From positions 68,642-132,641 of the forward strand of contig VXTM01000004.1 in assembly GCA_009837445.1 (NCBI GenBank): a stretch of DNA of 64,000 bases, read 5' to 3'. This stretch comes from Acidimicrobiaceae bacterium. Its GTDB lineage: Bacteria; Actinomycetota; Acidimicrobiia; Acidimicrobiales; Aldehydirespiratoraceae. A program made the position numbers and the translations under genes. This document shows positions 1 to 64,000 of the stretch, one piece after another; within the stretch, counting starts at the first letter, position 1; every line of letters begins with the position of its first letter. The notes under the pieces are model-generated. The model saw only the letters and a program-made list of their open reading frames with translations. It did not search any database and had not been told where the DNA came from.

Positions 1-676
1 CGCCGACATCGACACCGCAGTCGCCACCACCGTCGGCCTGGCCCTGGCCACCATGAGCGGCCAGGGCTGCGTGCTGCCGACCCGGCTGGTCGCCCACGAC
101 ACGGTCTACGACGCGGTGGAGCAACGGGTCGTGGAAGCCGCTTCGTCGCTGGTGGTGGGCCGCGCCTTCGACGAGGGCGTGCAGATCGGACCGGTGATCA
201 CCGAGGCGGCCTGCGAGCGCATCATCGGCGAGGTGGAGGCGGCTGCGTCCCGGGGCGACGGGCGCCTGCTAACCGGGGGCGCACGGCTGGGAGGCGATCT
301 GGCCGATGGGTTCTTCGTGGAGCCGACCGTGTTCGGGAACGTCGACAACTCCTCGCCCATCGCCCGCACCGAGATCTTCGGCCCGGTGCTGAGCCTGATC
401 CGCTTCGGCGACGAGGCCGAGGCCCTGAGCATCGCCAACGACAGCCCCTACGGCCTCGGTGGCCTGGTGTTCACCCGCGACGTCGCCCGAGCCCACCGGG
501 TGGCCGGCCAGCTGCAGGCCGGGTCGGTCGGCGTCAACGCCTTCGCCCCGATGCCGGCCAGCGCTCCGTTCGGAGGCGTCAAGCAGAGCGGCTACGGGCG
601 CGAGGGCGGGCTGGCCGGCGTGGAGGAGTTCCTGAGGCCCAAGAACGTCTACGTGGACCTGAGCGGCCCGCGGTGA
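1..676 (+). CDS. aldehyde dehydrogenase, C-terminal part (5' end outside window)
   Basis: NAD(P)+-dependent oxidation of an aldehyde to the acid. The reading frame is open from the window edge (frame of base 2), so only the catalytic and C-terminal part is present. The GQGC segment at the left is the active-site cysteine motif. Further on are EIFGPVLS, the NDSPYGLGG stretch and the C-terminal PFGGVKQSGYGREGG motif typical of the family. The gene ends in GTGA, overlapping the CoA-transferase start by four bases, so the two are translationally coupled and probably serve one pathway. The physiological aldehyde cannot be read from the sequence. Confidence 0.95.
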   Translation, partial: ADIDTAVATTVGLALATMSGQGCVLPTRLVAHDTVYDAVEQRVVEAASSLVVGRAFDEGVQIGPVITEAACERIIGEVEAAASRGDGRLLTGGARLGGDLADGFFVEPTVFGNVDNSSPIARTEIFGPVLSLIRFGDEAEALSIANDSPYGLGGLVFTRDVARAHRVAGQLQAGSVGVNAFAPMPASAPFGGVKQSGYGREGGLAGVEEFLRPKNVYVDLSGPR

Positions 677-1920
677 GTGATCTGCTGAGGGGCGTGCGGG
701 TGCTCGAGTCCGCCGTGCTGCTCAACGGCGACACCCTGGGCATGCTGCTCGGCGACCTGGGGGCCGACGTAATCAAGGTCGAGGCGCCGCCGGCAGGCGA
801 CTATCTGCGCGACATCCTGGGGCAGATCGAGCCCCGGCACAGCCCGGCCCACCTGCAGGCCAACAAGAACAAGCGCAGCATCGGGCTCGACCTCGGCAGC
901 GCTGGGGGTCGGGAGGTGCTGTGGGATCTCCTCGAGGTCGCCGATGTGTTCGTCGACGGCTTCACCGCGGGGGCCTCCGACCGCCTCGGCATCGGTTACG
1001 AGCAGCAGCGCAGCCGCAAGCCAGACATCGTCTACTGCCAGTACACCGGCTTCGGCTCGGTCGGCCCTTACGCCCGGATGCCCACCCACGGCCAGATGAT
1101 GAACGCCGGCGCGGCCGCGGTGACGCTCGCCACCGCCGACGACGGCTTCGTGCGACCGGCCGAGAACCGCGAATTGATGTGGGGCACCTCCATCGGAGGC
1201 GACGGCACCGCTGCTGGCGCCGTCCACGCCGCACTCCGGGTGGCTGCCGCGCTGTACCGGCGCCAGGTCACCGGCGAGGGCTGCTTCTTGGACGTATCCG
1301 CAGCCGACGCGGTGGTGGCCCAAGGCTGGATCGGTGCCGTCTACGGCCTCAACTACGACCGGATCACCGACCACACCGGTCTCAAGGACCCCGGAGCGGA
1401 ACCGCTGACCGGAGCCAAGTACCAGTACTACCGGACCTCCGACGAGCGGTTCGTGCTCTTCTGCTGCATAGAGCCCAAGTTCTGGGAGCGCTTCTGCAGG
1501 CTGGTGGGACGCGACGACCTCATTGACACGCAGTTGGAGCCGGGCCCCGTCGACTTCGCCCGGGACGCCGACGAGCTGCGCCGTGAGCTCCAAGCCGTCT
1601 TCGAGACGCGGACCCAGCGCGAGTGGGTGGACATGGCTGTCCGCGAGCGGGTCCCGATCGGCCCGGCCCACCAGGGGGCGGCCTGCCTCAGGGACGATCC
1701 CCAGATCGCAGCCCGGCAGATCCTGGTCGAGGGCCATCATCCGAGCGCCGGACCCTTCACCTACGTCGGCGAACCGGCGATCGTCGATAAGCAGCCCTAC
1801 GCCGTGCGCCGTCCCGCCCCCGCGTTCGGCGCCCACACCACCGAGATCCTCACAGAGATCGGCTACGACGAGCCCCGCATAGCGGATCTGTTCACCGGCG
1901 GCGTCGTCGCAGGCGACTGA
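673..1920 (+). CDS. CaiB/BaiF family (family III) CoA-transferase
   Basis: Predicted to move CoA between carboxylic acids through an aspartyl-CoA intermediate, or to act as a racemase-like relative. The 415-residue length is normal for the family. The N-terminal LLRGVRVLES...LGDLGADVIKVEAP stretch, NKNKRSIGLDL and TGEGCFLDVSAADA are family signatures. Asp177, in the GGDGTAAG segment, sits where the catalytic aspartate is expected. The GTG start lies inside the stop of the upstream aldehyde dehydrogenase (GTGA overlap). Together they suggest oxidation of an aldehyde and activation of the acid. The substrate is unknown. Confidence 0.92.
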   Translation: MSDLLRGVRVLESAVLLNGDTLGMLLGDLGADVIKVEAPPAGDYLRDILGQIEPRHSPAHLQANKNKRSIGLDLGSAGGREVLWDLLEVADVFVDGFTAGASDRLGIGYEQQRSRKPDIVYCQYTGFGSVGPYARMPTHGQMMNAGAAAVTLATADDGFVRPAENRELMWGTSIGGDGTAAGAVHAALRVAAALYRRQVTGEGCFLDVSAADAVVAQGWIGAVYGLNYDRITDHTGLKDPGAEPLTGAKYQYYRTSDERFVLFCCIEPKFWERFCRLVGRDDLIDTQLEPGPVDFARDADELRRELQAVFETRTQREWVDMAVRERVPIGPAHQGAACLRDDPQIAARQILVEGHHPSAGPFTYVGEPAIVDKQPYAVRRPAPAFGAHTTEILTEIGYDEPRIADLFTGGVVAGD

Positions 1921-1950
1921 CACCGCCACCTGCCGCGTGCGTCGCGGCCG

Positions 1951-3360
1951 TTAGTCCAGCACCGTTGCCGAACCACCCCGGCGAGCGTCGGCGGCTGCTT
2001 CCAGACGACCCTGATACCAGCCGACCACTTGGGCGGCGCCGAAGCCCTCGGGGCCGGGTGAGCGGGACAGCGCCGCCGGATGGGTCCCGGCGAGCTCATG
2101 ACCGGGTTCCAGGGCCAGGTCGCCTCCGAAGCACACCTTGAAGCGAGGCCGGTTGACCGCCGCCTGGGGTCCCAGCCCCTCCAGGATCATGCGGACGATT
2201 AGCTGCACCTGGGCCTGGGGCTGCATGATCCCGCCGGCCACGCCCAGCACACAGCCCAGGCGCCCGTCACGGGTCACCAGACCGGGGATGGTGGTGTGGG
2301 GCGGCTTGGCTCCCGGCCGGGGTTCCAGGCTCAGCATCCGCAGAGTGGTCGCCCGGTTGTGGATCGGCCCTCCGATCTCAGCGACGCCCAGGTGAGCGCC
2401 GAAGTCCCCGAACACGGAGGTGATCAGGGACACCGCTTGCCCGTCCCCGTCGACCACGGCCAGGAAGGTGGTGTCGCCGGTGGCCTTGGGCCGGCCTCCC
2501 ACAACGATGGCCGCGGGATCGAAGCCCGCGGCCCGCATCCCCTGCCTGGTCGCCTCTAGCACAGCATCCCAGTCGACCGGAGTCTCCGGCGTCAGGCTCT
2601 CCAGCGCGCTGAGAACGCCGGGTCCCTGGGTGGGTTGAGGCATCTGCCACACGGTGTGCTCCGCGAACTCGACCGTTCCGGGCTCGGCTGTCATCGTCTC
2701 GTGGCGAGCCAGATCGGCCACGGACAGTAAGCCGCCGTCCTGGCGGACCCGGGCCACGATGGCCTCGCCGATCGGACCGGCCAGCACGGCCTGGCTTCCC
2801 TCCGCTGCGATCGCGACCAGGCACTCGGCCAACGCAGGGTTGCGGACGACCGATCCCTCCGCCACCGGGGCCCCGCCGGGAATGTAAAGGGGACCGAGCA
2901 CGGGGTCCGAGACAAGGGACTGGGCACTCCGCGTCGCGGTCGAGGCGAGGGTGGCCCTCACCTCGAAGCCGTCCCTCGCGAACTGGCGGGCCGGCGCAAC
3001 CGCGTCCGGCAGGTCGATCGTGCCGTGCTCCGACAGCGCGGTCTCCAGCAGGGCGACCGCGCCCGGTGTGGTCACCGATGCGCCTCCCCGCGCCGGCACG
3101 GCCTCGTGGCCCAACTCACGCAGCCGGTCCGCAGTCAGCTCGAGCGGGACGGCTCCGGAGCCGTCGAGGGCGGCCGGTGACCCGTCGCCGTCGTGAACGA
3201 ACATGAAGCCGTCCCCGCCCACGCCACAGGACTGGGGCTCCACCACGTAGAGCACGAAGCAGGCGGTCACCGCGGCGTCCACCGCGTTGCCGCCGCTCCG
3301 CAGCACCTCGAGGGCTGCGTCCGTCGCTCGCGGGTCGGAGGTGGCCACCGCCGCAGTCAC
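1951..3360 (-). CDS. gamma-glutamyltransferase family protein
   Basis: N-terminal-nucleophile hydrolase of the gamma-glutamyltranspeptidase family, which self-cleaves and then acts on gamma-glutamyl or related amide bonds. The N-terminus has the typical DPRATDAALEVLRSGGNAVDAAVT and SCGVGGDGFM segments. The autoprocessing/nucleophile site is the first Thr of DTTFLAVVD (about Thr297). At 469 residues it is shorter than classical GGT, and no signal peptide is evident, so a cytosolic amidase or acylase-type role is possible. The GTG start has GAGAGG about nine bases upstream. It lies 36 bases behind the amidohydrolase on the same strand, probably one operon. Confidence 0.88.
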   Translation of the reverse strand: MTAAVATSDPRATDAALEVLRSGGNAVDAAVTACFVLYVVEPQSCGVGGDGFMFVHDGDGSPAALDGSGAVPLELTADRLRELGHEAVPARGGASVTTPGAVALLETALSEHGTIDLPDAVAPARQFARDGFEVRATLASTATRSAQSLVSDPVLGPLYIPGGAPVAEGSVVRNPALAECLVAIAAEGSQAVLAGPIGEAIVARVRQDGGLLSVADLARHETMTAEPGTVEFAEHTVWQMPQPTQGPGVLSALESLTPETPVDWDAVLEATRQGMRAAGFDPAAIVVGGRPKATGDTTFLAVVDGDGQAVSLITSVFGDFGAHLGVAEIGGPIHNRATTLRMLSLEPRPGAKPPHTTIPGLVTRDGRLGCVLGVAGGIMQPQAQVQLIVRMILEGLGPQAAVNRPRFKVCFGGDLALEPGHELAGTHPAALSRSPGPEGFGAAQVVGWYQGRLEAAADARRGGSATVLD

Positions 3361-3396
3361 GGGGCCGAGCCTCTCAGAATCGGGTCGCTCGGGAGA

Positions 3397-4551
3397 TCAC
3401 AGCCTCAGGTACCGCTCGGCGTTGGTCGACATCAGCTTGGTCATGGCGTCGGTTCCGAGACGGTCCTCCCACTCCAGCACGATGTCGGGCGAGCGGGGGA
3501 ACTCGGCCTGGTTGTGGGGGTAGTCGGAGGAGAACATCAGCACGCCGTCGCCCAGGATCTCGTTGATGCTGGCCGCCAGTGCCGCACCCTCGTAGAGCTC
3601 GATCCCGCAGTAGATGTGTCCGGCCTGGGCGTACTCCACCGGGCTCATCCTGCGCTCGGGCAGAGCATTGGCCATGTAGTCGGCCTGGCCCTGGAGCCGG
3701 ATCAGCCAGGCCGGCAGCCAGCCCGCGCTGCACTCGGAGAACCCGATACGGAGCTTGGGGAACCGGTCGAACATTCCGCTGAGGGTCATGTAGCCCAGGA
3801 GCCGGGCCGCTCCCCAGGGGTGGGCCGCGGCCCGGGCCACCACGACATTGCCCCAAATGTCGCGGTACCCGGGGAAGTACGGGGGCTCGTAGAAGAAGGA
3901 ATGGTGCAGCAGGGGAAGGTCGTGCTCGTCGAGCGCGGCCCAGATGGGGTCGAGGTCCGGGTCGTCCACCGGCACCTCCTCGGGGAGGATGGCGCTGGCC
4001 GCGCCGACCCACGGCTCGGGTCCCAGCTTGGCCACGATCTCCGCGGCGGCCCCAGGGTCGCGTGCCGGCAGCAGGATGGTGGCCTTGAGCCGGTCGATGT
4101 CCACCGAGCAGTACTCGGCCACGTAGCGGTGGTAGGCCTCATAGAGCTCGGTGGCCAGCTCAGCATCGAGGGCGGTCGCCGCGTTGGCGAAGGTGCCGGG
4201 GATGATCACGTGCACGTCGACGCCCTCGGTGTCCATGTCGTCCAACCGGCCCGCGCTGTTGAGGTTGCTCACGTCGGGTGCCGGGGGTGTCTTGAAGGTC
4301 TTGCTCACGCTCTTCTTCAGGGGGCTCTCGCCTCCCTTGGTGGCCTCCTCGCCCCGGTGGGGGGTGCCTAGGGCCCGGCTGTACTTCATGGGACTGATGC
4401 TCAGGAAGTGGCCGCCCAACGTCACGGGCTGCTTGTAGTCGTCGAGGTCGCCCCACCGCTCGCGCAGCCGGGCCGACGCATAGATCTCGAGCGTCTCCAG
4501 GTTGGGGCCGACGTGGGTGTCGGTGTCGATGATGCGGTATCCGTTCTTCAC
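3397..4551 (-). CDS. amidohydrolase family 2 protein (PF04909-type)
   Basis: Metal-dependent TIM-barrel hydrolase or decarboxylase of the amidohydrolase-2 group. The N-terminus reads IIDTDTHVGPN, a variant of the DxHxH metal site. Later come LLHHSFFYEP, GFSECSAGWLP and SSDYPHNQAEFP, the barrel-end His/Glu/Asp positions. Length 384 is typical. The GTG start has GGGAGGAAG close upstream. It is first in a minus-strand unit with the gamma-glutamyltransferase and is divergent from the GlcG-like/RidA pair, with an AGTATACT palindrome between them. Substrate unknown; related enzymes act on cyclic or aromatic carboxylates. Confidence 0.9.
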   Translation of the reverse strand: MKNGYRIIDTDTHVGPNLETLEIYASARLRERWGDLDDYKQPVTLGGHFLSISPMKYSRALGTPHRGEEATKGGESPLKKSVSKTFKTPPAPDVSNLNSAGRLDDMDTEGVDVHVIIPGTFANAATALDAELATELYEAYHRYVAEYCSVDIDRLKATILLPARDPGAAAEIVAKLGPEPWVGAASAILPEEVPVDDPDLDPIWAALDEHDLPLLHHSFFYEPPYFPGYRDIWGNVVVARAAAHPWGAARLLGYMTLSGMFDRFPKLRIGFSECSAGWLPAWLIRLQGQADYMANALPERRMSPVEYAQAGHIYCGIELYEGAALAASINEILGDGVLMFSSDYPHNQAEFPRSPDIVLEWEDRLGTDAMTKLMSTNAERYLRL

Positions 4552-4589
4552 CAGCTTCCTCCCGATGACTGACCGGCTTCTCAGGATAG

Positions 4590-4597
4590 AGTATACT
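4590..4597. promoter_or_regulatory. AGTATACT palindrome in a divergent promoter region
   Basis: Perfect 8-bp palindrome AGTATACT between the amidohydrolase (minus, start 4551) and the GlcG-like gene (plus, start 4667). It contains TATACT on both strands, so it could be a shared -10 for both directions, and GTATAC also fits a GntR-type GTnnAC operator. Similar sites recur at 5858, 10425, 11587 and 13353. Confidence 0.5.
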
Positions 4598-4666
4598 GAT
4601 TATATTGACGCCGGGGTGGGCCGCAGTTAGCGTCTGCGAGGCTCGCCTACCGATCCGGAGGCCATT

Positions 4667-5119
4667 ATGGAGAACGTTGTCCGGGTTCAGCACCACGTGA
4701 CCTACGACGCGGCCGCCGAGTCGCTCGCCGCCGGCATTGCCAAGGCCAGAGAGTTGGGGGTGCGGGCCGGCATCGTGGTGGTCGACTCCTTCGGTGAGAT
4801 CGTGGCTGCGGCCAAGCTCGACGGCGCCAACCCCAAGGCATGGCGTGGCGGCCTGGGAAAGGCGTTGTTCGCGTCAGGCCTCGGCATCCCCACCGAGGAC
4901 TTCATCGAGAAGCGCCTCAAGTCCGACGACGTGCTCTACCGGGCCCTGTCCTCCAATCCCGACACCTTCATCGTGCCCGGGGGGTTTCCTCTGCGGTACG
5001 ACGGCAAGCCGGTCGGCGGCGTGGGCGTCAGCGGCGGCCACTACACCGACGACTCGAAGGTGGCCAAGGCGGTCGCCGACCGCTACGCGGAACTAGTGGC
5101 CGAGGCGGAGGGAGGGTGA
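4667..5119 (+). CDS. GlcG/HbpS-family (haem-degrading-like) protein
   Basis: Small single-domain protein of the GlcG/HbpS fold (PF03928-type). The signature runs through AGIVVVDSFGEIVAAAKLDGA, the ALFASGLGIPT middle and the Gly-rich GGFPLRYDGKPVGGVGVSGG end. It is 150 residues long with no signal peptide. Members bind haem or small ligands, or are linked to glycolate and other organic-acid catabolism; the exact role is generally unclear. The ATG has GGAGG six bases upstream. Its stop is two bases before the RidA-family start, with GGAGGG in the junction serving as that gene's ribosome site. The two are co-expressed. Confidence 0.88.
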   Translation: MENVVRVQHHVTYDAAAESLAAGIAKARELGVRAGIVVVDSFGEIVAAAKLDGANPKAWRGGLGKALFASGLGIPTEDFIEKRLKSDDVLYRALSSNPDTFIVPGGFPLRYDGKPVGGVGVSGGHYTDDSKVAKAVADRYAELVAEAEGG

Positions 5120-5121
5120 CC

Positions 5122-5610
5122 ATGGCCGAAGACTCCTTGCCCGACTGGGACGAGCGGGCCGCCGCGGCCGGCATCGTCATTCCGGAGCCGCTGCCGGCGC
5201 AGCCGCTCTTCCCCGGGGCTGTCATCGACGGCTCGACCGCCTACACCTCAGGAATCGTGGCGGTGGAGGGCCCTCCATGGAAGATGGTCTACGCCGGCTC
5301 GGTGGGAGACGAGATCAGCGTTGAGGACGCCCAGAAGTCCGCGGCCCTGGCCATGGTGTGCACTCTCGCCAACCTCAAGGGCGCGCTGGGCGGCAGTCTC
5401 GGCCGGGTCGAGCGGTTCGTGAAGCTGATGGGCTTCGTCCGCTGCCGACCCGACTTCATGCAGGCACCCACCGTCATCAACGGCGCCTCAGAAGTGCTGC
5501 TCAACATCTTCGGCCAGGACCGCTTGCCGGCCCGCTCAGCCATCGGAGTCGCCGCCCTGCCGGGCGGCGCCAGCGTCGAGATCGACGCGGTGGTGCGCCT
5601 ACGCGACTAA
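5122..5610 (+). CDS. RidA/YjgF family protein
   Basis: Predicted reactive enamine/imine deaminase or ligand-binding relative of RidA. It has 162 residues, somewhat longer than the usual 125-130, with an N-terminal extension; YTSGIVAVEG and the C-terminal LPARSAIGVAALPGGASVEIDAVV match the family core. The conserved arginine is present in PARSAIGV. The start is ATG 5122, preceded by GGAGGGTGACC, which fixes it against longer in-frame alternatives. It is one of three RidA paralogues in the window (others at 44857 and 63437) and overlaps the convergent ferredoxin gene by four bases. Confidence 0.88.
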   Translation: MAEDSLPDWDERAAAAGIVIPEPLPAQPLFPGAVIDGSTAYTSGIVAVEGPPWKMVYAGSVGDEISVEDAQKSAALAMVCTLANLKGALGGSLGRVERFVKLMGFVRCRPDFMQAPTVINGASEVLLNIFGQDRLPARSAIGVAALPGGASVEIDAVVRLRD

Positions 5611-5801
5611 GGCTCCACGACGATGGCTCGCTCTGGGCAGCCGATCTCAGCTCGTCGCACCGCATCCTGCTGGTGTTCGGGAACCTCTTCGGACTCGACG
5701 TAGGAGTGGCCGTCCTCCTCGCGGAGCTTGAAGACCTCCGGAGCGGCCATGGCACACAAGGTGTGGCCCTGGCAGACATCGTCCAGCACCCTGACCCTCA
5801 T
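5607..5801 (-). CDS. ferredoxin, P450-type with CxxHxxC cluster motif
   Basis: 64-residue electron carrier of the 3Fe-4S-like class used by actinobacterial P450s. Ligand positions are Cys10, His13, Cys16 and Cys55 followed by Pro: the CxxHxxCx(n)CP pattern in which the usual second cysteine is histidine. The partners are probably one or both P450s in the window (13381 and 34160), neither of which is adjacent. No ferredoxin reductase is seen here. Its start faces the amidohydrolase at 5927 across a divergent region with an AGTATGCT element. Confidence 0.92.
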   Translation of the reverse strand: MRVRVLDDVCQGHTLCAMAAPEVFKLREEDGHSYVESEEVPEHQQDAVRRAEIGCPERAIVVEP

Positions 5802-5857
5802 AGCGGCTCCTCGTCACGCCCGGCAGGCCGGCCCCAAGCGAGACCGACCGGCAATTC

Positions 5858-5865
5858 AGTATGCT
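5858..5865. promoter_or_regulatory. AGTATGCT element in a divergent promoter region
   Basis: One mismatch from AGTATACT. It lies between the ferredoxin (minus) and the amidohydrolase (plus, ATG 5927). TATGCT is a usable TAnnnT -10 for the plus direction. Confidence 0.35.
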
Positions 5866-5926
5866 ATATGAGCGTCACCCGATGTCGTTCGCCCCAGCGC
5901 CACGACCCGACACGACAGGGACACCA

Positions 5927-7108
5927 ATGACGGCGACAACGACGGCGCCCGCACCGACCCGACTGGACTACGACCTGTTCAGCGTCGATGACCACATCAT
6001 CGAGCCTCCCGGAGTCTGGGTCGACCGGATCCCCGCGAAGTACCAGGACGCCTGCCCCCGGGTGGTCACCCGCGACGACGGCACGGAGGCCTGGCAGTAC
6101 GAGGGCGAGCAACTGGCCACTATGGGGCTGAACGCGGTGGCGGGAAAGCCCCACAAGGACTTCGCCATGGACCCCGCCAGCTACTCCGACATGATCGAGG
6201 GCTGCTACAACCCGCGCGTCCGGGCCGCGGACCTGCTGCGCGACGGTGTCCGGGGCAGCGTGTGCTTCCCGACGTTCCCCCGCTTCGCGGGCCAGCGGTT
6301 CCTCACGGCCAAGGACAAGGAGCTGGCCGACCTGTGCGTCCGCGCCTACAACGACTGGATGCTCGAGGAATGGTGCGGCGCGGTTCCCGGCATGTACGTG
6401 CCGATGATGATCGGGCAACTGTGGGACCCGCAGCTGATGGCGGCGGAGGTGCGGCGATGCGCCGCACTGGGTGTGCGCGCCGTCACCTTCCCCGAGAGCA
6501 TGGCCCCCTTCGGGGAGCCGTCGTTCCACACCACCCACTGGGACCCGGTGTGGGACGCAGTCACCGAGGCCGACATGGTGATCTGCATACACATCGGCAC
6601 CAGCGGCCGCACCCACATGCCGTCCGAGGACGCCTCGTTCTCGGTGGCGGTGGCGCTCGGCCCGATCAACGCCCAGATCACCTTCATGGATCTGCTGCTG
6701 TGCGGCATACCCCAGCGCTTCCCCACCATAAAGATCGCACTGTCGGAGGGTGGGATCGGCTGGGTCCCGTTCGCCCTCGAACGCGTCGACCGCACCTGGG
6801 AGCGCCACCGCTACTGGGCGAAGCTGGACGACACGCCGCCCTCGGAACTGTTCCGCCGCAACTTCTGGGTGTGCTTCATCGACGAGGCCGCCGGGATCGA
6901 GGCCCGCCACCACATCGGCGTGGACAAGATCATGTGGGAGTGCGACTACCCGCACGCCGACACGCCCTGGCCCCAGAGTCAGCAGGACGTGCACCGGTCC
7001 CTGGCGGGCGTCCCGGCCGACGAGGTGGCGGCCATGACCCACGGCAACGCCGAGAAGCTGTTCCGCTGGTCGCAGCGCCCCGATGTCGCTTCGGTTCTGA
7101 GCAACTAG
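5927..7108 (+). CDS. amidohydrolase family 2 protein
   Basis: Second amidohydrolase-2 protein, about 393 residues. It starts FSVDDHIIEPPGVW (metal DxH) and contains ICIHIGTSG, the ALSEGGIGWVPFALERVD helix and MWECDYPHADTPWP, all standard for the PF04909 group often annotated as predicted metal-dependent hydrolase. The start is placed at ATG 5927 (CAGGGACACC upstream); the frame is open 66 bases further up but that stretch overlaps the promoter-like element at 5858. The stop TAG shares its G with the GTG of the GntR regulator, so the pair is coupled and the regulator probably senses this pathway's substrate. Confidence 0.9.
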   Translation: MTATTTAPAPTRLDYDLFSVDDHIIEPPGVWVDRIPAKYQDACPRVVTRDDGTEAWQYEGEQLATMGLNAVAGKPHKDFAMDPASYSDMIEGCYNPRVRAADLLRDGVRGSVCFPTFPRFAGQRFLTAKDKELADLCVRAYNDWMLEEWCGAVPGMYVPMMIGQLWDPQLMAAEVRRCAALGVRAVTFPESMAPFGEPSFHTTHWDPVWDAVTEADMVICIHIGTSGRTHMPSEDASFSVAVALGPINAQITFMDLLLCGIPQRFPTIKIALSEGGIGWVPFALERVDRTWERHRYWAKLDDTPPSELFRRNFWVCFIDEAAGIEARHHIGVDKIMWECDYPHADTPWPQSQQDVHRSLAGVPADEVAAMTHGNAEKLFRWSQRPDVASVLSN

Positions 7109-7824
7109 TGCCCAACCACCGGCTCCCGACTGCGCCCGGCCGCAAGCTCGGAGAAATCCTCGCCGAGACCATCGAGAATGAGATCATCGCGGCCGGCTGG
7201 AAGGTCGGCGACGTCGTCGGATCGGAGTCCGAGCTGTGCGAACGCTACGGCGTGAGCCGGGCCGTGTTCCGGGAAGCCATACGCATCGTCGGCCACCACG
7301 GCGTGGCCGAGATGCGCCGCGGGCCGGGCGGCGGGTTGGTGGTGGTTGCGCCCAGCGTCGACGCCGCGGTGCGCACCGTGTCGCTCAACCTGGAGTTCCT
7401 CGACATCAACGCGGCTCAGATCAATGACGCTCGCCTCGCCCTCGAGTTGAGCTGCGTCCAGAGCGCCGTCGAGAACCTCGACGCCGACGGCGAGCGCCGG
7501 ATCAAGGAGTTCCTCGACACCGAGATCGAGCGGATCATCACCGGCCGCGAGGCCGGTCGGGCCTGCGACGACTACGCCAGCAACGACTTCCACCTGCTGC
7601 TCGCCGAGTTGACCGGCAACCCGGCCATGGAGCTGTTCGTGCAGATACTGAGCCGGGTGACGAGCCGTCACTCCACCAGAGCGGTCTCTCTGGAGGACAC
7701 CGCCAAGGAGGTCCACAGGGCGCACGCTCGCATTGCCGAGGCCATCCTGGACCGGGACATCGACACCGCGCAGCGGCGCCTCCACCGGCACCTCGACCTG
7801 GTAGTCGAGTACCTGAACCCCTGA
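7108..7824 (+). CDS. FadR-subfamily GntR transcriptional regulator
   Basis: DNA-binding repressor or activator of the GntR/FadR type. Residues about 10-75 form the winged helix (VGSESELCERYGVSRAVFREAIRIVGHHGVAEMRRGPGGG). The rest is the all-helical FCD-type effector domain, with DARLALELSC, NDFHLLLAELTGN and AHARIAEAILDRD marking the Asp/His metal-binding region. The GTG start shares a base with the stop of the upstream amidohydrolase. The AGTATACT-like palindromes at 4590, 5858, 10425, 11587 and 13353 are candidate targets because they surround this gene and contain a GntR-like GTnnAC core. That assignment is inference. Confidence 0.93.
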   Translation: MPNHRLPTAPGRKLGEILAETIENEIIAAGWKVGDVVGSESELCERYGVSRAVFREAIRIVGHHGVAEMRRGPGGGLVVVAPSVDAAVRTVSLNLEFLDINAAQINDARLALELSCVQSAVENLDADGERRIKEFLDTEIERIITGREAGRACDDYASNDFHLLLAELTGNPAMELFVQILSRVTSRHSTRAVSLEDTAKEVHRAHARIAEAILDRDIDTAQRRLHRHLDLVVEYLNP

Positions 7825-7866
7825 GTTCCCGCGTCCGGGGAGTTCGTTCCCGGCGGGCCGCGCGGT

Positions 7867-9390
7867 TTAGCCGCTGAAGTCGACCATGTCGGTGCGAGCC
7901 GTCCAGCACAGGCAGTCGGCGCTCCACTCGACGGTACGGAACTGCTGCACGCCCGCGTGGTCGCCGGGCCCGAAGGTCAGGTCGCCCCAGGCGGCCAGCG
8001 GGAACCCCTCGAGGCTCTCCAGCGACGCCACCAGCGACTCCCGGGTCAGGTCGTCGCCGGCACCTTGGAGGCCCGCCAGCAGCACCGACATGAGGTCGCA
8101 GGTGTAGAGGATCTGAGTCCACTCGGCCGTCTCGGGCGACACGGCGGCTATGTCGGTGCCGGAGAAGCGCTCGTAGTTCGATATGCACGCCTCGGTTTCG
8201 GCATTGAGGGTCATGCCCGCGGCGATCTCCCCCACCCGGCTGACCGTCATGGCCAGCGTCCCGTCGTACTGATCCTGGTTCAGAGACCCCGAGGCGACAT
8301 CACCGATCTGGCTGGCCCATTCCATGCTGCGGTACGCCGGCCGGTAGCCCTGCGATTCGGCGAAGTGCATGAAGTTCGAGACACTGCTGGTCCCGACGAG
8401 CAGGACGGCGGCATCAACGCCCGCGGCGATGAAGCGCTCGACGGAGATCTGGTCCTGGGGACTGCCGACGCCCCGACCGTCGGACGCGATCTCCACCGCG
8501 ATCTCGTGACCGGCATCTGCCATGGCCTCCTTGAAGGCGACGACCGCCTCCTCCGAGCGGGTGTCCCAGAAGATGCCTACGGTGGCGTCATCGAACAGGC
8601 CGAGGCCGTCGGCCCACTGCACATAGGCCCGCAGCACCTCGGCCTCGTCGGGGCGGATGGTGAACAGGCGGGGCGCCCTCTCGTAGACGCTCGGTGCAGC
8701 ACCCATGAGATCGATGGTCGGGATCTCGAACCGGGCGGCCAGGCACTCTGCCCCGACGGTGAAGTCCCGCCCGGATACCACCGCGAAGACATCGTCATCC
8801 TGGGCGAATCCGGTGCACACCCCGAGCTTGTCGTCGCTGTTGAGGATGGCGTACTTGCGGAACACCAGCTCAATGTCGGTTCCGTTGACCGGCAGCAGCC
8901 CGTCGCGCCGCCACCCGTCCAGCACCGCCGCAGCCTGCTGCTCGGGATCGCCGATGTCGAACTTCTTGTTGAGGGTCGCGAACGCTGAGATGTCGGGATA
9001 GGCCAGACCGATAGTGATAGTCCGCTCCACGACGGGCGCGACGGTCGTTGCCGGTGCCTCCTCAGGCGCTGCGGACTCGTCTTCGGCTGGTTGCGGCGTG
9101 TTTGCGCCTTCGTCGACGTCACTGTCGCTGAGCGCTTCGGCGGCCACCGGAGCCTCTTGCCCGTCGTCATCGGCTGCGGAGGCGCTCTCCGGAGCTGCTC
9201 CATCCTGGCTTTCCCCGGGAGCCGCAGTCTCAGCGACGGCCGCGGTCTCCGGTGAGGCGGGCTCGGACTCCGCGCCGTCGTCAGCGTCGCCGCAGGCGCC
9301 GGCCGCCATCACGGCGACCAGCAGAACAGCAGAAACCCGGATCAGAGGCCAGCTCGATTCTCGACCGATCACACGCTGGGCCATGAACAC
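7867..9390 (-). CDS. ABC-type branched-chain amino-acid-like substrate-binding lipoprotein (orphan)
   Basis: Extracytoplasmic ligand-binding protein of the periplasmic-binding-protein type I (LivJ-like) class. The N-terminal hydrophobic segment ends in the lipobox AAGAC at about residue 33, followed by a long Ser/Ala/Glu-rich linker to about residue 115. The binding domain begins at RTITIGLAYPDISAF and includes VSGRDFTVG and TVGIFWDTRSEEAV. No permease or ATPase genes are nearby, so it is either served by a distant transporter or is a sensor-type protein. It lies six bases behind the amidohydrolase at 9397 in the same direction, implying one transcript. Confidence 0.88.
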   Translation of the reverse strand: MFMAQRVIGRESSWPLIRVSAVLLVAVMAAGACGDADDGAESEPASPETAAVAETAAPGESQDGAAPESASAADDDGQEAPVAAEALSDSDVDEGANTPQPAEDESAAPEEAPATTVAPVVERTITIGLAYPDISAFATLNKKFDIGDPEQQAAAVLDGWRRDGLLPVNGTDIELVFRKYAILNSDDKLGVCTGFAQDDDVFAVVSGRDFTVGAECLAARFEIPTIDLMGAAPSVYERAPRLFTIRPDEAEVLRAYVQWADGLGLFDDATVGIFWDTRSEEAVVAFKEAMADAGHEIAVEIASDGRGVGSPQDQISVERFIAAGVDAAVLLVGTSSVSNFMHFAESQGYRPAYRSMEWASQIGDVASGSLNQDQYDGTLAMTVSRVGEIAAGMTLNAETEACISNYERFSGTDIAAVSPETAEWTQILYTCDLMSVLLAGLQGAGDDLTRESLVASLESLEGFPLAAWGDLTFGPGDHAGVQQFRTVEWSADCLCWTARTDMVDFSG

Positions 9391-9396
9391 TCCAGT

Positions 9397-10362
9397 CTAG
9401 TTGCCGAGGTCATCGACGCCGGGGGCCGCCCTGATGCCACCGGTCGCAAGCGAGTCCAGTGCTGGCCGGTCGATGCCGTACAACCCGGCTGCGGTGCCAT
9501 AAAACAACTCCTGTTGGTCCTCGACTTCCAGGTCTGCGAACACGGCCCGGTAGGCGCCAAGCACCTTCTCATAGGAGCCGAACAACCGATCCACCGGCCA
9601 GTTCGTTCCCAGCATCGAACGGCCGGGCCCGAAGGTCTCGACGCAGGCCTCGGCCCACGGCCGGATCGAGTCAAGCGTCCACTCCGGATCCGAGCCGCCA
9701 CACAACGCAGAGATCTTGCAGTACCAGTTCGGGCACTCGACCAACCTCACAGCCGCTGCCTTCCACTCCGCCAGCGACGACGGGGTCCGCTCCAGCGGCA
9801 AGCCGGCATGGCTCAAGACGAACTTCACGTCGGGCCACCTCTCGGCCATCGTGGCGAAGGCGGCGAATCCCTGGGGCCGGGTTCGCAATTCGATCACGAA
9901 CCCGAGCTCGGCGGCCGCATCCAACGACGCGGCACACGCCTCGAGGTCGAGCCCGGCCGGCCCCGCCATGTCTCTGACGCTGCCGCAGCGCCCGCTGGCA
10001 GCGCGGTGACGCTGCAACAGGGATGCGCCGTCGGGCGAGGCCAGCTCACCCCGACCGATGATGGCCTGGGGCCACCCGTCATTCTCAGCGGCGAGCTGCT
10101 CAAGCCAGACCGTCTCCTGCGACGGGTCCCGCTCAGCGATCGCGCAGTGAGCATGAACCAAGCCGGCGATCCCAAGACCCGAGGTCTCGGTCCAGAACTC
10201 GCGAACCGTGTACCGGACAGCATCATGACCGGCCCGGTCAGCACCCCCTCGACGGGTCCACGAATGGTCTCCGCTTCGAAAATCCTTGTCGAGCCAGGGC
10301 CACGACAGCCCACGAATGTTCTTGTCCCAGAAGTGGACATGGGTGTCGATCATGGGGATCAC
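9397..10362 (-). CDS. amidohydrolase family 2 protein, lactonase-like
   Basis: Third amidohydrolase-2 protein (321 residues), closest in layout to L-fuconolactonase-type lactonases. MIDTHVHFWD supplies the N-terminal HxH, FVLSHAGLPLE the middle His and MLGTNWPVDRLF the C-terminal barrel site (normally GSDWPV, here Asn in place of Asp). The start GTG 10362 has AGGGGG six bases upstream; an in-frame ATG nine bases later is an alternative. It heads a two-gene unit with the binding lipoprotein. The promoter region shared with the kelch gene holds a 14-bp perfect palindrome. Confidence 0.87.
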   Translation of the reverse strand: MIPMIDTHVHFWDKNIRGLSWPWLDKDFRSGDHSWTRRGGADRAGHDAVRYTVREFWTETSGLGIAGLVHAHCAIAERDPSQETVWLEQLAAENDGWPQAIIGRGELASPDGASLLQRHRAASGRCGSVRDMAGPAGLDLEACAASLDAAAELGFVIELRTRPQGFAAFATMAERWPDVKFVLSHAGLPLERTPSSLAEWKAAAVRLVECPNWYCKISALCGGSDPEWTLDSIRPWAEACVETFGPGRSMLGTNWPVDRLFGSYEKVLGAYRAVFADLEVEDQQELFYGTAAGLYGIDRPALDSLATGGIRAAPGVDDLGN

Positions 10363-10421
10363 GGGCTACCCCCTGCTGTGATCGAATCGCACGGTAGCCA
10401 CCGATCTCCTCTCCGGCAGGA

Positions 10422-10435
10422 TTGAGTATACTCAA
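10422..10435. promoter_or_regulatory. 14-bp perfect palindrome TTGAGTATACTCAA
   Basis: The best copy of the AGTATACT family, between a minus-strand amidohydrolase start (10362) and the kelch gene (ATG 10500). It holds TATACT on both strands and a central GTATAC. It could be a repressor operator, a two-way -10, or both. It lies upstream of, not within, the kelch coding sequence. Confidence 0.6.
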
Positions 10436-10499
10436 ATGCTGGAAGTGCTTCCGTAACCCGAAGTGCATCCCGCTACTTGGCGATGGGGAATCCGCAGCG

Positions 10500-11555
10500 A
10501 TGGGAACACTGGGGACACCGAACGATCCTGAGATCAGCCGCATCGAGGTGAAGGGCGACATACTCAGTCCGCGCTCGACCCCTGCGGCCGCGACCCTGGG
10601 TCGATTCATCTACCTCTTCGGCGGCGGCTACGACGACTACTTGGGGCAGGCAGTCACCGTCTACAACGACACTTACGCCTTCGACACCCAGGCGGGCGAG
10701 ATGACCCGGCTGGACCCCTCGGGCGATCTTCCTTCGCCGAGATTCTTCAGCGCTGGTGCCGGCGATGAAGACCGGAACGACTTCTACGTCTTCGGCGGAT
10801 CGGCCTACGACCACGGCTTCGCCAATCTGAGAGTCTTCGGCGACCTGTACCGGTACTCGGTGGCCGGCAACTCGTGGTCGCTGGCCGCGCCCGCCGAGGT
10901 GGGGCCCGGCCCCCGGGTCCGGCCGAATCTATGGGTCCACGCCGGCGCCATCTACGCGTTCGGCGGGCTCGACGAGAGGTTCCGGAATCACAACGACCTG
11001 TGGCGATTCGACCTGGACCAGCGGCGTTGGGAACTGGTGGTGGGAGACAGCGACGACGTGGAACCGCGTTACGAGGCAGTGTCGGGCAACACCTCACGAG
11101 ACGGAAGGGTCTATGCCATCGGCGGCGAGACGATGCGATCCGGGTTCCGACCGACCCTGATACCGGGAACCATCGAGATCGACCTCGAATCTGGTGCGAT
11201 GCGCCCGGTCACGATTGACCGGGCCGACGACGTGTCCGGCGGGATGCGCCACCAGAGCGCCGCCGGAGAGATCGGCGGCGAGCTATATGTGTACGGAGGC
11301 GACGACCCGCACAACAAGGTGATGGGTTGCGGGGCGCCGTTCGGGCAGTCCCCCGTCGGGGAGACCTGGGTGTTCTCTCCCGACACGGAGACCTGGAGGC
11401 GCTCGCCGGTGCAGGGCCCGAAGCTCAAGCGGAGCGTCGCCAGCGTCGCGAGCGGGCGAATGCACGTGTTCGGTGGCTACGACTTCGAATGCGACGACGG
11501 AATCGGTCCCGGACAGATCTGGAACACAGACGTCATCGTGATCAGCCCCCGCTAG
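10500..11555 (+). CDS. kelch-repeat beta-propeller protein
   Basis: 351-residue protein built of kelch-type blades: repeated FGG doublets followed by Tyr/Trp pairs (RFIYLFGGGYDD, DFYVFGGSAYDH, AIYAFGGLDERF, RVYAIGGETM, ELYVYGGDDPH, RMHVFGGYDFE), about six blades. There is no signal peptide or transmembrane segment, so it is probably cytosolic. Bacterial kelch proteins include sugar epimerases, oxidases and binding scaffolds; nothing here assigns a reaction. Start ATG 10500 has GGGGA upstream. A longer in-frame TTG start would lie on top of the palindrome at 10422 and is rejected. Confidence 0.85.
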   Translation: MGTLGTPNDPEISRIEVKGDILSPRSTPAAATLGRFIYLFGGGYDDYLGQAVTVYNDTYAFDTQAGEMTRLDPSGDLPSPRFFSAGAGDEDRNDFYVFGGSAYDHGFANLRVFGDLYRYSVAGNSWSLAAPAEVGPGPRVRPNLWVHAGAIYAFGGLDERFRNHNDLWRFDLDQRRWELVVGDSDDVEPRYEAVSGNTSRDGRVYAIGGETMRSGFRPTLIPGTIEIDLESGAMRPVTIDRADDVSGGMRHQSAAGEIGGELYVYGGDDPHNKVMGCGAPFGQSPVGETWVFSPDTETWRRSPVQGPKLKRSVASVASGRMHVFGGYDFECDDGIGPGQIWNTDVIVISPR

Positions 11556-11586
11556 CAGACCCGGGGCGGGACCTCAGAGCCAGGAG

Positions 11587-11594
11587 AGTATTCT
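11587..11594 (+). promoter_or_regulatory. AGTATTCT element with TATTCT -10
   Basis: Centre of the near-palindrome AGAGTATTCTCT (11585-11596). TATTCT at 11589-11594 is a TAnnnT -10 whose expected start of transcription, about 11601, is only a few bases from the GNAT ATG at 11604. No Shine-Dalgarno is visible between them, so a leaderless message is likely. Confidence 0.45.
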
Positions 11595-11603
11595 CTGCCC
11601 GTC

Positions 11604-12110
11604 ATGACAATCCGGGAAATGATCGAGGCCGACATCGAACGGGCAGTGGCCATCAATCAGGCCAACCTGGCTGACGTGGACAGCGTCGGTGAGGACGAGC
11701 TGGCCGCCATCCTGGGCTCCAGCCGTATGGCGCTCGCGGCCGAGGGCCCGGAGAAGGCCCTAGCCGGGTTCGCGGTGGTGGTCGACCGATCCTGCCGGCT
11801 GCTTACCACCCGAGCCGCCTGGGCTCTCGCCAACCCCGTGACCGACCTCCATCTCGAACGGGTTACCTTCGACATGCAGTACTCGGGCCTCGGGCTCGGT
11901 CCCGCCCTGTTCGGCGAGCTTGATGAGCGACTGCTGGCCCTCGCGGCCGCCAGCAATGCGGACCGCCTCACCCTGACCTCGCTGGTCCGCCGCGATCCTC
12001 CCAACGAACACGCGATCCACTTCCACGAGGCCAAGGGTTTCGCGGTCGTCGACCAGCGGGCCTTCGGCGAAACTGTGCTGGACCTCACCGCCAAGTCCTA
12101 CCCCTCCTGA
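11604..12110 (+). CDS. GNAT-family N-acetyltransferase
   Basis: 168-residue acetyltransferase with the GNAT core. It begins TIREMIEADIERAVAINQANL. The acetyl-CoA pyrophosphate loop is in the FDMQYSGLGLGPALFGEL segment, and the C-terminal NEHAIHFHEAKGF is the usual end-of-domain motif. The acceptor is unknown. It follows the kelch gene but has its own -10 (TATTCT) immediately upstream and no clear ribosome site, suggesting a leaderless transcript. It is convergent with the ABM-domain gene. Confidence 0.88.
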   Translation: MTIREMIEADIERAVAINQANLADVDSVGEDELAAILGSSRMALAAEGPEKALAGFAVVVDRSCRLLTTRAAWALANPVTDLHLERVTFDMQYSGLGLGPALFGELDERLLALAAASNADRLTLTSLVRRDPPNEHAIHFHEAKGFAVVDQRAFGETVLDLTAKSYPS

Positions 12111-12168
12111 CGGCCCGGCTCCGGCGGGTGCTCGACCCCTCGGCCAGGCTGACGTTGGCGGCGCCGGG

Positions 12169-12474
12169 TCAGTCGTTGCCGTAGCTGTTGGCGCGTACCC
12201 CTTCGAAGGCCAGGACCTGGAACGCGGTGTACAGCTGGCCCCGCGACTGCTCGCTGTTGATCCGGGCGTGGTCGGGGTGATCCCGCCATTCAAGGGCACC
12301 CGCCTCGGTCTCGAACATCACCACCCCCCAGTACAGCAAGCCGTCGTCGACATCACGCCACCGGGTGAACCCGTCGATGGACTCCGCCAGTGATCGCATC
12401 TCGGCAACGACAGCGGCGTGGACATCGTCCTGGGCGTGGTCGGCACGGATCGTCTCAAAGTAAACGAGTTGCAT
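12169..12474 (-). CDS. antibiotic biosynthesis monooxygenase (ABM)-like domain protein
   Basis: 101-residue ferredoxin-like-fold protein. VYFETIRADHAQDDVHAAVVAEMRSLAESIDGFTRWRDVDDG and the later LEWRDHPDHA fit the dimeric alpha-beta barrel family that includes cofactor-free monooxygenases and haem-handling proteins. The catalytic role is not certain at this size. Start ATG is set by AAGGAGG directly upstream. It follows the MBL-like gene by 48 bases on the same strand, so co-transcription is likely. Confidence 0.75.
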   Translation of the reverse strand: MQLVYFETIRADHAQDDVHAAVVAEMRSLAESIDGFTRWRDVDDGLLYWGVVMFETEAGALEWRDHPDHARINSEQSRGQLYTAFQVLAFEGVRANSYGND

Positions 12475-12522
12475 TCGGCCTCCTTATCGTTTGCTCGCCC
12501 GGACTGCACGCCCGCGCTCGCT

Positions 12523-13269
12523 CTAGGCCGGCGGCGGCTCGTAGCGGCCCCCTAGCGGGAGCTCGATGAGCTCGATGCCACCAAGGTCCACGTTGTCGAG
12601 TTCCCGGATCGAGGACGTGACCTTCAGCATCGGGCCGATCGACCGGTGCTCGTCGTGGATCGGCAGCATTCTGGGGGCGCCCAGAAGCCGGGTCGCCTCC
12701 AGCATCTCCGTCGCGGTCGTGGTGAGCTTACGGCCCAGGAGGATCACGCCGTTGACCGGTCCGATCGCCACGTCGAACGGGTCGTGCGCCTCCCCGCAGC
12801 GGCGCGCCGCGTCCAGGTTCAGGACCTCGCCGCCGTAGAACACTCGTGAACCCGGTCCGATGATGCCGTAGTTGTTGGTGGGGCGCCCCCGGCCGACGTG
12901 CTCCTCGTATACCTCGAGGGTGACCGTGCTGGTCAATGACCGCTTGTCGCCCCATTCCAGGACTTCGATGTTGTTGAACCCGTGCTTGCGGGCCCTCTTC
13001 ACCATGCTGTCAGCGCATACGTAGACGGGAACGTCCTTGTCGGGGTACGAGGCGATGTCCTCAGGATTCCAGTGATCCTTGACCCAGTGCGAGCCAATGA
13101 TGGCGGTCAGCTCCGGCAGCTCGCTCGCCGGGAGCGGGGAGTGCCCGTTGAAGGTCCGGTGGTCGGTGAACCAGGGATCGGTGAGGATGACGGCGTCGTC
13201 GACCTCGATGATGACCATGGCGTTGTGGAGCCGGGTCACGGCCCACTTCTCGATGCGTTGATGAGTCAT
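12523..13269 (-). CDS. metallo-beta-lactamase-fold protein with altered metal site
   Basis: 248-residue MBL/UlaG-like hydrolase fold. It starts KWAVTRLHNAMVIIEVDDAVILTDPWF, then SHWVKDHW where the normal HxHxDH would be, YGIIGPGSRVFYGGEVLNLD in place of the usual GDT, and MLPIHDEH near the end. The third motif residue is Val rather than His and the GD turn is GGE, so the dinuclear metal centre looks incomplete. It may hydrolyse with one metal or have a non-enzymatic role. Start taken at ATG 13269; an in-frame TTG at 13350 would extend into the promoter region. Divergent from the P450. Confidence 0.8.
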   Translation of the reverse strand: MTHQRIEKWAVTRLHNAMVIIEVDDAVILTDPWFTDHRTFNGHSPLPASELPELTAIIGSHWVKDHWNPEDIASYPDKDVPVYVCADSMVKRARKHGFNNIEVLEWGDKRSLTSTVTLEVYEEHVGRGRPTNNYGIIGPGSRVFYGGEVLNLDAARRCGEAHDPFDVAIGPVNGVILLGRKLTTTATEMLEATRLLGAPRMLPIHDEHRSIGPMLKVTSSIRELDNVDLGGIELIELPLGGRYEPPPA

Positions 13270-13352
13270 GCGGACTTCTGGGCGGCCATACGGGTCGGGG
13301 ACTCTCCCGGCCTGGCACTGCGTCCCTGCCTTTCCCCGTTGGTCCGACAATC

Positions 13353-13360
13353 AGTGTACT
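13353..13360. promoter_or_regulatory. AGTGTACT element in a divergent promoter region
   Basis: One mismatch from AGTATACT, between the MBL-like gene (minus) and the P450 (plus, ATG 13381). TACACT on the minus strand is a TAnnnT -10. Confidence 0.4.
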
Positions 13361-13380
13361 CAATAGTAGGATTCCTGCCG

Positions 13381-14592
13381 ATGCAAGCTGGATCGTCCTG
13401 CCCCGTTCAGTTCGATCATCACGCTGCGGCCTTCGCCGCCGACCCGTGGACGCCGCTGCGGGTGCTTCGCGAGACATGCCCCGTGGCCTACACCGAGAGC
13501 CACGGCGGCTTCTGGATCATTACCTCCTACGCCGAGATCCGAGAGATCGCCAGCGACGACATCCGCTTCTCGTCGGCAAAGGGGCTTACGATCCCGGACA
13601 AGACGAACCCCAGCCAACGGTCGATCCCCGCCGAGGTGGACCCGCCGGACTTTCTCGCCTTTCGCCGCATCCTCCATCCGATGCTCTCCCCCGCGGCCGT
13701 CGACCGGTTGACCCCGGTCATCGAGCGTTTCGTCCATGCGACCATCGACAGCTTCATCGAGGACGGGCAGTGCGATTTCGTGCACGACCTCGCCGATCCG
13801 CTGCCCGCCATGACCACGCTCTACAAGCTCGGCCTTCCCGTGGACCTGTGGCGAGAGTTCTCCGAACCGCTCCACAAAGTCATCTTCCTCCGCCACGACA
13901 GCCCGGAGCGGGAAGGAGTCCCCGAACAGCTCCAGGCCATCACCCGGCTCCTGTACGAAACGATCGCGGCCAGGCGGGAGTCGCCCCGCGACGACATGAT
14001 CTCTTACCTGATCGGCTGCGAAGTGAACGGCCGGCCCGTGACCGACCTCGAGGTCAAGGAGATGGTGTACCTCACCATCCAGGGCGGCTTCGACACCACC
14101 GGCTCCGCCATCTCCAACGCCCTGATCCAACTGCACCGGGACCGGGACGCCCGCCAGCGCCTGATCGACGACCCGGAACTGCTGCCGACCGCGGTCGAGG
14201 AGTTCCTTCGATACGAGGCTCCACAACTGGCGCTGGCCCGCACCGCCAACGTCGACGCCACCATCGGCGACAAGGAGATCAGGGCCGGCGACAGGCTGCT
14301 GCTGGTGTGGGCGTCGGGGAACCGTGACGCCGACGTGTTCGACAACCCCGACGAGTTCCAGCTCGATCGCTTCCCCAATCGCCACATGACCTTCGGGCTG
14401 GGAGCCCATCGGTGTCTCGGGTCCAACCTGGCCCGCCGCCAGATGGAGCTGGCCCTGCGGGGTGTGCTGAAGCGGCTGCCGGACTACGAACTGGACCTCG
14501 ACAACGCACGGCGGGCCGAGACCGTCGGGATCGTCTATGGCATGTACTCACTCCCGGCGACCTTCTCACGTGGCCAACGCTGGTTCCGCTAA
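13381..14592 (+). CDS. cytochrome P450
   Basis: Haem-thiolate monooxygenase, soluble bacterial type, 403 residues. The haem-ligand motif FGLGAHRCLGSN places Cys345. The I-helix oxygen-activation motif is GGFDTT (235-240) and the K-helix ExxR is Glu274-Arg277. No membrane anchor. The start at ATG 13381 gives the normal N-terminus; longer in-frame starts run back through the MBL gene. Electrons could come from the ferredoxin at 5607. It is followed after 24 bases by the enolase-superfamily gene in one operon, suggesting hydroxylation of the same substrate family. Confidence 0.95.
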   Translation: MQAGSSCPVQFDHHAAAFAADPWTPLRVLRETCPVAYTESHGGFWIITSYAEIREIASDDIRFSSAKGLTIPDKTNPSQRSIPAEVDPPDFLAFRRILHPMLSPAAVDRLTPVIERFVHATIDSFIEDGQCDFVHDLADPLPAMTTLYKLGLPVDLWREFSEPLHKVIFLRHDSPEREGVPEQLQAITRLLYETIAARRESPRDDMISYLIGCEVNGRPVTDLEVKEMVYLTIQGGFDTTGSAISNALIQLHRDRDARQRLIDDPELLPTAVEEFLRYEAPQLALARTANVDATIGDKEIRAGDRLLLVWASGNRDADVFDNPDEFQLDRFPNRHMTFGLGAHRCLGSNLARRQMELALRGVLKRLPDYELDLDNARRAETVGIVYGMYSLPATFSRGQRWFR

Positions 14593-14616
14593 CCAGACTC
14601 CGAGGAGCACCGACCA

Positions 14617-15750
14617 ATGAAGATTGCCCGCATCGAAGCCTTCCCCATAGACCTTCGCTACCGGCCGACCCGGGAGTTCCTGGTCTCTTACGGCGTAATC
14701 GACCGTATGCAGAACGCCATTGTCAAGGTCATGACCGACGACGGTCTGGTCGGGTTCGGCGAACTCATGCCACTGCCCCTCGGCGACCGGGAGGGCTGCC
14801 TCGAGGAGCTCAAGAAGCTGGGGCCATCGGTGCTCAGGCAGGATCCGTTCTGCATGCGGGAGATCCATGCCCGCATGGACGAGCAGCTTAGCGACGAACC
14901 GTCCAGCAGGGAGCTGTGCCTGAAGGGCAGCATCGACTTCGCCCTCTACGACATCATGGGCCAGGCGGCCGGGGTCCCCGTGTACAAGCTGCTCGGCGGG
15001 AGTTACGACGATGGTGTGCCCATGCACTTCTCGATCAGTATCCGAAGCCCGGAGGAGATGGGTGAGGACACCGCGGCCCGGGTGGCGGAGGGGTTCCGCG
15101 CCATTGAGGTCAAACTCGGTCGGTTCCGGGGGGCGCTCGACCTCGACATCGAAATCGCTCGCATTGCCGCCATCCGGGAAGCAGCCGGGCCCGAAGTGAT
15201 CATCATCGCCGACCCCAACATCGGATGGACGGCCGACGAAGCCATCGAGGTGCTGCCGGCGATCGAGGAGTACGACATCTACGTCGAACAACCGGTTGCC
15301 GGTCTCGAAGATCTGAAGAGGGTGCATGACGCCATCGAGTCGCCTGTGATCGCGGATGAGAGCGCGGCCACGTCGCGAGTCGTGGCCGAGATCATCCGGC
15401 GGGACATCGCCGACATGATCAACCTCAAGGTCCTGCGGACGGGCGGTATCCATGAGGCGTGCAAGATGCTCGACATGTGCGAGGCGGCCGGCCTCGGCTA
15501 CCGCCACGACAACGTCATCCAGTCCCGCCTGGCGTCGACCATGACGATCCACTTCTCCACGACTTACCGGGCTTCGATGCCGGACTGCGGAGGCACGCAG
15601 TTCACCCGCACCATCGAGGACGTCGTCAACGAAGCCGAAGGGGTCTACGTCGAGGGCGGCGTGGCGCGGTTGCGCAACCCCGACGCACCAGGCATGGGTG
15701 CAACTCCGAAGGCGGAACTCCTTCAAGATCCGATCCCGATTGCAGGCTGA
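14617..15750 (+). CDS. mandelate racemase/muconate lactonizing enzyme family protein
   Basis: Enolase-superfamily enzyme, 377 residues, which abstracts a proton alpha to a carboxylate. The N-terminal capping domain (1-125) is followed by the barrel. Metal ligands fit Asp199 (IIADPN), Glu224 (YVEQPV) and Asp247 (VIADES), and Lys271 is the second-face lysine (INLKVLRTGG). The first-face KxK motif is Glu164-Val-Lys166, so its first lysine is replaced. Known MLE-subgroup members are cycloisomerases, epimerases and racemases; the altered motif makes the reaction uncertain. It is translated from GAGGAG shortly before ATG and is the last gene of the P450 unit. Confidence 0.9.
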   Translation: MKIARIEAFPIDLRYRPTREFLVSYGVIDRMQNAIVKVMTDDGLVGFGELMPLPLGDREGCLEELKKLGPSVLRQDPFCMREIHARMDEQLSDEPSSRELCLKGSIDFALYDIMGQAAGVPVYKLLGGSYDDGVPMHFSISIRSPEEMGEDTAARVAEGFRAIEVKLGRFRGALDLDIEIARIAAIREAAGPEVIIIADPNIGWTADEAIEVLPAIEEYDIYVEQPVAGLEDLKRVHDAIESPVIADESAATSRVVAEIIRRDIADMINLKVLRTGGIHEACKMLDMCEAAGLGYRHDNVIQSRLASTMTIHFSTTYRASMPDCGGTQFTRTIEDVVNEAEGVYVEGGVARLRNPDAPGMGATPKAELLQDPIPIAG

Positions 15751-15794
15751 GAGAGAACTCCCCCGCTGGCGAGACCTGATCCCGTACCCTCGAC

Positions 15795-15811
15795 TAGGGC
15801 CCTGAGCCCTA
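15795..15811. terminator. short stem-loop between convergent genes
   Basis: TAGGGC and GCCCTA form a 6-bp stem with a 5-base loop between the convergent stops of the enolase-family gene and the Cfa-type gene. There is no T-tract, so terminator function is tentative. Confidence 0.3.
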
Positions 15812-15858
15812 CTGGGCGAGGTCGAGGACGGTCGGGGAACCGGTGTCGCGGCTCGCGG

Positions 15859-17013
15859 TCACAGCCGTTCCGGCTCGATGCCGGCCGCGGTCGCAGACCG
15901 GTGGTAGACGTCGGAGCGGCGGCGGCTGCGGGTGAACACGATCTGCCAGAGCTGCAGGGCCCGGGCCCGGAACGACCCGGCCGAGCTGAGCAGGTAATAG
16001 TCCCATGTGCGGCGGAAGCGCTCGTCGTAGGCGGGCAGATCGTCCCAGGCCGAGGTCACGTTGCGGTGCCAGGCCATGAGCGTGCGGTCGTAGTAGGGGC
16101 CGAAGTTGTGCACGTCCTCGATCACCCAGTCCTTCTCGGTGACCGACGAGATCTGAGCCAGCGACGGAACCACCCCTCCGGGGAATATGTACTTGTCGAA
16201 CCATGGGTCGGTGTGGTTCTTCGACACCAGCGAGCCGATGGTGTGGTGCAGCATCATCCCATCCTCAGCTAGGAGGCCGTTGCACCGCCGGAAGAACGTC
16301 TTGAGGTTGCGGGGACCGACGTGCTCCATCATCCCGATCGACACGATGCGGTCGAAGCGGCCCGCCACGTCCCGGTAGTCGCACTCGCGGATGTCGACGG
16401 GCAGGTCGGCGCAGACTTGGCGGGCCAGCCGGGCCTGCTCGTGCGCCGGCGTCACACCGGTGACTAGCGCGCCGTGCTCGGCCGCCGCGTGCCGGGCGAA
16501 GCCGCCCCAGCCGCAGCCGATGTCGAGCAGCCTCATGCCAGGCTCCAGGTGCAGCTTGCGGCAGATCAGCTCCAGCTTGTGCTCCTGGGCCTCGTCGAGG
16601 TCGGCGGCACGATGCCAGTAGCCGCACGAGTAGATCATGCGCTTGTCGAGCATTCGCTCGTACAGGTCGTTGCCGATGTCGTAGTGGGCCCGCGCGTTGC
16701 GGCGAGCCCGCCGCACCGTCTGGCGGTTGCGGGCCTGAGCCTTGAGGATGCGCAGCGTGAGTGCGGGTCTGGGCCGGATCAGCGACTGCAGATCGAGGGT
16801 CTGCACCTCCGCGATGAACTCGTCCAGCTGGTTGGCGTCCCACCAGCCCTCCTGGTACGACTCGCCCAGTCCGAGCTCGCGGTCGGCCAGCACCCGGGCC
16901 CAGAAGCGGTCGTCGTGCACGGCGATGTCGTGGGGCCGGTCACCGCCGACCTCGATCCCGGCCGTGCGCAGTATCTCGAGTCCCAGGTCTCTGGCTTCGT
17001 CGATGTCGGCCAC
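15859..17013 (-). CDS. cyclopropane-fatty-acyl-phospholipid synthase family methyltransferase
   Basis: SAM-dependent enzyme that modifies unsaturated acyl chains of membrane phospholipids by methylation or cyclopropanation. The N-terminal domain contains GLGESYQEGWWDANQLDEFI. The SAM-binding motif is LLDIGCGWGGFARHAA, followed by SIGMMEHVGPRNLKTFF and HHTIGSL, all Cfa hallmarks. At 384 residues it matches Cfa (about 380). The GTG start has no close ribosome site; AAGGAG lies about 14 bases upstream. It follows the acyl-CoA ligase on the same strand by 63 bases and may be read from the same transcript. Confidence 0.92.
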   Translation of the reverse strand: MADIDEARDLGLEILRTAGIEVGGDRPHDIAVHDDRFWARVLADRELGLGESYQEGWWDANQLDEFIAEVQTLDLQSLIRPRPALTLRILKAQARNRQTVRRARRNARAHYDIGNDLYERMLDKRMIYSCGYWHRAADLDEAQEHKLELICRKLHLEPGMRLLDIGCGWGGFARHAAAEHGALVTGVTPAHEQARLARQVCADLPVDIRECDYRDVAGRFDRIVSIGMMEHVGPRNLKTFFRRCNGLLAEDGMMLHHTIGSLVSKNHTDPWFDKYIFPGGVVPSLAQISSVTEKDWVIEDVHNFGPYYDRTLMAWHRNVTSAWDDLPAYDERFRRTWDYYLLSSAGSFRARALQLWQIVFTRSRRRSDVYHRSATAAGIEPERL

Positions 17014-17076
17014 CGCGTGTCACGTCTCCTTAACCGGATCGTCCAGGAAGGACGGTACTTGGTGCAGGACGGTTAC

Positions 17077-18678
17077 CTAGCCGAACCCGCCGAGGTCGAG
17101 GACGGTCGGACCGTCGGTGTGGCGGAGCTGGTGCTTGTTGACCTTGTGGGTGGCGGTCTTGGGGAGCTCGCCGAGGATCTCCAGGTAGCGGGGCCGGCAA
17201 AAGTCGGGAAGGGTGACTTCGCAGTGGCGAACCAGTTCGACCGGCTCGACGACCCGGCCGGGCTCGGCGGTCACCACCAGCTTGACCTCCTCCTCGCCCA
17301 GCTCTGAGGGCACGCCCACCGCGGCGCACTCGGCCACTGCGTCGAACTGGCAGACCGCTCGCTCGACCTCGGTGGAGGAGATCATCTCGCCCCGTCGGCG
17401 GATGGCGTCGGCGGCCCGGTCGACCCAGCGGATGTAGCCGTCGTCCTCGATGGTGGCCAGGTCTCCGGTATGGAACCACGAGTTCCTGAAAGCGGCCTCC
17501 GTGGCCTCGGTCTGGCGGTGGTAGCCGGTCATCATCACGCCTGGCACCCGGGGCCGGACCACCAGTTCGCCGACGGTGCCGGCGGGCACCTCGTTGTCGT
17601 TGGCGTCCACCACCGCCACCTCATACTGGGGCACCGGCCGTCCCGAGGCCCGGTACCGCATCGAGTCGTCGGGGCTCGTCGTGGAGAAGTGGCCGGTCTC
17701 GGTCATGGCGAACCCGGTCACCAGACGCAGGCCGAACCTCTCCTCGAAGTCGGCCCGCCGGTCCATCGGGATTCCGGCCGCGCCGTGCATCATGCGCACG
17801 GCGTGGTCGCGGTCGGCGGGGCCGGGCTCCTGGCGAAGCAGGATCGACGACACCGCCCCGACCACACCCACCTCGGTGGCGCCCGCGGCCCTCACCTGGT
17901 CCCAGAATGTGCTGGCCGAGAAGCGCGACACCAGGGCGGCCCGGCCGTCGACCACCAGCGCGGTGCCCAGCGTGGAGAAGCGGGCGTTGACGTGGTACAG
18001 CGGCAGCGCCGAGAACATCACGTCCTCGTCAGTGAGCCCCCACTGCTCGATCTTGATGCGAGCTTGCTCGATGGGGAACGCCTGGGGCAGCACCGCGCCC
18101 TTAGCCGGCCCAGTAGTGCCCGAGGTGTAGATGATGTTCATCGGATCACCCGGCCCGGGAGGCCGGAACGGCAGCGGCCGGTCGCCGGAGCCGCGGAGTT
18201 CGTCGTAGTCGAGCACGGCCACGTCGGCGGGAACGGTCCGAGCAGCCGCGATCGGTCCGGCCGTGAGGCCGGGGCCGCGTTGCACGACGGTCGTGACGTC
18301 GGGCGCAGCGGGAAGCTGTTCGGCCACGCGGTCGGCGAGCGAGCGGTCGAGAATCAGCATCCGGGCACCAGAGTGGTTGAGCACGTGGGCCAGCTGCTCG
18401 CCTCGCAACCCCGCGTTGACCGGACACTCGACCGCCCCGAGCCGCAGCAGGGCCAGCATGGTAACCACCGCCTCGGGATGGTTGGGCGACATGTGGCAGA
18501 CGACATTGCCCGCGGCTACCCCGGTCGCGGCCAGCCCTCCGGCCAGGCCTTCGGCCGCCTCGACGAGTTCGGCCCAGGTCCAGAGATTGCCGTCGAAGTC
18601 GAGCACCACCTGATCGGGATGCTCCTGGACCCGGGCCACACACAACGACCACAGATCCTTGTACTCGATGCCGGTCAC
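17077..18678 (-). CDS. AMP-binding acyl-CoA ligase/synthetase
   Basis: ATP-dependent activation of a carboxylic acid to its CoA thioester through an acyl-adenylate. Motif NIIYTSGTTGPAKGAVLPQ is the AMP-binding P-loop. GFAMTETGHFSTT, WFHTGDLATIEDDGYIRWVDRAADAIRRRGEMIS and the C-terminal PKTATHKVNKH (catalytic lysine) complete the family. Length is about 533 residues from GTG 18678; an upstream ATG at 18729 overlaps a 47-bp repeat and is less likely. It lies downstream of the carboxylase/thiolase operon, 172 bases away across two repeat copies. A beta-keto acid ligase role fits that context but is inference. Confidence 0.9.
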   Translation of the reverse strand: MTGIEYKDLWSLCVARVQEHPDQVVLDFDGNLWTWAELVEAAEGLAGGLAATGVAAGNVVCHMSPNHPEAVVTMLALLRLGAVECPVNAGLRGEQLAHVLNHSGARMLILDRSLADRVAEQLPAAPDVTTVVQRGPGLTAGPIAAARTVPADVAVLDYDELRGSGDRPLPFRPPGPGDPMNIIYTSGTTGPAKGAVLPQAFPIEQARIKIEQWGLTDEDVMFSALPLYHVNARFSTLGTALVVDGRAALVSRFSASTFWDQVRAAGATEVGVVGAVSSILLRQEPGPADRDHAVRMMHGAAGIPMDRRADFEERFGLRLVTGFAMTETGHFSTTSPDDSMRYRASGRPVPQYEVAVVDANDNEVPAGTVGELVVRPRVPGVMMTGYHRQTEATEAAFRNSWFHTGDLATIEDDGYIRWVDRAADAIRRRGEMISSTEVERAVCQFDAVAECAAVGVPSELGEEEVKLVVTAEPGRVVEPVELVRHCEVTLPDFCRPRYLEILGELPKTATHKVNKHQLRHTDGPTVLDLGGFG

Positions 18679-18716
18679 GATCTGCCGTCCACGGTTCACA
18701 CAACCCACCTGAACCG

Positions 18717-18763
18717 GAACTGGCAGCAAAATGCGCGCATAGCGTGCAAAACGCAGCCAATTC
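18717..18763. repeat. 47-bp hairpin repeat, copy 1
   Basis: Arms GAACTGGCAGC and GCAGCCAATTC (two mismatches from perfect pairing) flank a 25-base centre almost identical to copy 2 and containing the smaller hairpin TGCGCGC-ATA-GCGTGCA. It lies just upstream of the acyl-CoA ligase start. Confidence 0.8.
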
Positions 18764-18787
18764 GATAGGCGCGGCCGGGGCCTGCGG

Positions 18788-18834
18788 GAACTGGCAGCAG
18801 AATGCGCGCATAGCGTGCAAAACGCTGCCAGTTC
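18788..18834. repeat. 47-bp hairpin repeat, copy 2
   Basis: Perfect 11-bp arms GAACTGGCAGC/GCTGCCAGTTC around a 25-base centre. It is a direct repeat of copy 1, 71 bases apart, in the gap between the DUF35 gene stop and the acyl-CoA ligase start. Confidence 0.85.
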
Positions 18835-18850
18835 GGCGAGGCCGGGCCGG

Positions 18851-19264
18851 TCAAGACGGCACGACCTGGAACATGGGCAGGGACAGGCCCTCAGGACGGT
18901 CCTCGAAGGTGGCCTCGACCCGGTCGCCGATGGCTAGCCGGTCCATGTCGGGCTCGACGAGGTTGGCCAGCAGGCGGGGTGCCTCGTCCAGTTCGATGAC
19001 CGCCACCACGTAGGGCACGTCATCGGCCCAGGTGTCGTCGTAGAAGGCCACGTGAACCTCGGTGAACGTCCAGACCGTTCCCCCACCGCCCATCGTCTGC
19101 CACGAGAGCTCGCGGCTCCAGCAGCCGGGGCAGAGCTCGCGGGGCGGGAAGAACACCAGACCGCAGGCATCGCATCGGGGCAGCACGAGCTCGTGGCGGG
19201 CGGCCGCTTCCCAGTACGGGGCGGTGGCGGTGTCGTTGAGATCGGGGCGGGGCTTGCCGGTCAC
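18851..19264 (-). CDS. DUF35-type OB-fold/zinc-ribbon protein, thiolase partner
   Basis: 137-residue accessory protein. The N-terminal rubredoxin-like zinc ribbon uses CDACG and CPGCW (two CxxC knuckles about 14 residues apart). The C-terminal OB fold runs from about residue 60 (TVWTFTEVHVAF...VPYVVAVIELDEAPRLLANLV). Such proteins bind thiolase-like enzymes and are needed for their activity, as in steroid side-chain aldolases. It overlaps the thiolase stop by four bases (ATGA), so a complex made in fixed ratio is expected. Confidence 0.9.
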   Translation of the reverse strand: MTGKPRPDLNDTATAPYWEAAARHELVLPRCDACGLVFFPPRELCPGCWSRELSWQTMGGGGTVWTFTEVHVAFYDDTWADDVPYVVAVIELDEAPRLLANLVEPDMDRLAIGDRVEATFEDRPEGLSLPMFQVVPS

Positions 19265-20421
19265 TGGCCTCGCCCCAGCACCATCGTTGAGAACGTGGAG
19301 AACACCCCTCCGTTGCCGTGGGCCACCACCACCTCAGCGCCGTTCACCTGGCGGCGGCCGGCCGAGCCCTGAAGCTGGCGTACCGCGTCAAGCAGGTGGA
19401 AGACCCCGCCCGCGTGGCCGTGAGAGAGCATCCCGCCGTGGAGGTTGACCGGGCAGTCTGAGCCCAGCGCCAACGCGCCCGACTCGGCGTAGGGCCCGCC
19501 CTCGCCCTCGCCACACAGGCCCAGAGCCTCCACCCCGGCCACCACGCTGAACGTGCAGGCGTCGTGGATGTAGACCGCGTCGGCGTCGGCGACCGTCAGC
19601 CCGGCCCGCTCGAAGGCCCTCTCCGCCGACACCGGCCCGCCCAACTCGTGCAGGTCGGGGGCCTGGGAACCGATGTGATGGGTGACCGCCGAGCCGTAGC
19701 CGAGGATCCGGGCGTAGGGCACGCCCAGGCTGCGGGCCCGGTCGATGGAGGTCACCACGAAGGCCCCGCCTGCATCGGAGATCAGGGAGCAGTCGAGCCG
19801 GCGCAATGGCGATGAGATCATGGGCGACGCCTGGTGGTCGGCCAGGGTGATGGGGTCGCGCTTGTGGGCGTTGTCGTTGAGCGATGCGTGGTGGCGGGAG
19901 GTCACGGCCACCGCGCCGAGCTGCTCGCTGGTGGTGCCGTAGAGGTGCATGTGACGCTGGGCGAACAGGGCGTAGCCGCTGATCATGGCGATCTGGCCGT
20001 AGGGGGCCTCGAAGTCCTCGCCGCCGGTGAGCGTGCCCGGCGCCCGGCCCCGGCCCGAGCGGCGGATCGAGATGCCATTCTCTCCGTAGGTGCACAGCGC
20101 CGCCGTGCACATGCCGGCGTCGATGGCCGCGGCCACGTTGAGCAGCGCGGCGTGGTGGGTGCCGGGGCCGCCCACGTCGGTGACCACCGCCAGCTCGGGC
20201 CGCAGGCCCAGGTGCTCGGCCACCCGGCCGGCGTGCAGCATCATCGCCTGGGAGTAGCCCGAGAACGAGAACACCCCGTCGATGTCCGCCTTGGTCAGGC
20301 CGGCCGCTGCCACTGCGGCCGCACCTGCTTCGGCTTGGAGGCTGATGGCGCTGCGGCCGGGCAGCTTGCCGATGGCCGTCTCGGCCACCCCGACGATGGC
20401 GATGCCGTCGAGCACGCTCAC
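19261..20421 (-). CDS. thiolase-like (SCP2/Ltp2-type) protein lacking usual cysteines
   Basis: 386-residue thiolase-fold protein beginning LDGIAIVGVAETAIGKLPGRS. Family landmarks are VYIHDACTFS, DCPVNLHGGMLSHGHAGG and the C-terminal AHGNGGVFS. The nucleophilic cysteine region is replaced by GGPGTHHAA, and the C-terminal CGGG-type motif reads HGNGG, so classical thiolysis is doubtful. A retro-aldol or other C-C cleaving role like Ltp2 is more likely, which also fits the coupled DUF35 partner. The start is GTG 20421 in a GTGA overlap with HyuA2; longer frames run into that gene. Confidence 0.88.
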   Translation of the reverse strand: MSVLDGIAIVGVAETAIGKLPGRSAISLQAEAGAAAVAAAGLTKADIDGVFSFSGYSQAMMLHAGRVAEHLGLRPELAVVTDVGGPGTHHAALLNVAAAIDAGMCTAALCTYGENGISIRRSGRGRAPGTLTGGEDFEAPYGQIAMISGYALFAQRHMHLYGTTSEQLGAVAVTSRHHASLNDNAHKRDPITLADHQASPMISSPLRRLDCSLISDAGGAFVVTSIDRARSLGVPYARILGYGSAVTHHIGSQAPDLHELGGPVSAERAFERAGLTVADADAVYIHDACTFSVVAGVEALGLCGEGEGGPYAESGALALGSDCPVNLHGGMLSHGHAGGVFHLLDAVRQLQGSAGRRQVNGAEVVVAHGNGGVFSTFSTMVLGRGQ

Positions 20422-22445
20422 ACCGACCGCTCCCACAGCAGGCTGTCGGCGTCGACTCGCCGGCAGGACCATCGGGGTGGGATGGCATGAACGCTCCCCA
20501 GGCACTCGATCAGCGCCGGACCGTTCACCACGGTCTTCTCCGCAGTCAGGTCATCCAGGTCGAGGAGCAGTGTTGACAGGACACCCTCAGGCCAGCACAC
20601 GTTGCGCTCCTGGTCCCGCTGATCCCCCCGTCGGGGGACACCGGCAGGTCGATCGCGGCGGTGCCGCAGGCCTGCATAATCGGCGGGCGACTGGGTTCTG
20701 GGCATCGTGTGGCGGCCGGCTGCGAGCCGTTCCAAGACCTCGGCGGGAATCTCCGGCGGCAGGGAGAGCGTCTCAACGGCCACCGCGACGATTGGTCTCG
20801 CCGCGCCGTCGCCATGGCCGGCAGCCGCGAGCACCTGAGACGCGACCTCGGCGAGGTCGTCGTCGACGGTCGCTTCGACCGTCTGCTCCGCCCCGCTGTC
20901 ATCGACCAACTCGACATTGACCGGGGCCACCGCGACCGGCAGCCGCTCGGCCTGGAGGTCGAGCCGGGCCCGCGCCAGCAGACGGGCCAGGACGGTGGTC
21001 GCCCGCTCACCGGGCTCCATGCTCGCCTCGTAGCGTTGCCTGACGAGGCTGTCGACCAGGCCGCGGGCGCTGTAGACGCCGCTATGGGCGAACGACCGGA
21101 TCCGGCCGATCCCCGCCGATTCGGCCACCCCACCGGCGTGGAGCGGTCCGGCGCCCCCGAAGGCGTACAGCGTGGCGTCGGCCGCATCGACGCCGGCGTC
21201 CGCGAGGACCGACTGCAGCGCGGCCGCCGCCTTGGCGTGGGCCGCGGCCCGGACCATCAGCGCAGCATCCACTGGCTCGCCGCCGGCCAGGGGCGCGACG
21301 GCGTCGCACGCCGACTCCTCATCGAGCACGATGTCGCCGGGCAGCACCTGACCCTCGTCCAGAAGCCCCATCACCACGTCGGCGTCGGTGAGGGTGGGTT
21401 CGGCTCCGCCCCGGCCGAACGCGGCCGGGCCCGGCACCGCTCCGGCGCTGGCGGGCCCCACCGTCACCGTCCCGGAGGAGTCGACGGACGCGATCGACGA
21501 TCCCCCGAGGCCGACGGACACGATGCCGGCCACCGGCAACGCCACCCGCACACCCCGGATCTCGGGCGTTGGATCGATGTCGAAGTCCCCGTCACGTACC
21601 AGGCCGATGTCGAGAGTGGTGCCGCCCATGTCGAAGGCCACCGCGGTCGCGTCGCCGTCTCGGAGGGTCTCGGCCGCGGCGAGTCCTAGCCCCGCCGCGG
21701 GTCCGGAGCTGTAGGTGCTGATGGCGGTGGTACGGGCCGTGCGGCTGCAAGTGCCGTCGGAGCGGGCGGCCAGCAGCGGCACGGTCAGCCCGGCCTGCTG
21801 GAGGATCCCCTCGGTGCGGTAAAGGAGCTTGGCCATGGGTCGGCTCAGGTAGGCGTTGAGCACCGCGGTGCTGGTGCGGACCGCGTCGTCGGAGGTGCCG
21901 GCCGTCTCCCGCCCCATCGTCAGGGACATCGAGCGCAGGTAGTGGGCCGGGTAGCGGTCCCGGACCAGTTCCCGCAGACGGGCCTCGTCCTCGCGGCGCC
22001 CGGCGGGCAGGCTGACCACCGTCTGGCGCACACCTTGTTGAACGAGACCGCGGCACATCCTGAGAACCTCTTCGGCTGCTGAAGCCGGGTCCACGCCCAT
22101 CACGTGGTCGGGACTCACGAATACACCGAGAGCGGGGGCGGGGTCTGACGGCCCGTACAGCGACTTCTCCGCCCCGGCCTCGACCAGCAGACCCACGGTG
22201 TCGCCCGTGCCGGTGACGACGGCGTTGGTGCCGATGGTGGTGGCCAGGCGGAACAGGCCGACGTCTCCCAGGAAGTCCTCCAGGGACTCGCCGAACGCTG
22301 CCGCGCCGCCGGCCAGGCACGCCATCACCGAGCGGGTCAGGTCGAAGTGCGTGGTGGGGACCTTGACCGACGCGGCCAGCTCCCCGTTGGAGAACACCCC
22401 GTCGGTGAAGGTGCCGCCCATGTCGATGCCGACCGAGTAGGTCAC
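20418..22445 (-). CDS. hydantoinase/oxoprolinase subunit A family protein (HyuA2)
   Basis: 675-residue ATP-grasping HyuA-type subunit. N-terminal GIDMGGTFTDGVF and TTIGTNAVVTGTGDTVGLLVEAG are the acetate/sugar-kinase-like nucleotide site. AFDMGGTTLDIGLV is the second phosphate motif, followed by GGSSIASVDSSGTVTVGPASAGAVPGPAAFGRGG. With HyuB, such proteins form ATP-dependent hydrolases or ketone carboxylases. It is shorter and more divergent than HyuA1 at 25460, as expected for the alpha/alpha' pair of acetophenone carboxylase. GTG start in a GTGA overlap with the unknown gene upstream; downstream GTGA overlap with the thiolase. Confidence 0.9.
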   Translation of the reverse strand: MTYSVGIDMGGTFTDGVFSNGELAASVKVPTTHFDLTRSVMACLAGGAAAFGESLEDFLGDVGLFRLATTIGTNAVVTGTGDTVGLLVEAGAEKSLYGPSDPAPALGVFVSPDHVMGVDPASAAEEVLRMCRGLVQQGVRQTVVSLPAGRREDEARLRELVRDRYPAHYLRSMSLTMGRETAGTSDDAVRTSTAVLNAYLSRPMAKLLYRTEGILQQAGLTVPLLAARSDGTCSRTARTTAISTYSSGPAAGLGLAAAETLRDGDATAVAFDMGGTTLDIGLVRDGDFDIDPTPEIRGVRVALPVAGIVSVGLGGSSIASVDSSGTVTVGPASAGAVPGPAAFGRGGAEPTLTDADVVMGLLDEGQVLPGDIVLDEESACDAVAPLAGGEPVDAALMVRAAAHAKAAAALQSVLADAGVDAADATLYAFGGAGPLHAGGVAESAGIGRIRSFAHSGVYSARGLVDSLVRQRYEASMEPGERATTVLARLLARARLDLQAERLPVAVAPVNVELVDDSGAEQTVEATVDDDLAEVASQVLAAAGHGDGAARPIVAVAVETLSLPPEIPAEVLERLAAGRHTMPRTQSPADYAGLRHRRDRPAGVPRRGDQRDQERNVCWPEGVLSTLLLDLDDLTAEKTVVNGPALIECLGSVHAIPPRWSCRRVDADSLLWERSV

Positions 22446-23218
22446 GGCCGGACCACCGTTCCCGCCAGTACACGCGATGCGTGTCGCACCAGTTCAGGCG
22501 CCACGCCTGCGTCCAGTGGCGGCGTGATGACCTCGCCGGGATCGCCAGCGGCCCGGGTCCGGTCCAGCCCGCGCTCCAGGGCCGCAGCCGAGTCGAAGGC
22601 CTCGGCCGGCAGGTAGCCGAGCCCCAGCGAGCAGCCCCGGCCGGAGACCCAGCGGTCGTACCCGAGCGATGCCACGACTTCGGGACCGCCCGCGACCAGC
22701 ACCAGGTCGATGCGCAGGTGAGCGGCCGCGTTGAGGAGGGGGCGGTGGGCCTCGGCCGCGGCGTCCTCGCCGGCCCACGAGATCGTCGCGTCCTCCATCA
22801 CGGCGGCTCGTCGCACTCCGCAGGCGCCCAGCGCCCGGAGCCGGTCCACCGCGGCGTCCGAGGCGTCGTCGAGAAGGTCCTGAACGTCCTGGATCGCCGA
22901 ACTACCTGCGAGTTTTCCACCTCTGCGGTGGATTCCTGACAGAAGTTCGCTGGACAGCGGACCCGGCACCACCCCGAGCACGGGAAGCGCCCCCGGGGTT
23001 GCCACCAGCCCGGTCGTCACCGAGTCGGGATCTTGCGCCTCGCCGGTCCAGGGCGCACAGCAGCACGCAAGCCCAAGGGCCCTAGACCCCTCGTCGATGC
23101 AGCGGACCTGGCCGTTGACGTCGTCGGGCCAGGCCCGACCCAGCGCGGCCGCGCCCACCGCGCCGGGCACCAGCGCGGTCAACCGGCTCAACGCCCCCTC
23201 CCAACCCGTTCTGTGCAC
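22442..23218 (-). CDS. unknown protein in the carboxylase-like operon
   Basis: 258-residue soluble protein with no recognised family. Visible features are a VLGVVPGPLSSELLSG loop that recalls uroporphyrinogen-decarboxylase-like TIM barrels, a CCCAPW cluster near residue 52, GVRRAAVMEDATISW, and LRIDLVLVAGGPEVVASLGYD. The UroD-like idea is weak. It sits between HyuB and HyuA2, with a four-base GTGA overlap to HyuA2, so it is co-translated with the complex. Acetophenone carboxylase has an extra fifth subunit, and this could be a functional counterpart; no homology can be claimed by eye. Confidence 0.7.
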   Translation of the reverse strand: MHRTGWEGALSRLTALVPGAVGAAALGRAWPDDVNGQVRCIDEGSRALGLACCCAPWTGEAQDPDSVTTGLVATPGALPVLGVVPGPLSSELLSGIHRRGGKLAGSSAIQDVQDLLDDASDAAVDRLRALGACGVRRAAVMEDATISWAGEDAAAEAHRPLLNAAAHLRIDLVLVAGGPEVVASLGYDRWVSGRGCSLGLGYLPAEAFDSAAALERGLDRTRAAGDPGEVITPPLDAGVAPELVRHASRVLAGTVVRP

Positions 23219-23267
23219 GCTTTCCCGGTGTATGCCCGGATAAGCGCGAACAGAGCCGTGAGACGGG

Positions 23268-25463
23268 TCATCGGTGCCATGACCCGCCGTCGGGGTCGGG
23301 CTCGGTCGGGTACTCGCGGTCGTCGATCACCTGCACCGGTGCCGGGAACTCGCCGTAGTGGCGCAGCGCGTCGGGCGGGGGCCGGCGCTGGGACCACTCG
23401 GCCACGAAGTCGGCGTAGGGCCGTCCCTGCCGCTTGCGCTCAGCCCGGATCTCAGCCCGGCGGTCCTCGGTGGCGTCGGAGTCCACCCGGTCCCCGCTCG
23501 CAGCCAGGACCACGCCATAGAGTCGCTCGGCCAACTCCGGCGAGGTGATCCCGTTGACGATGTCGCCCAGCACCGCTTCCGGGTCTCGCTCCAGCACATC
23601 GCCGTAGCCGCCGCCGCAGCCTCGGGCCAGCACCACCACGTCGCCGTCGCTGACGGTCTCACCCTCGGAGTTGGTGTGCCCGAAGGCGTAGTCGCCGGTG
23701 ATGCGGCGCCGGTCGGCCAGCTCCCTTACGCTCATGGGCAGGTCGTCGGCGCCGGCGGCCATCAGCTCCTTGGCGTCGGAGCCCCGGATGATGATGCGGG
23801 GCTGGGCTGCGCCCGAGTAGCCCCCGAACAGCCCGTAGTTCTTGGTGAACCGGCTGCCCGTGCCCACGGAGTTGGTGCCCAGTTGCGGAGTGCCGTGGAT
23901 CACGAAGCAGTCGGTGAGGCCGACCCCGCCCCGGTACCGGCCCAGCCCGCACACGTCCTGGTCGAAGCGGTTGCGGAACAGGTACACCCACGGGAACTTG
24001 CGCTCCTGCTCCTCGGGGCCGGGGCAGTCCACCACCATGGCCCAGAAGAACCCGGCGCTGTGCTCGCCGTCGAGGTCGAACCGGGCGCCCTGGCCGGTGG
24101 CGTTGCCGTTGGCGGGCCCGCCCGCGATCGGGTTGCCGTACTGGCCGGTCCCGCCGAACTGGATCAGCAGCAGGTTCTCGGCGAACGGCGCGGTCACCCC
24201 GGCGCGGTGCGGGCTGTCGTGCAGCATCCGCATGGCCGCCAGCAGCAGCCCCTGCACCACCACCCGGCCGGTGTGGCTGCCCGACCCGGTCCCGGAGTCC
24301 CGGCTGGGGGCGTTGACGATGCTAGGCGGGGCGGTGAGCTTGATGGGGTCGAACAGGCCGATCGACCAGCGCAGGCCCCGGAACACCGTCGGGAACAGCG
24401 CCGCGGCCGAGGCGGCCCGGGCCAGGTGCCAGCGCAGGTGGAAGGGGCCGGTGCGGGGCTCGGGCGAGGCGCCGGCCATGTCGATGATCAGCTCGTCGCC
24501 CCGCTTGTGCAGCTCGACAGGCAGGCGGACCAGCCCGTCGGAGATGCCGATGGTGTCGAGGAACACGACCGACCGGTAGACGCCGTCGTTGAAGCCGGCG
24601 ATGCGGCGGCGGGCCAGGGAGGCCGACGTCTTGATCGACTGGCGCAGCCCGGCGGCCACGAAGGCCGCGCCCCGGCGTTCCACTTCCCGCAGGAGCTGCT
24701 GGCGAAGCCGCACGCACACCGCCAGGCGGGCCTTCATGTCCAGGGAGTTCTGGCGGGGGGTGCGCACCGAGTTGAGCAGGAACTTGAGGTGGTCGGTGTG
24801 GAACCGGAAGTCGGTGCCCACCCGCAGCGGGGTGATGTGCAGGCCCTCCTCGTAGCGGGTGCCGATCTCGGGCGACCAGCCGCCGGGTGAGCGCGACCCG
24901 GTCTCGCCCTGATGGCCGCCGCAGGCCACCCAGGCCAGCAGCTCGCCGCCGGAGAACACCGGCATCATCAGGAAGTGGTCGTAGGTGTGGACCCCGCCGG
25001 CGTCGGGGTCGTTGAAGAAGAAGATGTCGCCGTCGGACAGCCCGACGGTGGGGTCGTCGACGTAGTGCTTGAGCACGTACTTGACCGGCCCGTAGTGCAG
25101 CAGGGCGTGCAGGATCACCCCGGTGGACATGCCGGCCAAGTCTCCCCTGGCGGTGAAGATGCCCACGCCGAGGTCGCCGGCCTGGAGCATCTCGGCCATG
25201 CTCAGGTACTTGCAGACGTCGCGGCCGTCGTCGATGATCGAGTCGAGCTTGTGCAGGAAGATCTCGAGGTCGACGGGGTCGAGGCTGCCCTCCCCGGACA
25301 GCTCCAGCTCGGTGGGCTCCTCCAGCACCTCGCGGTGCAGGACCTCGGGGTCGAGGCCCGGGCCGGGCTTCATGAGCGGCCGGCCGAAGCGGGCGATGCG
25401 CTCGTCGAGGCCCATGGCGGCCACATCCAGCAGCCGGGCACCGGTCGTCGGAGTCGTGGTCAC
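23268..25463 (-). CDS. hydantoinase/oxoprolinase subunit B family protein (HyuB)
   Basis: 731-residue HyuB-type subunit, the partner of HyuA in ATP-dependent amide hydrolases and ketone carboxylases. DPVDLEIFLHKLDSI, FNDPDAGGVHTYDHFLMMPVF and ACGGHQGETG form the N-terminal metal region. NAPSRDSGTGSGSHTGR, FGGTGQYGNPIAGGPANGNATGQG and GCGGGYGDVLERDPEAVLGDI are typical of the rest. The start is GTG 25463 inside the stop of HyuA1 (GTGA), which rules out a 125-residue upstream extension in another gene's frame. It is the structural centre of the predicted complex. Confidence 0.92.
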   Translation of the reverse strand: MTTTPTTGARLLDVAAMGLDERIARFGRPLMKPGPGLDPEVLHREVLEEPTELELSGEGSLDPVDLEIFLHKLDSIIDDGRDVCKYLSMAEMLQAGDLGVGIFTARGDLAGMSTGVILHALLHYGPVKYVLKHYVDDPTVGLSDGDIFFFNDPDAGGVHTYDHFLMMPVFSGGELLAWVACGGHQGETGSRSPGGWSPEIGTRYEEGLHITPLRVGTDFRFHTDHLKFLLNSVRTPRQNSLDMKARLAVCVRLRQQLLREVERRGAAFVAAGLRQSIKTSASLARRRIAGFNDGVYRSVVFLDTIGISDGLVRLPVELHKRGDELIIDMAGASPEPRTGPFHLRWHLARAASAAALFPTVFRGLRWSIGLFDPIKLTAPPSIVNAPSRDSGTGSGSHTGRVVVQGLLLAAMRMLHDSPHRAGVTAPFAENLLLIQFGGTGQYGNPIAGGPANGNATGQGARFDLDGEHSAGFFWAMVVDCPGPEEQERKFPWVYLFRNRFDQDVCGLGRYRGGVGLTDCFVIHGTPQLGTNSVGTGSRFTKNYGLFGGYSGAAQPRIIIRGSDAKELMAAGADDLPMSVRELADRRRITGDYAFGHTNSEGETVSDGDVVVLARGCGGGYGDVLERDPEAVLGDIVNGITSPELAERLYGVVLAASGDRVDSDATEDRRAEIRAERKRQGRPYADFVAEWSQRRPPPDALRHYGEFPAPVQVIDDREYPTEPDPDGGSWHR

Positions 25464-27637
25464 GGACCGGCCTCCGCAGCGGTGAGCCAGCCGGTGCGCT
25501 GCTCGTCGAGGGCGTAGCTCCAGCCCGGCGGCACCGCCACCACGGTGTCGACGTCCTCCATCAGCGCGGGGCCTTCGGTCGAGAACCCGTCGGGCAGGCC
25601 GGCACGGTCGTGGACCGGAGTGTCGACCGCGCCGGAACCGGGCCAGCAGACCTCCCGGACGGTGTGGCCGGGCGAGTCTCCGTTGCTCGAAGCTGCGCCC
25701 GCCGGCCGGGGTCGAGCCTCCAGCCGGTAGCCCGAGGTACCGGCCACCAGCCGGAACAGCTGGACCAGGATCCCTCCGTACGGGTGGATGGACCCGGCCC
25801 CGTAGGCGGCCGCGAACACCTCGTTGAAGGCGTCGCACACGGCCACCACGTCTTCTGGGCCCTCCAGCATCAGCCGGGGCGACTCGAGCCGGACTGTGTG
25901 GTGCTGGCCGCCATAGTTCATGTCCAGCTCAAGCCGCAGCGTCACCGAGTCCATGCCGAATCCCTCCTCGGCCATGTCTCGCTCGGCCAGGGCCTTCAGT
26001 GCCTGCACGACTTCGTTGAAGGTGCCGGCCTCGTCGGTGTACGAGTCGCCGTCGAAGAGCTGGACCATCCGGGTGCGCTCGTAGGTCTGCATCACACCCA
26101 TGGTGGCCACGCCGTAGGCGTTGAACTCGCTGCCGTGGGGGAAGGTGGCCACCGTGTGCACATCGGCGTAGCCGGCCACCGCGGCGGCGTGCACCGGCCC
26201 GGCCCCGCCGAAGGCGAACATGGTGAAGTCGCGGGGGTCGTGGCCCTCCAGCGCGGTCTGGCGATAGATCTCCTGGCCCATCACGCCGTCGATCAGCCGG
26301 CGCACCCGCACGGCCGCCTCGATCACATCGATGCCGAGCGGGTCGGCGATGCGGCGGCTCAGGGCCCGCTCGGCCCGACGGCGGCTCAGCGGCATGGCCC
26401 CGCCCAGGAACCGATCGGGATCGATGAAGCCCAGCACCACGTCGGCGTCGGTGACGGTGGGCTCGGTCCCGCCCTGGGAGTAGCAGGCCGGCCCGGGCAT
26501 CGAGCCGGCGCTGCGGGGCCCGACCCTCAACTCGCCGGTGTCGGTCACATACGCGATGGAGCCGCCCCCCGCGCCGATGGAGTAGTTGGCGATGACCGGC
26601 AAGTGCACCCGCCAGCGGTCGATCACCGGGTCGAACTCGTAGTTGCGGTCCTGGCCGTCGATCACCAGGCCCACATCGAAGCTAGTGCCTCCCATATCGG
26701 CGGTGATCACCCGGTCGAGGCCGTAGTCCCGGGCCATGACCGCCGCGCCGGCCAGGCCGGCCACCGGCCCGCTGCCCAGCAGGTGAAGGGCGGTGGTGCG
26801 GCTGGGCGAGGCCACCCCGCCGATGTTGCGGGCCACCAGCAGCGGCTTGCGGCATCCCAGGGCTCGCAGCCGGTCGCCGAGGTCGATGACATGCTCCTCG
26901 GTGTCGGGGGCCAGGAAGGCGCTGAGGATGGTGGTGATGCTGCGGCGGTACTCGTCTAGGCGGGGGGCCACTTCCGACGACAGCAGCACCGGGCAGCGGC
27001 CCAGCACCGAGTCGGGGTACTCCCGGCGCACGATCTCGGCCACCTGCTGCTCGTGGGCCGGGTTCATGAAAGACCAGGCCAGGCACACCGCGATGGCTCG
27101 AACGCCCTGGCGCACTAGGTGGTCGACCGCGGCCAGCACGTCATCGGTCCGCAGCGGCATCAGCACCTCGCCGAAGCAGTCGATGCGCTCCCGCACCCCG
27201 ACCCGCAGCGCCCGGGGCACCAGGTCGTCGGGCCGCTGGGCCCGGGTGCGGTCGATCTGCACCTCCAGGGGCATGCCGTCGGCCCACGAACGGGAGCGGG
27301 CCACGTGGACGGTGTCCTCCTGACCGGCGGTCGTGATGAGCCCCACCTTGGGGCCGGTGCGCTCGATCAGGGCGTTGGTGCCCACGGTGGTGGAGTACTT
27401 CACCGCATCGGCCACGGCGAAGGCGTCGGCCGGGGCGCAGCCGAGCCGCCGAGCCGCCTCGCCGATGGCCTCGATCATGCCGTCGGACAGGTCGGCGTGG
27501 GTCGTCAGCGACTTTCCCGTGGCCTGGCGCCCGCCCAGCACCACGAAGGCGTCGGTGAACGTCCCCCCGATGTCCACGTCGAGCAGGCTCGGCCCGGGGA
27601 CGGCCCGGCCCGCGTCCGGTGCCTCAGCCGATGGCAT
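25460..27637 (-). CDS. hydantoinase/oxoprolinase subunit A family protein (HyuA1)
   Basis: 725-residue HyuA-type ATPase subunit. LLDVDIGGTFTDAFVV and STTVGTNALIERTGPKVGLITTAG mark the N-terminal nucleotide site. GGVASPSRTTALHLLGSGPVAGLAGAA, TADMGGTSFDVGLV and GGGSIAYVTDTGELRVGPRSAGSMPGPACYSQGG follow. It shares the C-terminal VCWPxG region with HyuA2, showing that the two are paralogues. It overlaps the small zinc protein upstream by 14 bases. A substrate-phosphorylating role (carboxyphosphate or enol-phosphate) is known for acetone and acetophenone carboxylases; here it is inferred from gene content. Confidence 0.92.
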   Translation of the reverse strand: MPSAEAPDAGRAVPGPSLLDVDIGGTFTDAFVVLGGRQATGKSLTTHADLSDGMIEAIGEAARRLGCAPADAFAVADAVKYSTTVGTNALIERTGPKVGLITTAGQEDTVHVARSRSWADGMPLEVQIDRTRAQRPDDLVPRALRVGVRERIDCFGEVLMPLRTDDVLAAVDHLVRQGVRAIAVCLAWSFMNPAHEQQVAEIVRREYPDSVLGRCPVLLSSEVAPRLDEYRRSITTILSAFLAPDTEEHVIDLGDRLRALGCRKPLLVARNIGGVASPSRTTALHLLGSGPVAGLAGAAVMARDYGLDRVITADMGGTSFDVGLVIDGQDRNYEFDPVIDRWRVHLPVIANYSIGAGGGSIAYVTDTGELRVGPRSAGSMPGPACYSQGGTEPTVTDADVVLGFIDPDRFLGGAMPLSRRRAERALSRRIADPLGIDVIEAAVRVRRLIDGVMGQEIYRQTALEGHDPRDFTMFAFGGAGPVHAAAVAGYADVHTVATFPHGSEFNAYGVATMGVMQTYERTRMVQLFDGDSYTDEAGTFNEVVQALKALAERDMAEEGFGMDSVTLRLELDMNYGGQHHTVRLESPRLMLEGPEDVVAVCDAFNEVFAAAYGAGSIHPYGGILVQLFRLVAGTSGYRLEARPRPAGAASSNGDSPGHTVREVCWPGSGAVDTPVHDRAGLPDGFSTEGPALMEDVDTVVAVPPGWSYALDEQRTGWLTAAEAGP

Positions 27638-27959
27638 CGAGGTCGAGCTCTATGTCGTGGGTGATGGGATGGCCGGGCGGGAGGTACTCCACGTCGAACA
27701 TCACCGCGCAGGCGGGGCAGTAGAACTCCACGATCCGGCACCACTCGGGGTGGGGGCTGAACCCGAACTCGGTGGGAGGATCGAAGGGAATGTGGATCTC
27801 CCGCGGGTCCCGGTCGTAGACCAGGCAGCCCTCCTTGTAGTTGCGCTCGGCCGGGCCGAGGTCGTGACCGCACCGGTTGCACACCCAGCGTCGGGAGGCT
27901 GTGTCGAGGTCGAGCGCCTCGGTGATGCGCCGCCGCACTGCGCCGGAGTCCGTGGCCAC
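27624..27959 (-). CDS. acetone carboxylase gamma-like zinc subunit
   Basis: 111-residue protein. CNRCGHDLGPAERNYKEGCLVYDRDPREIH in the first half and EFYCPACAVMFDVEYLPPGHP in the second give two CxxC knuckles, the pattern of the acetone carboxylase gamma family (PF08882-type) that binds a structural metal. Its presence before HyuA1/HyuB distinguishes a ketone-carboxylase-like complex from a plain hydantoinase. First gene of the operon, GTG start, 14-base overlap with HyuA1. The likely promoter lies in 27960-28194, where a GTATAC-containing stem-loop (28139-28156) is the only notable structure. Confidence 0.88.
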   Translation of the reverse strand: MATDSGAVRRRITEALDLDTASRRWVCNRCGHDLGPAERNYKEGCLVYDRDPREIHIPFDPPTEFGFSPHPEWCRIVEFYCPACAVMFDVEYLPPGHPITHDIELDLDAIG

Positions 27960-28138
27960 TTAGCGCGAGCGCAGTCCGGCGACGACCGCTCGCGTCACGG
28001 CGGTGTCATTCCCGCTCTTGTTCGCTGCGCTCACGGGCCGCTCGGGCCACGGCCTCGCTGCACATCGCACTGACTCGCCCACCGGTCGCTCCCTGTCCGC
28101 TCGGCCTCTTGGCGATCCTCTCCCCGCCGCCTCTAGTG

Positions 28139-28156
28139 GCCGGATTGTATACCGGC
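28139..28156 (-). promoter_or_regulatory. candidate promoter/operator upstream of the carboxylase-like operon
   Basis: Inverted arms GCCGG/CCGGC enclose ATTGTATA. Read on the minus strand this gives TACAAT, a TAnnnT -10, in the only AT-richer part of the 234-base gap before the operon. The leader would be long, about 180 bases. The rest of the gap shows nothing I can name. Confidence 0.35.
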
Positions 28157-28194
28157 GCCTCCAGCGGCTCTAAGGCCGGGAAGATGTGCTAACG

Positions 28195-28620
28195 CTATGT
28201 CCAGACGGCCAGCAGGATGCCGATGACGCTGTAGGAGATGAGCGGGTAGCCGCTGTTGATGGCGAACAGCTTCAGGCTGCGGCCCTCGAACGCGTAGTTG
28301 ATGGTGTTAGAGGTGAAGATGAAGCCGACCGCAGCCAACAGCCCCAGTCCTAGGCCTTCACCGGCGCCGTCCGCGCCCAGTCCCTGGGCCAGCAGCGCGA
28401 GGACGAGGGTGAACACGATCCCGCTCGCCACCGCCAGCACGTAGGGGTACCACTGCCGGGGCGTCCCCTTCATGGCCTCCATGTCGTCGGTGCTCATGCC
28501 CACCTCGGCCATCCAGGGCTTGGCCAGGGTGCTGTACCACGCGGCGCCCAGCGCCTGGTTGAACACCACCGCCACCAAGATCGCCCAGTAGTTCAAGCTG
28601 CCCAGATCGAAGCTGTCCAT
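28195..28620 (-). CDS. DUF1761-family membrane protein
   Basis: 141-residue integral membrane protein with about four helices. The first helix WAILVAVVFNQALGAAWYSTLAKPWM carries the N-x-x-x-G-x-x-W-Y pattern of DUF1761. Further helices are VLAVASGIVFTLVLALLA, GLGLGLLAAVGFIFTSNTINYAF and PLISYSVIGILLAVW. Function unknown in the family. The start is ATG 28620 because AAGGGG lies directly upstream; a longer in-frame start is not needed. Divergent from release factor 3. Confidence 0.88.
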   Translation of the reverse strand: MDSFDLGSLNYWAILVAVVFNQALGAAWYSTLAKPWMAEVGMSTDDMEAMKGTPRQWYPYVLAVASGIVFTLVLALLAQGLGADGAGEGLGLGLLAAVGFIFTSNTINYAFEGRSLKLFAINSGYPLISYSVIGILLAVWT

Positions 28621-28739
28621 GTCTGTCCCCTTCCATGGAGTGTCCCTGCCCCAAGGCACGGGCGGCCGGATAGCTGCCCGTGGGCACGCTACTCCGCAGC
28701 CCGCGAGGCAGCGATGGCAGCACGGGCCACACTGGTGCC

Positions 28740-30347
<1,608 letters not shown>

Positions 30348-30386
30348 CGGCTGCCAGCAGAGGCCGAGCGCCGATAGCGTCCGGTT

Positions 30387-31907
30387 GTGGCTGACCGGCC
30401 CAACATCCTGCTGATCGTCTCCGACGAGGAACGCCGCAACGACTGGCTCGACGGTGTGGTGGACCTGCCGGCCCATGAGCGGCTGACGGCCGACGGGCTG
30501 AGCTTCGACCGCTACTTCACCCACGCCTCGCCGTGCTCGCCGTCGAGGGCCAGCCTCTACACCGGCCGCTACCTGGCCGAGCACGGCGTGGTCGACAACG
30601 TCGCCTTCCCCACCCACACCGCCCTCGACCCGGCCATCCCCACCATCGGCAGCCTGCTGGCCGACCGCGGCTACCGGTCGAGCTACCTGGGCAAGTGGCA
30701 CCTCGGCCACGGCGAGACACCCGACATGGAGGCCCACGGCTACCGCGACTGGGAGGGCAACGACGTCCACTTCATGGGCAGCGCCTACACCGGCCGCTAC
30801 TTCGACCCGATCATCGTCGACCAGGCCATCGACTGGCTTCAGGACCGGGCTGGCGAGAACGCGAACGGTCAGCCGTGGTTCCTGACCGTGGCGCTGGTCA
30901 ACCCGCACGACATCATGTGGTTCCCAGCCGACCACCCGAGCTACCAGGCCGAGCACCCCAAGTTCGCCAGGTTCTTCAACGCGGTGGTGGAAATGCGCCT
31001 GGGCGACCTGCCGGTGACCCCGCCGCCGGAGGACTACCCCCGGCTGTTCGACCGGCTGCCCGACAACTTCGCCGACGACCTACACACCAAGCCCGAGGTG
31101 CAGCGGGCCTGGCGCCACGTTCGCAACCGGGAGCATGTGGTCGGACGCATCGACGCCGACGACCACGACACCTGGCTGCGGGGCCTCGACTACTACGCCT
31201 GGCTGCACATCGAGCTGGACCGCAGCCTGAGCCGCCTGCTCGACGCCCTGGACACTCTCGGCCTCTACGACGACACGGTCATCGCCTACACGTCGGACCA
31301 CGGCGACGCCTGCGGGTCCCACGGCCTGCGGGCCAAGCTGCCCTGCGTCTACGACGAGGTGATGGGTGTGCCGCTCATCGTCAAGGCCCCCGGGGTGCCG
31401 GCCGGGGACCGCACCGCAGCGCTGGCCACCCATGTCGATCTGGCGGCCACGATCGCCGCGCTGGGCGGCATCGACCCTGCCGACACGCCCACCCTCTCGG
31501 GCCGGGACCTGGCCCCGGTGCTGACCGACCCGGACGCCTCAGTGCGCGACTTCGTGCTGTTCTCCCAGGACTCGGCCCAGTCCGACCTGATCCGCAACAC
31601 CCGCTACGCGGTGCGTGGCTTCTACGACGGCGAGACCAAGTACGCCCGCTACTACGGCGTGGGCGGCGGCATCCAGCGCGACGGAACCGCCGACACCGAC
31701 GGCAAGCTCTTCGATGTGGACGCCGACTTCGACGACCACGACCACGAGTGGTACCAGATCGCCGAGGACCCCCACGAGCTGGTCAACCTGGCCAACGACC
31801 GGGGCCGGCGCAGCGAACTGCGCGACCTGTTCCGCCGCCTGCTGGACTATGAGGCCGAGGAGCTGACACCCACGCAGTCAGGGAATCAGCAGGGCCTGCT
31901 CTCATAG
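30387..31907 (+). CDS. sulfatase (arylsulfatase/choline-sulfatase type)
   Basis: 506-residue type I sulfatase. PNILLIVSDEERR carries N-terminal metal ligands, and CSPSR (Cys50-Arg54, then ASLYTGR) is the formylglycine site, so activation by a formylglycine-generating enzyme is expected; none is in this window. LGKWHLGH, TSDHGDACGSHGLRAK and the C-terminal half fit the family. No signal peptide is visible, which suggests cytoplasmic action on an imported sulfate ester. GTG start. The 3' end overlaps the convergent secreted-protein gene by 22 bases. Confidence 0.93.
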   Translation: MADRPNILLIVSDEERRNDWLDGVVDLPAHERLTADGLSFDRYFTHASPCSPSRASLYTGRYLAEHGVVDNVAFPTHTALDPAIPTIGSLLADRGYRSSYLGKWHLGHGETPDMEAHGYRDWEGNDVHFMGSAYTGRYFDPIIVDQAIDWLQDRAGENANGQPWFLTVALVNPHDIMWFPADHPSYQAEHPKFARFFNAVVEMRLGDLPVTPPPEDYPRLFDRLPDNFADDLHTKPEVQRAWRHVRNREHVVGRIDADDHDTWLRGLDYYAWLHIELDRSLSRLLDALDTLGLYDDTVIAYTSDHGDACGSHGLRAKLPCVYDEVMGVPLIVKAPGVPAGDRTAALATHVDLAATIAALGGIDPADTPTLSGRDLAPVLTDPDASVRDFVLFSQDSAQSDLIRNTRYAVRGFYDGETKYARYYGVGGGIQRDGTADTDGKLFDVDADFDDHDHEWYQIAEDPHELVNLANDRGRRSELRDLFRRLLDYEAEELTPTQSGNQQGLLS

Positions 31908-32467
31908 ATTTTCGTTCCGTCCGAGTACTCAACCCAGTAGAGGCAGCGGGACGGCGTCGTCCTGCCCAGGTACCTCTCCTCATCCACCGAAGGCCATTGC
32001 CTCGACCCCAGCGCCTCGGGGAGAGTCATCCCGCAGCCACCCTCCTCCTCGGACCTCATCAGATGGCTGAGCTTCCTGCTGTACTCGATGTTCGACATCT
32101 GATGGTTGGCCCGGATCGGCGTGCAGTCGAGAACCTGCGGGGCGGCAGCGTCCGGCCCTGAACCGGCCGGGGGTGGAGCGCCCGGGGAGCCACCGCCCGG
32201 GGAGCCACCTCCGCTGGGGAACCCACCCGTCGATGGGCCTCCGGTGTTCGGCGACCCACCGGAGTCTGTCGACCCCGGGGGAGGATCAGCCATCTCGGGG
32301 GCGGGGCGACCCTCCTCGAGGTCGATGGGAAGGATGAACCTCCTGTCCTCGGCCGTCGCCGACGATGGGACGGCGAGCACGACGCTTCCGGCCAGTGTCA
32401 CCGCGGCAACGACCCGGAACCGCCAGGCTCGGCGATCAGTAAGCGCGCTCGGATACAGGAACCGCAT
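31886..32467 (-). CDS. secreted protein with Pro/Gly/Ser linker, unknown
   Basis: 193-residue exported protein. The N-terminus is basic, then hydrophobic (VVAAVTLAGSVVLAVPSSATA) with a signal-peptidase-like ATA site near residue 39. Residues about 60-110 are a flexible Pro/Gly/Ser-rich linker with repeated GGSPGGG-type units. The C-terminal 80 residues contain four cysteines (DCTP, GGCGM, SRCLYW and a final Cys), suggesting two disulfides. No family recognised. It lies nine bases after the coiled-coil/peptidase gene, so the two are probably co-expressed and may be partners or protease and substrate. Confidence 0.75.
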   Translation of the reverse strand: MRFLYPSALTDRRAWRFRVVAAVTLAGSVVLAVPSSATAEDRRFILPIDLEEGRPAPEMADPPPGSTDSGGSPNTGGPSTGGFPSGGGSPGGGSPGAPPPAGSGPDAAAPQVLDCTPIRANHQMSNIEYSRKLSHLMRSEEEGGCGMTLPEALGSRQWPSVDEERYLGRTTPSRCLYWVEYSDGTKIYESRPC

Positions 32468-32476
32468 GGCTGGGCC

Positions 32477-33862
32477 CTAGCTCACCGCTGAGCACGCGGA
32501 CGGGGAGGTATAGGGATCGGCCTGCAGTTGCTCCCTGGGCTCGCTCTCATACAGGCCGCTGTAGTAAGCCTCGTCGTACCGGCAGATGGCGCGCAGATAA
32601 TCGTCCCAAGCCTGGTCGAACGCCTCGTAGGCCCTCTGGACCTCTGCGAAGTTGTTCTCGGACGTATCGCACTGCGCCACAGCCTCGAGGCTCCCGCAGT
32701 GCAGTACGACCTTTCTGTCGTAAGCGTCCCGAGCCTCCAGCATCCTCGCTCTGGCGAGGTCGTGCCGCTCCTTGGCCCCGTTCACGCGCGCCCTGAGCTC
32801 GGAGTTCAGCGGCCGGGTTCCTTGCCGGAGCTCGATCACGTATCCCCGCACGTTGCCCTCCGGGACCCAGTACCCGTCCGGTTCCTCCCTGGCGTCGCCC
32901 TTCGTCCAGAAGTAGTAGACGCCGTCCTCGACCTTGACATCGGTTACACGGTGAAGGAGCGGCGAGGCGGTGCCGTCCGCCCCCGTCGGCGGGTAGAACG
33001 AGATGACGGTGCCCACGGCTATGTCCTCGGGGCGGAAGTTGCTGAGTTCCACCACGGTGTCCTGGCAGGTGATCTTGGGCTCCATGCTGCCGGTGCAAGT
33101 CGGGAACATCTCCCTCGACTCCACCACGAGGGCCCGGCGGTCCTCCTCCAGGCCGGCAATCACGGCTCGCAGGCCCGAGATCCTCTCCTCCAGGCCGGCG
33201 ATGACGGCTCGCAGGCCCGACGCCGCCTCCTCTAGGCCTTCGACGTTGGTGTGGGCGAGCTTGAGTGTCTCATTCTCCGCCTCGAGCCTGTGCCGCGTGC
33301 TCTCCAGCCCTTCGACGGTCGCCTTCAGGCCGGCGTTCTCCTCGCCCAGGCCAGTGTTCTCCTCAATCAGGCCGGCGTTCTCCTCCCCGAGGCCAGTGTT
33401 CTCCTCGCCCAGGCCAGCGTTCTCCTCGCCCAAGCGGGCGTACTCCTCGCTCAGGCCGGCGTACGAGGCCTCGAGGCTGTCGTGCTGCCGCTCCAAAGTT
33501 GCCACCGTCGCCGACAGCTCGTCGCGGAGGTTCTCGAGGGCCTGCAGATCGGCGGTCAGGCTCTCTGTCCGGTCCTCGAGCTCCTCGCTGACCAGGCTGC
33601 TCTCGTCCAACGCCTCCGCCTTAGAGTCCCGGTCGTCTCGGAGGCTCTGAAGCCTGGAGCTCTGCTCCTGCAGATCGCGCTCGTTCAGGTCGAAGTCATC
33701 GGCCAGTTGCGTCAGCGCCGCATTCAGCCTCCCGTTCTCCTCCTTCGCTTGATCGACCTCCCCCCTGGCGCCCACCAAGGACACCGTCAGCGCGATCACA
33801 GCAGCGCACAGCAGCACGGCAACAAGCGCCGCCGTGATAGTCCGTTTACTCATCCTCATCAC
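32477..33862 (-). CDS. membrane-anchored coiled coil fused to a SipW/Sec11-type signal peptidase (S26) domain
   Basis: 461-residue protein. Residues 8-31 are a membrane anchor. About 33-250 is one long coiled coil, including five seven-residue LGEENxG units (144-178) and two 14-residue SGLRAVIAGLEE units (215-242). Residues 255-345 match the S26 peptidase of the archaeal/SipW type: Ser259 in TGSMEP, His304 in HRV where bacterial enzymes have Lys, and Asp323 in TKGDA..EPDGYWVPEGNVRGYV. A further Cys-containing helical region follows to the end. The usual domain order is anchor then catalytic core; here a coil of about 200 residues separates them. Start GTG 33862, with ATG options 3 and 9 bases in. 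Confidence 0.8.
   Translation of the reverse strand: MMRMSKRTITAALVAVLLCAAVIALTVSLVGARGEVDQAKEENGRLNAALTQLADDFDLNERDLQEQSSRLQSLRDDRDSKAEALDESSLVSEELEDRTESLTADLQALENLRDELSATVATLERQHDSLEASYAGLSEEYARLGEENAGLGEENTGLGEENAGLIEENTGLGEENAGLKATVEGLESTRHRLEAENETLKLAHTNVEGLEEAASGLRAVIAGLEERISGLRAVIAGLEEDRRALVVESREMFPTCTGSMEPKITCQDTVVELSNFRPEDIAVGTVISFYPPTGADGTASPLLHRVTDVKVEDGVYYFWTKGDAREEPDGYWVPEGNVRGYVIELRQGTRPLNSELRARVNGAKERHDLARARMLEARDAYDRKVVLHCGSLEAVAQCDTSENNFAEVQRAYEAFDQAWDDYLRAICRYDEAYYSGLYESEPREQLQADPYTSPSACSAVS
33329..33433. repeat. five 21-bp tandem units inside the coiled-coil gene
   Basis: Coding repeats for LGEENAG/LGEENTG/LGEENAG/LIEENTG/LGEENAG (residues 144-178). They keep frame, so gain or loss of units would change coil length only. 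Confidence 0.85.
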
Positions 33863-34159
33863 GGTTATGGATCGCCTTCCTCACTTGCCGCCGGCCGTGG
33901 GGTCCGCTTGGCCGGCGCAGAGGCTACTTCCGCTCATGGCTGCTTCATACATGTAGATTCGCTCATATACGAGAGGTCGCCTGCAGGCGCTTTCGACACG
34001 GGCGACGACCTCGGCTACGGCTACCGGTCGCTGTACGGGCCACGGAGGATCCCCCGCGATCTGGTCACTCCGGAACAGCCACCAGGACCGCCAAAAACAA
34101 CTGAGCGGCCGGTGCCGTAGCCTGCTGAACTGTAGGGTGGAGGAGTTGAAGCTGACGCC

Positions 34160-35455
34160 ATGACCTACACGATCCCCTCGACCGATTCCTCGACCGACCG
34201 GAGCGCAGACTCCGGCACCGATCCGCACGAGGACGCCAAGCCCCGGGCGCCGGTGGCCGACTGGGCCACCGACTTCGACCACGTTGATCCGGGCTACGCC
34301 GCCCGGGCCCCCGAGATCTGGGACGAGCTGCGCGACGAGTGCCCGGTGGCTCACAGCGAGCGTTACGGCGGGACCTGGCTTCCGGTGCGCCACGAAGACG
34401 TCTGCGCCATCGCCAAGGACGCCGACACCTTCAGCTCCAACGGGGTGGTGGTCCACGACGGCCGGCCCGACATCCCTCCCCCGGTGGGGTTCGCCCCGCC
34501 GATCACCAGCGACCCGCCGTTCCACCGGATCGCCCGGGAGTTCCTGCTGCCGGCCTTCGCGCCCAAGCCCATAGAGGCCAAGCGCGAGTCCACCCGCGAG
34601 ACCTGCCGGGAACTGCTCGACGACCTGCTGGCCGACGTGGAGGCGGGCCGCACCGACATCGTGGACGCCGCGCTGGGCTACACCCAGCACATCCCGGTGA
34701 GGGTGATCGCCGACATGCTGGGCGTACCCCGTTCCGACGGCGACCAGTTCCGGGTGTTCATCCACCGGATCATGGAGCAGCCGGGCACCGAGATCCGCGT
34801 CGAATACGAGGACTCGATCGACTTCTACCTCGACAAGCTGATCGCGGACCGGGCTGAGCGGCCTCAGGACGACCTGATCAGCCACATGACCCACGCGACG
34901 ATCGCGGGCCAGCCCCTGGCGCACGAGCACGTGCGGGGCACCTGCGCGCTGCTGATCGTCGCCGGGGTGGACACGACGTGGTCGGCGATCGGCGCCTCGC
35001 TGTGGCACATGGCCCAGAACCCCACCGACCGCCGCCGCTGGGTGGAGGACCCCGACGTGCGGCCCTTCGCGGTGGAGGAGTTCTTGCGCTTCTACGCGCC
35101 GGTGACCATGGCCCGGCTGGTGGCCAAGGACGCCGAGTTCGCCGGCCAGTCGATGCGGGCCAACGACTGGGTGCTGCTGCCGTTCCCGGCCGCCAACCGC
35201 GACCCCGACGCCTTCGAGGACGCCGGCACCTTCGTGATCGATCGCATGCGCAACCGCCATGTCGCCTTCGGGCTGGGCATCCACCGCTGCCTCGGATCGA
35301 ACCTGGCCCGCATGGAACTGACCGTGGCGTTGGAGGAGTGGATGGCCCGGGTCCCGGACTTCGAGCTGGCCGATCCCGAGGGCGTCAGGTGGTCAACCGG
35401 CCAGATTCGCGGCCCCCGGGAGCTGCCGGTACGGATCCTCAACGGCGCGACCTGA
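34160..35455 (+). CDS. cytochrome P450
   Basis: Second soluble P450, 431 residues. It has an unusual Thr/Ser/Asp-rich N-terminal tail of about 30 residues. Haem Cys377 lies in FGLGIHRCLGSN, the I-helix motif is AGVDTT (268-273) and the ExxR is Glu307-Arg310. It is distinct from the P450 at 13381 outside these motifs. The 297-base gap upstream, shared with the divergent coiled-coil gene, shows only a possible TAGGGT -10 near 34134 and a GGAGGAG ribosome site near 34140. The next gene starts 13 bases after its stop, so co-transcription is likely. Confidence 0.94.
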   Translation: MTYTIPSTDSSTDRSADSGTDPHEDAKPRAPVADWATDFDHVDPGYAARAPEIWDELRDECPVAHSERYGGTWLPVRHEDVCAIAKDADTFSSNGVVVHDGRPDIPPPVGFAPPITSDPPFHRIAREFLLPAFAPKPIEAKRESTRETCRELLDDLLADVEAGRTDIVDAALGYTQHIPVRVIADMLGVPRSDGDQFRVFIHRIMEQPGTEIRVEYEDSIDFYLDKLIADRAERPQDDLISHMTHATIAGQPLAHEHVRGTCALLIVAGVDTTWSAIGASLWHMAQNPTDRRRWVEDPDVRPFAVEEFLRFYAPVTMARLVAKDAEFAGQSMRANDWVLLPFPAANRDPDAFEDAGTFVIDRMRNRHVAFGLGIHRCLGSNLARMELTVALEEWMARVPDFELADPEGVRWSTGQIRGPRELPVRILNGAT

Positions 35456-35468
35456 CTCCGGAGCGCCG

Positions 35469-36500
35469 GTGAGACTTCACAAGTTCCAGAGTGTCGACGC
35501 GTTCGTGGCGCTGGACCTGGCCGGGGCCGAGGCCGCGTCGGGGCCGGTGCGCTGGGCCCGCAAGATCCTCCAGGGCGGCGCCAAGGACCTGGCCCGCTCC
35601 CAGACCTACACCTACGCCTCGCTGCAGATGCGCCGCAGCGGCGCCTCCGCGGGCATCAACGCCGAGGCCCCGGCGCGGGCCGAGGCTGTCGCCGCATTCG
35701 TGGCCGAGTCTGCGGCCCTCGTGGCTGAGGGCGCGTACCTTCCCGACGCGGCCAAGGGCGTGAGCGACGAGGATCTGGCTCCGCTGCGCGACACCGATCC
35801 CCGCAACGCCGACCGCCTGGATGCCTTCGGGGCGCAGTGTGACGGCCTGTCGGCGGCCGCGGCCGCCGACGCGGCGGCAGGCCTCGACGGACGCGCTGCC
35901 GTCATAGAGGGGTTCTCTGCGTCGGGGCCTGCGCTGGCGCAGGCGGTGGCCGAGAGGGGCGGACGGGTTGTGGGCCTAGCCACCGCCGAGGGATCGCTCG
36001 CGTCCGACGACGGCTTCGACCCGGCCGCTCTGGCTGAGGCTTGGGCCGAGCACGGCGACAAGGCCCTGGGCGCGCTGGCCGGCAGCGACGACGGGTTGGG
36101 CAAGCCGGGCGCGCTGTGGGGCATCGAGGCAGACATCGTGTTCGCCGGCTCGAGGATGGGGATCGTCAACCACGGCGTGGCCGAGGGTCTCGGCTGCCGG
36201 GCCCTGGTGCCCAGCGGGCGGCTGGCGTTCACGTCCAAGGCGCTGGCCGTGTGCCGGCGGAACGGCGTGGCTGCCGTGCCCGACTTCGTGGCCCTGGCCG
36301 GATCATCTATGGCCGCCTGGAGCAGCCCCGGAACCGGCGACGACGAGGTCCATGCCGAGATCACCGGCACCGTCGCGGCGCTGATGGCCGACGCCGCCGG
36401 ATCCGACGACGGCCCCTTCCTGGGCGCCTGCTACGCCGCGGAGGCGTTCCTGTCGACCTGGCAGGACGAGCTGCCCTTCGGCCGCCCTCTCGCCTCCTGA
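35469..36500 (+). CDS. Glu/Leu/Phe/Val dehydrogenase-like protein without catalytic lysines
   Basis: 343-residue protein resembling ELFV amino-acid dehydrogenases. The second half has a Rossmann unit (RAAVIEGFSASGPALAQAVAERGGRVVGLA), then ADIVFAGSRMGIVNHGVAEGLGCRALVPSGRLAFTSKALAVCRRNGVAAVPDFVALAGSSMA, parallel to the family's AN-P-T...GV-PD-NAGG end. In the first half SQTYTYASLQMRRSGASAGIN sits where MTYK...GGaKGG is expected, so both active lysines are absent. It may be inactive or have another role. GTG start, just behind the P450. Confidence 0.7.
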   Translation: MRLHKFQSVDAFVALDLAGAEAASGPVRWARKILQGGAKDLARSQTYTYASLQMRRSGASAGINAEAPARAEAVAAFVAESAALVAEGAYLPDAAKGVSDEDLAPLRDTDPRNADRLDAFGAQCDGLSAAAAADAAAGLDGRAAVIEGFSASGPALAQAVAERGGRVVGLATAEGSLASDDGFDPAALAEAWAEHGDKALGALAGSDDGLGKPGALWGIEADIVFAGSRMGIVNHGVAEGLGCRALVPSGRLAFTSKALAVCRRNGVAAVPDFVALAGSSMAAWSSPGTGDDEVHAEITGTVAALMADAAGSDDGPFLGACYAAEAFLSTWQDELPFGRPLAS

Positions 36501-36533
36501 GAACCCGGCGCTCCGCTACCCTGAACTCTCCAC

Positions 36534-36607
36534 GGGGCTGTAGCTCAGTTGGCTAGAGCACCTGCTTTGCAAGCAGGGGGTCGTCGGTTCGAGTCCGATC
36601 AGCTCCA
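36534..36607 (+). tRNA. tRNA-Ala(TGC)
   Basis: A 74-nt cloverleaf. The acceptor arms GGGGCTG/CAGCTCC include the G3:U70 wobble pair, the alanine identity element. The D-arm is GCTC-AGTTGGCTA-GAGC, the anticodon TGC is at 36568-36570 in loop CTTTGCAA, and the T-arm contains GGTTCGAGTCC. The discriminator is A; CCA is not encoded. Confidence 0.97.
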
Positions 36608-36658
36608 CTCTCCGAGCCCGCGCGGCAGGGGTTGCCGCAACCATGAAGGCGTGATCCA

Positions 36659-37504
36659 GTGACTCGAATCGGTCTGGCTCAGATCCTCAGCCGTCCCGGG
36701 GCGGCCGAGGCCAACCGGAAGGCCAGCGTCGATGCGGCCGCCTCGCTGTTCGAGCAGGGAGCGGACATCGTGCTGCTTCCCGAGATGGCGGTGCCGTGGT
36801 ACAGCACCGACCGGGAGGCGCTGGCGCCGCTGGCCGAAGACCTCGACGGCCCGACCGTCACCGACTGGCAGGCCGAGGCCGCCCGCCACGGCGGGCTGAT
36901 CGTCGGGGGCTTCTGCGAACGATCGGGCGACGACATCTACAACACCGCGGTCGCCGTCGGACCCGACGGCGTGCTCGCCCACTACCGGAAGCTGCACCTC
37001 TTCGACGTCGAGAAACACTGCTTCGCGCCCGGCGACGCCGGGTTGACCGTAACCGAGACGGCCTGGGGCACCATCGGGCTGTGCATCTGCTACGACCTGC
37101 GCTTCGTGGAGGTCGTGCGAGTGCTGGCTCTGCGGGGCGCGGAAGTGATCTGCGTCCCCACCGCCTGGGTGCGCGGCTTCGACCGGCGCCAGTACGCCGA
37201 GGGCGAGCTGATCCCCCACGCCGAGGGTGCGCTCGTGCAGGCCAACCTGAGCCAGGTGTTCATCGCGTGCGCGTCCCAGGTCGGCGCCGGTGACGGTGTC
37301 GAGTGCCTGGGCTCGTCCGTCGTGGCCGACCCCTACGGCGCGGTGGCCGCCGGTCCGCTGTCGACGGTCCGCGAGCAGCTGGAGGTCGCCGACATCGACC
37401 TGTCCGAGGCCAAGCGGGCCCAGGCCCGCAGCGAGCTGATCAAGCCCCGGGCCGACCGCCGCACCGACGTCTACGGCGTCCTGCACGAGGGCGAGCCGCT
37501 CTAG
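36659..37504 (+). CDS. carbon-nitrogen hydrolase (nitrilase superfamily)
   Basis: 281-residue enzyme with the Glu-Lys-Cys triad: Glu42 (LLPEMAVP), Lys111 (YRKLHLFD) and Cys144 (CICYDLRF). It hydrolyses an amide, carbamoyl or nitrile bond; the overall look is amidase/N-carbamoyl-hydrolase-like rather than true nitrilase. Single-domain, cytosolic. GTG start with only a weak upstream ribosome site. It is preceded by the tRNA gene and convergent with a hypothetical protein; the 14-base inverted repeat CGAGCG-GG-CGCTCG between the stops may end transcription. Confidence 0.92.
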   Translation: MTRIGLAQILSRPGAAEANRKASVDAAASLFEQGADIVLLPEMAVPWYSTDREALAPLAEDLDGPTVTDWQAEAARHGGLIVGGFCERSGDDIYNTAVAVGPDGVLAHYRKLHLFDVEKHCFAPGDAGLTVTETAWGTIGLCICYDLRFVEVVRVLALRGAEVICVPTAWVRGFDRRQYAEGELIPHAEGALVQANLSQVFIACASQVGAGDGVECLGSSVVADPYGAVAAGPLSTVREQLEVADIDLSEAKRAQARSELIKPRADRRTDVYGVLHEGEPL

Positions 37505-37510
37505 AGGCCC

Positions 37511-37524
37511 CGAGCGGGCGCTCG
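37511..37524. terminator. inverted repeat between convergent genes
   Basis: CGAGCG and CGCTCG separated by GG, located exactly between the convergent stop codons at 37502 and 37528. No T-run. Confidence 0.35.
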
Positions 37525-37527
37525 CCG

Positions 37528-38001
37528 TCAGGCGATGCTCAAGCCGGACAGGACGCGGTTGAATTCGGGCACCAGCACCCCGCGGCGGGAGTGCGACCCG
37601 ATCACTACGTACAGGCAGAACGCCCGCGCGTCCACATGGAAGAAATGCTGCAGGCCAGCATGGCCCGGCACCGCCACGTTCAGCTGGTCCGAGGCGAAGT
37701 CCTCGGGGGCGAGGCGGCCCGGCACGCCCTGCGCCGCGAAGAGCATGGTCCCCACCGACGCTGCACCGAACTCGACCAGCGCGGCGAAGATCCCGTTGCG
37801 GTCCATGGTCTCGACCGCTCCTGCTCCGTAGTCGTCGCGTTCCGCGGGCAGCGAGAAGTTGGCCGTGTGCAGCACCACCAGCGGTGAGGGCAGCGGGTCC
37901 ACGGTCTGGTCCACCGTCGAAGGGTCCGGCTGGGTGGACAGCTCAGCCTCCCAGCCCGCCGGAACATCGATGCTCACCCCGTGAGCGGCCAGTGTGGTCA
38001 C
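37528..38001 (-). CDS. hypothetical protein
   Basis: 157-residue protein starting TTLAAHGVSIDVPAGWEAEL, a PsbP/LpqN-like opening seen in many actinobacterial small proteins, then VLHTANFSLPAERDDYGAGAVE and LQHFFHVDARAFCLYVVIGSH. No signal peptide or membrane helix. No enzyme motif recognised. It lies 22 bases behind the membrane-protein gene at 38024 and at the end of the Mau-like cluster, so it may be co-transcribed. Confidence 0.7.
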   Translation of the reverse strand: MTTLAAHGVSIDVPAGWEAELSTQPDPSTVDQTVDPLPSPLVVLHTANFSLPAERDDYGAGAVETMDRNGIFAALVEFGAASVGTMLFAAQGVPGRLAPEDFASDQLNVAVPGHAGLQHFFHVDARAFCLYVVIGSHSRRGVLVPEFNRVLSGLSIA

Positions 38002-38023
38002 GTCAGGTCACCGATCAATCCGG

Positions 38024-38611
38024 TCACAGCGCCAGCAGGCTCGCGGCGGCCGCGCAGCCGAGCCCGGCCGCGGCTCCCGCTCCCAGGCGGCGAGCCCGGT
38101 CGGCGTGGAGGTCGAGACGGCGGTGCAGCTGTCGCAGATCGTCGGTGGTGCGCACCCGGCTGCTCAGAGCCATGCTCGCGCCCCGGGCCGCCCCGAACGC
38201 GGCTCCGATCGCCAGGCCCGCGGTCATGTCCCCCGCCAGCAGCGCGGCCAGCATGAACAGCGGCACCAGAGCGGTGTTGACCACCGTCGCCACCGCGGCG
38301 CCGAGTTGCAGGCCGAAGCCAGCCCCGTAGACCCACGACCGGTAGGCGACGAGCCAGTCCTCGTTGACCTGCCGCCGCCCCGGCAGGCCTCGACCGGACA
38401 TGTCCCAGGCCGCGGCCGCCGCGCACGCCCCGGCCAGCACTGCGAGGCGGGCGCCGTCGCTGAGGGAACCGGCCAGGAACTGCCCGGCGGCACCCAGCGC
38501 GACGCCGACGACCGCTCCCCCGACCACCGCTCCGAGAGACAGCCAACCCACCGTCAGCCACCACCGGTTGCCCCGGGCCCGCTCACCGAGCGGGCTGATG
38601 CTCGTCAGCAT
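38024..38611 (-). CDS. hypothetical membrane protein
   Basis: 195-residue protein with Ala/Gly-rich hydrophobic segments at about 20-48, 53-70, 92-125, 128-145 and 175-195, so four to five helices. A positively charged stretch (RRQVNEDWLVAYRSWVYG, and RVRTTDDLRQLHRRLDLHADRARR near the C-terminus) lies between them. No family recognised. It sits 80 bases after the MauD-like gene on the same strand. Confidence 0.7.
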   Translation of the reverse strand: MLTSISPLGERARGNRWWLTVGWLSLGAVVGGAVVGVALGAAGQFLAGSLSDGARLAVLAGACAAAAAWDMSGRGLPGRRQVNEDWLVAYRSWVYGAGFGLQLGAAVATVVNTALVPLFMLAALLAGDMTAGLAIGAAFGAARGASMALSSRVRTTDDLRQLHRRLDLHADRARRLGAGAAAGLGCAAAASLLAL

Positions 38612-38691
38612 CGACAGGCCTCAAGGCGACCATGCCGACCGCGCCCCGGCAGCCAGCGCCGCCATCGCCCCGATGGCCGCGACCGCAGTCA

Positions 38692-39480
38692 TCACTCGAC
38701 CCGGCGGTCGCTCGAGTCGGCGCCGTTGCCGTGAACCGGAGCGGATCCTCCGGGGTAGAGACTCGGATGGCCCGGGCCCACGCCCGCCGATCGGAGAGCA
38801 TCGTCGGCCCGGCGGGCCCGGCTCCGGCCGGAGCGGCCCGCCGGCGGCCTCGCCCGCCCCCGGGTGCCGCGGTCCAAGGCGGCGTCGTCCACCGCCTCCT
38901 GAAGCAGCTCGCGCAGTTGCTCCCAGCCCAGGGCGCTGCCCGCTCCGACGACCCGTCCGTCGACACCGTCGACGAGGGCGAAGTACGGAGAGCCCGGAAC
39001 GTCGTAGTCCTGCCACGCGGCCGACGACAGCACGGCCTTCACGCCGGCCGGGACCAGCTCCGCCAGCGCCGACTCCGAGTCGTGGGCGGGGTCCTGGCCG
39101 ACGATCACCAGGCGGGTGCCGCTGCCGGGCAGGTCGACTCCCGGCTCGGCGAACGCCTGCCAGAACGGCTTGCAGGTGCGGCACCCCGACGACAGGAAGG
39201 CCAGCAGGGTGTGGTGCGGCACGCCGGTGACCGCAACCTTGGTGGGACCGCCCGCCGGCACAGTGCCAGCCAGATCGCTGGCATCCCTCCCGGCCGGGCC
39301 GGAGCCGCCGGCGCGGTCCTGATCGGGGGACGGTAGCGAGGAGGCTTCGGACTCCTCGTCAAGGCCGATTCCGGCCCGGTCGAGGGCCCGCAGGATCTCG
39401 GCGTGGGTCCTGAGCAGCCCGAACACGATCAGGGCGAGCACGCCGACCGCAACGGCCAGCAGCACAACCACCACAGTCAT
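38692..39480 (-). CDS. MauD-like thioredoxin-fold membrane-anchored protein
   Basis: 262-residue redox protein. The N-terminal 22 residues form a membrane anchor. A variable linker follows to about residue 80. The thioredoxin domain has Cys100-x-x-Cys103 (SSGCRTCKPFW) and the cis-Pro region VPGSPYFALVDG. The last 60 residues are Arg/Gly-rich and probably disordered. MauD-type proteins help form disulfides in Cys-rich partners in the cell envelope, which fits the very Cys-rich protein encoded directly upstream (four-base ATGA overlap). Confidence 0.85.
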   Translation of the reverse strand: MTVVVVLLAVAVGVLALIVFGLLRTHAEILRALDRAGIGLDEESEASSLPSPDQDRAGGSGPAGRDASDLAGTVPAGGPTKVAVTGVPHHTLLAFLSSGCRTCKPFWQAFAEPGVDLPGSGTRLVIVGQDPAHDSESALAELVPAGVKAVLSSAAWQDYDVPGSPYFALVDGVDGRVVGAGSALGWEQLRELLQEAVDDAALDRGTRGRARPPAGRSGRSRARRADDALRSAGVGPGHPSLYPGGSAPVHGNGADSSDRRVE

Positions 39481-40694
39481 CGGGCCACCGCCGGGCTGTC
39501 GGGAGTCTCAGAATCCTGCGGCGGTGCCTCCTGCTCCTGCGCCGGGGGGTCCACGGTCCGGAGGTGGTAACGGTGGAGCAGCAACGCGACGTCGGCGCGG
39601 CTGGCCGGCAGGTCGGCTCCGAAGCGGTCGAGGTCGGTCCACCAGACGATGTCCTTCTCGATCCCCCAGGCCAGCGCGCCGCGGAACCACGCGTCCTCGC
39701 CCACATCGGAGAACTCGATCTCTGCATCGCCCGGCGGCGAGCCGGCCAAGCGATGCAGGAAGACGACGGCCTGGGCCCGGCTCACGTTGCTGGACGGGTC
39801 GAACCGGCCCGGGGCCCGGCCGGCGGTGATGGCATTCTCTACCATCCACGCCACCGCGTGGGCGTAGTACGCGCTCGGGTCCACATCGTCGAACCCGTCG
39901 CTGTCCAGTGCGAGAGGCTCGCCGCTGTAGCGCCACAAGAACGTGGAGAACTGGCCCCGGCTGACCAACTCGTCGGGACCGAACAGGTCGTCGGTGAAGC
40001 CGACCGCGATGCCCTCGCTCGCCATCCACTCGACGGCGCCGGCATAAAGCGCCTTGGGGGGAATGTCGGTGAAGCCGTCATGCAGGCAGGGCCGGTCGTG
40101 GAAGCGGGTGCTCTGGCTGTACAGCACCGGCGACGTCGCGCACGCCGGGTCCCACTTCCACGGCGGCACGCAGGTGACGATGCGGCACTTGAGCGGCCCC
40201 ACACACAGGTCCTGGTTGCACTGGCCGTAGCGGAAGCGAGTGCACTCCGACTTGCGGGTGTCGCAGCCGCCGTGGCATTGGCACCTGGCCGGCGTGCACG
40301 AGTTGGCGCAGAGGCCGACGGAGGAGCACCGGCAGCCCTCGTCGCAGCTGAAGTTGCAGTCCAGGTAATAGCGCGGCTGGGGGCCGTTCAGGTCGCAGAA
40401 TCCCGAGCCGTCCGCCCTCCACCAGCCGGCCACGATCGTCCCCGGCGGGCAAAGGTTCTCACCGGTGATCTTGCAGCAGAACTCGCTCCAGTTGTCACAG
40501 CACAGCGCCCCGGGACGGCACTTCCCGGGCGGGCAGTGGACGATCGCAGCCTCGGCTGTTGTCGGGCGCAGCGCGTAAGCGACCGGAGCGACCGCGACCG
40601 CGGTGGCGGCCATGGCCGACTTGCGCAGGAAGCCCCGGCGCCCGGCGCGGCGGTCCACCACCCGCGAGACCCGCTCGACCAGCGTACGACTCAC
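39477..40694 (-). CDS. Tat-exported MauA-like cysteine-rich domain fused to three SLH domains
   Basis: 405-residue exported protein. The twin-arginine signal RRGFLRK begins at Arg19. Residues about 54-203 contain about two dozen cysteines; LCPPGTIVAGWWRADGSGFC (81-100) resembles the methylamine dehydrogenase light-chain region that carries tryptophan-derived cofactor. Three S-layer homology repeats follow (about 208-258, 268-318 and 328-377), ending in a Gln/Glu/Pro-rich tail. The envelope-anchored Cys-rich protein is flanked by MauE- and MauD-like genes with four-base overlaps on both sides. No large MauB subunit or MauG is in the window, so enzymatic function is unproven. Confidence 0.8.
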   Translation of the reverse strand: MSRTLVERVSRVVDRRAGRRGFLRKSAMAATAVAVAPVAYALRPTTAEAAIVHCPPGKCRPGALCCDNWSEFCCKITGENLCPPGTIVAGWWRADGSGFCDLNGPQPRYYLDCNFSCDEGCRCSSVGLCANSCTPARCQCHGGCDTRKSECTRFRYGQCNQDLCVGPLKCRIVTCVPPWKWDPACATSPVLYSQSTRFHDRPCLHDGFTDIPPKALYAGAVEWMASEGIAVGFTDDLFGPDELVSRGQFSTFLWRYSGEPLALDSDGFDDVDPSAYYAHAVAWMVENAITAGRAPGRFDPSSNVSRAQAVVFLHRLAGSPPGDAEIEFSDVGEDAWFRGALAWGIEKDIVWWTDLDRFGADLPASRADVALLLHRYHLRTVDPPAQEQEAPPQDSETPDSPAVAR

Positions 40695-41287
40695 GGTCTC
40701 CCGCTCCCGTTGTCAGCCGCCGCCCCAACGGTGGTCGGCGGGGGCAGGGGACGGAACAGGCCCTCTCCGTCGCGACGGGGAGACCGGGCCGCCAGCGCCT
40801 CGGGCAGGGCTGTGAAGGACACTAGGACCAGCCCGGCCAGCAACGCGATCACCGAGGCCAGCGCGACACCGGTGGCGGAACTCTCCTCCGCCGCCTGCAC
40901 CACCGCGGAGACGGGCGGGGAGGCCGCACCGGCGGCGATGAACGACACGGCAGCCAGCGTCAGGTTGCCGGCGACATGGATTAGCGAAGGCGGGGCGTCG
41001 AGGCGGCCGAAGCACCCGCAGGAATCGGCGCCGGCGAGGACGGCTCGCAACACCACCAGCGCGAACGCCGCGTACAGCAGCCCCACGATCCAGGCCGCCG
41101 GTCCGCCGAGAATCAGAGCAGCGATCCCCGCCCCAGCTTCGAGCGCTCCGATGAGCCTCACGACGAAGGGCCGGGTCCGCAAGCCGACCAGTCCAGCGAA
41201 CCCGTCGGCAGGACGGATCAGCTTGGCCGCGCCGGCCACCACCAGCAGCAGCGCGGCCGACGCGTGGAGCGCGGACACCACGGACAC
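40691..41287 (-). CDS. MauE/DoxX-like redox membrane protein
   Basis: 198-residue membrane protein, about four to five helices. The first helix LHASAALLLVVAGAAKLIRP and the CGCFG motif (Cys90, Cys92) after the third are typical of the MauE/methylamine-utilisation group. Such proteins are thought to pass reducing or oxidising equivalents across the membrane for maturation of Cys-rich partners. First gene of the MauE/MauA-like/MauD unit, GTG start; its stop overlaps the next start as GTGA. Confidence 0.87.
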   Translation of the reverse strand: MSVVSALHASAALLLVVAGAAKLIRPADGFAGLVGLRTRPFVVRLIGALEAGAGIAALILGGPAAWIVGLLYAAFALVVLRAVLAGADSCGCFGRLDAPPSLIHVAGNLTLAAVSFIAAGAASPPVSAVVQAAEESSATGVALASVIALLAGLVLVSFTALPEALAARSPRRDGEGLFRPLPPPTTVGAAADNGSGRP

Positions 41288-41362
41288 AAGCGGCGATGCT
41301 AACGGCCCCGACCCAGCCCGGCCCAGCCGTCCAGCCGGCGGAACCGGGTCCTGAGCCGGCCT

Positions 41363-42199
41363 CTATATGCCGGGGGTCCGGTAGCCGTCGGACCGCCACA
41401 GGATCGGGAAGTGGTTCTCGTCCATCTCGTCGTCGGTGAGCCTCGCGTAGCGGGAGTAGATCGGCCCGTTGCCCTCACCGAAGCCGGCCCTCCTGAAGCG
41501 GGCCTCGCTGCTGGCGCAGTGCAGCACAAGGGACCGGCGGTGCTGCCCGGAGCGGTTGGGGCCCGAGCCGTGCCACGCCCACCCGTGGTGGAACGCCCCG
41601 CCGCCTGCGGCCACCTCCACCGCCGCGATGTCAAGATCGACGCCCAGGCTTTCTGCCGCGGCCTCCACAGGGGCCCGGAAGTCGTCGGGGGCGTGGAACT
41701 GGCCCATCACGTCGCCCTCGGCGGGCCAGCGATGCGACCCTCTGGCCAGTTCCATGGTGCCGCCGGCCGCGGTGGTGTCATCGAGGGCGATCCAGCACGA
41801 GAACATCTCTGTGGGCGTGTACCAGGCCAGGTAGGCGTTGTCGCGGTGGAAGCCCAGCGAGCGGGCGCCGGGCGGCTTCCAGATCACGTTGTCCTGGGCG
41901 ATCCGGGCGCCGGGCCAGCCCGCCAGCCGGGCCACGGCCTCGCCAAGCCGGGCGTCGAGCACCACCGACGCGATCAGCCGGTCGGCCTTCCAGCCGTTGC
42001 AGATCTGGCGGGCGAGCGTCGGATCGCTGGTGCCCTCCTGCCAGTTGACCTCGTCGGGGGCCGTGCCGGTCTCGAAGTCGCCCCGGAACAGCCGCTCGAA
42101 CCGTTCCTTCAGCGGATCGATCAACTCGGTGTCGATCAGCGAGTCGACCGTCACGAAGCCGTCGGCCTGGAACGAAGCCAGATCGGTGGCTGCGAGCAT
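41363..42199 (-). CDS. phytanoyl-CoA dioxygenase family (PhyH) protein
   Basis: 278-residue Fe(II)/2-oxoglutarate-type oxygenase. It begins DLASFQADGFVTVDSLID. GFHRDNAYLAWY gives the HxD iron ligands, and HHGWAWHGSGPNRSGQHRRSLVLH supplies the distal His and the 2-oxoglutarate Arg. Bacterial members hydroxylate varied small molecules, so the name does not imply phytanoyl-CoA. ATG 42199 is used; a GTG three bases upstream is equally readable. Located 39 bases after the amidohydrolase gene on the same strand, probably one unit. Confidence 0.9.
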   Translation of the reverse strand: MLAATDLASFQADGFVTVDSLIDTELIDPLKERFERLFRGDFETGTAPDEVNWQEGTSDPTLARQICNGWKADRLIASVVLDARLGEAVARLAGWPGARIAQDNVIWKPPGARSLGFHRDNAYLAWYTPTEMFSCWIALDDTTAAGGTMELARGSHRWPAEGDVMGQFHAPDDFRAPVEAAAESLGVDLDIAAVEVAAGGGAFHHGWAWHGSGPNRSGQHRRSLVLHCASSEARFRRAGFGEGNGPIYSRYARLTDDEMDENHFPILWRSDGYRTPGI

Positions 42200-42238
42200 C
42201 ACCCCAAGCTAGAGCCGGAGCGGGTGGGCGCGCGCCGG

Positions 42239-43657
42239 CTACTCGCGGCGGGCGGTGGCGGTGAGCTCGTCGAGTTCGTCGAGCAGTTCCCGCTCACCGT
42301 CGGATGAGAAGTCCCGCACGTCGGGTTGCTCGCCGGCGCCCCCGTTGAACACCAGGTCGTAGGTGATGTCTGACGGGGAGATGTGCTGGGCCGGGTTGTA
42401 GGGCCGGCGCTGGGCCAGCACCTCGTCGTCGAAGGTCTGCACCTCGCCCCTCAGGATCACGGTCTGGATGCGCTTCTTGTCCTGCAGCACCCGGATGTCG
42501 GCCACCGGGTCGCCGTCAACGACGATGATGTCGGCACCCTTGCCGGGAACCAGTGATCCGACGTTGGCGCCGTCGCCCAGCACCACCGCGCAGTCGTGGG
42601 TGGCCGCCTTGATGGCCTCCAGCGGGCTCATCCCCGCGTAGCGCATCAGCAGCTCAAGCTCCCGGGCGTGCCACTCGCCGTAGGGGGTGCACGCGAAGCC
42701 GGTGTCGGTGCCGACGATCAGGGTGACTCCAGCCTCGCGGGCCTTGTTCAGCGACTCGGCGGTGGACTCCAGCACCCTCGAGTAGATGTCGCGCTTGGCC
42801 GCCGGCACCCCAGCAACCTCACCAAACTCGCTGAGGTTGCCCAGCAGCAGCAAGGCGGGACACAGCGGGATCCTCGAGTCGGCCAGCCGTTCGATGGTGT
42901 CGTCGCGCAGAGCGTTGCCGTGCATGATCCAGTCGAGCCCGGCCGCCACCGCCGCATCGACGTTGTTGGAGCCCCGGGCGTGCATGGTGATGCGCTTGTT
43001 GAGCCGGTGGGCGGCATCGGACATCGCCTTGATCTCGTCGCGCGAGAACGCCTCGTAGTCGCCCAGGGGACTGTCGCCGATCTTGATGAGGTCCACGCCG
43101 TTCTTGACCTGATGACGCACCTCGGTGACCATCTCATCGGCGGTGTTGACCACCTTGCCGATGCTGGAGTCGGGCGCCCCCACCGACGACGGGTAGAAGT
43201 CACTGATGCCGTTGCTGGTGGACAGGAACCGGCCCGCAGTGGTCATCCGCGGCCCCTGTATCAGTCCTTCGGCGATGCCCTCGCGGATGCCCACCCCGAT
43301 GAAGTAGCTGCCACCGGGGTCGGAGATGCCGGTGACGCCCGAGCGCAGCACCTTGGTCACATTCCACGCGGAGCGCAGGGTGCGCAGCTCGTGGCTGGTG
43401 TAGAGGTCCTGCTCCTCCTGCATCCGGGTCTCGCCGAAAGACGTATGGCAGTGGGCGTCGATCAAACCCGGCATGACCGTCTTGCCGGTCGCGTCGACGC
43501 GAGCGACGGGCTCACCCCTCGGGACTTGCTCGTCACCGACGTCGACGCCCACCGCGACGATCTCGTCGTCCTTCACCAACACCGAACAGCTGTCGACGGG
43601 TTCCGCTCCTGTCCCGTCGATCACCGATCCCCCGCTGATAAGGATCCAAGACGCCAT
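42239..43657 (-). CDS. amidohydrolase (imidazolonepropionase-like)
   Basis: 472-residue metal-dependent hydrolase of the amidohydrolase-1/HutI-like group. GKTVMPGLIDAHCHTSFGE carries the HxH. A carbamylation-region lysine may be in NGVDLIKIGDSP. TMHARGSNNVDAAVAAGLDWIMHGN supplies the two further His, and VGTDTGFACTPYG the Asp. The N-terminal beta-sandwich and the C-terminal IIVVDGDPVADI complete the fold. The start ATG has GGGGAGG upstream. Divergent from the LLM/RidA unit with a palindromic site between them. Confidence 0.92.
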   Translation of the reverse strand: MASWILISGGSVIDGTGAEPVDSCSVLVKDDEIVAVGVDVGDEQVPRGEPVARVDATGKTVMPGLIDAHCHTSFGETRMQEEQDLYTSHELRTLRSAWNVTKVLRSGVTGISDPGGSYFIGVGIREGIAEGLIQGPRMTTAGRFLSTSNGISDFYPSSVGAPDSSIGKVVNTADEMVTEVRHQVKNGVDLIKIGDSPLGDYEAFSRDEIKAMSDAAHRLNKRITMHARGSNNVDAAVAAGLDWIMHGNALRDDTIERLADSRIPLCPALLLLGNLSEFGEVAGVPAAKRDIYSRVLESTAESLNKAREAGVTLIVGTDTGFACTPYGEWHARELELLMRYAGMSPLEAIKAATHDCAVVLGDGANVGSLVPGKGADIIVVDGDPVADIRVLQDKKRIQTVILRGEVQTFDDEVLAQRRPYNPAQHISPSDITYDLVFNGGAGEQPDVRDFSSDGERELLDELDELTATARRE

Positions 43658-43706
43658 GACTGCCTCCCCCCGGCGCTCGCCGGACTCTCCGGAGCATTAT
43701 CGCGTC

Positions 43707-43721
43707 AAATGTCTGACTATT
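43707..43721. promoter_or_regulatory. GTC-N-GAC palindrome, site A
   Basis: AA-N2-GTCTGAC-N2-TT between the amidohydrolase (43657, minus) and the LLM gene (43760, plus), directly followed by TATTGT (43718-43723) as a TAnnnT -10. It matches sites B-D at 49122, 52596 and 56517 and fits a FadR-type GntR operator. Confidence 0.55.
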
Positions 43722-43759
43722 GTTCACCCGGCCGCAGCAGGATGACGGAAGGAGCGGCA

Positions 43760-44788
43760 GTGGCGCCTGTGGGCGACGTCAAGATCGGCCTGTTCCTCAC
43801 CAATCAGCACCCGGTTGGCGCCGACCTGGTGGTGGGGATGGACGATCAGCTCCGGATGGTCCGAGCGGTCCGCGACCGCGGCTGGGACTCGATCTGGGCC
43901 GGACAGCACTACCTGCCCGACGGCATGGCCATGCCGCAGTGTGTGCCGTTCGTGAGCCGCATCACCGCCGAGTGCGGATCCATGGAGGTCGGGATCGGGA
44001 TACTGCTGCTGGCGCTCCACAACCCGCTGGACGTGGCCGAGACGTGGGCGTCGGTCGACGTTCTGTGCGGCGGGCGGCTCACCTTCGGGGTGGGACTGGG
44101 GTACCGCGAGGTGGAGTACCACGGCTTCGGGCTCGATCCGAAGTCCAAGGTGAGGCGGTTCGAGGCCAACCTCGACCTGGTCAAACGACTCTGGACCACC
44201 GACAACGTCGACTCCGACCTCGAATGGTGCCGCCTGGAGTCGGTGACCCTCAACATCAAGCCCGTCCAGAAGCCCCGGCCGCCGATCTGGATCGCGGCCA
44301 ACGCCCACGCCGCGGTGGAGCGGGCCGCCCGCATGGGCGACGCCTGGATGATCAACCCCCACGCCACCACCGACACGATCACCGAGCAGGCCGCCCTGTT
44401 CCGGGCGACCCGCGAGAGCGAGGGCCTGCCTCCGGCCACGACCACGCCAGCGATGCGGGAGATCTACTGCGCCCCGACCCGGGCCCTGGCGGTGGAGCGG
44501 GCCGCCCCCTACCTGTTGAAGAAGTACCGGCACTACGCCGACTGGGGCCAGCACAAGGCCCTGCCCGGTGACGAGGACTTCCGGGCCGGGTTCGACGAGC
44601 TGTCCAGGGGCCGGTTCATCGTGGGCACGCCCGACGACTGCCTTGAGAGGCTGCTCCCGTGGCGTGACGAACTCGGCGTGGACCACTTCATCTTCCGCAC
44701 CGACTGGGTGGGCATGCCCGCAGACACCGCCCTACAGTCCATCGACTTGCTCAACCGCGAGGTGGTTCCCGTGCTGCGAGCGACCTGA
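43760..44788 (+). CDS. luciferase-like (LLM class) flavin-dependent oxidoreductase
   Basis: 342-residue TIM-barrel flavoenzyme of the bacterial luciferase type, using reduced FMN or F420. VKIGLFLTNQ, GWDSIWAGQHYL, LLALHNPLDVAETWASVDVLCGGRLTFGVGLGYREVEYHGFGLD and RPPIWIAANAHAAVERAARMGDAW are the standard positions. The start is GTG 43760, chosen because GGAAGGAG lies five bases upstream; an ATG 18 bases earlier has no ribosome site. First gene of a plus-strand run (LLM, RidA, LLM, LLM). The substrate is unknown. Confidence 0.92.
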   Translation: MAPVGDVKIGLFLTNQHPVGADLVVGMDDQLRMVRAVRDRGWDSIWAGQHYLPDGMAMPQCVPFVSRITAECGSMEVGIGILLLALHNPLDVAETWASVDVLCGGRLTFGVGLGYREVEYHGFGLDPKSKVRRFEANLDLVKRLWTTDNVDSDLEWCRLESVTLNIKPVQKPRPPIWIAANAHAAVERAARMGDAWMINPHATTDTITEQAALFRATRESEGLPPATTTPAMREIYCAPTRALAVERAAPYLLKKYRHYADWGQHKALPGDEDFRAGFDELSRGRFIVGTPDDCLERLLPWRDELGVDHFIFRTDWVGMPADTALQSIDLLNREVVPVLRAT

Positions 44789-44856
44789 GTTCCGGCGCAG
44801 CCGCCCAGCCACCCACAACGCCATCCAGGACGACCCTGCAAAGGAGAACAGCAAAG

Positions 44857-45303
44857 GTGGACAAGACCATCATCAACCCCAACATCGGCGCCGGTTGGAG
44901 CGCCCTCGAGACCTCCGACGTGGGCGAGCTCGTCCACTCCGGGGGCGTCGTGGTGGAGGCCGGCGACCTCACCTTCGTGTACCTGTCGGGCCGCACCGCC
45001 ACCGACGGCGACAGCGACGTCGTAGTGGGTGTGGGCGACATCAAGGAGCAGACCCGCCAGGTCATCCGCAACCTGCTGTCGGCCCTGGAGCCGCTGGGCG
45101 GCACCATCGACGACATCGTCCGGGTGCGGGTCTACATGACCCCTCCGTTCACCAAGGAGAAGTTCGGCCAGATCCACGACGCCCGGGCGGAGTTCTTCAA
45201 CAAGGACCACTACCCGGCCAGCACGCTGGTGGTAGTCCACGGGCTGGCCCGGCCCGACGCCCTGATCGAAATCGACGCCGACGCCGTGATCTCCAAGAAA
45301 TAG
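44857..45303 (+). CDS. RidA family protein
   Basis: 148-residue RidA-type protein with GDLTFVYLSGRTATDGD, VIRNLLSALEPLGGTIDDIVRVRVYMTPPF and PASTLVVVHGLARPDALIEIDADAVI. The usual PxRxxV arginine position reads PASTLV, so the classical deaminase arginine is missing, as in other non-RidA subfamilies that work in catabolic operons. GTG start with AAAGGAG upstream. It is nested between two LLM flavoproteins, reminiscent of the RutA/RutC pairing of flavin oxygenase and RidA-like protein. Confidence 0.9.
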   Translation: MDKTIINPNIGAGWSALETSDVGELVHSGGVVVEAGDLTFVYLSGRTATDGDSDVVVGVGDIKEQTRQVIRNLLSALEPLGGTIDDIVRVRVYMTPPFTKEKFGQIHDARAEFFNKDHYPASTLVVVHGLARPDALIEIDADAVISKK

Positions 45304-45340
45304 CATCGACAGCCGCGGCACAGGCGAGCACGGCCGAAGA

Positions 45341-46375
45341 ATGAAGATCGCCCTCAACGTCCTCCAGCAAGGCCCGATCTCCGGCGGACCCGAGTGGTGG
45401 AAGCTGTGCGACGACGCCGGGGTTGACGTGATCGGACTGCCCGACTCGCCCGCCCTGGTCCGCGAGCTCTATGTGGTGGCTGCGCTCTGCGCCCAGCAGA
45501 CCTCGCGGGCGCGGATCATGACTTCGGTCACCAATCCCCTGTCGCGGGATCCCTCGGTGACCGCGGCCGCCCTCCTGTCGCTGGAGGAGATCGCGCCCGG
45601 CCGGATCGCCTGCGGCATCGGCACCGGCGACAGCGCCCTGTGGGGCGTGGGGCTGCGCCCGGCCACGGTGGCCCAGCTGCGGGACTACATCGTGGCCGTC
45701 AAGGCGCTGCTGCGGGGCGATGAGGCCGCCTACCAGGGTCGCAGCTTCCGGATGCAGTGGACGGACCTGCCGGTCCCCGCCGAGATCCCGGTGATCGTCC
45801 CCGTCTCGGGCCCAAGGGTCCTGCGCATGGCCTGCGACGTGTCCGACGGGATGCTCCTGTCGATGGGCTTCGGACCCCACAACGTGGACTACGTCCTCAG
45901 CCTCGTCGAGGAGGGTTGTGCGGCCGCGGGCCGTGATCCGGGCGAGCTGGAGCTGTGGTGGAACTCCGAGATCGTCTTCGGTGAGAGCGTCGAAGAAGCC
46001 CTCGGCCGGGGCATGGGCGTCGGCACCGAGTGGCTGACCATGGGGACGCTGGAGGGCAAGCAGATCCCCGAGCACGTCAGGGCGGCCCTGGTGCAGTTCA
46101 ACGAGGACACCCACAACCTCGGCTCGGAGTACCAGGACGAGAACCGCGAGCGGGCGCTGATCGCAAGGGCCCAGGAGCTGGGCCTGTACGAGTGGCTGCT
46201 GGCTAGAGCGCCCGGGCTGTGGGGCACGCCCGCCGACATTGCCGCCAAGCTGCTGGAGCTGGAGTCGCAGGGCATGGACCGGTGGATGTTCTACGTGGGC
46301 CGCAGCGAGAGCGACCGCATGAACCAGCTGCGGCTCATCTGCGAGGGCGTCATGCCCCGGCTGGACGTTGGCTGA
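45341..46375 (+). CDS. luciferase-like (LLM class) flavin-dependent oxidoreductase
   Basis: 344-residue LLM protein, second of the run. MKIALNVLQQGP, VDVIGLPDSPALVRELYVVAALCAQQTSRARIMTSVTNPLSRDPSVTAAALLSLEEIAPGRIACGIGTGDSALWGVGL and EIPVIVPVSGPRVLRMACDVSDGMLLSMG follow the 5,10-methylene-H4MPT reductase-like/F420-type layout. It starts at ATG 45341, 37 bases after the RidA gene; its stop overlaps the next LLM by eight bases. Cofactor preference (FMN or F420) cannot be settled by eye. Confidence 0.92.
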   Translation: MKIALNVLQQGPISGGPEWWKLCDDAGVDVIGLPDSPALVRELYVVAALCAQQTSRARIMTSVTNPLSRDPSVTAAALLSLEEIAPGRIACGIGTGDSALWGVGLRPATVAQLRDYIVAVKALLRGDEAAYQGRSFRMQWTDLPVPAEIPVIVPVSGPRVLRMACDVSDGMLLSMGFGPHNVDYVLSLVEEGCAAAGRDPGELELWWNSEIVFGESVEEALGRGMGVGTEWLTMGTLEGKQIPEHVRAALVQFNEDTHNLGSEYQDENRERALIARAQELGLYEWLLARAPGLWGTPADIAAKLLELESQGMDRWMFYVGRSESDRMNQLRLICEGVMPRLDVG

Positions 46376-47438
46376 TACAGGCCGCGATACGCCACGGCCG
46401 CGTCTGGGGGTGGCCCTGGCGTGCGGTCCCTCCGATGCGGTGGCCCTGGCCGTCGAGGCGGAGCGGGCCGGATTCGACAGCGTCTGGACCACCGAGTTCA
46501 GCTGGCGCTCGGCCACCGTGCCGATGGCCGCCGTCGCCGCGGCCACCGATCGAGTCGCCATCGGGTCGGCCATCGCCTACGCGCTGGGCCGGAGCCCGGC
46601 GGTCCTGGCCGCCGAAGCCCGCGACATCGACGAACTCAGCGACGGGCGGCTCATCCTGGGGTTGGGCAGCGCGCAGCCGGCCCGGATCCGCCGATGGCTC
46701 GGCACCGATCCGACCGACGTTCCCGCCCGGGTCACCGAGGTGATCGAATCGGTGCGGGCGCTGTGGAAGCTCGGCGAGGACCCAGTGAGCTACCGGGGCC
46801 GCCACGTGCGGGTGGACATCGAGGCCACCCCGAGCGCCTACCCGCCCCGCCGCCGGGACATCCCGATCCTGCTGGCGGCCGTGAACCGGAGGATGCTACG
46901 GGTGGCCGGCGCGGTCGCCGACGGACTTATCGCGCATCCGATTGTCGACGGGTCCGCCCTGAAGGAGCTCGTGCGGCCCACGCTGGAGGCGGCCGCGAAC
47001 TCTGCCGGACGGGCCACCGCGCCGCCGGTCGCGGCCATGGTGATCGTCGTGGTCGACGACGACGAGGAGCGGGCCCGACGGAACGCGGCCGCCCAGATCG
47101 CGTTCTACGCCCAACACAAGGCCTACGAGCCGCTGATGCGCCACTACGGCTTCGTCGGGGCCTCGGCCTCGATCCGCGACGGGGCCCGCCGGGGCGACTG
47201 GAACGCGGCGGTGGCCGCCGTGCCCGATCCGATGATCGACCGCCTGTCGGTGGCCGGACCCGCGGGCCCGGTGAAGGCCCGGATCAACGATCGGATAGAG
47301 GGAGCCGGCTGCGAGACGCTGATCCTGCACACGCCGTCGATGCTGATGTCGGATCCCGCAGCCAGAGCTTCCGGCGACCCGTCCTCGACCTACCGCCAGC
47401 ACGCGTCCCGGCTCATCGACGCCTTCGCGGACGCCTGA
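46368..47438 (+). CDS. luciferase-like (LLM class) flavin-dependent oxidoreductase
   Basis: Third LLM protein, 356 residues. LGVALACGPSDAVALAVEAERAGFDSVWTTEF, IDELSDGRLILGLGSAQPARIRRWLG and DIPILLAAVNRRMLRVAGAVADGLIAHP are family positions. The TTG start at 46368 lies inside the end of the preceding LLM gene; a later in-frame start would cut the first strand. Divergent in sequence from the other two, so not a recent duplicate. Convergent one base from the MaoC-like gene. Confidence 0.88.
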   Translation: MADTGRDTPRPRLGVALACGPSDAVALAVEAERAGFDSVWTTEFSWRSATVPMAAVAAATDRVAIGSAIAYALGRSPAVLAAEARDIDELSDGRLILGLGSAQPARIRRWLGTDPTDVPARVTEVIESVRALWKLGEDPVSYRGRHVRVDIEATPSAYPPRRRDIPILLAAVNRRMLRVAGAVADGLIAHPIVDGSALKELVRPTLEAAANSAGRATAPPVAAMVIVVVDDDEERARRNAAAQIAFYAQHKAYEPLMRHYGFVGASASIRDGARRGDWNAAVAAVPDPMIDRLSVAGPAGPVKARINDRIEGAGCETLILHTPSMLMSDPAARASGDPSSTYRQHASRLIDAFADA

Positions 47439-47963
47439 TCAATCCTCGTCGATAGTGAGCGGTCGGGCTGCCTCCGGGAACATCCCGGCGTCGTGTGAGC
47501 AGCCCCGCTTGTAGATGAGGGCGCTGCGGACATAGCTGAGGCACTCGTCGCCGTCCTGGTTGAGGCCGCGGGTGCGCACCGTGACGATGCCGGCATGGGG
47601 ACGGGACGCAGACTCGCGCACCGCCAGCACGATGCTCTCCGCGTAGAGCGTGTCGCCCACGAATACGGGGTGGGTAAAGCGCACCCCGTCGATGCCGAGG
47701 TTGGCCATGGCCTGCTGGCTCACGTCGGTCACGGACTGGCCCATCACCAGCGCCAGTGTGAGCCCCGAGTTGACCAGCAGCTTCCCGAATTCGGAGCGCT
47801 CGGCGTAGTGGCTGTTGAAGTGCATCATGTTGGTGTTGCAGGTCAGCAGCGTGAACCAGGTGTTGTCGACCTCGCTGATCGTGCGCCCCAGCGGATGCCG
47901 GTAGACGTCGCCCAGCTCGAAGTCCTCGAAGTAGCGGCCCTCCCAGCCCGGCTTCACCGTCAC
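47439..47963 (-). CDS. MaoC-like hotdog-fold dehydratase
   Basis: 174-residue hydratase/dehydratase-like protein. YFEDFELGDVYRHPLGRTISEVDNTWFTLLTCNTNMMHFNSHYAE holds the catalytic Asn/Asp and His of the MaoC hydratase motif. NLGIDGVRFTHPVFVGDTLYAES is the substrate side. It acts on an enoyl-CoA or a free acid such as mesaconate derivatives. GTG start overlapping the stop of the upstream Rieske gene (GTGA). The pairing suggests ring or chain oxidation followed by hydration. Confidence 0.9.
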   Translation of the reverse strand: MTVKPGWEGRYFEDFELGDVYRHPLGRTISEVDNTWFTLLTCNTNMMHFNSHYAERSEFGKLLVNSGLTLALVMGQSVTDVSQQAMANLGIDGVRFTHPVFVGDTLYAESIVLAVRESASRPHAGIVTVRTRGLNQDGDECLSYVRSALIYKRGCSHDAGMFPEAARPLTIDED

Positions 47964-49075
47964 CGCGCCACCCCGGCGAGTTCCGAGCCTTTCGGCGACC
48001 CGGCGTCGGGGTCCAGCACCGAGCCCACCATCTGCAGCAGGCGGCGCTGGAACACGGTCACCCGCAGCTCGGCGTCGTGGCGGGGTCCGGGCCGGTAGAA
48101 GGCCGACTGCACCCCTCGCTGCATCCTCTCACACACGTCGAAGTCCTCGCGCTGCACCCGCGAGAGCAGCTCGGTTCCGGCCCGCACGTCCGCATCCGGG
48201 TCATGGGAGAGGCTCAGCACCCGGGCCCGCGTGGTGGTGGGACTCGTCGGGGTCCACCACATGACGGTGGCCCCGCCAGTGGGGAAGCCGATGACGTGGA
48301 GGTTGGGGAACACGTAGCAGCCCAGCGAGCCCTGGGCGGCCTTGCCCTCCAGACCGGGGCGGGCCTCAGCCGGCAGCTCCGACTCCCTCCACGGAACGGC
48401 GGCCACTGCGGTGGTGTCGCCGGCGGATTCGCTGAGGCCGTCGAGATCCACCAGCGCGGCGATCGACCCCTCGTGAACGATGGACAAGTGGTAGTCGCAG
48501 ATGGCGTTGTCCATCACCAGCTTCCAGTTGGCCGCGATCGGGTCGTCGAGCGACGCACCCAGCCCCATACCGGCGATGTCGTGGCCGGCCAGCAGCTGGG
48601 GAATGTCCTCGAGGTAGTCGAGCAGTTCGGGCGCGTCGCCGCTGACGTTGACGAAGACCAGCCCTTCCCAGGTGTCGAGACGCAGCTCGGTGAGGCCCAG
48701 CTGCGAAGGATCCAGCGGCGTGGCGAACAGGTTCCGCCGGGGGATGCCGGTGAGCCGGCCATCGAGTTCGAAGGTCCAGCCGTGGTAGGGACACACGATG
48801 CGCCGACCGCAGTTGCCCGTGCCGTCCACCAGCAGGCTCGCCCGGTGGGGGCACACGTTGGCGAAGGCCCGCAGCTCGCCACCGGTGCCCCGCACCACAA
48901 CGACCGGCTCCGAGCCGATCGTCTCGGCCACGAAGTCCCCCGGCTCCGGCAGCCAACGCTCGTGGGCCACGAACATCCAGCTGCCGCTGAACACCCACTC
49001 CAGCTCGGCCTCGTAGAAGGCCGGGGAGCGGTACACCTCGGGGTCCATCAGGCCGGTCGGGCCCACCTCTAACAC
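47960..49075 (-). CDS. Rieske-type oxygenase alpha subunit
   Basis: 371-residue aromatic-ring-hydroxylating-type oxygenase subunit. Rieske 2Fe-2S ligands are CPHRAS and CPYHGW; the mononuclear iron site is in DNAICDYHLSIVHEGS (Asp/His/His). VCPHR is followed by GNCGRRIVCPYHGWTFELDGRL, nearly the same as in the Rieske protein at 54328, so they are paralogues. No reductase gene is nearby. GTG 49075 is taken; ATG at 49048 is an alternative. Divergent from the diiron-type enzyme at 49179, sharing palindrome B. Confidence 0.93.
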   Translation of the reverse strand: MLEVGPTGLMDPEVYRSPAFYEAELEWVFSGSWMFVAHERWLPEPGDFVAETIGSEPVVVVRGTGGELRAFANVCPHRASLLVDGTGNCGRRIVCPYHGWTFELDGRLTGIPRRNLFATPLDPSQLGLTELRLDTWEGLVFVNVSGDAPELLDYLEDIPQLLAGHDIAGMGLGASLDDPIAANWKLVMDNAICDYHLSIVHEGSIAALVDLDGLSESAGDTTAVAAVPWRESELPAEARPGLEGKAAQGSLGCYVFPNLHVIGFPTGGATVMWWTPTSPTTTRARVLSLSHDPDADVRAGTELLSRVQREDFDVCERMQRGVQSAFYRPGPRHDAELRVTVFQRRLLQMVGSVLDPDAGSPKGSELAGVAR

Positions 49076-49121
49076 GCATTGCAGGGTAGGAACCGGGCCA
49101 GCTGCCCGTCAAACGCCGGCT

Positions 49122-49136
49122 ATACGTCTGATGTAT
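49122..49136. promoter_or_regulatory. GTC-N-GAC palindrome, site B
   Basis: ATACGTCTGATGTAT, a palindrome with one mismatched pair, in the divergent gap between the Rieske gene (minus) and the diiron-type gene (plus). The -10 TATTGT at 49134-49139 overlaps its end. Confidence 0.5.
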
Positions 49137-49178
49137 TGTCCGCGGAGCCCAGTCCTGTCCCTACCAACGGAGGCAGCC

Positions 49179-49916
49179 ATGACCACACGGACCGCCCTGG
49201 CGCTGGTCGACGAGATCAACGAGATCGTCGAGGCCCGCCACATCAAGGAGCATCCGCTCGTGGACGAGATCCGCTCGGGGAGGGCTTCCCGGGCAGCCAT
49301 CGCCGGATTCCTGAGGAACTTCTACCAGATCGGTCCCCGGCCCTCGCCCCAGGCCGATTGCGCCATCTTCGCCAAGTGCCCCGAGGACCCCGAGATCTTC
49401 CACCACCTGTTCGAGGACGTGATCCTGGAGGAAGGTGCGGGCACCGAGTCGGGCACCGAGCGCCACCTGAACGTGTTCCTAGCGCACGCCCAGGCGTTCG
49501 GGCTCACCCAGGACGACCTTGACAACAACCCGACCATCCCCGAGTGCAAGGCGTTCGTGCACTGGCGCTACCACCTGGCCTACAAGGGCGACTGGCTGGG
49601 CGCCATCGCGGGGATCGCCTTCATCGAGGGCGCCTCGGCCCGCCGCAACGACATCATCATCGACGGGCTGGTGGAGCACTACGGCTTCGAGCGGGGCGCG
49701 CCCGACCTGCTGTTCTGGGAGCTGCACGCCTCCGAGATCGAGGAGGGCCACGGCGACATCGGCGGCGTGGTGGTGAGCCGGTACGCCAACGACGCCCACA
49801 CCCAGGAGTCGGTGCTCGACGCGGTGGTCACCAGCATCGACCTGCAGTGGCTGGCCTTCGACGGCATGCACCGGGCCTTCTTCCTGGAAGACCCCGCCTA
49901 CGAACGCTGGCGCTGA
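49179..49916 (+). CDS. haem-oxygenase-like diiron/TenA-PqqC-type enzyme
   Basis: 245-residue all-helical protein of the TenA/PqqC/CADD group, many of which are iron-dependent oxidases. Potential metal ligands lie in FEDVILEEGAG, FVHWRYHLAYKGDWLGAIAGIAFIEGASARRND and LLFWELHASEIEEGHGDIGG, the Glu/His pattern of haem-oxygenase-like diiron enzymes. Start ATG 49179, with GGAGG upstream; a 16-residue upstream extension is rejected. It shares its promoter region with the Rieske/MaoC unit, so both likely act on the same compound class. A copy of the 47-bp repeat follows its stop. Confidence 0.82.
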   Translation: MTTRTALALVDEINEIVEARHIKEHPLVDEIRSGRASRAAIAGFLRNFYQIGPRPSPQADCAIFAKCPEDPEIFHHLFEDVILEEGAGTESGTERHLNVFLAHAQAFGLTQDDLDNNPTIPECKAFVHWRYHLAYKGDWLGAIAGIAFIEGASARRNDIIIDGLVEHYGFERGAPDLLFWELHASEIEEGHGDIGGVVVSRYANDAHTQESVLDAVVTSIDLQWLAFDGMHRAFFLEDPAYERWR

Positions 49917-49927
49917 CCCGCCAACCC

Positions 49928-49974
49928 GAATTGGCAGCAGAATGCACGCCATACGGGCATTGCGCTGCCAATTC
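49928..49974. repeat. 47-bp hairpin repeat, copy 3
   Basis: Perfect 11-bp arms GAATTGGCAGC/GCTGCCAATTC around a 25-base centre with an inner AATGC...GCATT pairing. It fills the gap between two convergent stop codons, so it may work as a two-way terminator. Confidence 0.85.
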
Positions 49975-50814
49975 CTAGTGGCTGGCGAAATAGTCCCGGA
50001 TCAGGTGACCGACCTCGACCGGGTGCTCGAGGTTGGGCTCGTGGCCCCCGGCTACCACCGTCGACGAGAACGAGTCGCCCAGTTCCGCCATCTTGGCGGC
50101 CCAGCCCTCCTCCAGCAGCGGATCGTCGGCTCCCTCCACCCACAGGATCGGCGTCGAGCAGTGTCGCAGCGGCTCGGGCCAGTCGTCGGTGCCGGTGCGG
50201 GGCCCGGCGGCCGGATTGCGGACGTGAAGGGCGCTGAGGGCCTCCCAGTGGCCCGGGATCATGCTGTTGTCGAACCGTCGCTGGAAGTGGTCGTCCATGC
50301 CGTCGGCACTGCTGACCAGCATGGCCGTGAGCCGGGCAGCGGCATCCAAGCTGGGCGAGTAGTCGCTCAGCCGCTCGATCCCTCCCGGCACCCGGTAGAG
50401 GCGGCCACCGGTCCCGGCGATGGCCACCGCGGCCCTCACACTCCATCCCCACCTCGGCTCCGCGGTTCCCCGGGCCACGATCTCGGCTCCGAAGGAGCTC
50501 CCCGCGAAGAACACCGGGTCGTCCAGCCCGAGGACTCCGCAGATCGCGGCCAGGTGCTCGAGGCGGTAGTCGTAGGGCGACCGGTCGAAGTAGCAGACCT
50601 TGTCGGTCCCGCCCCAGCCGATGAGGTCGGGGGCGATCACGTGGTAGTCAGTGGCGAGCTGGTCGATCACCCCGTCCCAGCACAGCGCGGCGTCGGTGCC
50701 GTAGGCCCCGTCGTGGACCAGCACCACCGCGGGCCGGCCGGGCTCCCCGGCCTCGATGAGACGGGTGCGGAACCCGCCCGCCCGTATGAACCTGGTGTGG
50801 AAGGCCGCTGCCAT
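49975..50814 (-). CDS. alpha/beta-fold hydrolase
   Basis: 279-residue hydrolase. VVLVHDGAYG is the oxyanion region, GSSFGA the nucleophile elbow, EGADDPL the acid and GGHEPNLEHP the His. It is related to meta-cleavage-product hydrolases and esterases, but the reaction is not fixed. The stop lies next to repeat copy 3. Its ATG faces the other alpha/beta hydrolase at 50862 across 47 bases. Confidence 0.9.
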   Translation of the reverse strand: MAAAFHTRFIRAGGFRTRLIEAGEPGRPAVVLVHDGAYGTDAALCWDGVIDQLATDYHVIAPDLIGWGGTDKVCYFDRSPYDYRLEHLAAICGVLGLDDPVFFAGSSFGAEIVARGTAEPRWGWSVRAAVAIAGTGGRLYRVPGGIERLSDYSPSLDAAARLTAMLVSSADGMDDHFQRRFDNSMIPGHWEALSALHVRNPAAGPRTGTDDWPEPLRHCSTPILWVEGADDPLLEEGWAAKMAELGDSFSSTVVAGGHEPNLEHPVEVGHLIRDYFASH

Positions 50815-50861
50815 AGTCGGCGTACAGTAGCGGCCCGTGAGGCGAGGACAGGGGCGAGGGC

Positions 50862-51683
50862 GTGATCCAGTATCCGGTTGAGGCCGGCGGCGTGCTCACC
50901 CGTGTGCTCGCGGCCGGTGACGGAGACGACCATCTGGTGCTGGTCCACGGCGTCGGGGCTCGCGCCGACCGCTGGCGCCGCAATGTCGACCCTCTGGCCG
51001 AAGCGGGCTGGCACGTCCATGCGCTGGACCTGCCCGGCCACGGCCTGGCCCAGAAGGGCGACGGACCGGACTACACGGTGCCGGGGTACGCCCTCTTCCT
51101 CGAAGGCTTTCTCGACGTGATCGGGGCCCGGACCGCGGTGCTGGTCGGAACGTCGCTGGGCGGCCACGCGGTGGCCACCCTCGCCTGCCGGCGCCCGGAG
51201 CGGGTGCGGGCCCTGGTGCTGGTGGGCAGTATCGGGCTGATCCCGTGGGGCGCCGAGCGCCGGGCCGGCACCCGCGGGCGGCTCACCGACGCCTCCCGCG
51301 AGGGCATAGAGCGCAAGCTGCGGCTGCTGCTGCACGATGAGGCGATGGTCACCGACGAGTGGCTGACCGAGGAGTTCCTGATCAACAACTCCCCGGGGGC
51401 GGCGGAGTCGTTCCGCCGGATAGCGGACTACGTCGCCGACCACATAGACGACGACGTCATCGGGCCGAGGCTGGCGGAGCTGGAGAACGGCCCGCCGATC
51501 CAGCTGATCTGGGGACGCCAGGAGCGGGCGGTACCGCTGGAGACCGGGCTGGCCGCCCACGAGTTGCTGCCCACCTCGGAGCTGGCCGTTATCGACGCGG
51601 CATCGCACGCGCCCTACTACGAGCAGCCGGAGGAGTTCAACCGGGTCCTGCTCGACTACCTGGAACGCACCGCCGGGCGCTGA
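50862..51683 (+). CDS. alpha/beta-fold hydrolase
   Basis: 273-residue hydrolase. LVLVHGVGARADRWRRN is the oxyanion loop, VGTSLGGHAVA the nucleophile elbow, GRQERAVPLETG the acid region and ASHAPYYEQPEEF the His. The overall pattern matches 2-hydroxymuconate-semialdehyde-type hydrolases. GTG start with GGGGCGAGGG upstream. It is not a close copy of the neighbour at 49975. Confidence 0.9.
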   Translation: MIQYPVEAGGVLTRVLAAGDGDDHLVLVHGVGARADRWRRNVDPLAEAGWHVHALDLPGHGLAQKGDGPDYTVPGYALFLEGFLDVIGARTAVLVGTSLGGHAVATLACRRPERVRALVLVGSIGLIPWGAERRAGTRGRLTDASREGIERKLRLLLHDEAMVTDEWLTEEFLINNSPGAAESFRRIADYVADHIDDDVIGPRLAELENGPPIQLIWGRQERAVPLETGLAAHELLPTSELAVIDAASHAPYYEQPEEFNRVLLDYLERTAGR

Positions 51684-51732
51684 GCGACTCCCTAACCGTC
51701 ACCCAAAGCGAAATTGATGCCCGCGATGGGCC

Positions 51733-52509
51733 TCAGTGGGCGGATTCTCCATCAATATCGGCCGGGGCGACCCGGTCGATTCGCTCGTACATGGACCGCA
51801 GCCGCTCAAGATGGTTGTGCATGAGCCGGGTCGACGCCTCGGCGTCGCCCGCGGCGATGGCGTCGCAGATGTCGCGATGATCGCGGTCGACTGCCGCTCC
51901 GAACTCGGGCGAGGCCCGATCCCGCATGAACCGGGTCCGGAGCACGCTGAACATCGGTCTGGCGATCACCTCCAGCAGCCGGTTGCCCGACGCCTCCATG
52001 ATGGCGACGTGAAAGTCCTTGTGTCCCTCGAAGTCCGCGGCCAGATCGACCTCGGCGCCCGTGTCCAGAGTGGCCTTGAGACGCTGGAGCTGATCCTCGT
52101 CGCGCCGCAGGGCCGCCAGCCGGGCCGAGGGCACCTCAATCAGCTCGCGAGCCTCGAGGATCTCATCGACCGACACGACGTCCGCGCCCGACAGCAGCCC
52201 GATGGTGGTCTCCAGGTAGGTCAGGACATGCTCCGCGGAGGGCTCGGCGACGAACGTCCCGCCGTTCACGCCCCGCTTGGTCAGGACCAGGCTCTGCGAT
52301 GACAGGCCTCTCAGCGCCTCGCGGACCGTGCTGCGGCTCACCCCGAACTGCAGCGCCATCTCGCCCTCGGCCGGCAGACGCTCGCCCACCGCGAGCGTTC
52401 CCTTCATGATCAGCTCCTGCAGCTGGTTGGCCACCTGCTGGTAGGCGGGCAGCACCCGGCTGACGGGCAGGCCCGACTGCTCACCGAGCGTCACCTCATG
52501 CGCCAACAC
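51733..52509 (-). CDS. FadR-subfamily GntR transcriptional regulator
   Basis: 258-residue regulator. The winged helix covers about residues 20-90 (LPAEGEMALQFGVSRSTVREALRGLSSQSLVLTKRGVNGGTFVAEP). The FCD domain has DEILEARELIEVPSARLAAL, FEGHKDFHVAIMEASGN and RDHRDICDAIAAGDAEAS, with the Asp/His metal-binding set. Divergent from the SDR-FAH-Rieske operon, with palindrome C in between. The same palindrome lies in front of three other units at 43707, 49122 and 56517, so it is the likely regulator of the whole island. The effector is probably an acid in this pathway. Confidence 0.94.
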   Translation of the reverse strand: MLAHEVTLGEQSGLPVSRVLPAYQQVANQLQELIMKGTLAVGERLPAEGEMALQFGVSRSTVREALRGLSSQSLVLTKRGVNGGTFVAEPSAEHVLTYLETTIGLLSGADVVSVDEILEARELIEVPSARLAALRRDEDQLQRLKATLDTGAEVDLAADFEGHKDFHVAIMEASGNRLLEVIARPMFSVLRTRFMRDRASPEFGAAVDRDHRDICDAIAAGDAEASTRLMHNHLERLRSMYERIDRVAPADIDGESAH

Positions 52510-52595
52510 GGCTTCAGCGAGTCCAGTCTTCGGGCATCGACCTGGTCACGGCGGCGATGCTAGCCCCCGGCGGGAGGCGGCGCGTTTTGACCCCC

Positions 52596-52610
52596 AAGTG
52601 TCAGACCTTT
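52596..52610. promoter_or_regulatory. GTC-N-GAC palindrome, site C
   Basis: AAGT-GTCAGAC-CTTT, followed by TACGCT (52610-52615) as -10 for the SDR operon. It shares AAGTGTCWGACCTTTA, 16 positions, with site D. Confidence 0.6.
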
Positions 52611-52641
52611 ACGCTGGCGGCACACGGCACGGGAGGCTCCG

Positions 52642-53409
52642 GTGTTCTCTCTTCAGGGTCGAACGGCGCTGCTGACCGGCGGAGCGGGCGGTCTCGGGCG
52701 AGCCGTCGCGGCGGCCTTCGCGGAGCAGGGCGCATCGGTGGCCATCGCCGACCTGCGTCCCGACGTTGCCCAGGGCCTGGCCCAGGAACTGGCCCAAAGC
52801 CACCCGGACCAGGCCTTCGCCGGGCTGGCCATGGACGTGACCGACGAGGCCAGCGTCGTTTCGGGTGTCGCCGAGGCCACGGCGGCCGTCGGCTCGCCCG
52901 ACATCGCGGTCCTGCTTGCCGGCATCGGCGAGTTGCAGCCGATCGCCACCATGAGCTTCCAGCAGTGGCGCCACATGCTGGCGATCCACCTCGACGGAAC
53001 CTTCCTGGGAATACGCCACACGGTCAACCCGATGATCGAACAGGGCTGGGGACGGGTGATCTGCTTCTCGTCGATCGCATCGCTGCAGGGCGTCGCCCGC
53101 CAGGCCCACTACGCAGCCGGCAAGGGCGGCGTCGACGGGCTGGTACGGTCGTTCAGCCGCGAGGTCGCCGGCGACGGGGTGACCGTGAACGCCATCGCGC
53201 CGGGCTACACCGAGTCGCCTCTCAACGAGGTGGCTCCACCGGGACGGATCGAGGCCCTCACCGAGAGCGTCCCCGCGGGCCGGTTCGGGTACCCATCGGA
53301 GATCGGAGCCCTTGCCGCGTACCTGGCCTCGGATGAGGCCGCCTACCTGACCGGCCAGATCATCAGCCCCAACGGCGGGTTCAAGTACTGCCACCACCTC
53401 GGCGACTAG
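52642..53409 (+). CDS. short-chain dehydrogenase/reductase
   Basis: 255-residue NAD(P)-dependent oxidoreductase. The nucleotide-binding TGGAGGLG (residues 12-19), active Ser143/144, Tyr157 and Lys161 (YAAGK) are intact. DLRP at the end of beta-2 suggests NAD preference. The C-terminal SPNGGFKYCHHLG ending is a little unusual. GTG start with GGGAGG upstream. First gene of the operon SDR, FAH-family, Rieske. Confidence 0.95.
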   Translation: MFSLQGRTALLTGGAGGLGRAVAAAFAEQGASVAIADLRPDVAQGLAQELAQSHPDQAFAGLAMDVTDEASVVSGVAEATAAVGSPDIAVLLAGIGELQPIATMSFQQWRHMLAIHLDGTFLGIRHTVNPMIEQGWGRVICFSSIASLQGVARQAHYAAGKGGVDGLVRSFSREVAGDGVTVNAIAPGYTESPLNEVAPPGRIEALTESVPAGRFGYPSEIGALAAYLASDEAAYLTGQIISPNGGFKYCHHLGD

Positions 53410-53436
53410 ACACAGAGAAGGACACGGAGACCCGCA

Positions 53437-54306
53437 ATGCGCCTTGTCACTATGCAGTCCCCCACCGGCGAGACGGCCGGGATCCTGCACCCCGACAGCA
53501 CCGTCTCGCCGCTGGCCGCGGCCGGCCATTCAAGCGTCATTGGCCTCATCGAGAGCGGGCCCGAGGCCTGGGCCGAGGTCGAGGCGCTGGCCGCCTCCGG
53601 CAGCGGCGAGAGCCTCAATGGCGCCGTCCTGGCGCCGCCGTTGCCGAGAACACCCCGCAACATGTTCTGCGTCGGGCTGAACTACCGGGACCACTTCGAC
53701 GAGGGGAAGCGACCCGAGGGAGCGGGGATTCCCGAAGCGCCGGTGCTGTTCACCAAGCCGTGGACCTGCCTGGTCGGCCATGACGCCACCGTGGAACTCG
53801 ACCGCGCCGCCAGCAACCGGGTGGACTGGGAGGCCGAGATCGCGGTCGTGATCGGCGGGGGCGGCCGCAACATCGCCGTCGACGACGCCCTCGACCACGT
53901 CTTCGGCTACACGCTGTCCAACGACGTGAGCGCCCGCGATCTCCAGTTGGAGCACGGCCAGTTCGGGCAGTGGTACAAGGGCAAGTCGCTCGACGGCTTC
54001 TGCCCCATGGGCCCGAGCATCGTTTCCGCGGCCGAGGTTGGCGACTACCGCGACATCGAGGTGGAGCTGCGGGTCAACGGCGTCCAGAAGCAGTCGTTCC
54101 GGGCCGCCTCGATGGTCAACTCGGTGTCCCGGCTGATCGCAAGGGTCAGCCTCGGGTGCTCGCTGCTCCCAGGAGACATAATTCTCTCCGGGACGTCCTC
54201 GGGCGTCGGGCACTGGCGGGAGCCGCCGGAGTTCCTCAACGACGGGGACGTCGTGGAGATCGAGTCGCCCCAGCTGGGCCTACTGCGCACATACTTCAGC
54301 GAGTAA
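53437..54306 (+). CDS. fumarylacetoacetate hydrolase (FAH) family protein
   Basis: 289-residue C-C hydrolase, isomerase or decarboxylase acting on a 2-oxo acid from ring cleavage. MFCVGLNYRDHFDEGKRPEG and DWEAEIAVVIGGGGRNI hold the metal Glu/Glu/Asp region. HVFGYTLSNDVSARDLQ and GTSSGVGHWREPPEFLNDGDVVEIESPQLG are typical of the C-terminal domain. ATG start, 27 bases after the SDR stop, with AGAAGGA upstream. Its coupling with a Rieske oxygenase suggests degradation of an aromatic or unsaturated acid. Confidence 0.94.
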   Translation: MRLVTMQSPTGETAGILHPDSTVSPLAAAGHSSVIGLIESGPEAWAEVEALAASGSGESLNGAVLAPPLPRTPRNMFCVGLNYRDHFDEGKRPEGAGIPEAPVLFTKPWTCLVGHDATVELDRAASNRVDWEAEIAVVIGGGGRNIAVDDALDHVFGYTLSNDVSARDLQLEHGQFGQWYKGKSLDGFCPMGPSIVSAAEVGDYRDIEVELRVNGVQKQSFRAASMVNSVSRLIARVSLGCSLLPGDIILSGTSSGVGHWREPPEFLNDGDVVEIESPQLGLLRTYFSE

Positions 54307-54327
54307 GCACGAGAAAGGAGGATGACG

Positions 54328-55476
54328 ATGGTCGCGCTGCCCACCACCGACATCCGGCAGGCGCGCCCGGTCGTCTTCGACGGCATCGTCCTCGAGCCTC
54401 CCCCCGACGACTCCTTCATGGACCCGGCCGGCTACTTCTCCCAGCCGCTCTACGACCTGGAGATGCGGGTGGCGTTCGGAAAGTCGTGGGTGTTCGTGGG
54501 CGACCTGTCCCAGCTCCGCAAGCCGGGCGACTACGTCACCGAGACCGTCGGCCACGAGCCGGTATTCGTGATGCGGGGTGGCGACGGTGAGCTAAGGGCC
54601 TTCACCAACGTGTGCCCCCACCGGGCCAGCACCCTCGTCGAGGGCGAGGGCAACTGCGGGCGGCGCCTGACCTGCCCCTACCACGGATGGACCTTCGGGC
54701 TCGACGGCCGCCTCCTCGCCGTCCCCCACCAGCGCGGCTTCGACGAACCGGTGGACCGCGACGCCCACGGCCTGCAGGAGGTGGCGGTGGACGTGTGGTC
54801 GCAGTTCGTGTTCGTCAACGTGTCCGGCGACGCTCCCCCGCTGCTCGAATGGATGCACCCCCTGCCCGACCAGCTCGGCGGGCACAACCTCGATGCGGCG
54901 ACCAGGACCTACGTGCTCGACGACGAGGTGAACGCCAACTGGAAAGTGATGATGGACAACGCGTTCTGCGACTACCACCTCGAGTTCGTCCACGCCAACT
55001 CCCTGGGCCGCTACGCCGACCCGGCCTCGCTCCAGGAGGACATCTGGGAGTACACCGGGCGGCTGATGACCCGCTGGAGCCCCGAGCAGCTGGCCACCAC
55101 CAATGTGCTGCCCCACCTCTCCGGCAACGAGGCCCTGGGAGCCGTCGCCTACTCGGTGTTCCCCAACTGGTTCATCGCGGCGTTCCCCAACGGGGGCTGC
55201 TCACTCATGTGGTGGAACCCGCTCACCCTCGACCGCAGCCGGGCCCGGGTGTGGAACTACTCACCGGATCCCACCGCCGACCACCGATCCGACTTCGAGA
55301 TGCTCAAGATGGTGCAGGCCGAGGACTACGCCATCTGCGAGAAGGTCCAGAAGGGCCTCAGGTCCCGCTTTTACAAGCCCGGCCCGCAGCACTACCTGGA
55401 GCTGCGCATCCGAGGCTTCCAGCGGCGCCTGATGACGATGCTGGCCGACGCGATAACCAGCGGCCAGCACTCATAA
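54328..55476 (+). CDS. Rieske-type oxygenase alpha subunit
   Basis: 382-residue oxygenase subunit. Rieske ligands CPHRAST and CPYHGW; mononuclear iron site in DNAFCDYHLEFVHANSLG. It is paralogous to the protein at 47960. The start is ATG 54328: AAAGGAGG ends six bases before it, whereas ATG 54322 would touch the ribosome site. No ferredoxin reductase gene is adjacent, so electrons must come from elsewhere. Last gene of the SDR operon; convergent with an esterase-like gene. Confidence 0.94.
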   Translation: MVALPTTDIRQARPVVFDGIVLEPPPDDSFMDPAGYFSQPLYDLEMRVAFGKSWVFVGDLSQLRKPGDYVTETVGHEPVFVMRGGDGELRAFTNVCPHRASTLVEGEGNCGRRLTCPYHGWTFGLDGRLLAVPHQRGFDEPVDRDAHGLQEVAVDVWSQFVFVNVSGDAPPLLEWMHPLPDQLGGHNLDAATRTYVLDDEVNANWKVMMDNAFCDYHLEFVHANSLGRYADPASLQEDIWEYTGRLMTRWSPEQLATTNVLPHLSGNEALGAVAYSVFPNWFIAAFPNGGCSLMWWNPLTLDRSRARVWNYSPDPTADHRSDFEMLKMVQAEDYAICEKVQKGLRSRFYKPGPQHYLELRIRGFQRRLMTMLADAITSGQHS

Positions 55477-55482
55477 CGGCGC

Positions 55483-56436
55483 TCAGCGTCCCGCGGCGAG
55501 GCGGCGGAAAATCAGGCCGGCCACCTCGTCGAGGGCGGGTCGCGATCGCGGCAGCGAGGCCTGGAAGCCCAGGAACCCGTGGATGGTTCCGGCTTGGTGC
55601 AGCAGCACCGTGTCCACCCCCGCCGCAGAGCATGCTCGCGCGTAGTCGACGCCCTGGTCCCTGAGCGGGTCCAGGCCCGCGGTCACCACCACCATGGGCG
55701 CCAGCCCGGTGAGGTCGGCCCGCAGCGGGCTCAGCTCAGGGGAGGTGCGGTCGACGCCGGCCGGGGCGTACTGGTCCCAGTACCACTCCATGCGCTCGCG
55801 GGTGAGGAAGTAGCCCTTGGCCATCTCGATCATCGACCGGTCGTCGGTGCGGCAGTCGGTGATCGGGCACAGCATGGCGCACACGCCGAGGCTTGGACTC
55901 CGCCGATCCCGGGCCCTCAGGGCCGCGACCGCGGCCAGGTTCCCGCCGGCGCTGTCACCGGCTACTCCCAGCCGGTGCGGGTCGACATCCAGCCCGGCGC
56001 CGTTAGCGGCGGCCCACTCGAGGGCGGCCCAGGAGTCCTCGACCGCGGCCGGGAACGGGTGCTCGGGCGCCAGGCGGTAGTCGACCGACAGCAGCGCGCA
56101 GCCGGTGCGGTTGGCCAGGGCCCGGCAGAGCCCGTCCTGGATGTCGAGATCACCGACCACCCAGCCCCCGCCGTGCATGTACACCAGCAGCGGAGGCGGA
56201 TCGGTGCACCGGGACCGGTAGAAGCGCAATCCGAGATCGCCGCCGGGGCCGTCGATGGTGAGATCGGCGACGTGGTCGACAGGCTCGGGCGGTCCCTTCA
56301 GTTCGGCGACGACGGGCGGGCGGGTCCGCATCGCCTCAAGGCTCGGCGGTCCGCCCGGTCCGCCAATAAGTCTCAGGACCCGGGCCACGCCCTCGTCCAG
56401 CCGCTCAGATGCCTCACCCACTGCTGCGTTCCTCAT
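55483..56436 (-). CDS. alpha/beta hydrolase, hormone-sensitive-lipase (HSL) type
   Basis: 317-residue esterase/lipase-like enzyme. The oxyanion motif is HGGGW, the nucleophile motif GDSAGGN, the acid in AGLDPLRDQGVDYA and the His in TIHGFLGF. Cytosolic, no signal peptide. It is divergent from the ABC importer operon, with palindrome D between them, so it may deal with an imported ester. Confidence 0.93.
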   Translation of the reverse strand: MRNAAVGEASERLDEGVARVLRLIGGPGGPPSLEAMRTRPPVVAELKGPPEPVDHVADLTIDGPGGDLGLRFYRSRCTDPPPLLVYMHGGGWVVGDLDIQDGLCRALANRTGCALLSVDYRLAPEHPFPAAVEDSWAALEWAAANGAGLDVDPHRLGVAGDSAGGNLAAVAALRARDRRSPSLGVCAMLCPITDCRTDDRSMIEMAKGYFLTRERMEWYWDQYAPAGVDRTSPELSPLRADLTGLAPMVVVTAGLDPLRDQGVDYARACSAAGVDTVLLHQAGTIHGFLGFQASLPRSRPALDEVAGLIFRRLAAGR

Positions 56437-56516
56437 TGCCGCCGGACACCCGGGAAGCTTGCCACAGCGACCCGATCGGCTCCCGTTCGCCCCTGCACAC
56501 GTTCGGATTGACTGCG

Positions 56517-56531
56517 AAGTGTCTGACCTTT
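56517..56531. promoter_or_regulatory. GTC-N-GAC palindrome, site D
   Basis: AAGT-GTCTGAC-CTTT, followed by TAGCAT (56531-56536) as -10 for the importer operon. Nearly identical to site C at 52596. Confidence 0.6.
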
Positions 56532-56587
56532 AGCATCAACACCATTATCGGCAGCAGTGCCGCCCGGTGCTGCTGAAGGCGATCCCG

Positions 56588-57901
56588 ATGGGGGAAATGA
56601 TGACTTCACGACAGTTCCGACTCGGTTTTCGGCTCCTAGCGGTCCTTCTGGCGCTCGGACTCGTTGCCGCCGCCTGCGGCGAAGACGACACGGGAACCAG
56701 CGCGGCGGACACCGCCGCTCTCCAGCAGGCACAGGCAGACGCGGCCACAGCCCAGGCGGCGGCCGACTCGGCTGCAGCAGCCGCCGCCGACGCTGCCGCC
56801 GCGCTTGAGGATGCGCTTGCCGAAGGGGCCGCGGATTCTGATGCGATAGCCGCGCTCGAGGCTGAATTGGCGGCCGCCCAGGAGGCGGCTGCTGCTGCGG
56901 CAGCCGCGGCCGAGGAACCGATGGAAGAGGCGATGCCGGAGCTGTCCGGCGAGCTGGTGTGGTGGTCGGACTGGACCATCGAGCAGACCGAGGCGTTCAT
57001 CGACGCCTTCAACGAGGTCCACCCCGGCATCCAGGTGGAGTACACCCGCTCCGACGACGCCGAGATGTTCGACCGCTTCATGACCGAGTCCGAGGCCGGC
57101 ACCATCGACGCCGACATCGCCATCATCGGCTGGGACGGCTTCTCCCGCATCTGGGAGAGCCTGGGCTACCTCCATGCCTTCGACTCCCCCAACAAGGGCA
57201 ACATCCCGTCCGACCTGAGGGCCGCGTCCGGCGCCTGGTACACCTACGGCACCCTGCTCGAGGGCATCTGCTACAACACCGAGCGCATCGAGGAGCTCGG
57301 CCTCGACCCGCTCGAGACCTGGAGCGACCTCGCCGACCCGCAGTACCGCGACGAGATCGTCATGCAGGACATCCTCAAGGTGGGCAGCGGCGCCCACGAC
57401 ATGATGATCGAGACCCGGGTGATGTGGGACGAGAACACCTGGGAGGAGTTCTGGGCGGGCTACGGCGCCAACAATGTGGTGTTCCAGCCCGACTACACCG
57501 CGGCCCAGCAGCAGTTGGTGCAGGGCAACTTCGCGGTGCTCGGACTGTGCTACCTCGACTTCGTGCAGCCCTCCATCGACCAGGGCGCCCCGGTCGTTTG
57601 GGTCGCTCCGGAGTTCGTGATCACGGTGGGCTTCACGGTCAACATCCCGGCCACCTCCGACAACAAGGAGAACGCCGAGGCCTTCGTCAACTACATCATC
57701 AGCGAGGAAGGCCAGGCCGCAGTGGCCAATATCGTCGGCCAGGTGCCGGCATGGCCGGACGCCCCGTATCCCCAGGCGGCCCTGGCCGCGGCGGGCAAGC
57801 CGACGATCCTGGCCCTGGGCACGCCCAAGGCTGAGGCCGAGTACAACAACAACGCTGAGTGGTACGTCGAGCGAGCCAAGGAATGGTTCGACCTGAGGTG
57901 A
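56588..57901 (+). CDS. ABC transporter substrate-binding lipoprotein
   Basis: About 437-residue type-1/iron-polyamine-like binding protein. It begins with a signal segment and lipobox VAAAC. An Ala/Gln/Glu-rich stretch of roughly 80 residues follows, probably a helical spacer (AAADSAAAAAADAAAALEDAL). The binding domain starts at LSGELVWWSDWTIEQTEAFIDAFNEVHPGIQVEY. LLEGICYNTERIEELGLDPLETW and VNIPATSDNKENAEAFVNYI match the family. Start ATG 56588 has GAAGG eight bases upstream; ATGs at 56597 and 56600 are possible. Substrate unknown. Its GTGA overlap with the ATPase fixes it as part of the importer. Confidence 0.92.
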   Translation: MGEMMTSRQFRLGFRLLAVLLALGLVAAACGEDDTGTSAADTAALQQAQADAATAQAAADSAAAAAADAAAALEDALAEGAADSDAIAALEAELAAAQEAAAAAAAAAEEPMEEAMPELSGELVWWSDWTIEQTEAFIDAFNEVHPGIQVEYTRSDDAEMFDRFMTESEAGTIDADIAIIGWDGFSRIWESLGYLHAFDSPNKGNIPSDLRAASGAWYTYGTLLEGICYNTERIEELGLDPLETWSDLADPQYRDEIVMQDILKVGSGAHDMMIETRVMWDENTWEEFWAGYGANNVVFQPDYTAAQQQLVQGNFAVLGLCYLDFVQPSIDQGAPVVWVAPEFVITVGFTVNIPATSDNKENAEAFVNYIISEEGQAAVANIVGQVPAWPDAPYPQAALAAAGKPTILALGTPKAEAEYNNNAEWYVERAKEWFDLR

Positions 57902-58992
57902 CATCGGGTTCGGAGGACCAGCTCGCTCTGCGGGCCGACGACCTCCACAAGAAGTTCGGCGCGGTCACCGCGCTGGCGGGTGTCAGCTTCTCGATCCGCA
58001 CAGGAGAATTCGTAACCCTCCTGGGACCGAGCGGCTGCGGCAAGTCGACGATCCTGCGGATTCTCGCCGGGATCGAGACGCCGACCCGCGGCGCGGTGGC
58101 CATCGACGGCAAGGTGGTCAACGACACCGAGCGCCGGATCTTGGTCCAGCCCGAGCGGCGCGACCTCAGCATGGTGTTCCAGTCGTACGCGGTGTGGCCC
58201 CACATGAGCGTGGCCGCCAACGTCGCCTTCCCCCTGCGGTACCGCAAGGTCCCCCGCAGCGAGCGGCGGGAGAGGGTGACCGAGGCCCTCCGGGCCGTGC
58301 GCATGGAGGAGTACGTCGACCGCTACCCGCACCAGCTCTCGGGCGGGCAGCAACAGCGGGTGGCGGTGGCCCGCTCCATCGTGGGCCACCCCGCTCTGCT
58401 GCTGCTCGACGAGCCGCTGTCGAACCTCGACGCCCGCCTGCGTGAGGACATGCGGGTCGAGCTGAAGCGGCTCCACCTGGAGCTGGGGCTGACCATGCTG
58501 TACGTGACGCATGACCAGTCCGAGGCGCTGGCCATGTCGGACCGGATCCTGGTGATGGACCACGGGCTGGTGCTTCAGGAAGGCACCCCCGAGGAGGTGT
58601 ACCGCTCACCGGGATCGCTGACCGTGGCCCGGTTCCTGGGCGTGAAGAACATCGTGGCCGGCAAGGTGACCGGCGACAGCATGGTCGAGGCATTGGGGGG
58701 ATCCCTGCCGGCCACCCTGGCCGAGCCGATGGCCGCGGGCACCGATGTGGCGGTGGCGATCCGGCCCGACGGGTTCACGCTCGCCGAGGAGGGATCGTCC
58801 CGGCCAAGCATCTCCGGCGAGATCCGTCTGGCGCAGTTCCTGGGCGGGTCCTACGAGCACGAGATCGACGCGGGCGGGACCATGGTGATAGCCCAGTCCC
58901 CCCAGCGGCTCGGAGCGCGGGGCGACACCGTGGACCTGGCGATAGACCACGAAGCGGTCATCGCCTTCCCGGCCGACGAAACCGTCTCGTGA
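57898..58992 (+). CDS. ABC transporter ATPase (PotA/FbpC type)
   Basis: 364-residue ATPase. Walker A is GPSGCGKST, the signature LSGGQQQR, Walker B LLLLDEPLSNLD and the switch His THDQSEALAMSD. The C-terminal part from about residue 240 is the TOBE-type regulatory domain. GTG start in a four-base overlap with the binding-protein gene; its stop sits in the first copy of a 17-bp repeat before the permease. It powers the importer whose permease follows. Confidence 0.95.
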   Translation: MTSGSEDQLALRADDLHKKFGAVTALAGVSFSIRTGEFVTLLGPSGCGKSTILRILAGIETPTRGAVAIDGKVVNDTERRILVQPERRDLSMVFQSYAVWPHMSVAANVAFPLRYRKVPRSERRERVTEALRAVRMEEYVDRYPHQLSGGQQQRVAVARSIVGHPALLLLDEPLSNLDARLREDMRVELKRLHLELGLTMLYVTHDQSEALAMSDRILVMDHGLVLQEGTPEEVYRSPGSLTVARFLGVKNIVAGKVTGDSMVEALGGSLPATLAEPMAAGTDVAVAIRPDGFTLAEEGSSRPSISGEIRLAQFLGGSYEHEIDAGGTMVIAQSPQRLGARGDTVDLAIDHEAVIAFPADETVS

Positions 58993-59028
58993 CCGGCACG
59001 GCCACCAAGAACGTCTCGTGACCGGCAC
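58983..59028. repeat. direct repeat at the ATPase/permease junction
   Basis: CGTCTCGTGACCGGCAC occurs at 58983-58999 and 59012-59028, 29 bases apart. The first copy holds the ATPase stop as GTGA; a frame opened at that GTG would hit TGA at 59019. The second copy supplies the permease GTG at 59018. Confidence 0.8.
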
Positions 59029-60799
59029 CATCACCGAGCCCGGAGCGGCCCCGGCCGATCAACCGCCGGAGTCGCTCCCCGGCGGCGGCACGCTTTGGGC
59101 CGCGACCCGCCAGAGAGTGCTGTCGTTCCCCTTCGCCCTGCGCGTCGTTCTGAGCCTGGCGGTGTTCGTCCTGGTGATGCTGCCCTTCTACCGGCTGATC
59201 GTGGGATCGTTCCAGGAGGGCGGCCCGCCCGAGCAGGGTCCCCTGACCCTGCAGAACTACCGGGACACCTTCGCCAAGTCCAGCGACATCATCGGCAACA
59301 CGCTGGAGTTCGCGGTGGGCCAGACGGTGGTGCCGCTGGTGATCGGCGTGCTGCTGGCCTGGGTGGTGACCCGCACCGACGTGCCGTGGCGGGGCGTGTG
59401 GGAGTTCGCCACCATCGGGCTGTACTTCATCCCGCTGCTGGCCGCGGGCACGGCCTGGAGCATCCTGCTCGGCGGGCGCAACGGCATGCTCAACGAGATC
59501 ATCCGGGCGATCACCCCGTGGGACGGCTTCGACGTGTACTCGATGTCGGGGATGATCCTCGTGCAGTCGCTGTACCTGGTCCCGCTGGTGTTTCTGGTGG
59601 TGGCGGCCAGCATGCGCAACGTGTCGCCCGACTACGAGCACGCCGCCCGGATCAACGGGGCGTCGCCGCTGTCGGTGTTCTTCCGGGTCACGCTGGGCGT
59701 ATCCCGACCCGCGCTGCTGTCGGCCGCAGTGCTGTGCTTCATCATCGGGCTGGGGTCGATGGAGATCCCCCTGCTGTTCGGGTTCCCGGCCAAGGAGCAC
59801 GTCTTCACCACCGACATCTTCCATGCCCTGCGGGTGCGGATGCCCCGCGAGCATGGCCGGGCCTCGGCCACCGGGGTGGTGCTGCTGGCCGCGTCGTTCA
59901 TCGTGCTGATCGCGTACCTCCGGTCGATCCGCCACAGCGAGCGCTACGTGACCGTCAGCGGCAAGGGCAGCCAGGAGAGCCCCACCCGGCTGGGACGGTG
60001 GCGCTGGGTGGTGTTCGGGGCGTGCTGCGGGTTCTTCTTCCTCACGATGGTGCTGCCGTTCATCGCGGTGGTGGTGGGCTCGCTGCTGCCTTACATCGGC
60101 CGCCCCGACACCGAGCTGCTGGCCCAGTCGTCGCTGGAGAACTACCGCCAGCTCAGCGACAACCCGATCCTGTGGCGCTCGCTCAAGAACAGCCTCACCC
60201 TGTCGCTGGGCGCGGGTCTGTTCGTGATGGTCTTCGGCGCGCTGGTCGCCTACAGCGTGGTCCGGTTCAAGGGCCGCTGGAGCCGCACCATCGACTACGG
60301 CGCCAGCCTGCCGTTGATGGTTCCCGCGGTGGTGATGGCCACCTCGCTGCTCTACACCTACATCACCCTGGACCTGCCGGGAGGCTTCTCGATCTACGGA
60401 ACGCTGTGGATCATGGCCATGGCCTACGTCGTGTACTTCCTGCCGGTGGCGGTGCGCCAGATGACCGGCCCGGTGGTGCAGCTCTCGGCCGACCTTGAGC
60501 ACGCCAGCCGCATCTCGGGCGCCGGCAACCTGGCCACCATGGGCCGCATCGTGCTGCCCATCCTGCGGCCCGCCCTGCTGGGGGGCCTGATACTGGCGTT
60601 CATCACCTACATGCGGGAGTTCACCCTGTCGGTGCTGCTGTTCCGGTCGGGCACCGAGGTGATCACCACCGTGATGTACAGCTTCTACAACAACGGCCGG
60701 CTGCCCTTCGTGGCCGCCATCTCAGTCGGCCTGTGGGTCGCCGGCATGCTCCTCATGGTGATCCTGCGCTTCGTCCTGAAGGCCCGCATCACCTTCTAG
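59018..60799 (+). CDS. ABC transporter permease, fused double domain (FbpB-like)
   Basis: 593-residue membrane protein made of two permease halves, as in iron(III)/2-aminoethylphosphonate-type importers. Each half has about six helices and one EAA loop contacting the ATPase: EHAARINGASPLSVFFRVTLG in the first and EHASRISGAGNLATMGRIVLPILRP in the second. The GTG start lies in the second copy of the 17-bp repeat, 26 bases after the ATPase stop, so the usual overlap seems to have been broken by a duplication. Last gene of the importer; convergent with the MmgE/PrpD gene. Confidence 0.93.
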   Translation: MTGTITEPGAAPADQPPESLPGGGTLWAATRQRVLSFPFALRVVLSLAVFVLVMLPFYRLIVGSFQEGGPPEQGPLTLQNYRDTFAKSSDIIGNTLEFAVGQTVVPLVIGVLLAWVVTRTDVPWRGVWEFATIGLYFIPLLAAGTAWSILLGGRNGMLNEIIRAITPWDGFDVYSMSGMILVQSLYLVPLVFLVVAASMRNVSPDYEHAARINGASPLSVFFRVTLGVSRPALLSAAVLCFIIGLGSMEIPLLFGFPAKEHVFTTDIFHALRVRMPREHGRASATGVVLLAASFIVLIAYLRSIRHSERYVTVSGKGSQESPTRLGRWRWVVFGACCGFFFLTMVLPFIAVVVGSLLPYIGRPDTELLAQSSLENYRQLSDNPILWRSLKNSLTLSLGAGLFVMVFGALVAYSVVRFKGRWSRTIDYGASLPLMVPAVVMATSLLYTYITLDLPGGFSIYGTLWIMAMAYVVYFLPVAVRQMTGPVVQLSADLEHASRISGAGNLATMGRIVLPILRPALLGGLILAFITYMREFTLSVLLFRSGTEVITTVMYSFYNNGRLPFVAAISVGLWVAGMLLMVILRFVLKARITF

Positions 60800-60810
60800 G
60801 GCAGACCCTG

Positions 60811-62190
60811 TTAGGTGAGGCTGTCTAGGAGGGCCTTCCAGGAGCCGGGGGCGCCGATCGACAGGGCGTGCTCGGCGATGGCGGCCCTGGCCCCGGCGCT
60901 GTAGACCGGCGACGCCAGGTCGTCGAACTTCTCGCGGCACTCGTCGTCGGTGAACGGGTTGCCGGGGTCGCCCTTGGGGTCGTCGACCCGCTGGGTGTGG
61001 GTGTCGCCGCCGGTGGTGGTGACCCGGGCCCAGGCCCGCCACTTGTCGGGGAAGTCGCGGTCGATGGTGGGATCGACCTCGTAGCCCACCCGGTCCATGA
61101 GGGCCAGCGCGGCCGGGTCGGCCAGCCTGGCCTCGTCGTACTCGGCCAGGCCGGCCCGGCCCCACAGCAGCGCTGCGGCCGCGCCGAAGGGCAGGCTGAA
61201 CTGGGCGTCCACCACCGACGCGGGCCGGCGCTTGGTCGCGGCGGGCTCGGCCACGATGTCGACGGCCACCGACGGGATGCCGATCACCACCGACTCGACG
61301 TCGTCGGCGCTCAGGCCATGGGCGGCGCTGATGGCCAGCAGCGCGTCGATGGCGCCCTGGTTGTAGCGGCAGCAGGTGTGGCGCTTGATGCTGGTGGACA
61401 CCACCTCCAGCGGCCACTGGCCCCAACCCTCCATCAGCCGCTCGGGCGCGGGTGCCTCGCTGTGGGAGGCCAGGAAGCCGCGCTCGCCGCAGATGCCGTC
61501 GTCGGTGCCGACATAACCGTCGGCCGCCAGCAGCCCGGCTTCCACGCCGTTGCGGGCCGCCAGCGCCGGGTGGAGGCGCTTGGTCCAGGCGCCGTCGCGG
61601 AGGAACTCCATGCTGCCCGAGGCCATCGTGGCCGCGATCCCGACGGCGGAGTTGAAGCCGGCGGCGTCGAGGCCGAACGCGGCGGCGGCCGCGGCGGCCG
61701 CGCCCAGCGAGCCGATGGTGCCGGTGGGATGGAAGTGGCGGGCGTAGTGAGCCGCGGGGTCGGCGGCCCGGCCGGCCCGGCACATGACCTCGAACCCGAT
61801 CACCACGGACCGGACCAGGTCCCGCTCGTCGCCGCCGGCCAGCGCGGTGGCGGCCATGGCCGCGGGGTACATCACCACGCCGGGATGGCTGGAGGACGAG
61901 TTGTGCACGTCGTCGTACTCGATGGAGTGGCCGGCCACCGCGTTGGCCATCGCGGCCGGGACCGCGGCCGCGATGGCGCCCGCGCCGATCACCGGCAGCG
62001 CGGCGCTCTCGTCATGGGCGAAGCGGCCCATGGTGCGCCGGAACGCCGCCGCAGAGTCCGTGATCGACCCAGCCGCGGCCACGCCGATGTGGTCGAGCAG
62101 CAGGCGCCGCACGGCCTCGATCTCCGGCTCGCCCAGTGCATCGAAGGAGATGCCGGACACGGCCTCAGCCAGTTGTCTGGTTCTGTTCAT
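60811..62190 (-). CDS. MmgE/PrpD family protein
   Basis: 459-residue protein of the 2-methylcitrate dehydratase/cis-aconitate decarboxylase/iminodisuccinate epimerase family. The N-terminal domain contains MANAVAGHSIEYDDVHNSSSSHPGVVMYPAAMA with the conserved Asp/His. IKRHTCCRYNQGAIDALLAI and VVIGIPSVAVDIVAEP belong to the central lid. It dehydrates or decarboxylates a small di- or tricarboxylate, which one being unknown. The ATG has TAGGAG upstream. Genes at 63437, 62222 and 60811 run the same way and may form one unit. Confidence 0.92.
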   Translation of the reverse strand: MNRTRQLAEAVSGISFDALGEPEIEAVRRLLLDHIGVAAAGSITDSAAAFRRTMGRFAHDESAALPVIGAGAIAAAVPAAMANAVAGHSIEYDDVHNSSSSHPGVVMYPAAMAATALAGGDERDLVRSVVIGFEVMCRAGRAADPAAHYARHFHPTGTIGSLGAAAAAAAAFGLDAAGFNSAVGIAATMASGSMEFLRDGAWTKRLHPALAARNGVEAGLLAADGYVGTDDGICGERGFLASHSEAPAPERLMEGWGQWPLEVVSTSIKRHTCCRYNQGAIDALLAISAAHGLSADDVESVVIGIPSVAVDIVAEPAATKRRPASVVDAQFSLPFGAAAALLWGRAGLAEYDEARLADPAALALMDRVGYEVDPTIDRDFPDKWRAWARVTTTGGDTHTQRVDDPKGDPGNPFTDDECREKFDDLASPVYSAGARAAIAEHALSIGAPGSWKALLDSLT

Positions 62191-62221
62191 CCGGGAAGCT
62201 CCTAGGGGCTCGGCGTGGCCA

Positions 62222-63385
62222 TCATCCGCCGCCTCGGGCCCGTCTCATCAGGCCCTTGGCGATGATCGTGCGCTGGATCTCGTTGGTGCCCTCCCCGATG
62301 GCCATCAACGGAGCGTCCCGGTAGAGGCGCTCGATCTCCAGCTCGGTCGAGTAGCCGTAGCTGCCGTGGATCCGCATCGACTCCATCGACGCCTTGATGG
62401 CCGCCTCCGAGGCGAAGTACTTGGCCATGCCCGCCTCCACGTCGGCCCGCAGACCCTCGTCGATGCGGTTAGCGGCCCACCGGGTCAGCAGCCGGGCCGC
62501 CTCGATCTCGGTGGCCATGTCGGCCAGCTTTAGCTGGATGGCCTGGAACTCGCCGATGGGCTGACCGAAGGCCTCCCGCTCCATGGAGTACGCCAGCGCG
62601 GCGTCGAAGGCGGCCTGGGCCACGCCCACGCCCCGGGCCGCGATGTTGATGCGGCCGACCTCCAGGCCCGACATCACCTGCTTGAACCCCAGGCCCTCGG
62701 AGCCGCCCAGAAGGTTCTCGGCGGGAACCCTCACGTCGTCCAGCACGACCTCGCACGACTCGGGGCCCTTGTAGCCGAGCTTCCCGAGGTCGCGCAGCAC
62801 CTCCAGGCCGGGAGTGCCGGCCTCAACCATCAGCACGCTCATGCCCCGGTGGCGGGGTTGGGCGTCGGGGTCGGTCTTGACCAGCACCGGCAGCGGGTTG
62901 GCGAACCGGGCGTTGGTGATCCAGGTCTTGGTCCCCCGGATCACGTACTCCTCGCCGTCGCGCCACGCCCGGGTGGAGATGCCTTGGAGGTCGCTGCCCG
63001 CACCGGGCTCGGTGAGAGCGATTGCGGTGCGGCGCTCGCCGGTGGCCAGCTCCGGGAGCCAGCGCTGCTTCTGCTCGGCGGTGCCGTGATTGGTGATCAT
63101 CCGGCAGCTCAGCGAGTGGCTGCCCAGGATGCCGGCGATCCCCATCCAGCCCATGGAGATCTCCTCGAACACCAGGCTCATGGACACGGTGTCGAGGTCG
63201 AGCCCGCCGTAGGTGGCACCGACAGTGATGCCGAACAGGCCCATCTCGGCCATCTTGGCCACGATCTCGGTGGGGTACTGGCCGGACTGCTCCATCTCGC
63301 GTGCCACCGGCTTGATCTCGGTGTTGACGAACTGCCGCAGCACGTCCCGGAACATCTGCTGCTCTTCGTTCAGCTCGAAGTCCAT
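62222..63385 (-). CDS. acyl-CoA dehydrogenase
   Basis: 387-residue FAD enzyme for alpha-beta dehydrogenation of an acyl-CoA. AIALTEPGAGSDLQGISTRA is the FAD/substrate loop. NARFANPLPVLVKTD, KLGYKGPESCEVVLDDVRVPAENLLG and the C-terminal IGEGTNEIQRTIIAKGLM complete it. The catalytic base is expected at Glu365 in GEGT, the position used by short/medium-chain enzymes. ATG with GGAAGG upstream. Confidence 0.96.
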   Translation of the reverse strand: MDFELNEEQQMFRDVLRQFVNTEIKPVAREMEQSGQYPTEIVAKMAEMGLFGITVGATYGGLDLDTVSMSLVFEEISMGWMGIAGILGSHSLSCRMITNHGTAEQKQRWLPELATGERRTAIALTEPGAGSDLQGISTRAWRDGEEYVIRGTKTWITNARFANPLPVLVKTDPDAQPRHRGMSVLMVEAGTPGLEVLRDLGKLGYKGPESCEVVLDDVRVPAENLLGGSEGLGFKQVMSGLEVGRINIAARGVGVAQAAFDAALAYSMEREAFGQPIGEFQAIQLKLADMATEIEAARLLTRWAANRIDEGLRADVEAGMAKYFASEAAIKASMESMRIHGSYGYSTELEIERLYRDAPLMAIGEGTNEIQRTIIAKGLMRRARGGG

Positions 63386-63436
63386 CTCAGGAACCTTCCC
63401 CCGGATTGCGGTGCTGTCGACTCATGGCCGCGGCGG

Positions 63437-63835
63437 TCAGGTCGCCGCGATGACGTCGATCTCGATGAGCATGCCCTCGATGGCGAAGTTGCGCACCTCG
63501 ATCATGGTGGACACCGGCAGCCGCTCGTCGGTGAAGAACTCGCTGCGCACCTCTCGCACCGGCCACTTGTGGTTGTCGATGTCGAGCAGGTACACGGTCA
63601 TGTCGCAGATGTCGTCGAGCGTCGCGCCGGCCGCCTCCAGTTCCTTCTCGATGATCTGGAAGCACACCCGGGTCTGCTCGCGGATGTCGTCGGACACGAT
63701 CTTGAGGTCGGGCCCGACCGCGGCCATGCCGGCCACGAAGATCAGGCTCTGCGGGTTGGTGACCTTCACCACATGGCTGTAGCTGCGGTTGCTGGAGTCC
63801 CACAGACCCTCGGGGTTGATGACTTCCTTCGGCAC
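63437..63835 (-). CDS. RidA family protein
   Basis: 132-residue RidA-type protein, third paralogue here and the one of standard length. PQSLIFVAGMAAVGPDLKIV, ICFQIIEKELEAAGATLDDICDMTVYLLD and LPVSTMIEVRNFAIEGMLIEIDVIA follow the fold, but the usual PxR arginine position is PVSTM, so classical imine deaminase activity is doubtful. GTG start fixed by GGGAGGAA immediately upstream. Located 51 bases before the acyl-CoA dehydrogenase in the same direction. Confidence 0.9.
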   Translation of the reverse strand: MPKEVINPEGLWDSSNRSYSHVVKVTNPQSLIFVAGMAAVGPDLKIVSDDIREQTRVCFQIIEKELEAAGATLDDICDMTVYLLDIDNHKWPVREVRSEFFTDERLPVSTMIEVRNFAIEGMLIEIDVIAAT

Positions 63836-63861
63836 GATTCCTCCCGGATAACGCGATTCGC

Positions 63862-64000
63862 TCAGTCGGTCGAGTAGGGGCCCTTCTCCCGCCAGACCTG
63901 GCCGGTGGAGCAGTGCAGGCCGCCGCCCTCCTTCATGAACTCCGAGTACGGGACCTCGACGACCTCGACGCCCGCGGCTCGCACCTTGGCGATGCTCTCG
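63862..64000 (-). CDS. amidinotransferase/arginine-deiminase-like protein, C-terminal end (5' part outside window)
   Basis: Only the last 45 or so residues are inside the window, in the frame ending at TGA 63862-63864: VRAAGVEVVEVPYSEF followed by GGGLHCSTGQVWRE and YSTD. GGGLHCSTGQ is the active-site Cys region of the guanidino-group-modifying superfamily (agmatine/arginine deiminase, dimethylargininase, amidinotransferase). It is upstream of and in the same direction as the RidA gene. Too little is visible to name a substrate. Confidence 0.75.
   Translation of the reverse strand, partial: ESIAKVRAAGVEVVEVPYSEFMKEGGGLHCSTGQVWREKGPYSTD

What the first reader, a model, noticed from the sequence alone, without database searches (positions are those of the whole stretch)
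32477..33862. Signal-peptidase-like catalytic domain placed at the far end of a long membrane-anchored coiled coil
Residues 8-31 anchor the protein, about 33-250 form a coiled coil, and 255-345 carry the SipW/Sec11-type S26 motifs TGSMEP (Ser259), HRV (His304) and TKGD (Asp323). Known S26 enzymes keep the active site at the membrane surface because they cut just outside it. A coil of about 200 residues would hold the active site far out, so it probably does not process ordinary signal peptides. It may cut a surface or cell-wall protein at a set distance. The coiled-coil length, the added C-terminal Cys-containing helix and the adjacent secreted gene suggest a dedicated two-gene system.
Basis: partly seen in the sequence, partly recalled or inferred. 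Interest (0 to 1): 0.82.

Follow-up and report, generated by a model that had tools for sequence, protein, structure and literature searches.

The report
Signal-peptidase-like protease on a long stalk
This gene encodes a signal-peptidase-type protease held roughly 25-30 nm from the membrane by a rigid stalk; it belongs to an undescribed family otherwise found only in Chloroflexota, travels as a two-gene cassette with a secreted protein carrying a conserved N-terminal tag, and therefore probably processes surface proteins rather than ordinary signal peptides.

Summary
ORF 32477-33862(-) encodes one transmembrane helix, a proline-free heptad coil (3.5-residue periodicity above all 2000 shuffles), an S26 domain with the SipW/Sec11-type Ser259/His304/Asp323, and a Cys-containing helical hairpin. 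AlphaFold gives one unbroken helix (~7-202), a weak hinge, then an S26 fold (pLDDT 87; Z 9-10.6 to SipA, LepB, Sec11C). A CTGSMxPxxxCxD scan of 84,980 species found 20 loci, all Chloroflexota. Most are TM + coil + S26; three are lipoprotein-like + Pro/Thr stalk + S26, so distance from the membrane looks selected, not the coil itself. Ser, His, Asp and two flanking Cys are invariant. In the window's subclade (window + 4 Chloroflexota) the adjacent secreted gene is conserved in an unusual way: signal peptide + FxxPIxLEExRxxP is constant while bodies differ. That module was absent from 391 of 393 and 394 of 395 sampled genomes of two classes; the exceptions all carry this peptidase. The two window genes are an insertion between a sulfatase and a P450 gene that overlap in congeners. 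Elsewhere in the family the peptidase is an orphan, so "always a two-gene system" is false. Cleavage of the partner is inferred.

The parts
32477..33862 (-). Stalked S26B-type peptidase gene, 461 aa
33773..33829 (-). N-terminal transmembrane anchor (residues 12-30), N-in/C-out by flanking charge
33113..33766 (-). Coiled-coil stalk (residues 33-250); one helix ~7-202, weak hinge ~203-209, second helix ~210-245 in the model
33325..33462 (.). 21/42-bp tandem repeat encoding LGEENxG heptads of the stalk
32825..33118 (-). S26 catalytic domain (residues 249-346): CTGSMEPxxxCxD with Ser259, HRV with His304, KGD with Asp323; Cys256 and Cys266 flank the serine
32480..32812 (-). C-terminal helical hairpin and Cys-containing tail (residues 351-461)
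31886..32467 (-). Partner gene, 193 aa secreted protein, 9 bp downstream of the peptidase stop; Gly/Pro/Ser-rich linker and Cys-containing C-terminus without a family hit
32297..32467 (-). Conserved partner module: signal peptide (AxA site) + FILPIDLEEGRPAP
31876..34032 (.). Two-gene insertion relative to congeners (borders approximate, from where the congener alignments stop and resume)
34033..34157 (.). Decayed second copy of the sulfatase 3' end at the right border of the insertion

Best explanation
A membrane-tethered serine peptidase of the S26B (SipW/Sec11) type whose catalytic head is held roughly 25-30 nm out by a (probably parallel, dimeric) coiled-coil stalk, so that it works at or beyond the cell wall. 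It recognises secreted partner proteins after export and after their signal peptide has been removed by the ordinary LepB, through the conserved N-terminal module FxxPIxLEExRxxP, and cuts them in or near that module, maturing or releasing the partner at the surface. Shown here: architecture, predicted fold, invariant catalytic residues, spacer conservation across the family, co-occurrence and adjacency of module and peptidase in the window's subclade, joint presence in one insertion. Inferred: dimerisation, location relative to the wall, recognition, and cleavage of the partner.
For: S26 fold and boxes. Ser/His/Asp and two Cys invariant in the 19-row alignment, rows 29-63% identical to the window. 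Spacer of 105-283 residues in every full-length member measured; coil in nearly all, Pro/Thr-rich in L120, and L025, L039 and L120 carry lipobox-like signals, so different anchors and spacers give the same result. Model: continuous helix, no hairpin fold-back. Housekeeping LepB present in the window genome and the four partner-carrying Chloroflexota genomes. The partner found from the window protein alone: best tblastn hit among 20 loci is the gene next to the peptidase. Module directly beside the peptidase in G000, G434 (two copies), G437 and G440, which are the sequences the profile was built from; independent hits elsewhere in G434 (E 2e-25) and in G433 (three, E 1.6e-6 to 1.1e-4); no match at E<=0.001 in seven genomes with other-clade peptidases, and absent from 391/393 and 394/395 genomes sampled from the two classes after setting aside one unrelated trypsin hit. 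Partner bodies differ (choice-of-anchor R/SWM, fn3, or neither) while the module is constant; other choice-of-anchor R proteins in these genomes were not hit by the module. The two window genes form one insertion absent from congeners.
Against: No activity data. The module has no obvious small-x-small site of its own; the only such site is the signal-peptide cleavage site. A bend at the ~203-209 hinge, or a coil lying along the membrane or folded in an oligomer, could bring the head closer. Most family members outside the subclade have no recognisable partner nearby. Only five genomes carry the pair, four of them related Chloroflexota, so co-occurrence counts few independent events.
Confidence: 0.45

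Rival explanations
1. Dedicated signal peptidase, as SipW is for TasA: it removes the partner's own signal peptide at the membrane, and the coil folds back, bends at the hinge or lies along the membrane.
For: S26B family as SipW; gene next to its presumed substrate as in sipW-tasA (PMC13082335); conserved Phe a few residues after the predicted cleavage site, recalling the TasA P2' Phe (PMC10269814); AxA-type site present in the partners.
Against: Coil predicted as one unbroken helix with no fold-back; spacers of 105-283 residues kept throughout the family and also built from Pro/Thr stalks on lipoprotein-like anchors; AxA sites look cleavable by the LepB that is present.
Confidence: 0.25
2. 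Binding or assembly factor like SipA: the S26 cleft holds the partner's N-terminal strand to guide assembly or anchoring on the surface, without needing proteolysis.
For: Best structural match is SipA (Z 10.6, tied with others), which is essential for pilus polymerisation without a catalytic Ser/Lys (PMC4049620); partners in Chloroflexota are adhesin-like repeat proteins.
Against: Unlike SipA, Ser, His and Asp are invariant across a very divergent family.
Confidence: 0.2
3. The partner association is incidental: the peptidase has other substrates (general surface-protein trimming), and the neighbour is simply carried in the same cassette.
For: Orphan peptidases in other clades and several paralogues per genome.
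Against: The module is constant while partner bodies differ, appears only with this subclade of peptidase, and lies beside it also in the window genome, outside Chloroflexota-dominated relatives.
Confidence: 0.1

Closest known systems
SipW / archaeal-type signal peptidase (NCBIfam TIGR02228, NF046067; MEROPS S26B)
   Same: Fold, GSM / HRV / KGD boxes, extracytoplasmic domain on a membrane anchor, gene next to a secreted partner.
   Different: ~225-residue stalk between anchor and domain; Cys pair flanking the serine; C-terminal Cys hairpin; scores below the curated TIGR02228 cut-off; partner unrelated by family search.
Sec11 (SEC11A/C, eukaryotic signal peptidase complex)
   Same: Same Ser/His/Asp boxes; Z 9.8 over 108 residues (7p2q_A).
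   Different: Sec11 works at the membrane surface in a complex (general knowledge); no stalk.
SipA of Streptococcus pyogenes
   Same: Best structural match (Z 10.6, tied with others); SPase fold used for surface-protein assembly.
   Different: SipA lacks the catalytic residues and the stalk.
LepB / type I signal peptidase (S26A)
   Same: Fold (Z 8.7-10.4).
   Different: Ser-Lys dyad; here His replaces Lys. A LepB is present separately in this genome.
Dedicated protease plus conserved substrate tag systems (sortase/LPXTG, exosortase/PEP-CTERM; from general knowledge)
   Same: Rare protease co-occurring with a short constant tag on otherwise different surface proteins.
   Different: Unrelated enzyme fold; tag at the N-terminus after the signal peptide, not at the C-terminus.

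Membership tests
S26B signal peptidase (SipW/Sec11/archaeal) | LexA/signal-peptidase fold | tested here: met
   AlphaFold pLDDT 87; VIA-align Z 9.8 to SEC11C, 10.4 to LepB
S26B signal peptidase (SipW/Sec11/archaeal) | Ser in GSM box, His in HRV, Asp in KGD | tested here: met
   Present and invariant in the family; aligned to SEC11C
S26B signal peptidase (SipW/Sec11/archaeal) | Curated NCBIfam TIGR02228 cut-off (51.85 bits) | tested here: not met
   49.5 bits, E 4e-13
S26B signal peptidase (SipW/Sec11/archaeal) | Catalytic domain directly at the membrane surface | tested here: not met
   225-residue spacer, predicted unbroken helix; spacer kept in all full-length members measured. Sequence and model only
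S26B signal peptidase (SipW/Sec11/archaeal) | Signal-peptide cleavage activity | not testable with these tools
   No experiment
LepB-type S26A | Ser-Lys dyad | tested here: not met
   His in the position shared with SEC11C
SipA-type non-catalytic homologue | Catalytic residues lost | tested here: not met
   Ser, His, Asp invariant
sipW-tasA-like operon | Partner belongs to the TasA/CalY family | tested here: inconclusive
   No Pfam or NCBIfam hit for the partner; fold of the partner not predicted

The most novel reading that the evidence does not exclude
A new surface-protein maturation system: stalked S26 proteases whose catalytic head works outside the wall and which read a dedicated N-terminal tag (FxxPIxLEExRxxP after the signal peptide) on otherwise unrelated surface proteins, transferable between distant bacteria as a two-gene cassette.
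Probability: 0.3. Interest if true: 0.82.

Novelty: new variant of a known kind. Interest (0 to 1): 0.62.

Why it matters
Signal peptidases are thought to work at the membrane surface. A family that keeps the active site and always adds a long spacer, built in different ways, implies an S26 protease with another job far from the membrane. The co-transferred partner with a constant N-terminal tag gives a directly testable substrate candidate, and would add a new enzyme class to protease-plus-tag surface sorting.

Tried and rejected
Phage or plasmid origin: no match in phages and only weak, mostly haloarchaeal signal peptidases in plasmids; viral-contig scans gave no relative. Generic S26 hits in the window's class look like ordinary SipW-like proteins (from reading the translated open frames) and were not counted as family. 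A partner-module hit in G420 is an unrelated trypsin-like protein. Homology of the partner's C-terminus to Chloroflexota partners: only 2.5 sd above shuffles, not claimed. Transposon: an inverted-repeat search of 31700-34300 found no convincing pair of border repeats. Fixed stalk length: rejected, 105-283 residues. The paper searches made found no description of a stalked S26 family; the library is partial.

Full report
Check of the observation. The coil is real: 218 residues without proline, with hydrophobic periodicity at 3.5 residues above every one of 2000 shuffles. The S26 assignment is supported by TIGR02228 (E 4e-13, 49.5 bits against a cut-off of 51.85), by SEC11C in the PDB (E 2e-4), and by fold: the 229-residue model has pLDDT 87 and matches SipA (Z 10.6), LepB (10.4) and SEC11C (9.8, 26% identity over 108 residues). 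Foldseek alone gave a best E of only 0.01. In the full-length model residues ~7-202 are one unbroken helix, followed by a weak hinge and a second helix into the S26 domain (numbering shifted by one); overall pTM is low (0.39), so relative placement is uncertain.

Relatives. Ordinary homology searches in the window's genus, family and class found only generic signal peptidases (translations of the hits read). A degenerate DNA pattern for CTGSMxPxxxCxD across 84,980 species gave 20 loci, every one from Chloroflexota (Dehalococcoidia, SAR202 and others); all 20 encode the motif in a long open frame. Four are 61-63% identical to the window protein over the 228-residue head and tail and 48-51% over full length in the three with an intact coil; the window sequence groups with these four at 100/100 support. 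The family is rare: at E<1e-24 in about ten of 393 genomes sampled from the class of G434, with up to five or six copies in one genome (G681).

Architecture across the family. Measured from the end of the anchor to the CTGSM box, the spacer is 105-283 residues in all 17 full-length members outside the window (two truncated or frameshifted entries left out). Nearly all are heptad coils. L120 has a 283-residue spacer that is 42% Pro+Thr; L025, L039 and L120 have lipobox-like signals and Pro/Thr-rich stalks. Ser, His, Asp, and the two Cys flanking the serine are invariant in the 19-row alignment. N-flanking charge mostly fits N-in/C-out. The distance estimate (~25 nm for residues 31-202 plus ~5 nm for the second helix) is arithmetic at 0.15 nm per residue, not a measurement.

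The partner. In G440, G434 (two tandem copies) and G437 the next gene downstream is a large secreted protein, and in G433 a choice-of-anchor R fragment lies upstream at a contig end. Their bodies carry choice-of-anchor R, SWM or fn3 domains. The window partner (193 aa) has none of these, but shares the N-terminus: signal peptide plus F..PI.LEE.R..P. It was found by tblastn with the window protein alone (best hit E 4e-4 in L033, the gene next to the peptidase) and aligned. A profile of that module, built from the five adjacent copies, hits those five by construction and in addition a distant third copy in G434 (E 2e-25) and three in G433 (E 1.6e-6 to 1.1e-4), with no match at E<=0.001 in seven genomes carrying other-clade peptidases. 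In 393 genomes of G434's class only G433 and G434 match; in 395 genomes of the window's class only G000 matches once an unrelated trypsin-like hit is set aside. Other choice-of-anchor R proteins in G434 and G437 were not hit by the module, so the association is with the module, not the domain. Outside the subclade the neighbours I inspected are housekeeping-type genes (output partly cut), so the pair is a feature of the subclade only.

Origin in this genome. In 11 of the 15 congeners searched, the sulfatase end and the P450 start lie together on one contig without the two genes; in those aligned here the two flanking genes overlap by a few bases (ACGCCATGA) where the window carries the pair. 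The insertion is ~2.16 kb, holds nothing but these two genes, and has lower third-position GC than its neighbours (0.79-0.87 against 0.89-0.94). To its right lies a decayed copy of the sulfatase 3' end (score 38 against 17.8 +/- 2.7 for shuffles). The decay is stronger than the ~5% divergence from the nearest congeners would suggest, so the insertion is either old and lost in sisters or was imported from an unsampled relative; this is unexplained. The direction of transfer (Chloroflexota to the window's lineage) is inferred from the distribution, not proved by the tree.

Mechanism. The genome has its own LepB and the partners have AxA-type signal-peptide sites, so routine signal-peptide removal does not need this enzyme. 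The simplest reading is an S26B protease working away from the membrane on exported partners marked by the N-terminal module. SipW-TasA (PMC10269814, PMC13082335) is the closest precedent for a dedicated S26B enzyme with a neighbouring substrate, and SipA (PMC4049620) for an SPase fold used in surface assembly without catalysis; both remain live rivals. Cleavage of the partner is inferred, not shown.

Limits. Genome samples were drawn evenly from larger groups, so absences are statements about the sample. The pattern scan can only find members with that motif.

Noticed in passing
window 39477-40694 (-): 405-aa ORF with a twin-arginine-like N-terminus, a Cys-rich region and repeats resembling S-layer homology domains (read by eye, no family search made).
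   Followed up: no
L028 3851-5452 (SAR202 bin22, G437): The coil and the S26 domain of this homologue lie in different frames, a frameshift within the stalk (assembly error or real, not resolved).
   Followed up: no
G681 and L031/L040/L042 (OX638292): Several stalked S26 paralogues per genome (five or six in G681, three in OX638292), beside housekeeping-type genes where inspected.
   Followed up: partly
window 34033-34157: Decayed copy of the sulfatase 3' end at the insertion border, more diverged than the nearest congeners would suggest.
   Followed up: partly
L143 931-1710 (-), G434: A third, distant module protein of 260 aa with a PPSVPVPQVRT repeat linker and Cys-rich C-terminus, similar in layout to the window partner.
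   Followed up: partly
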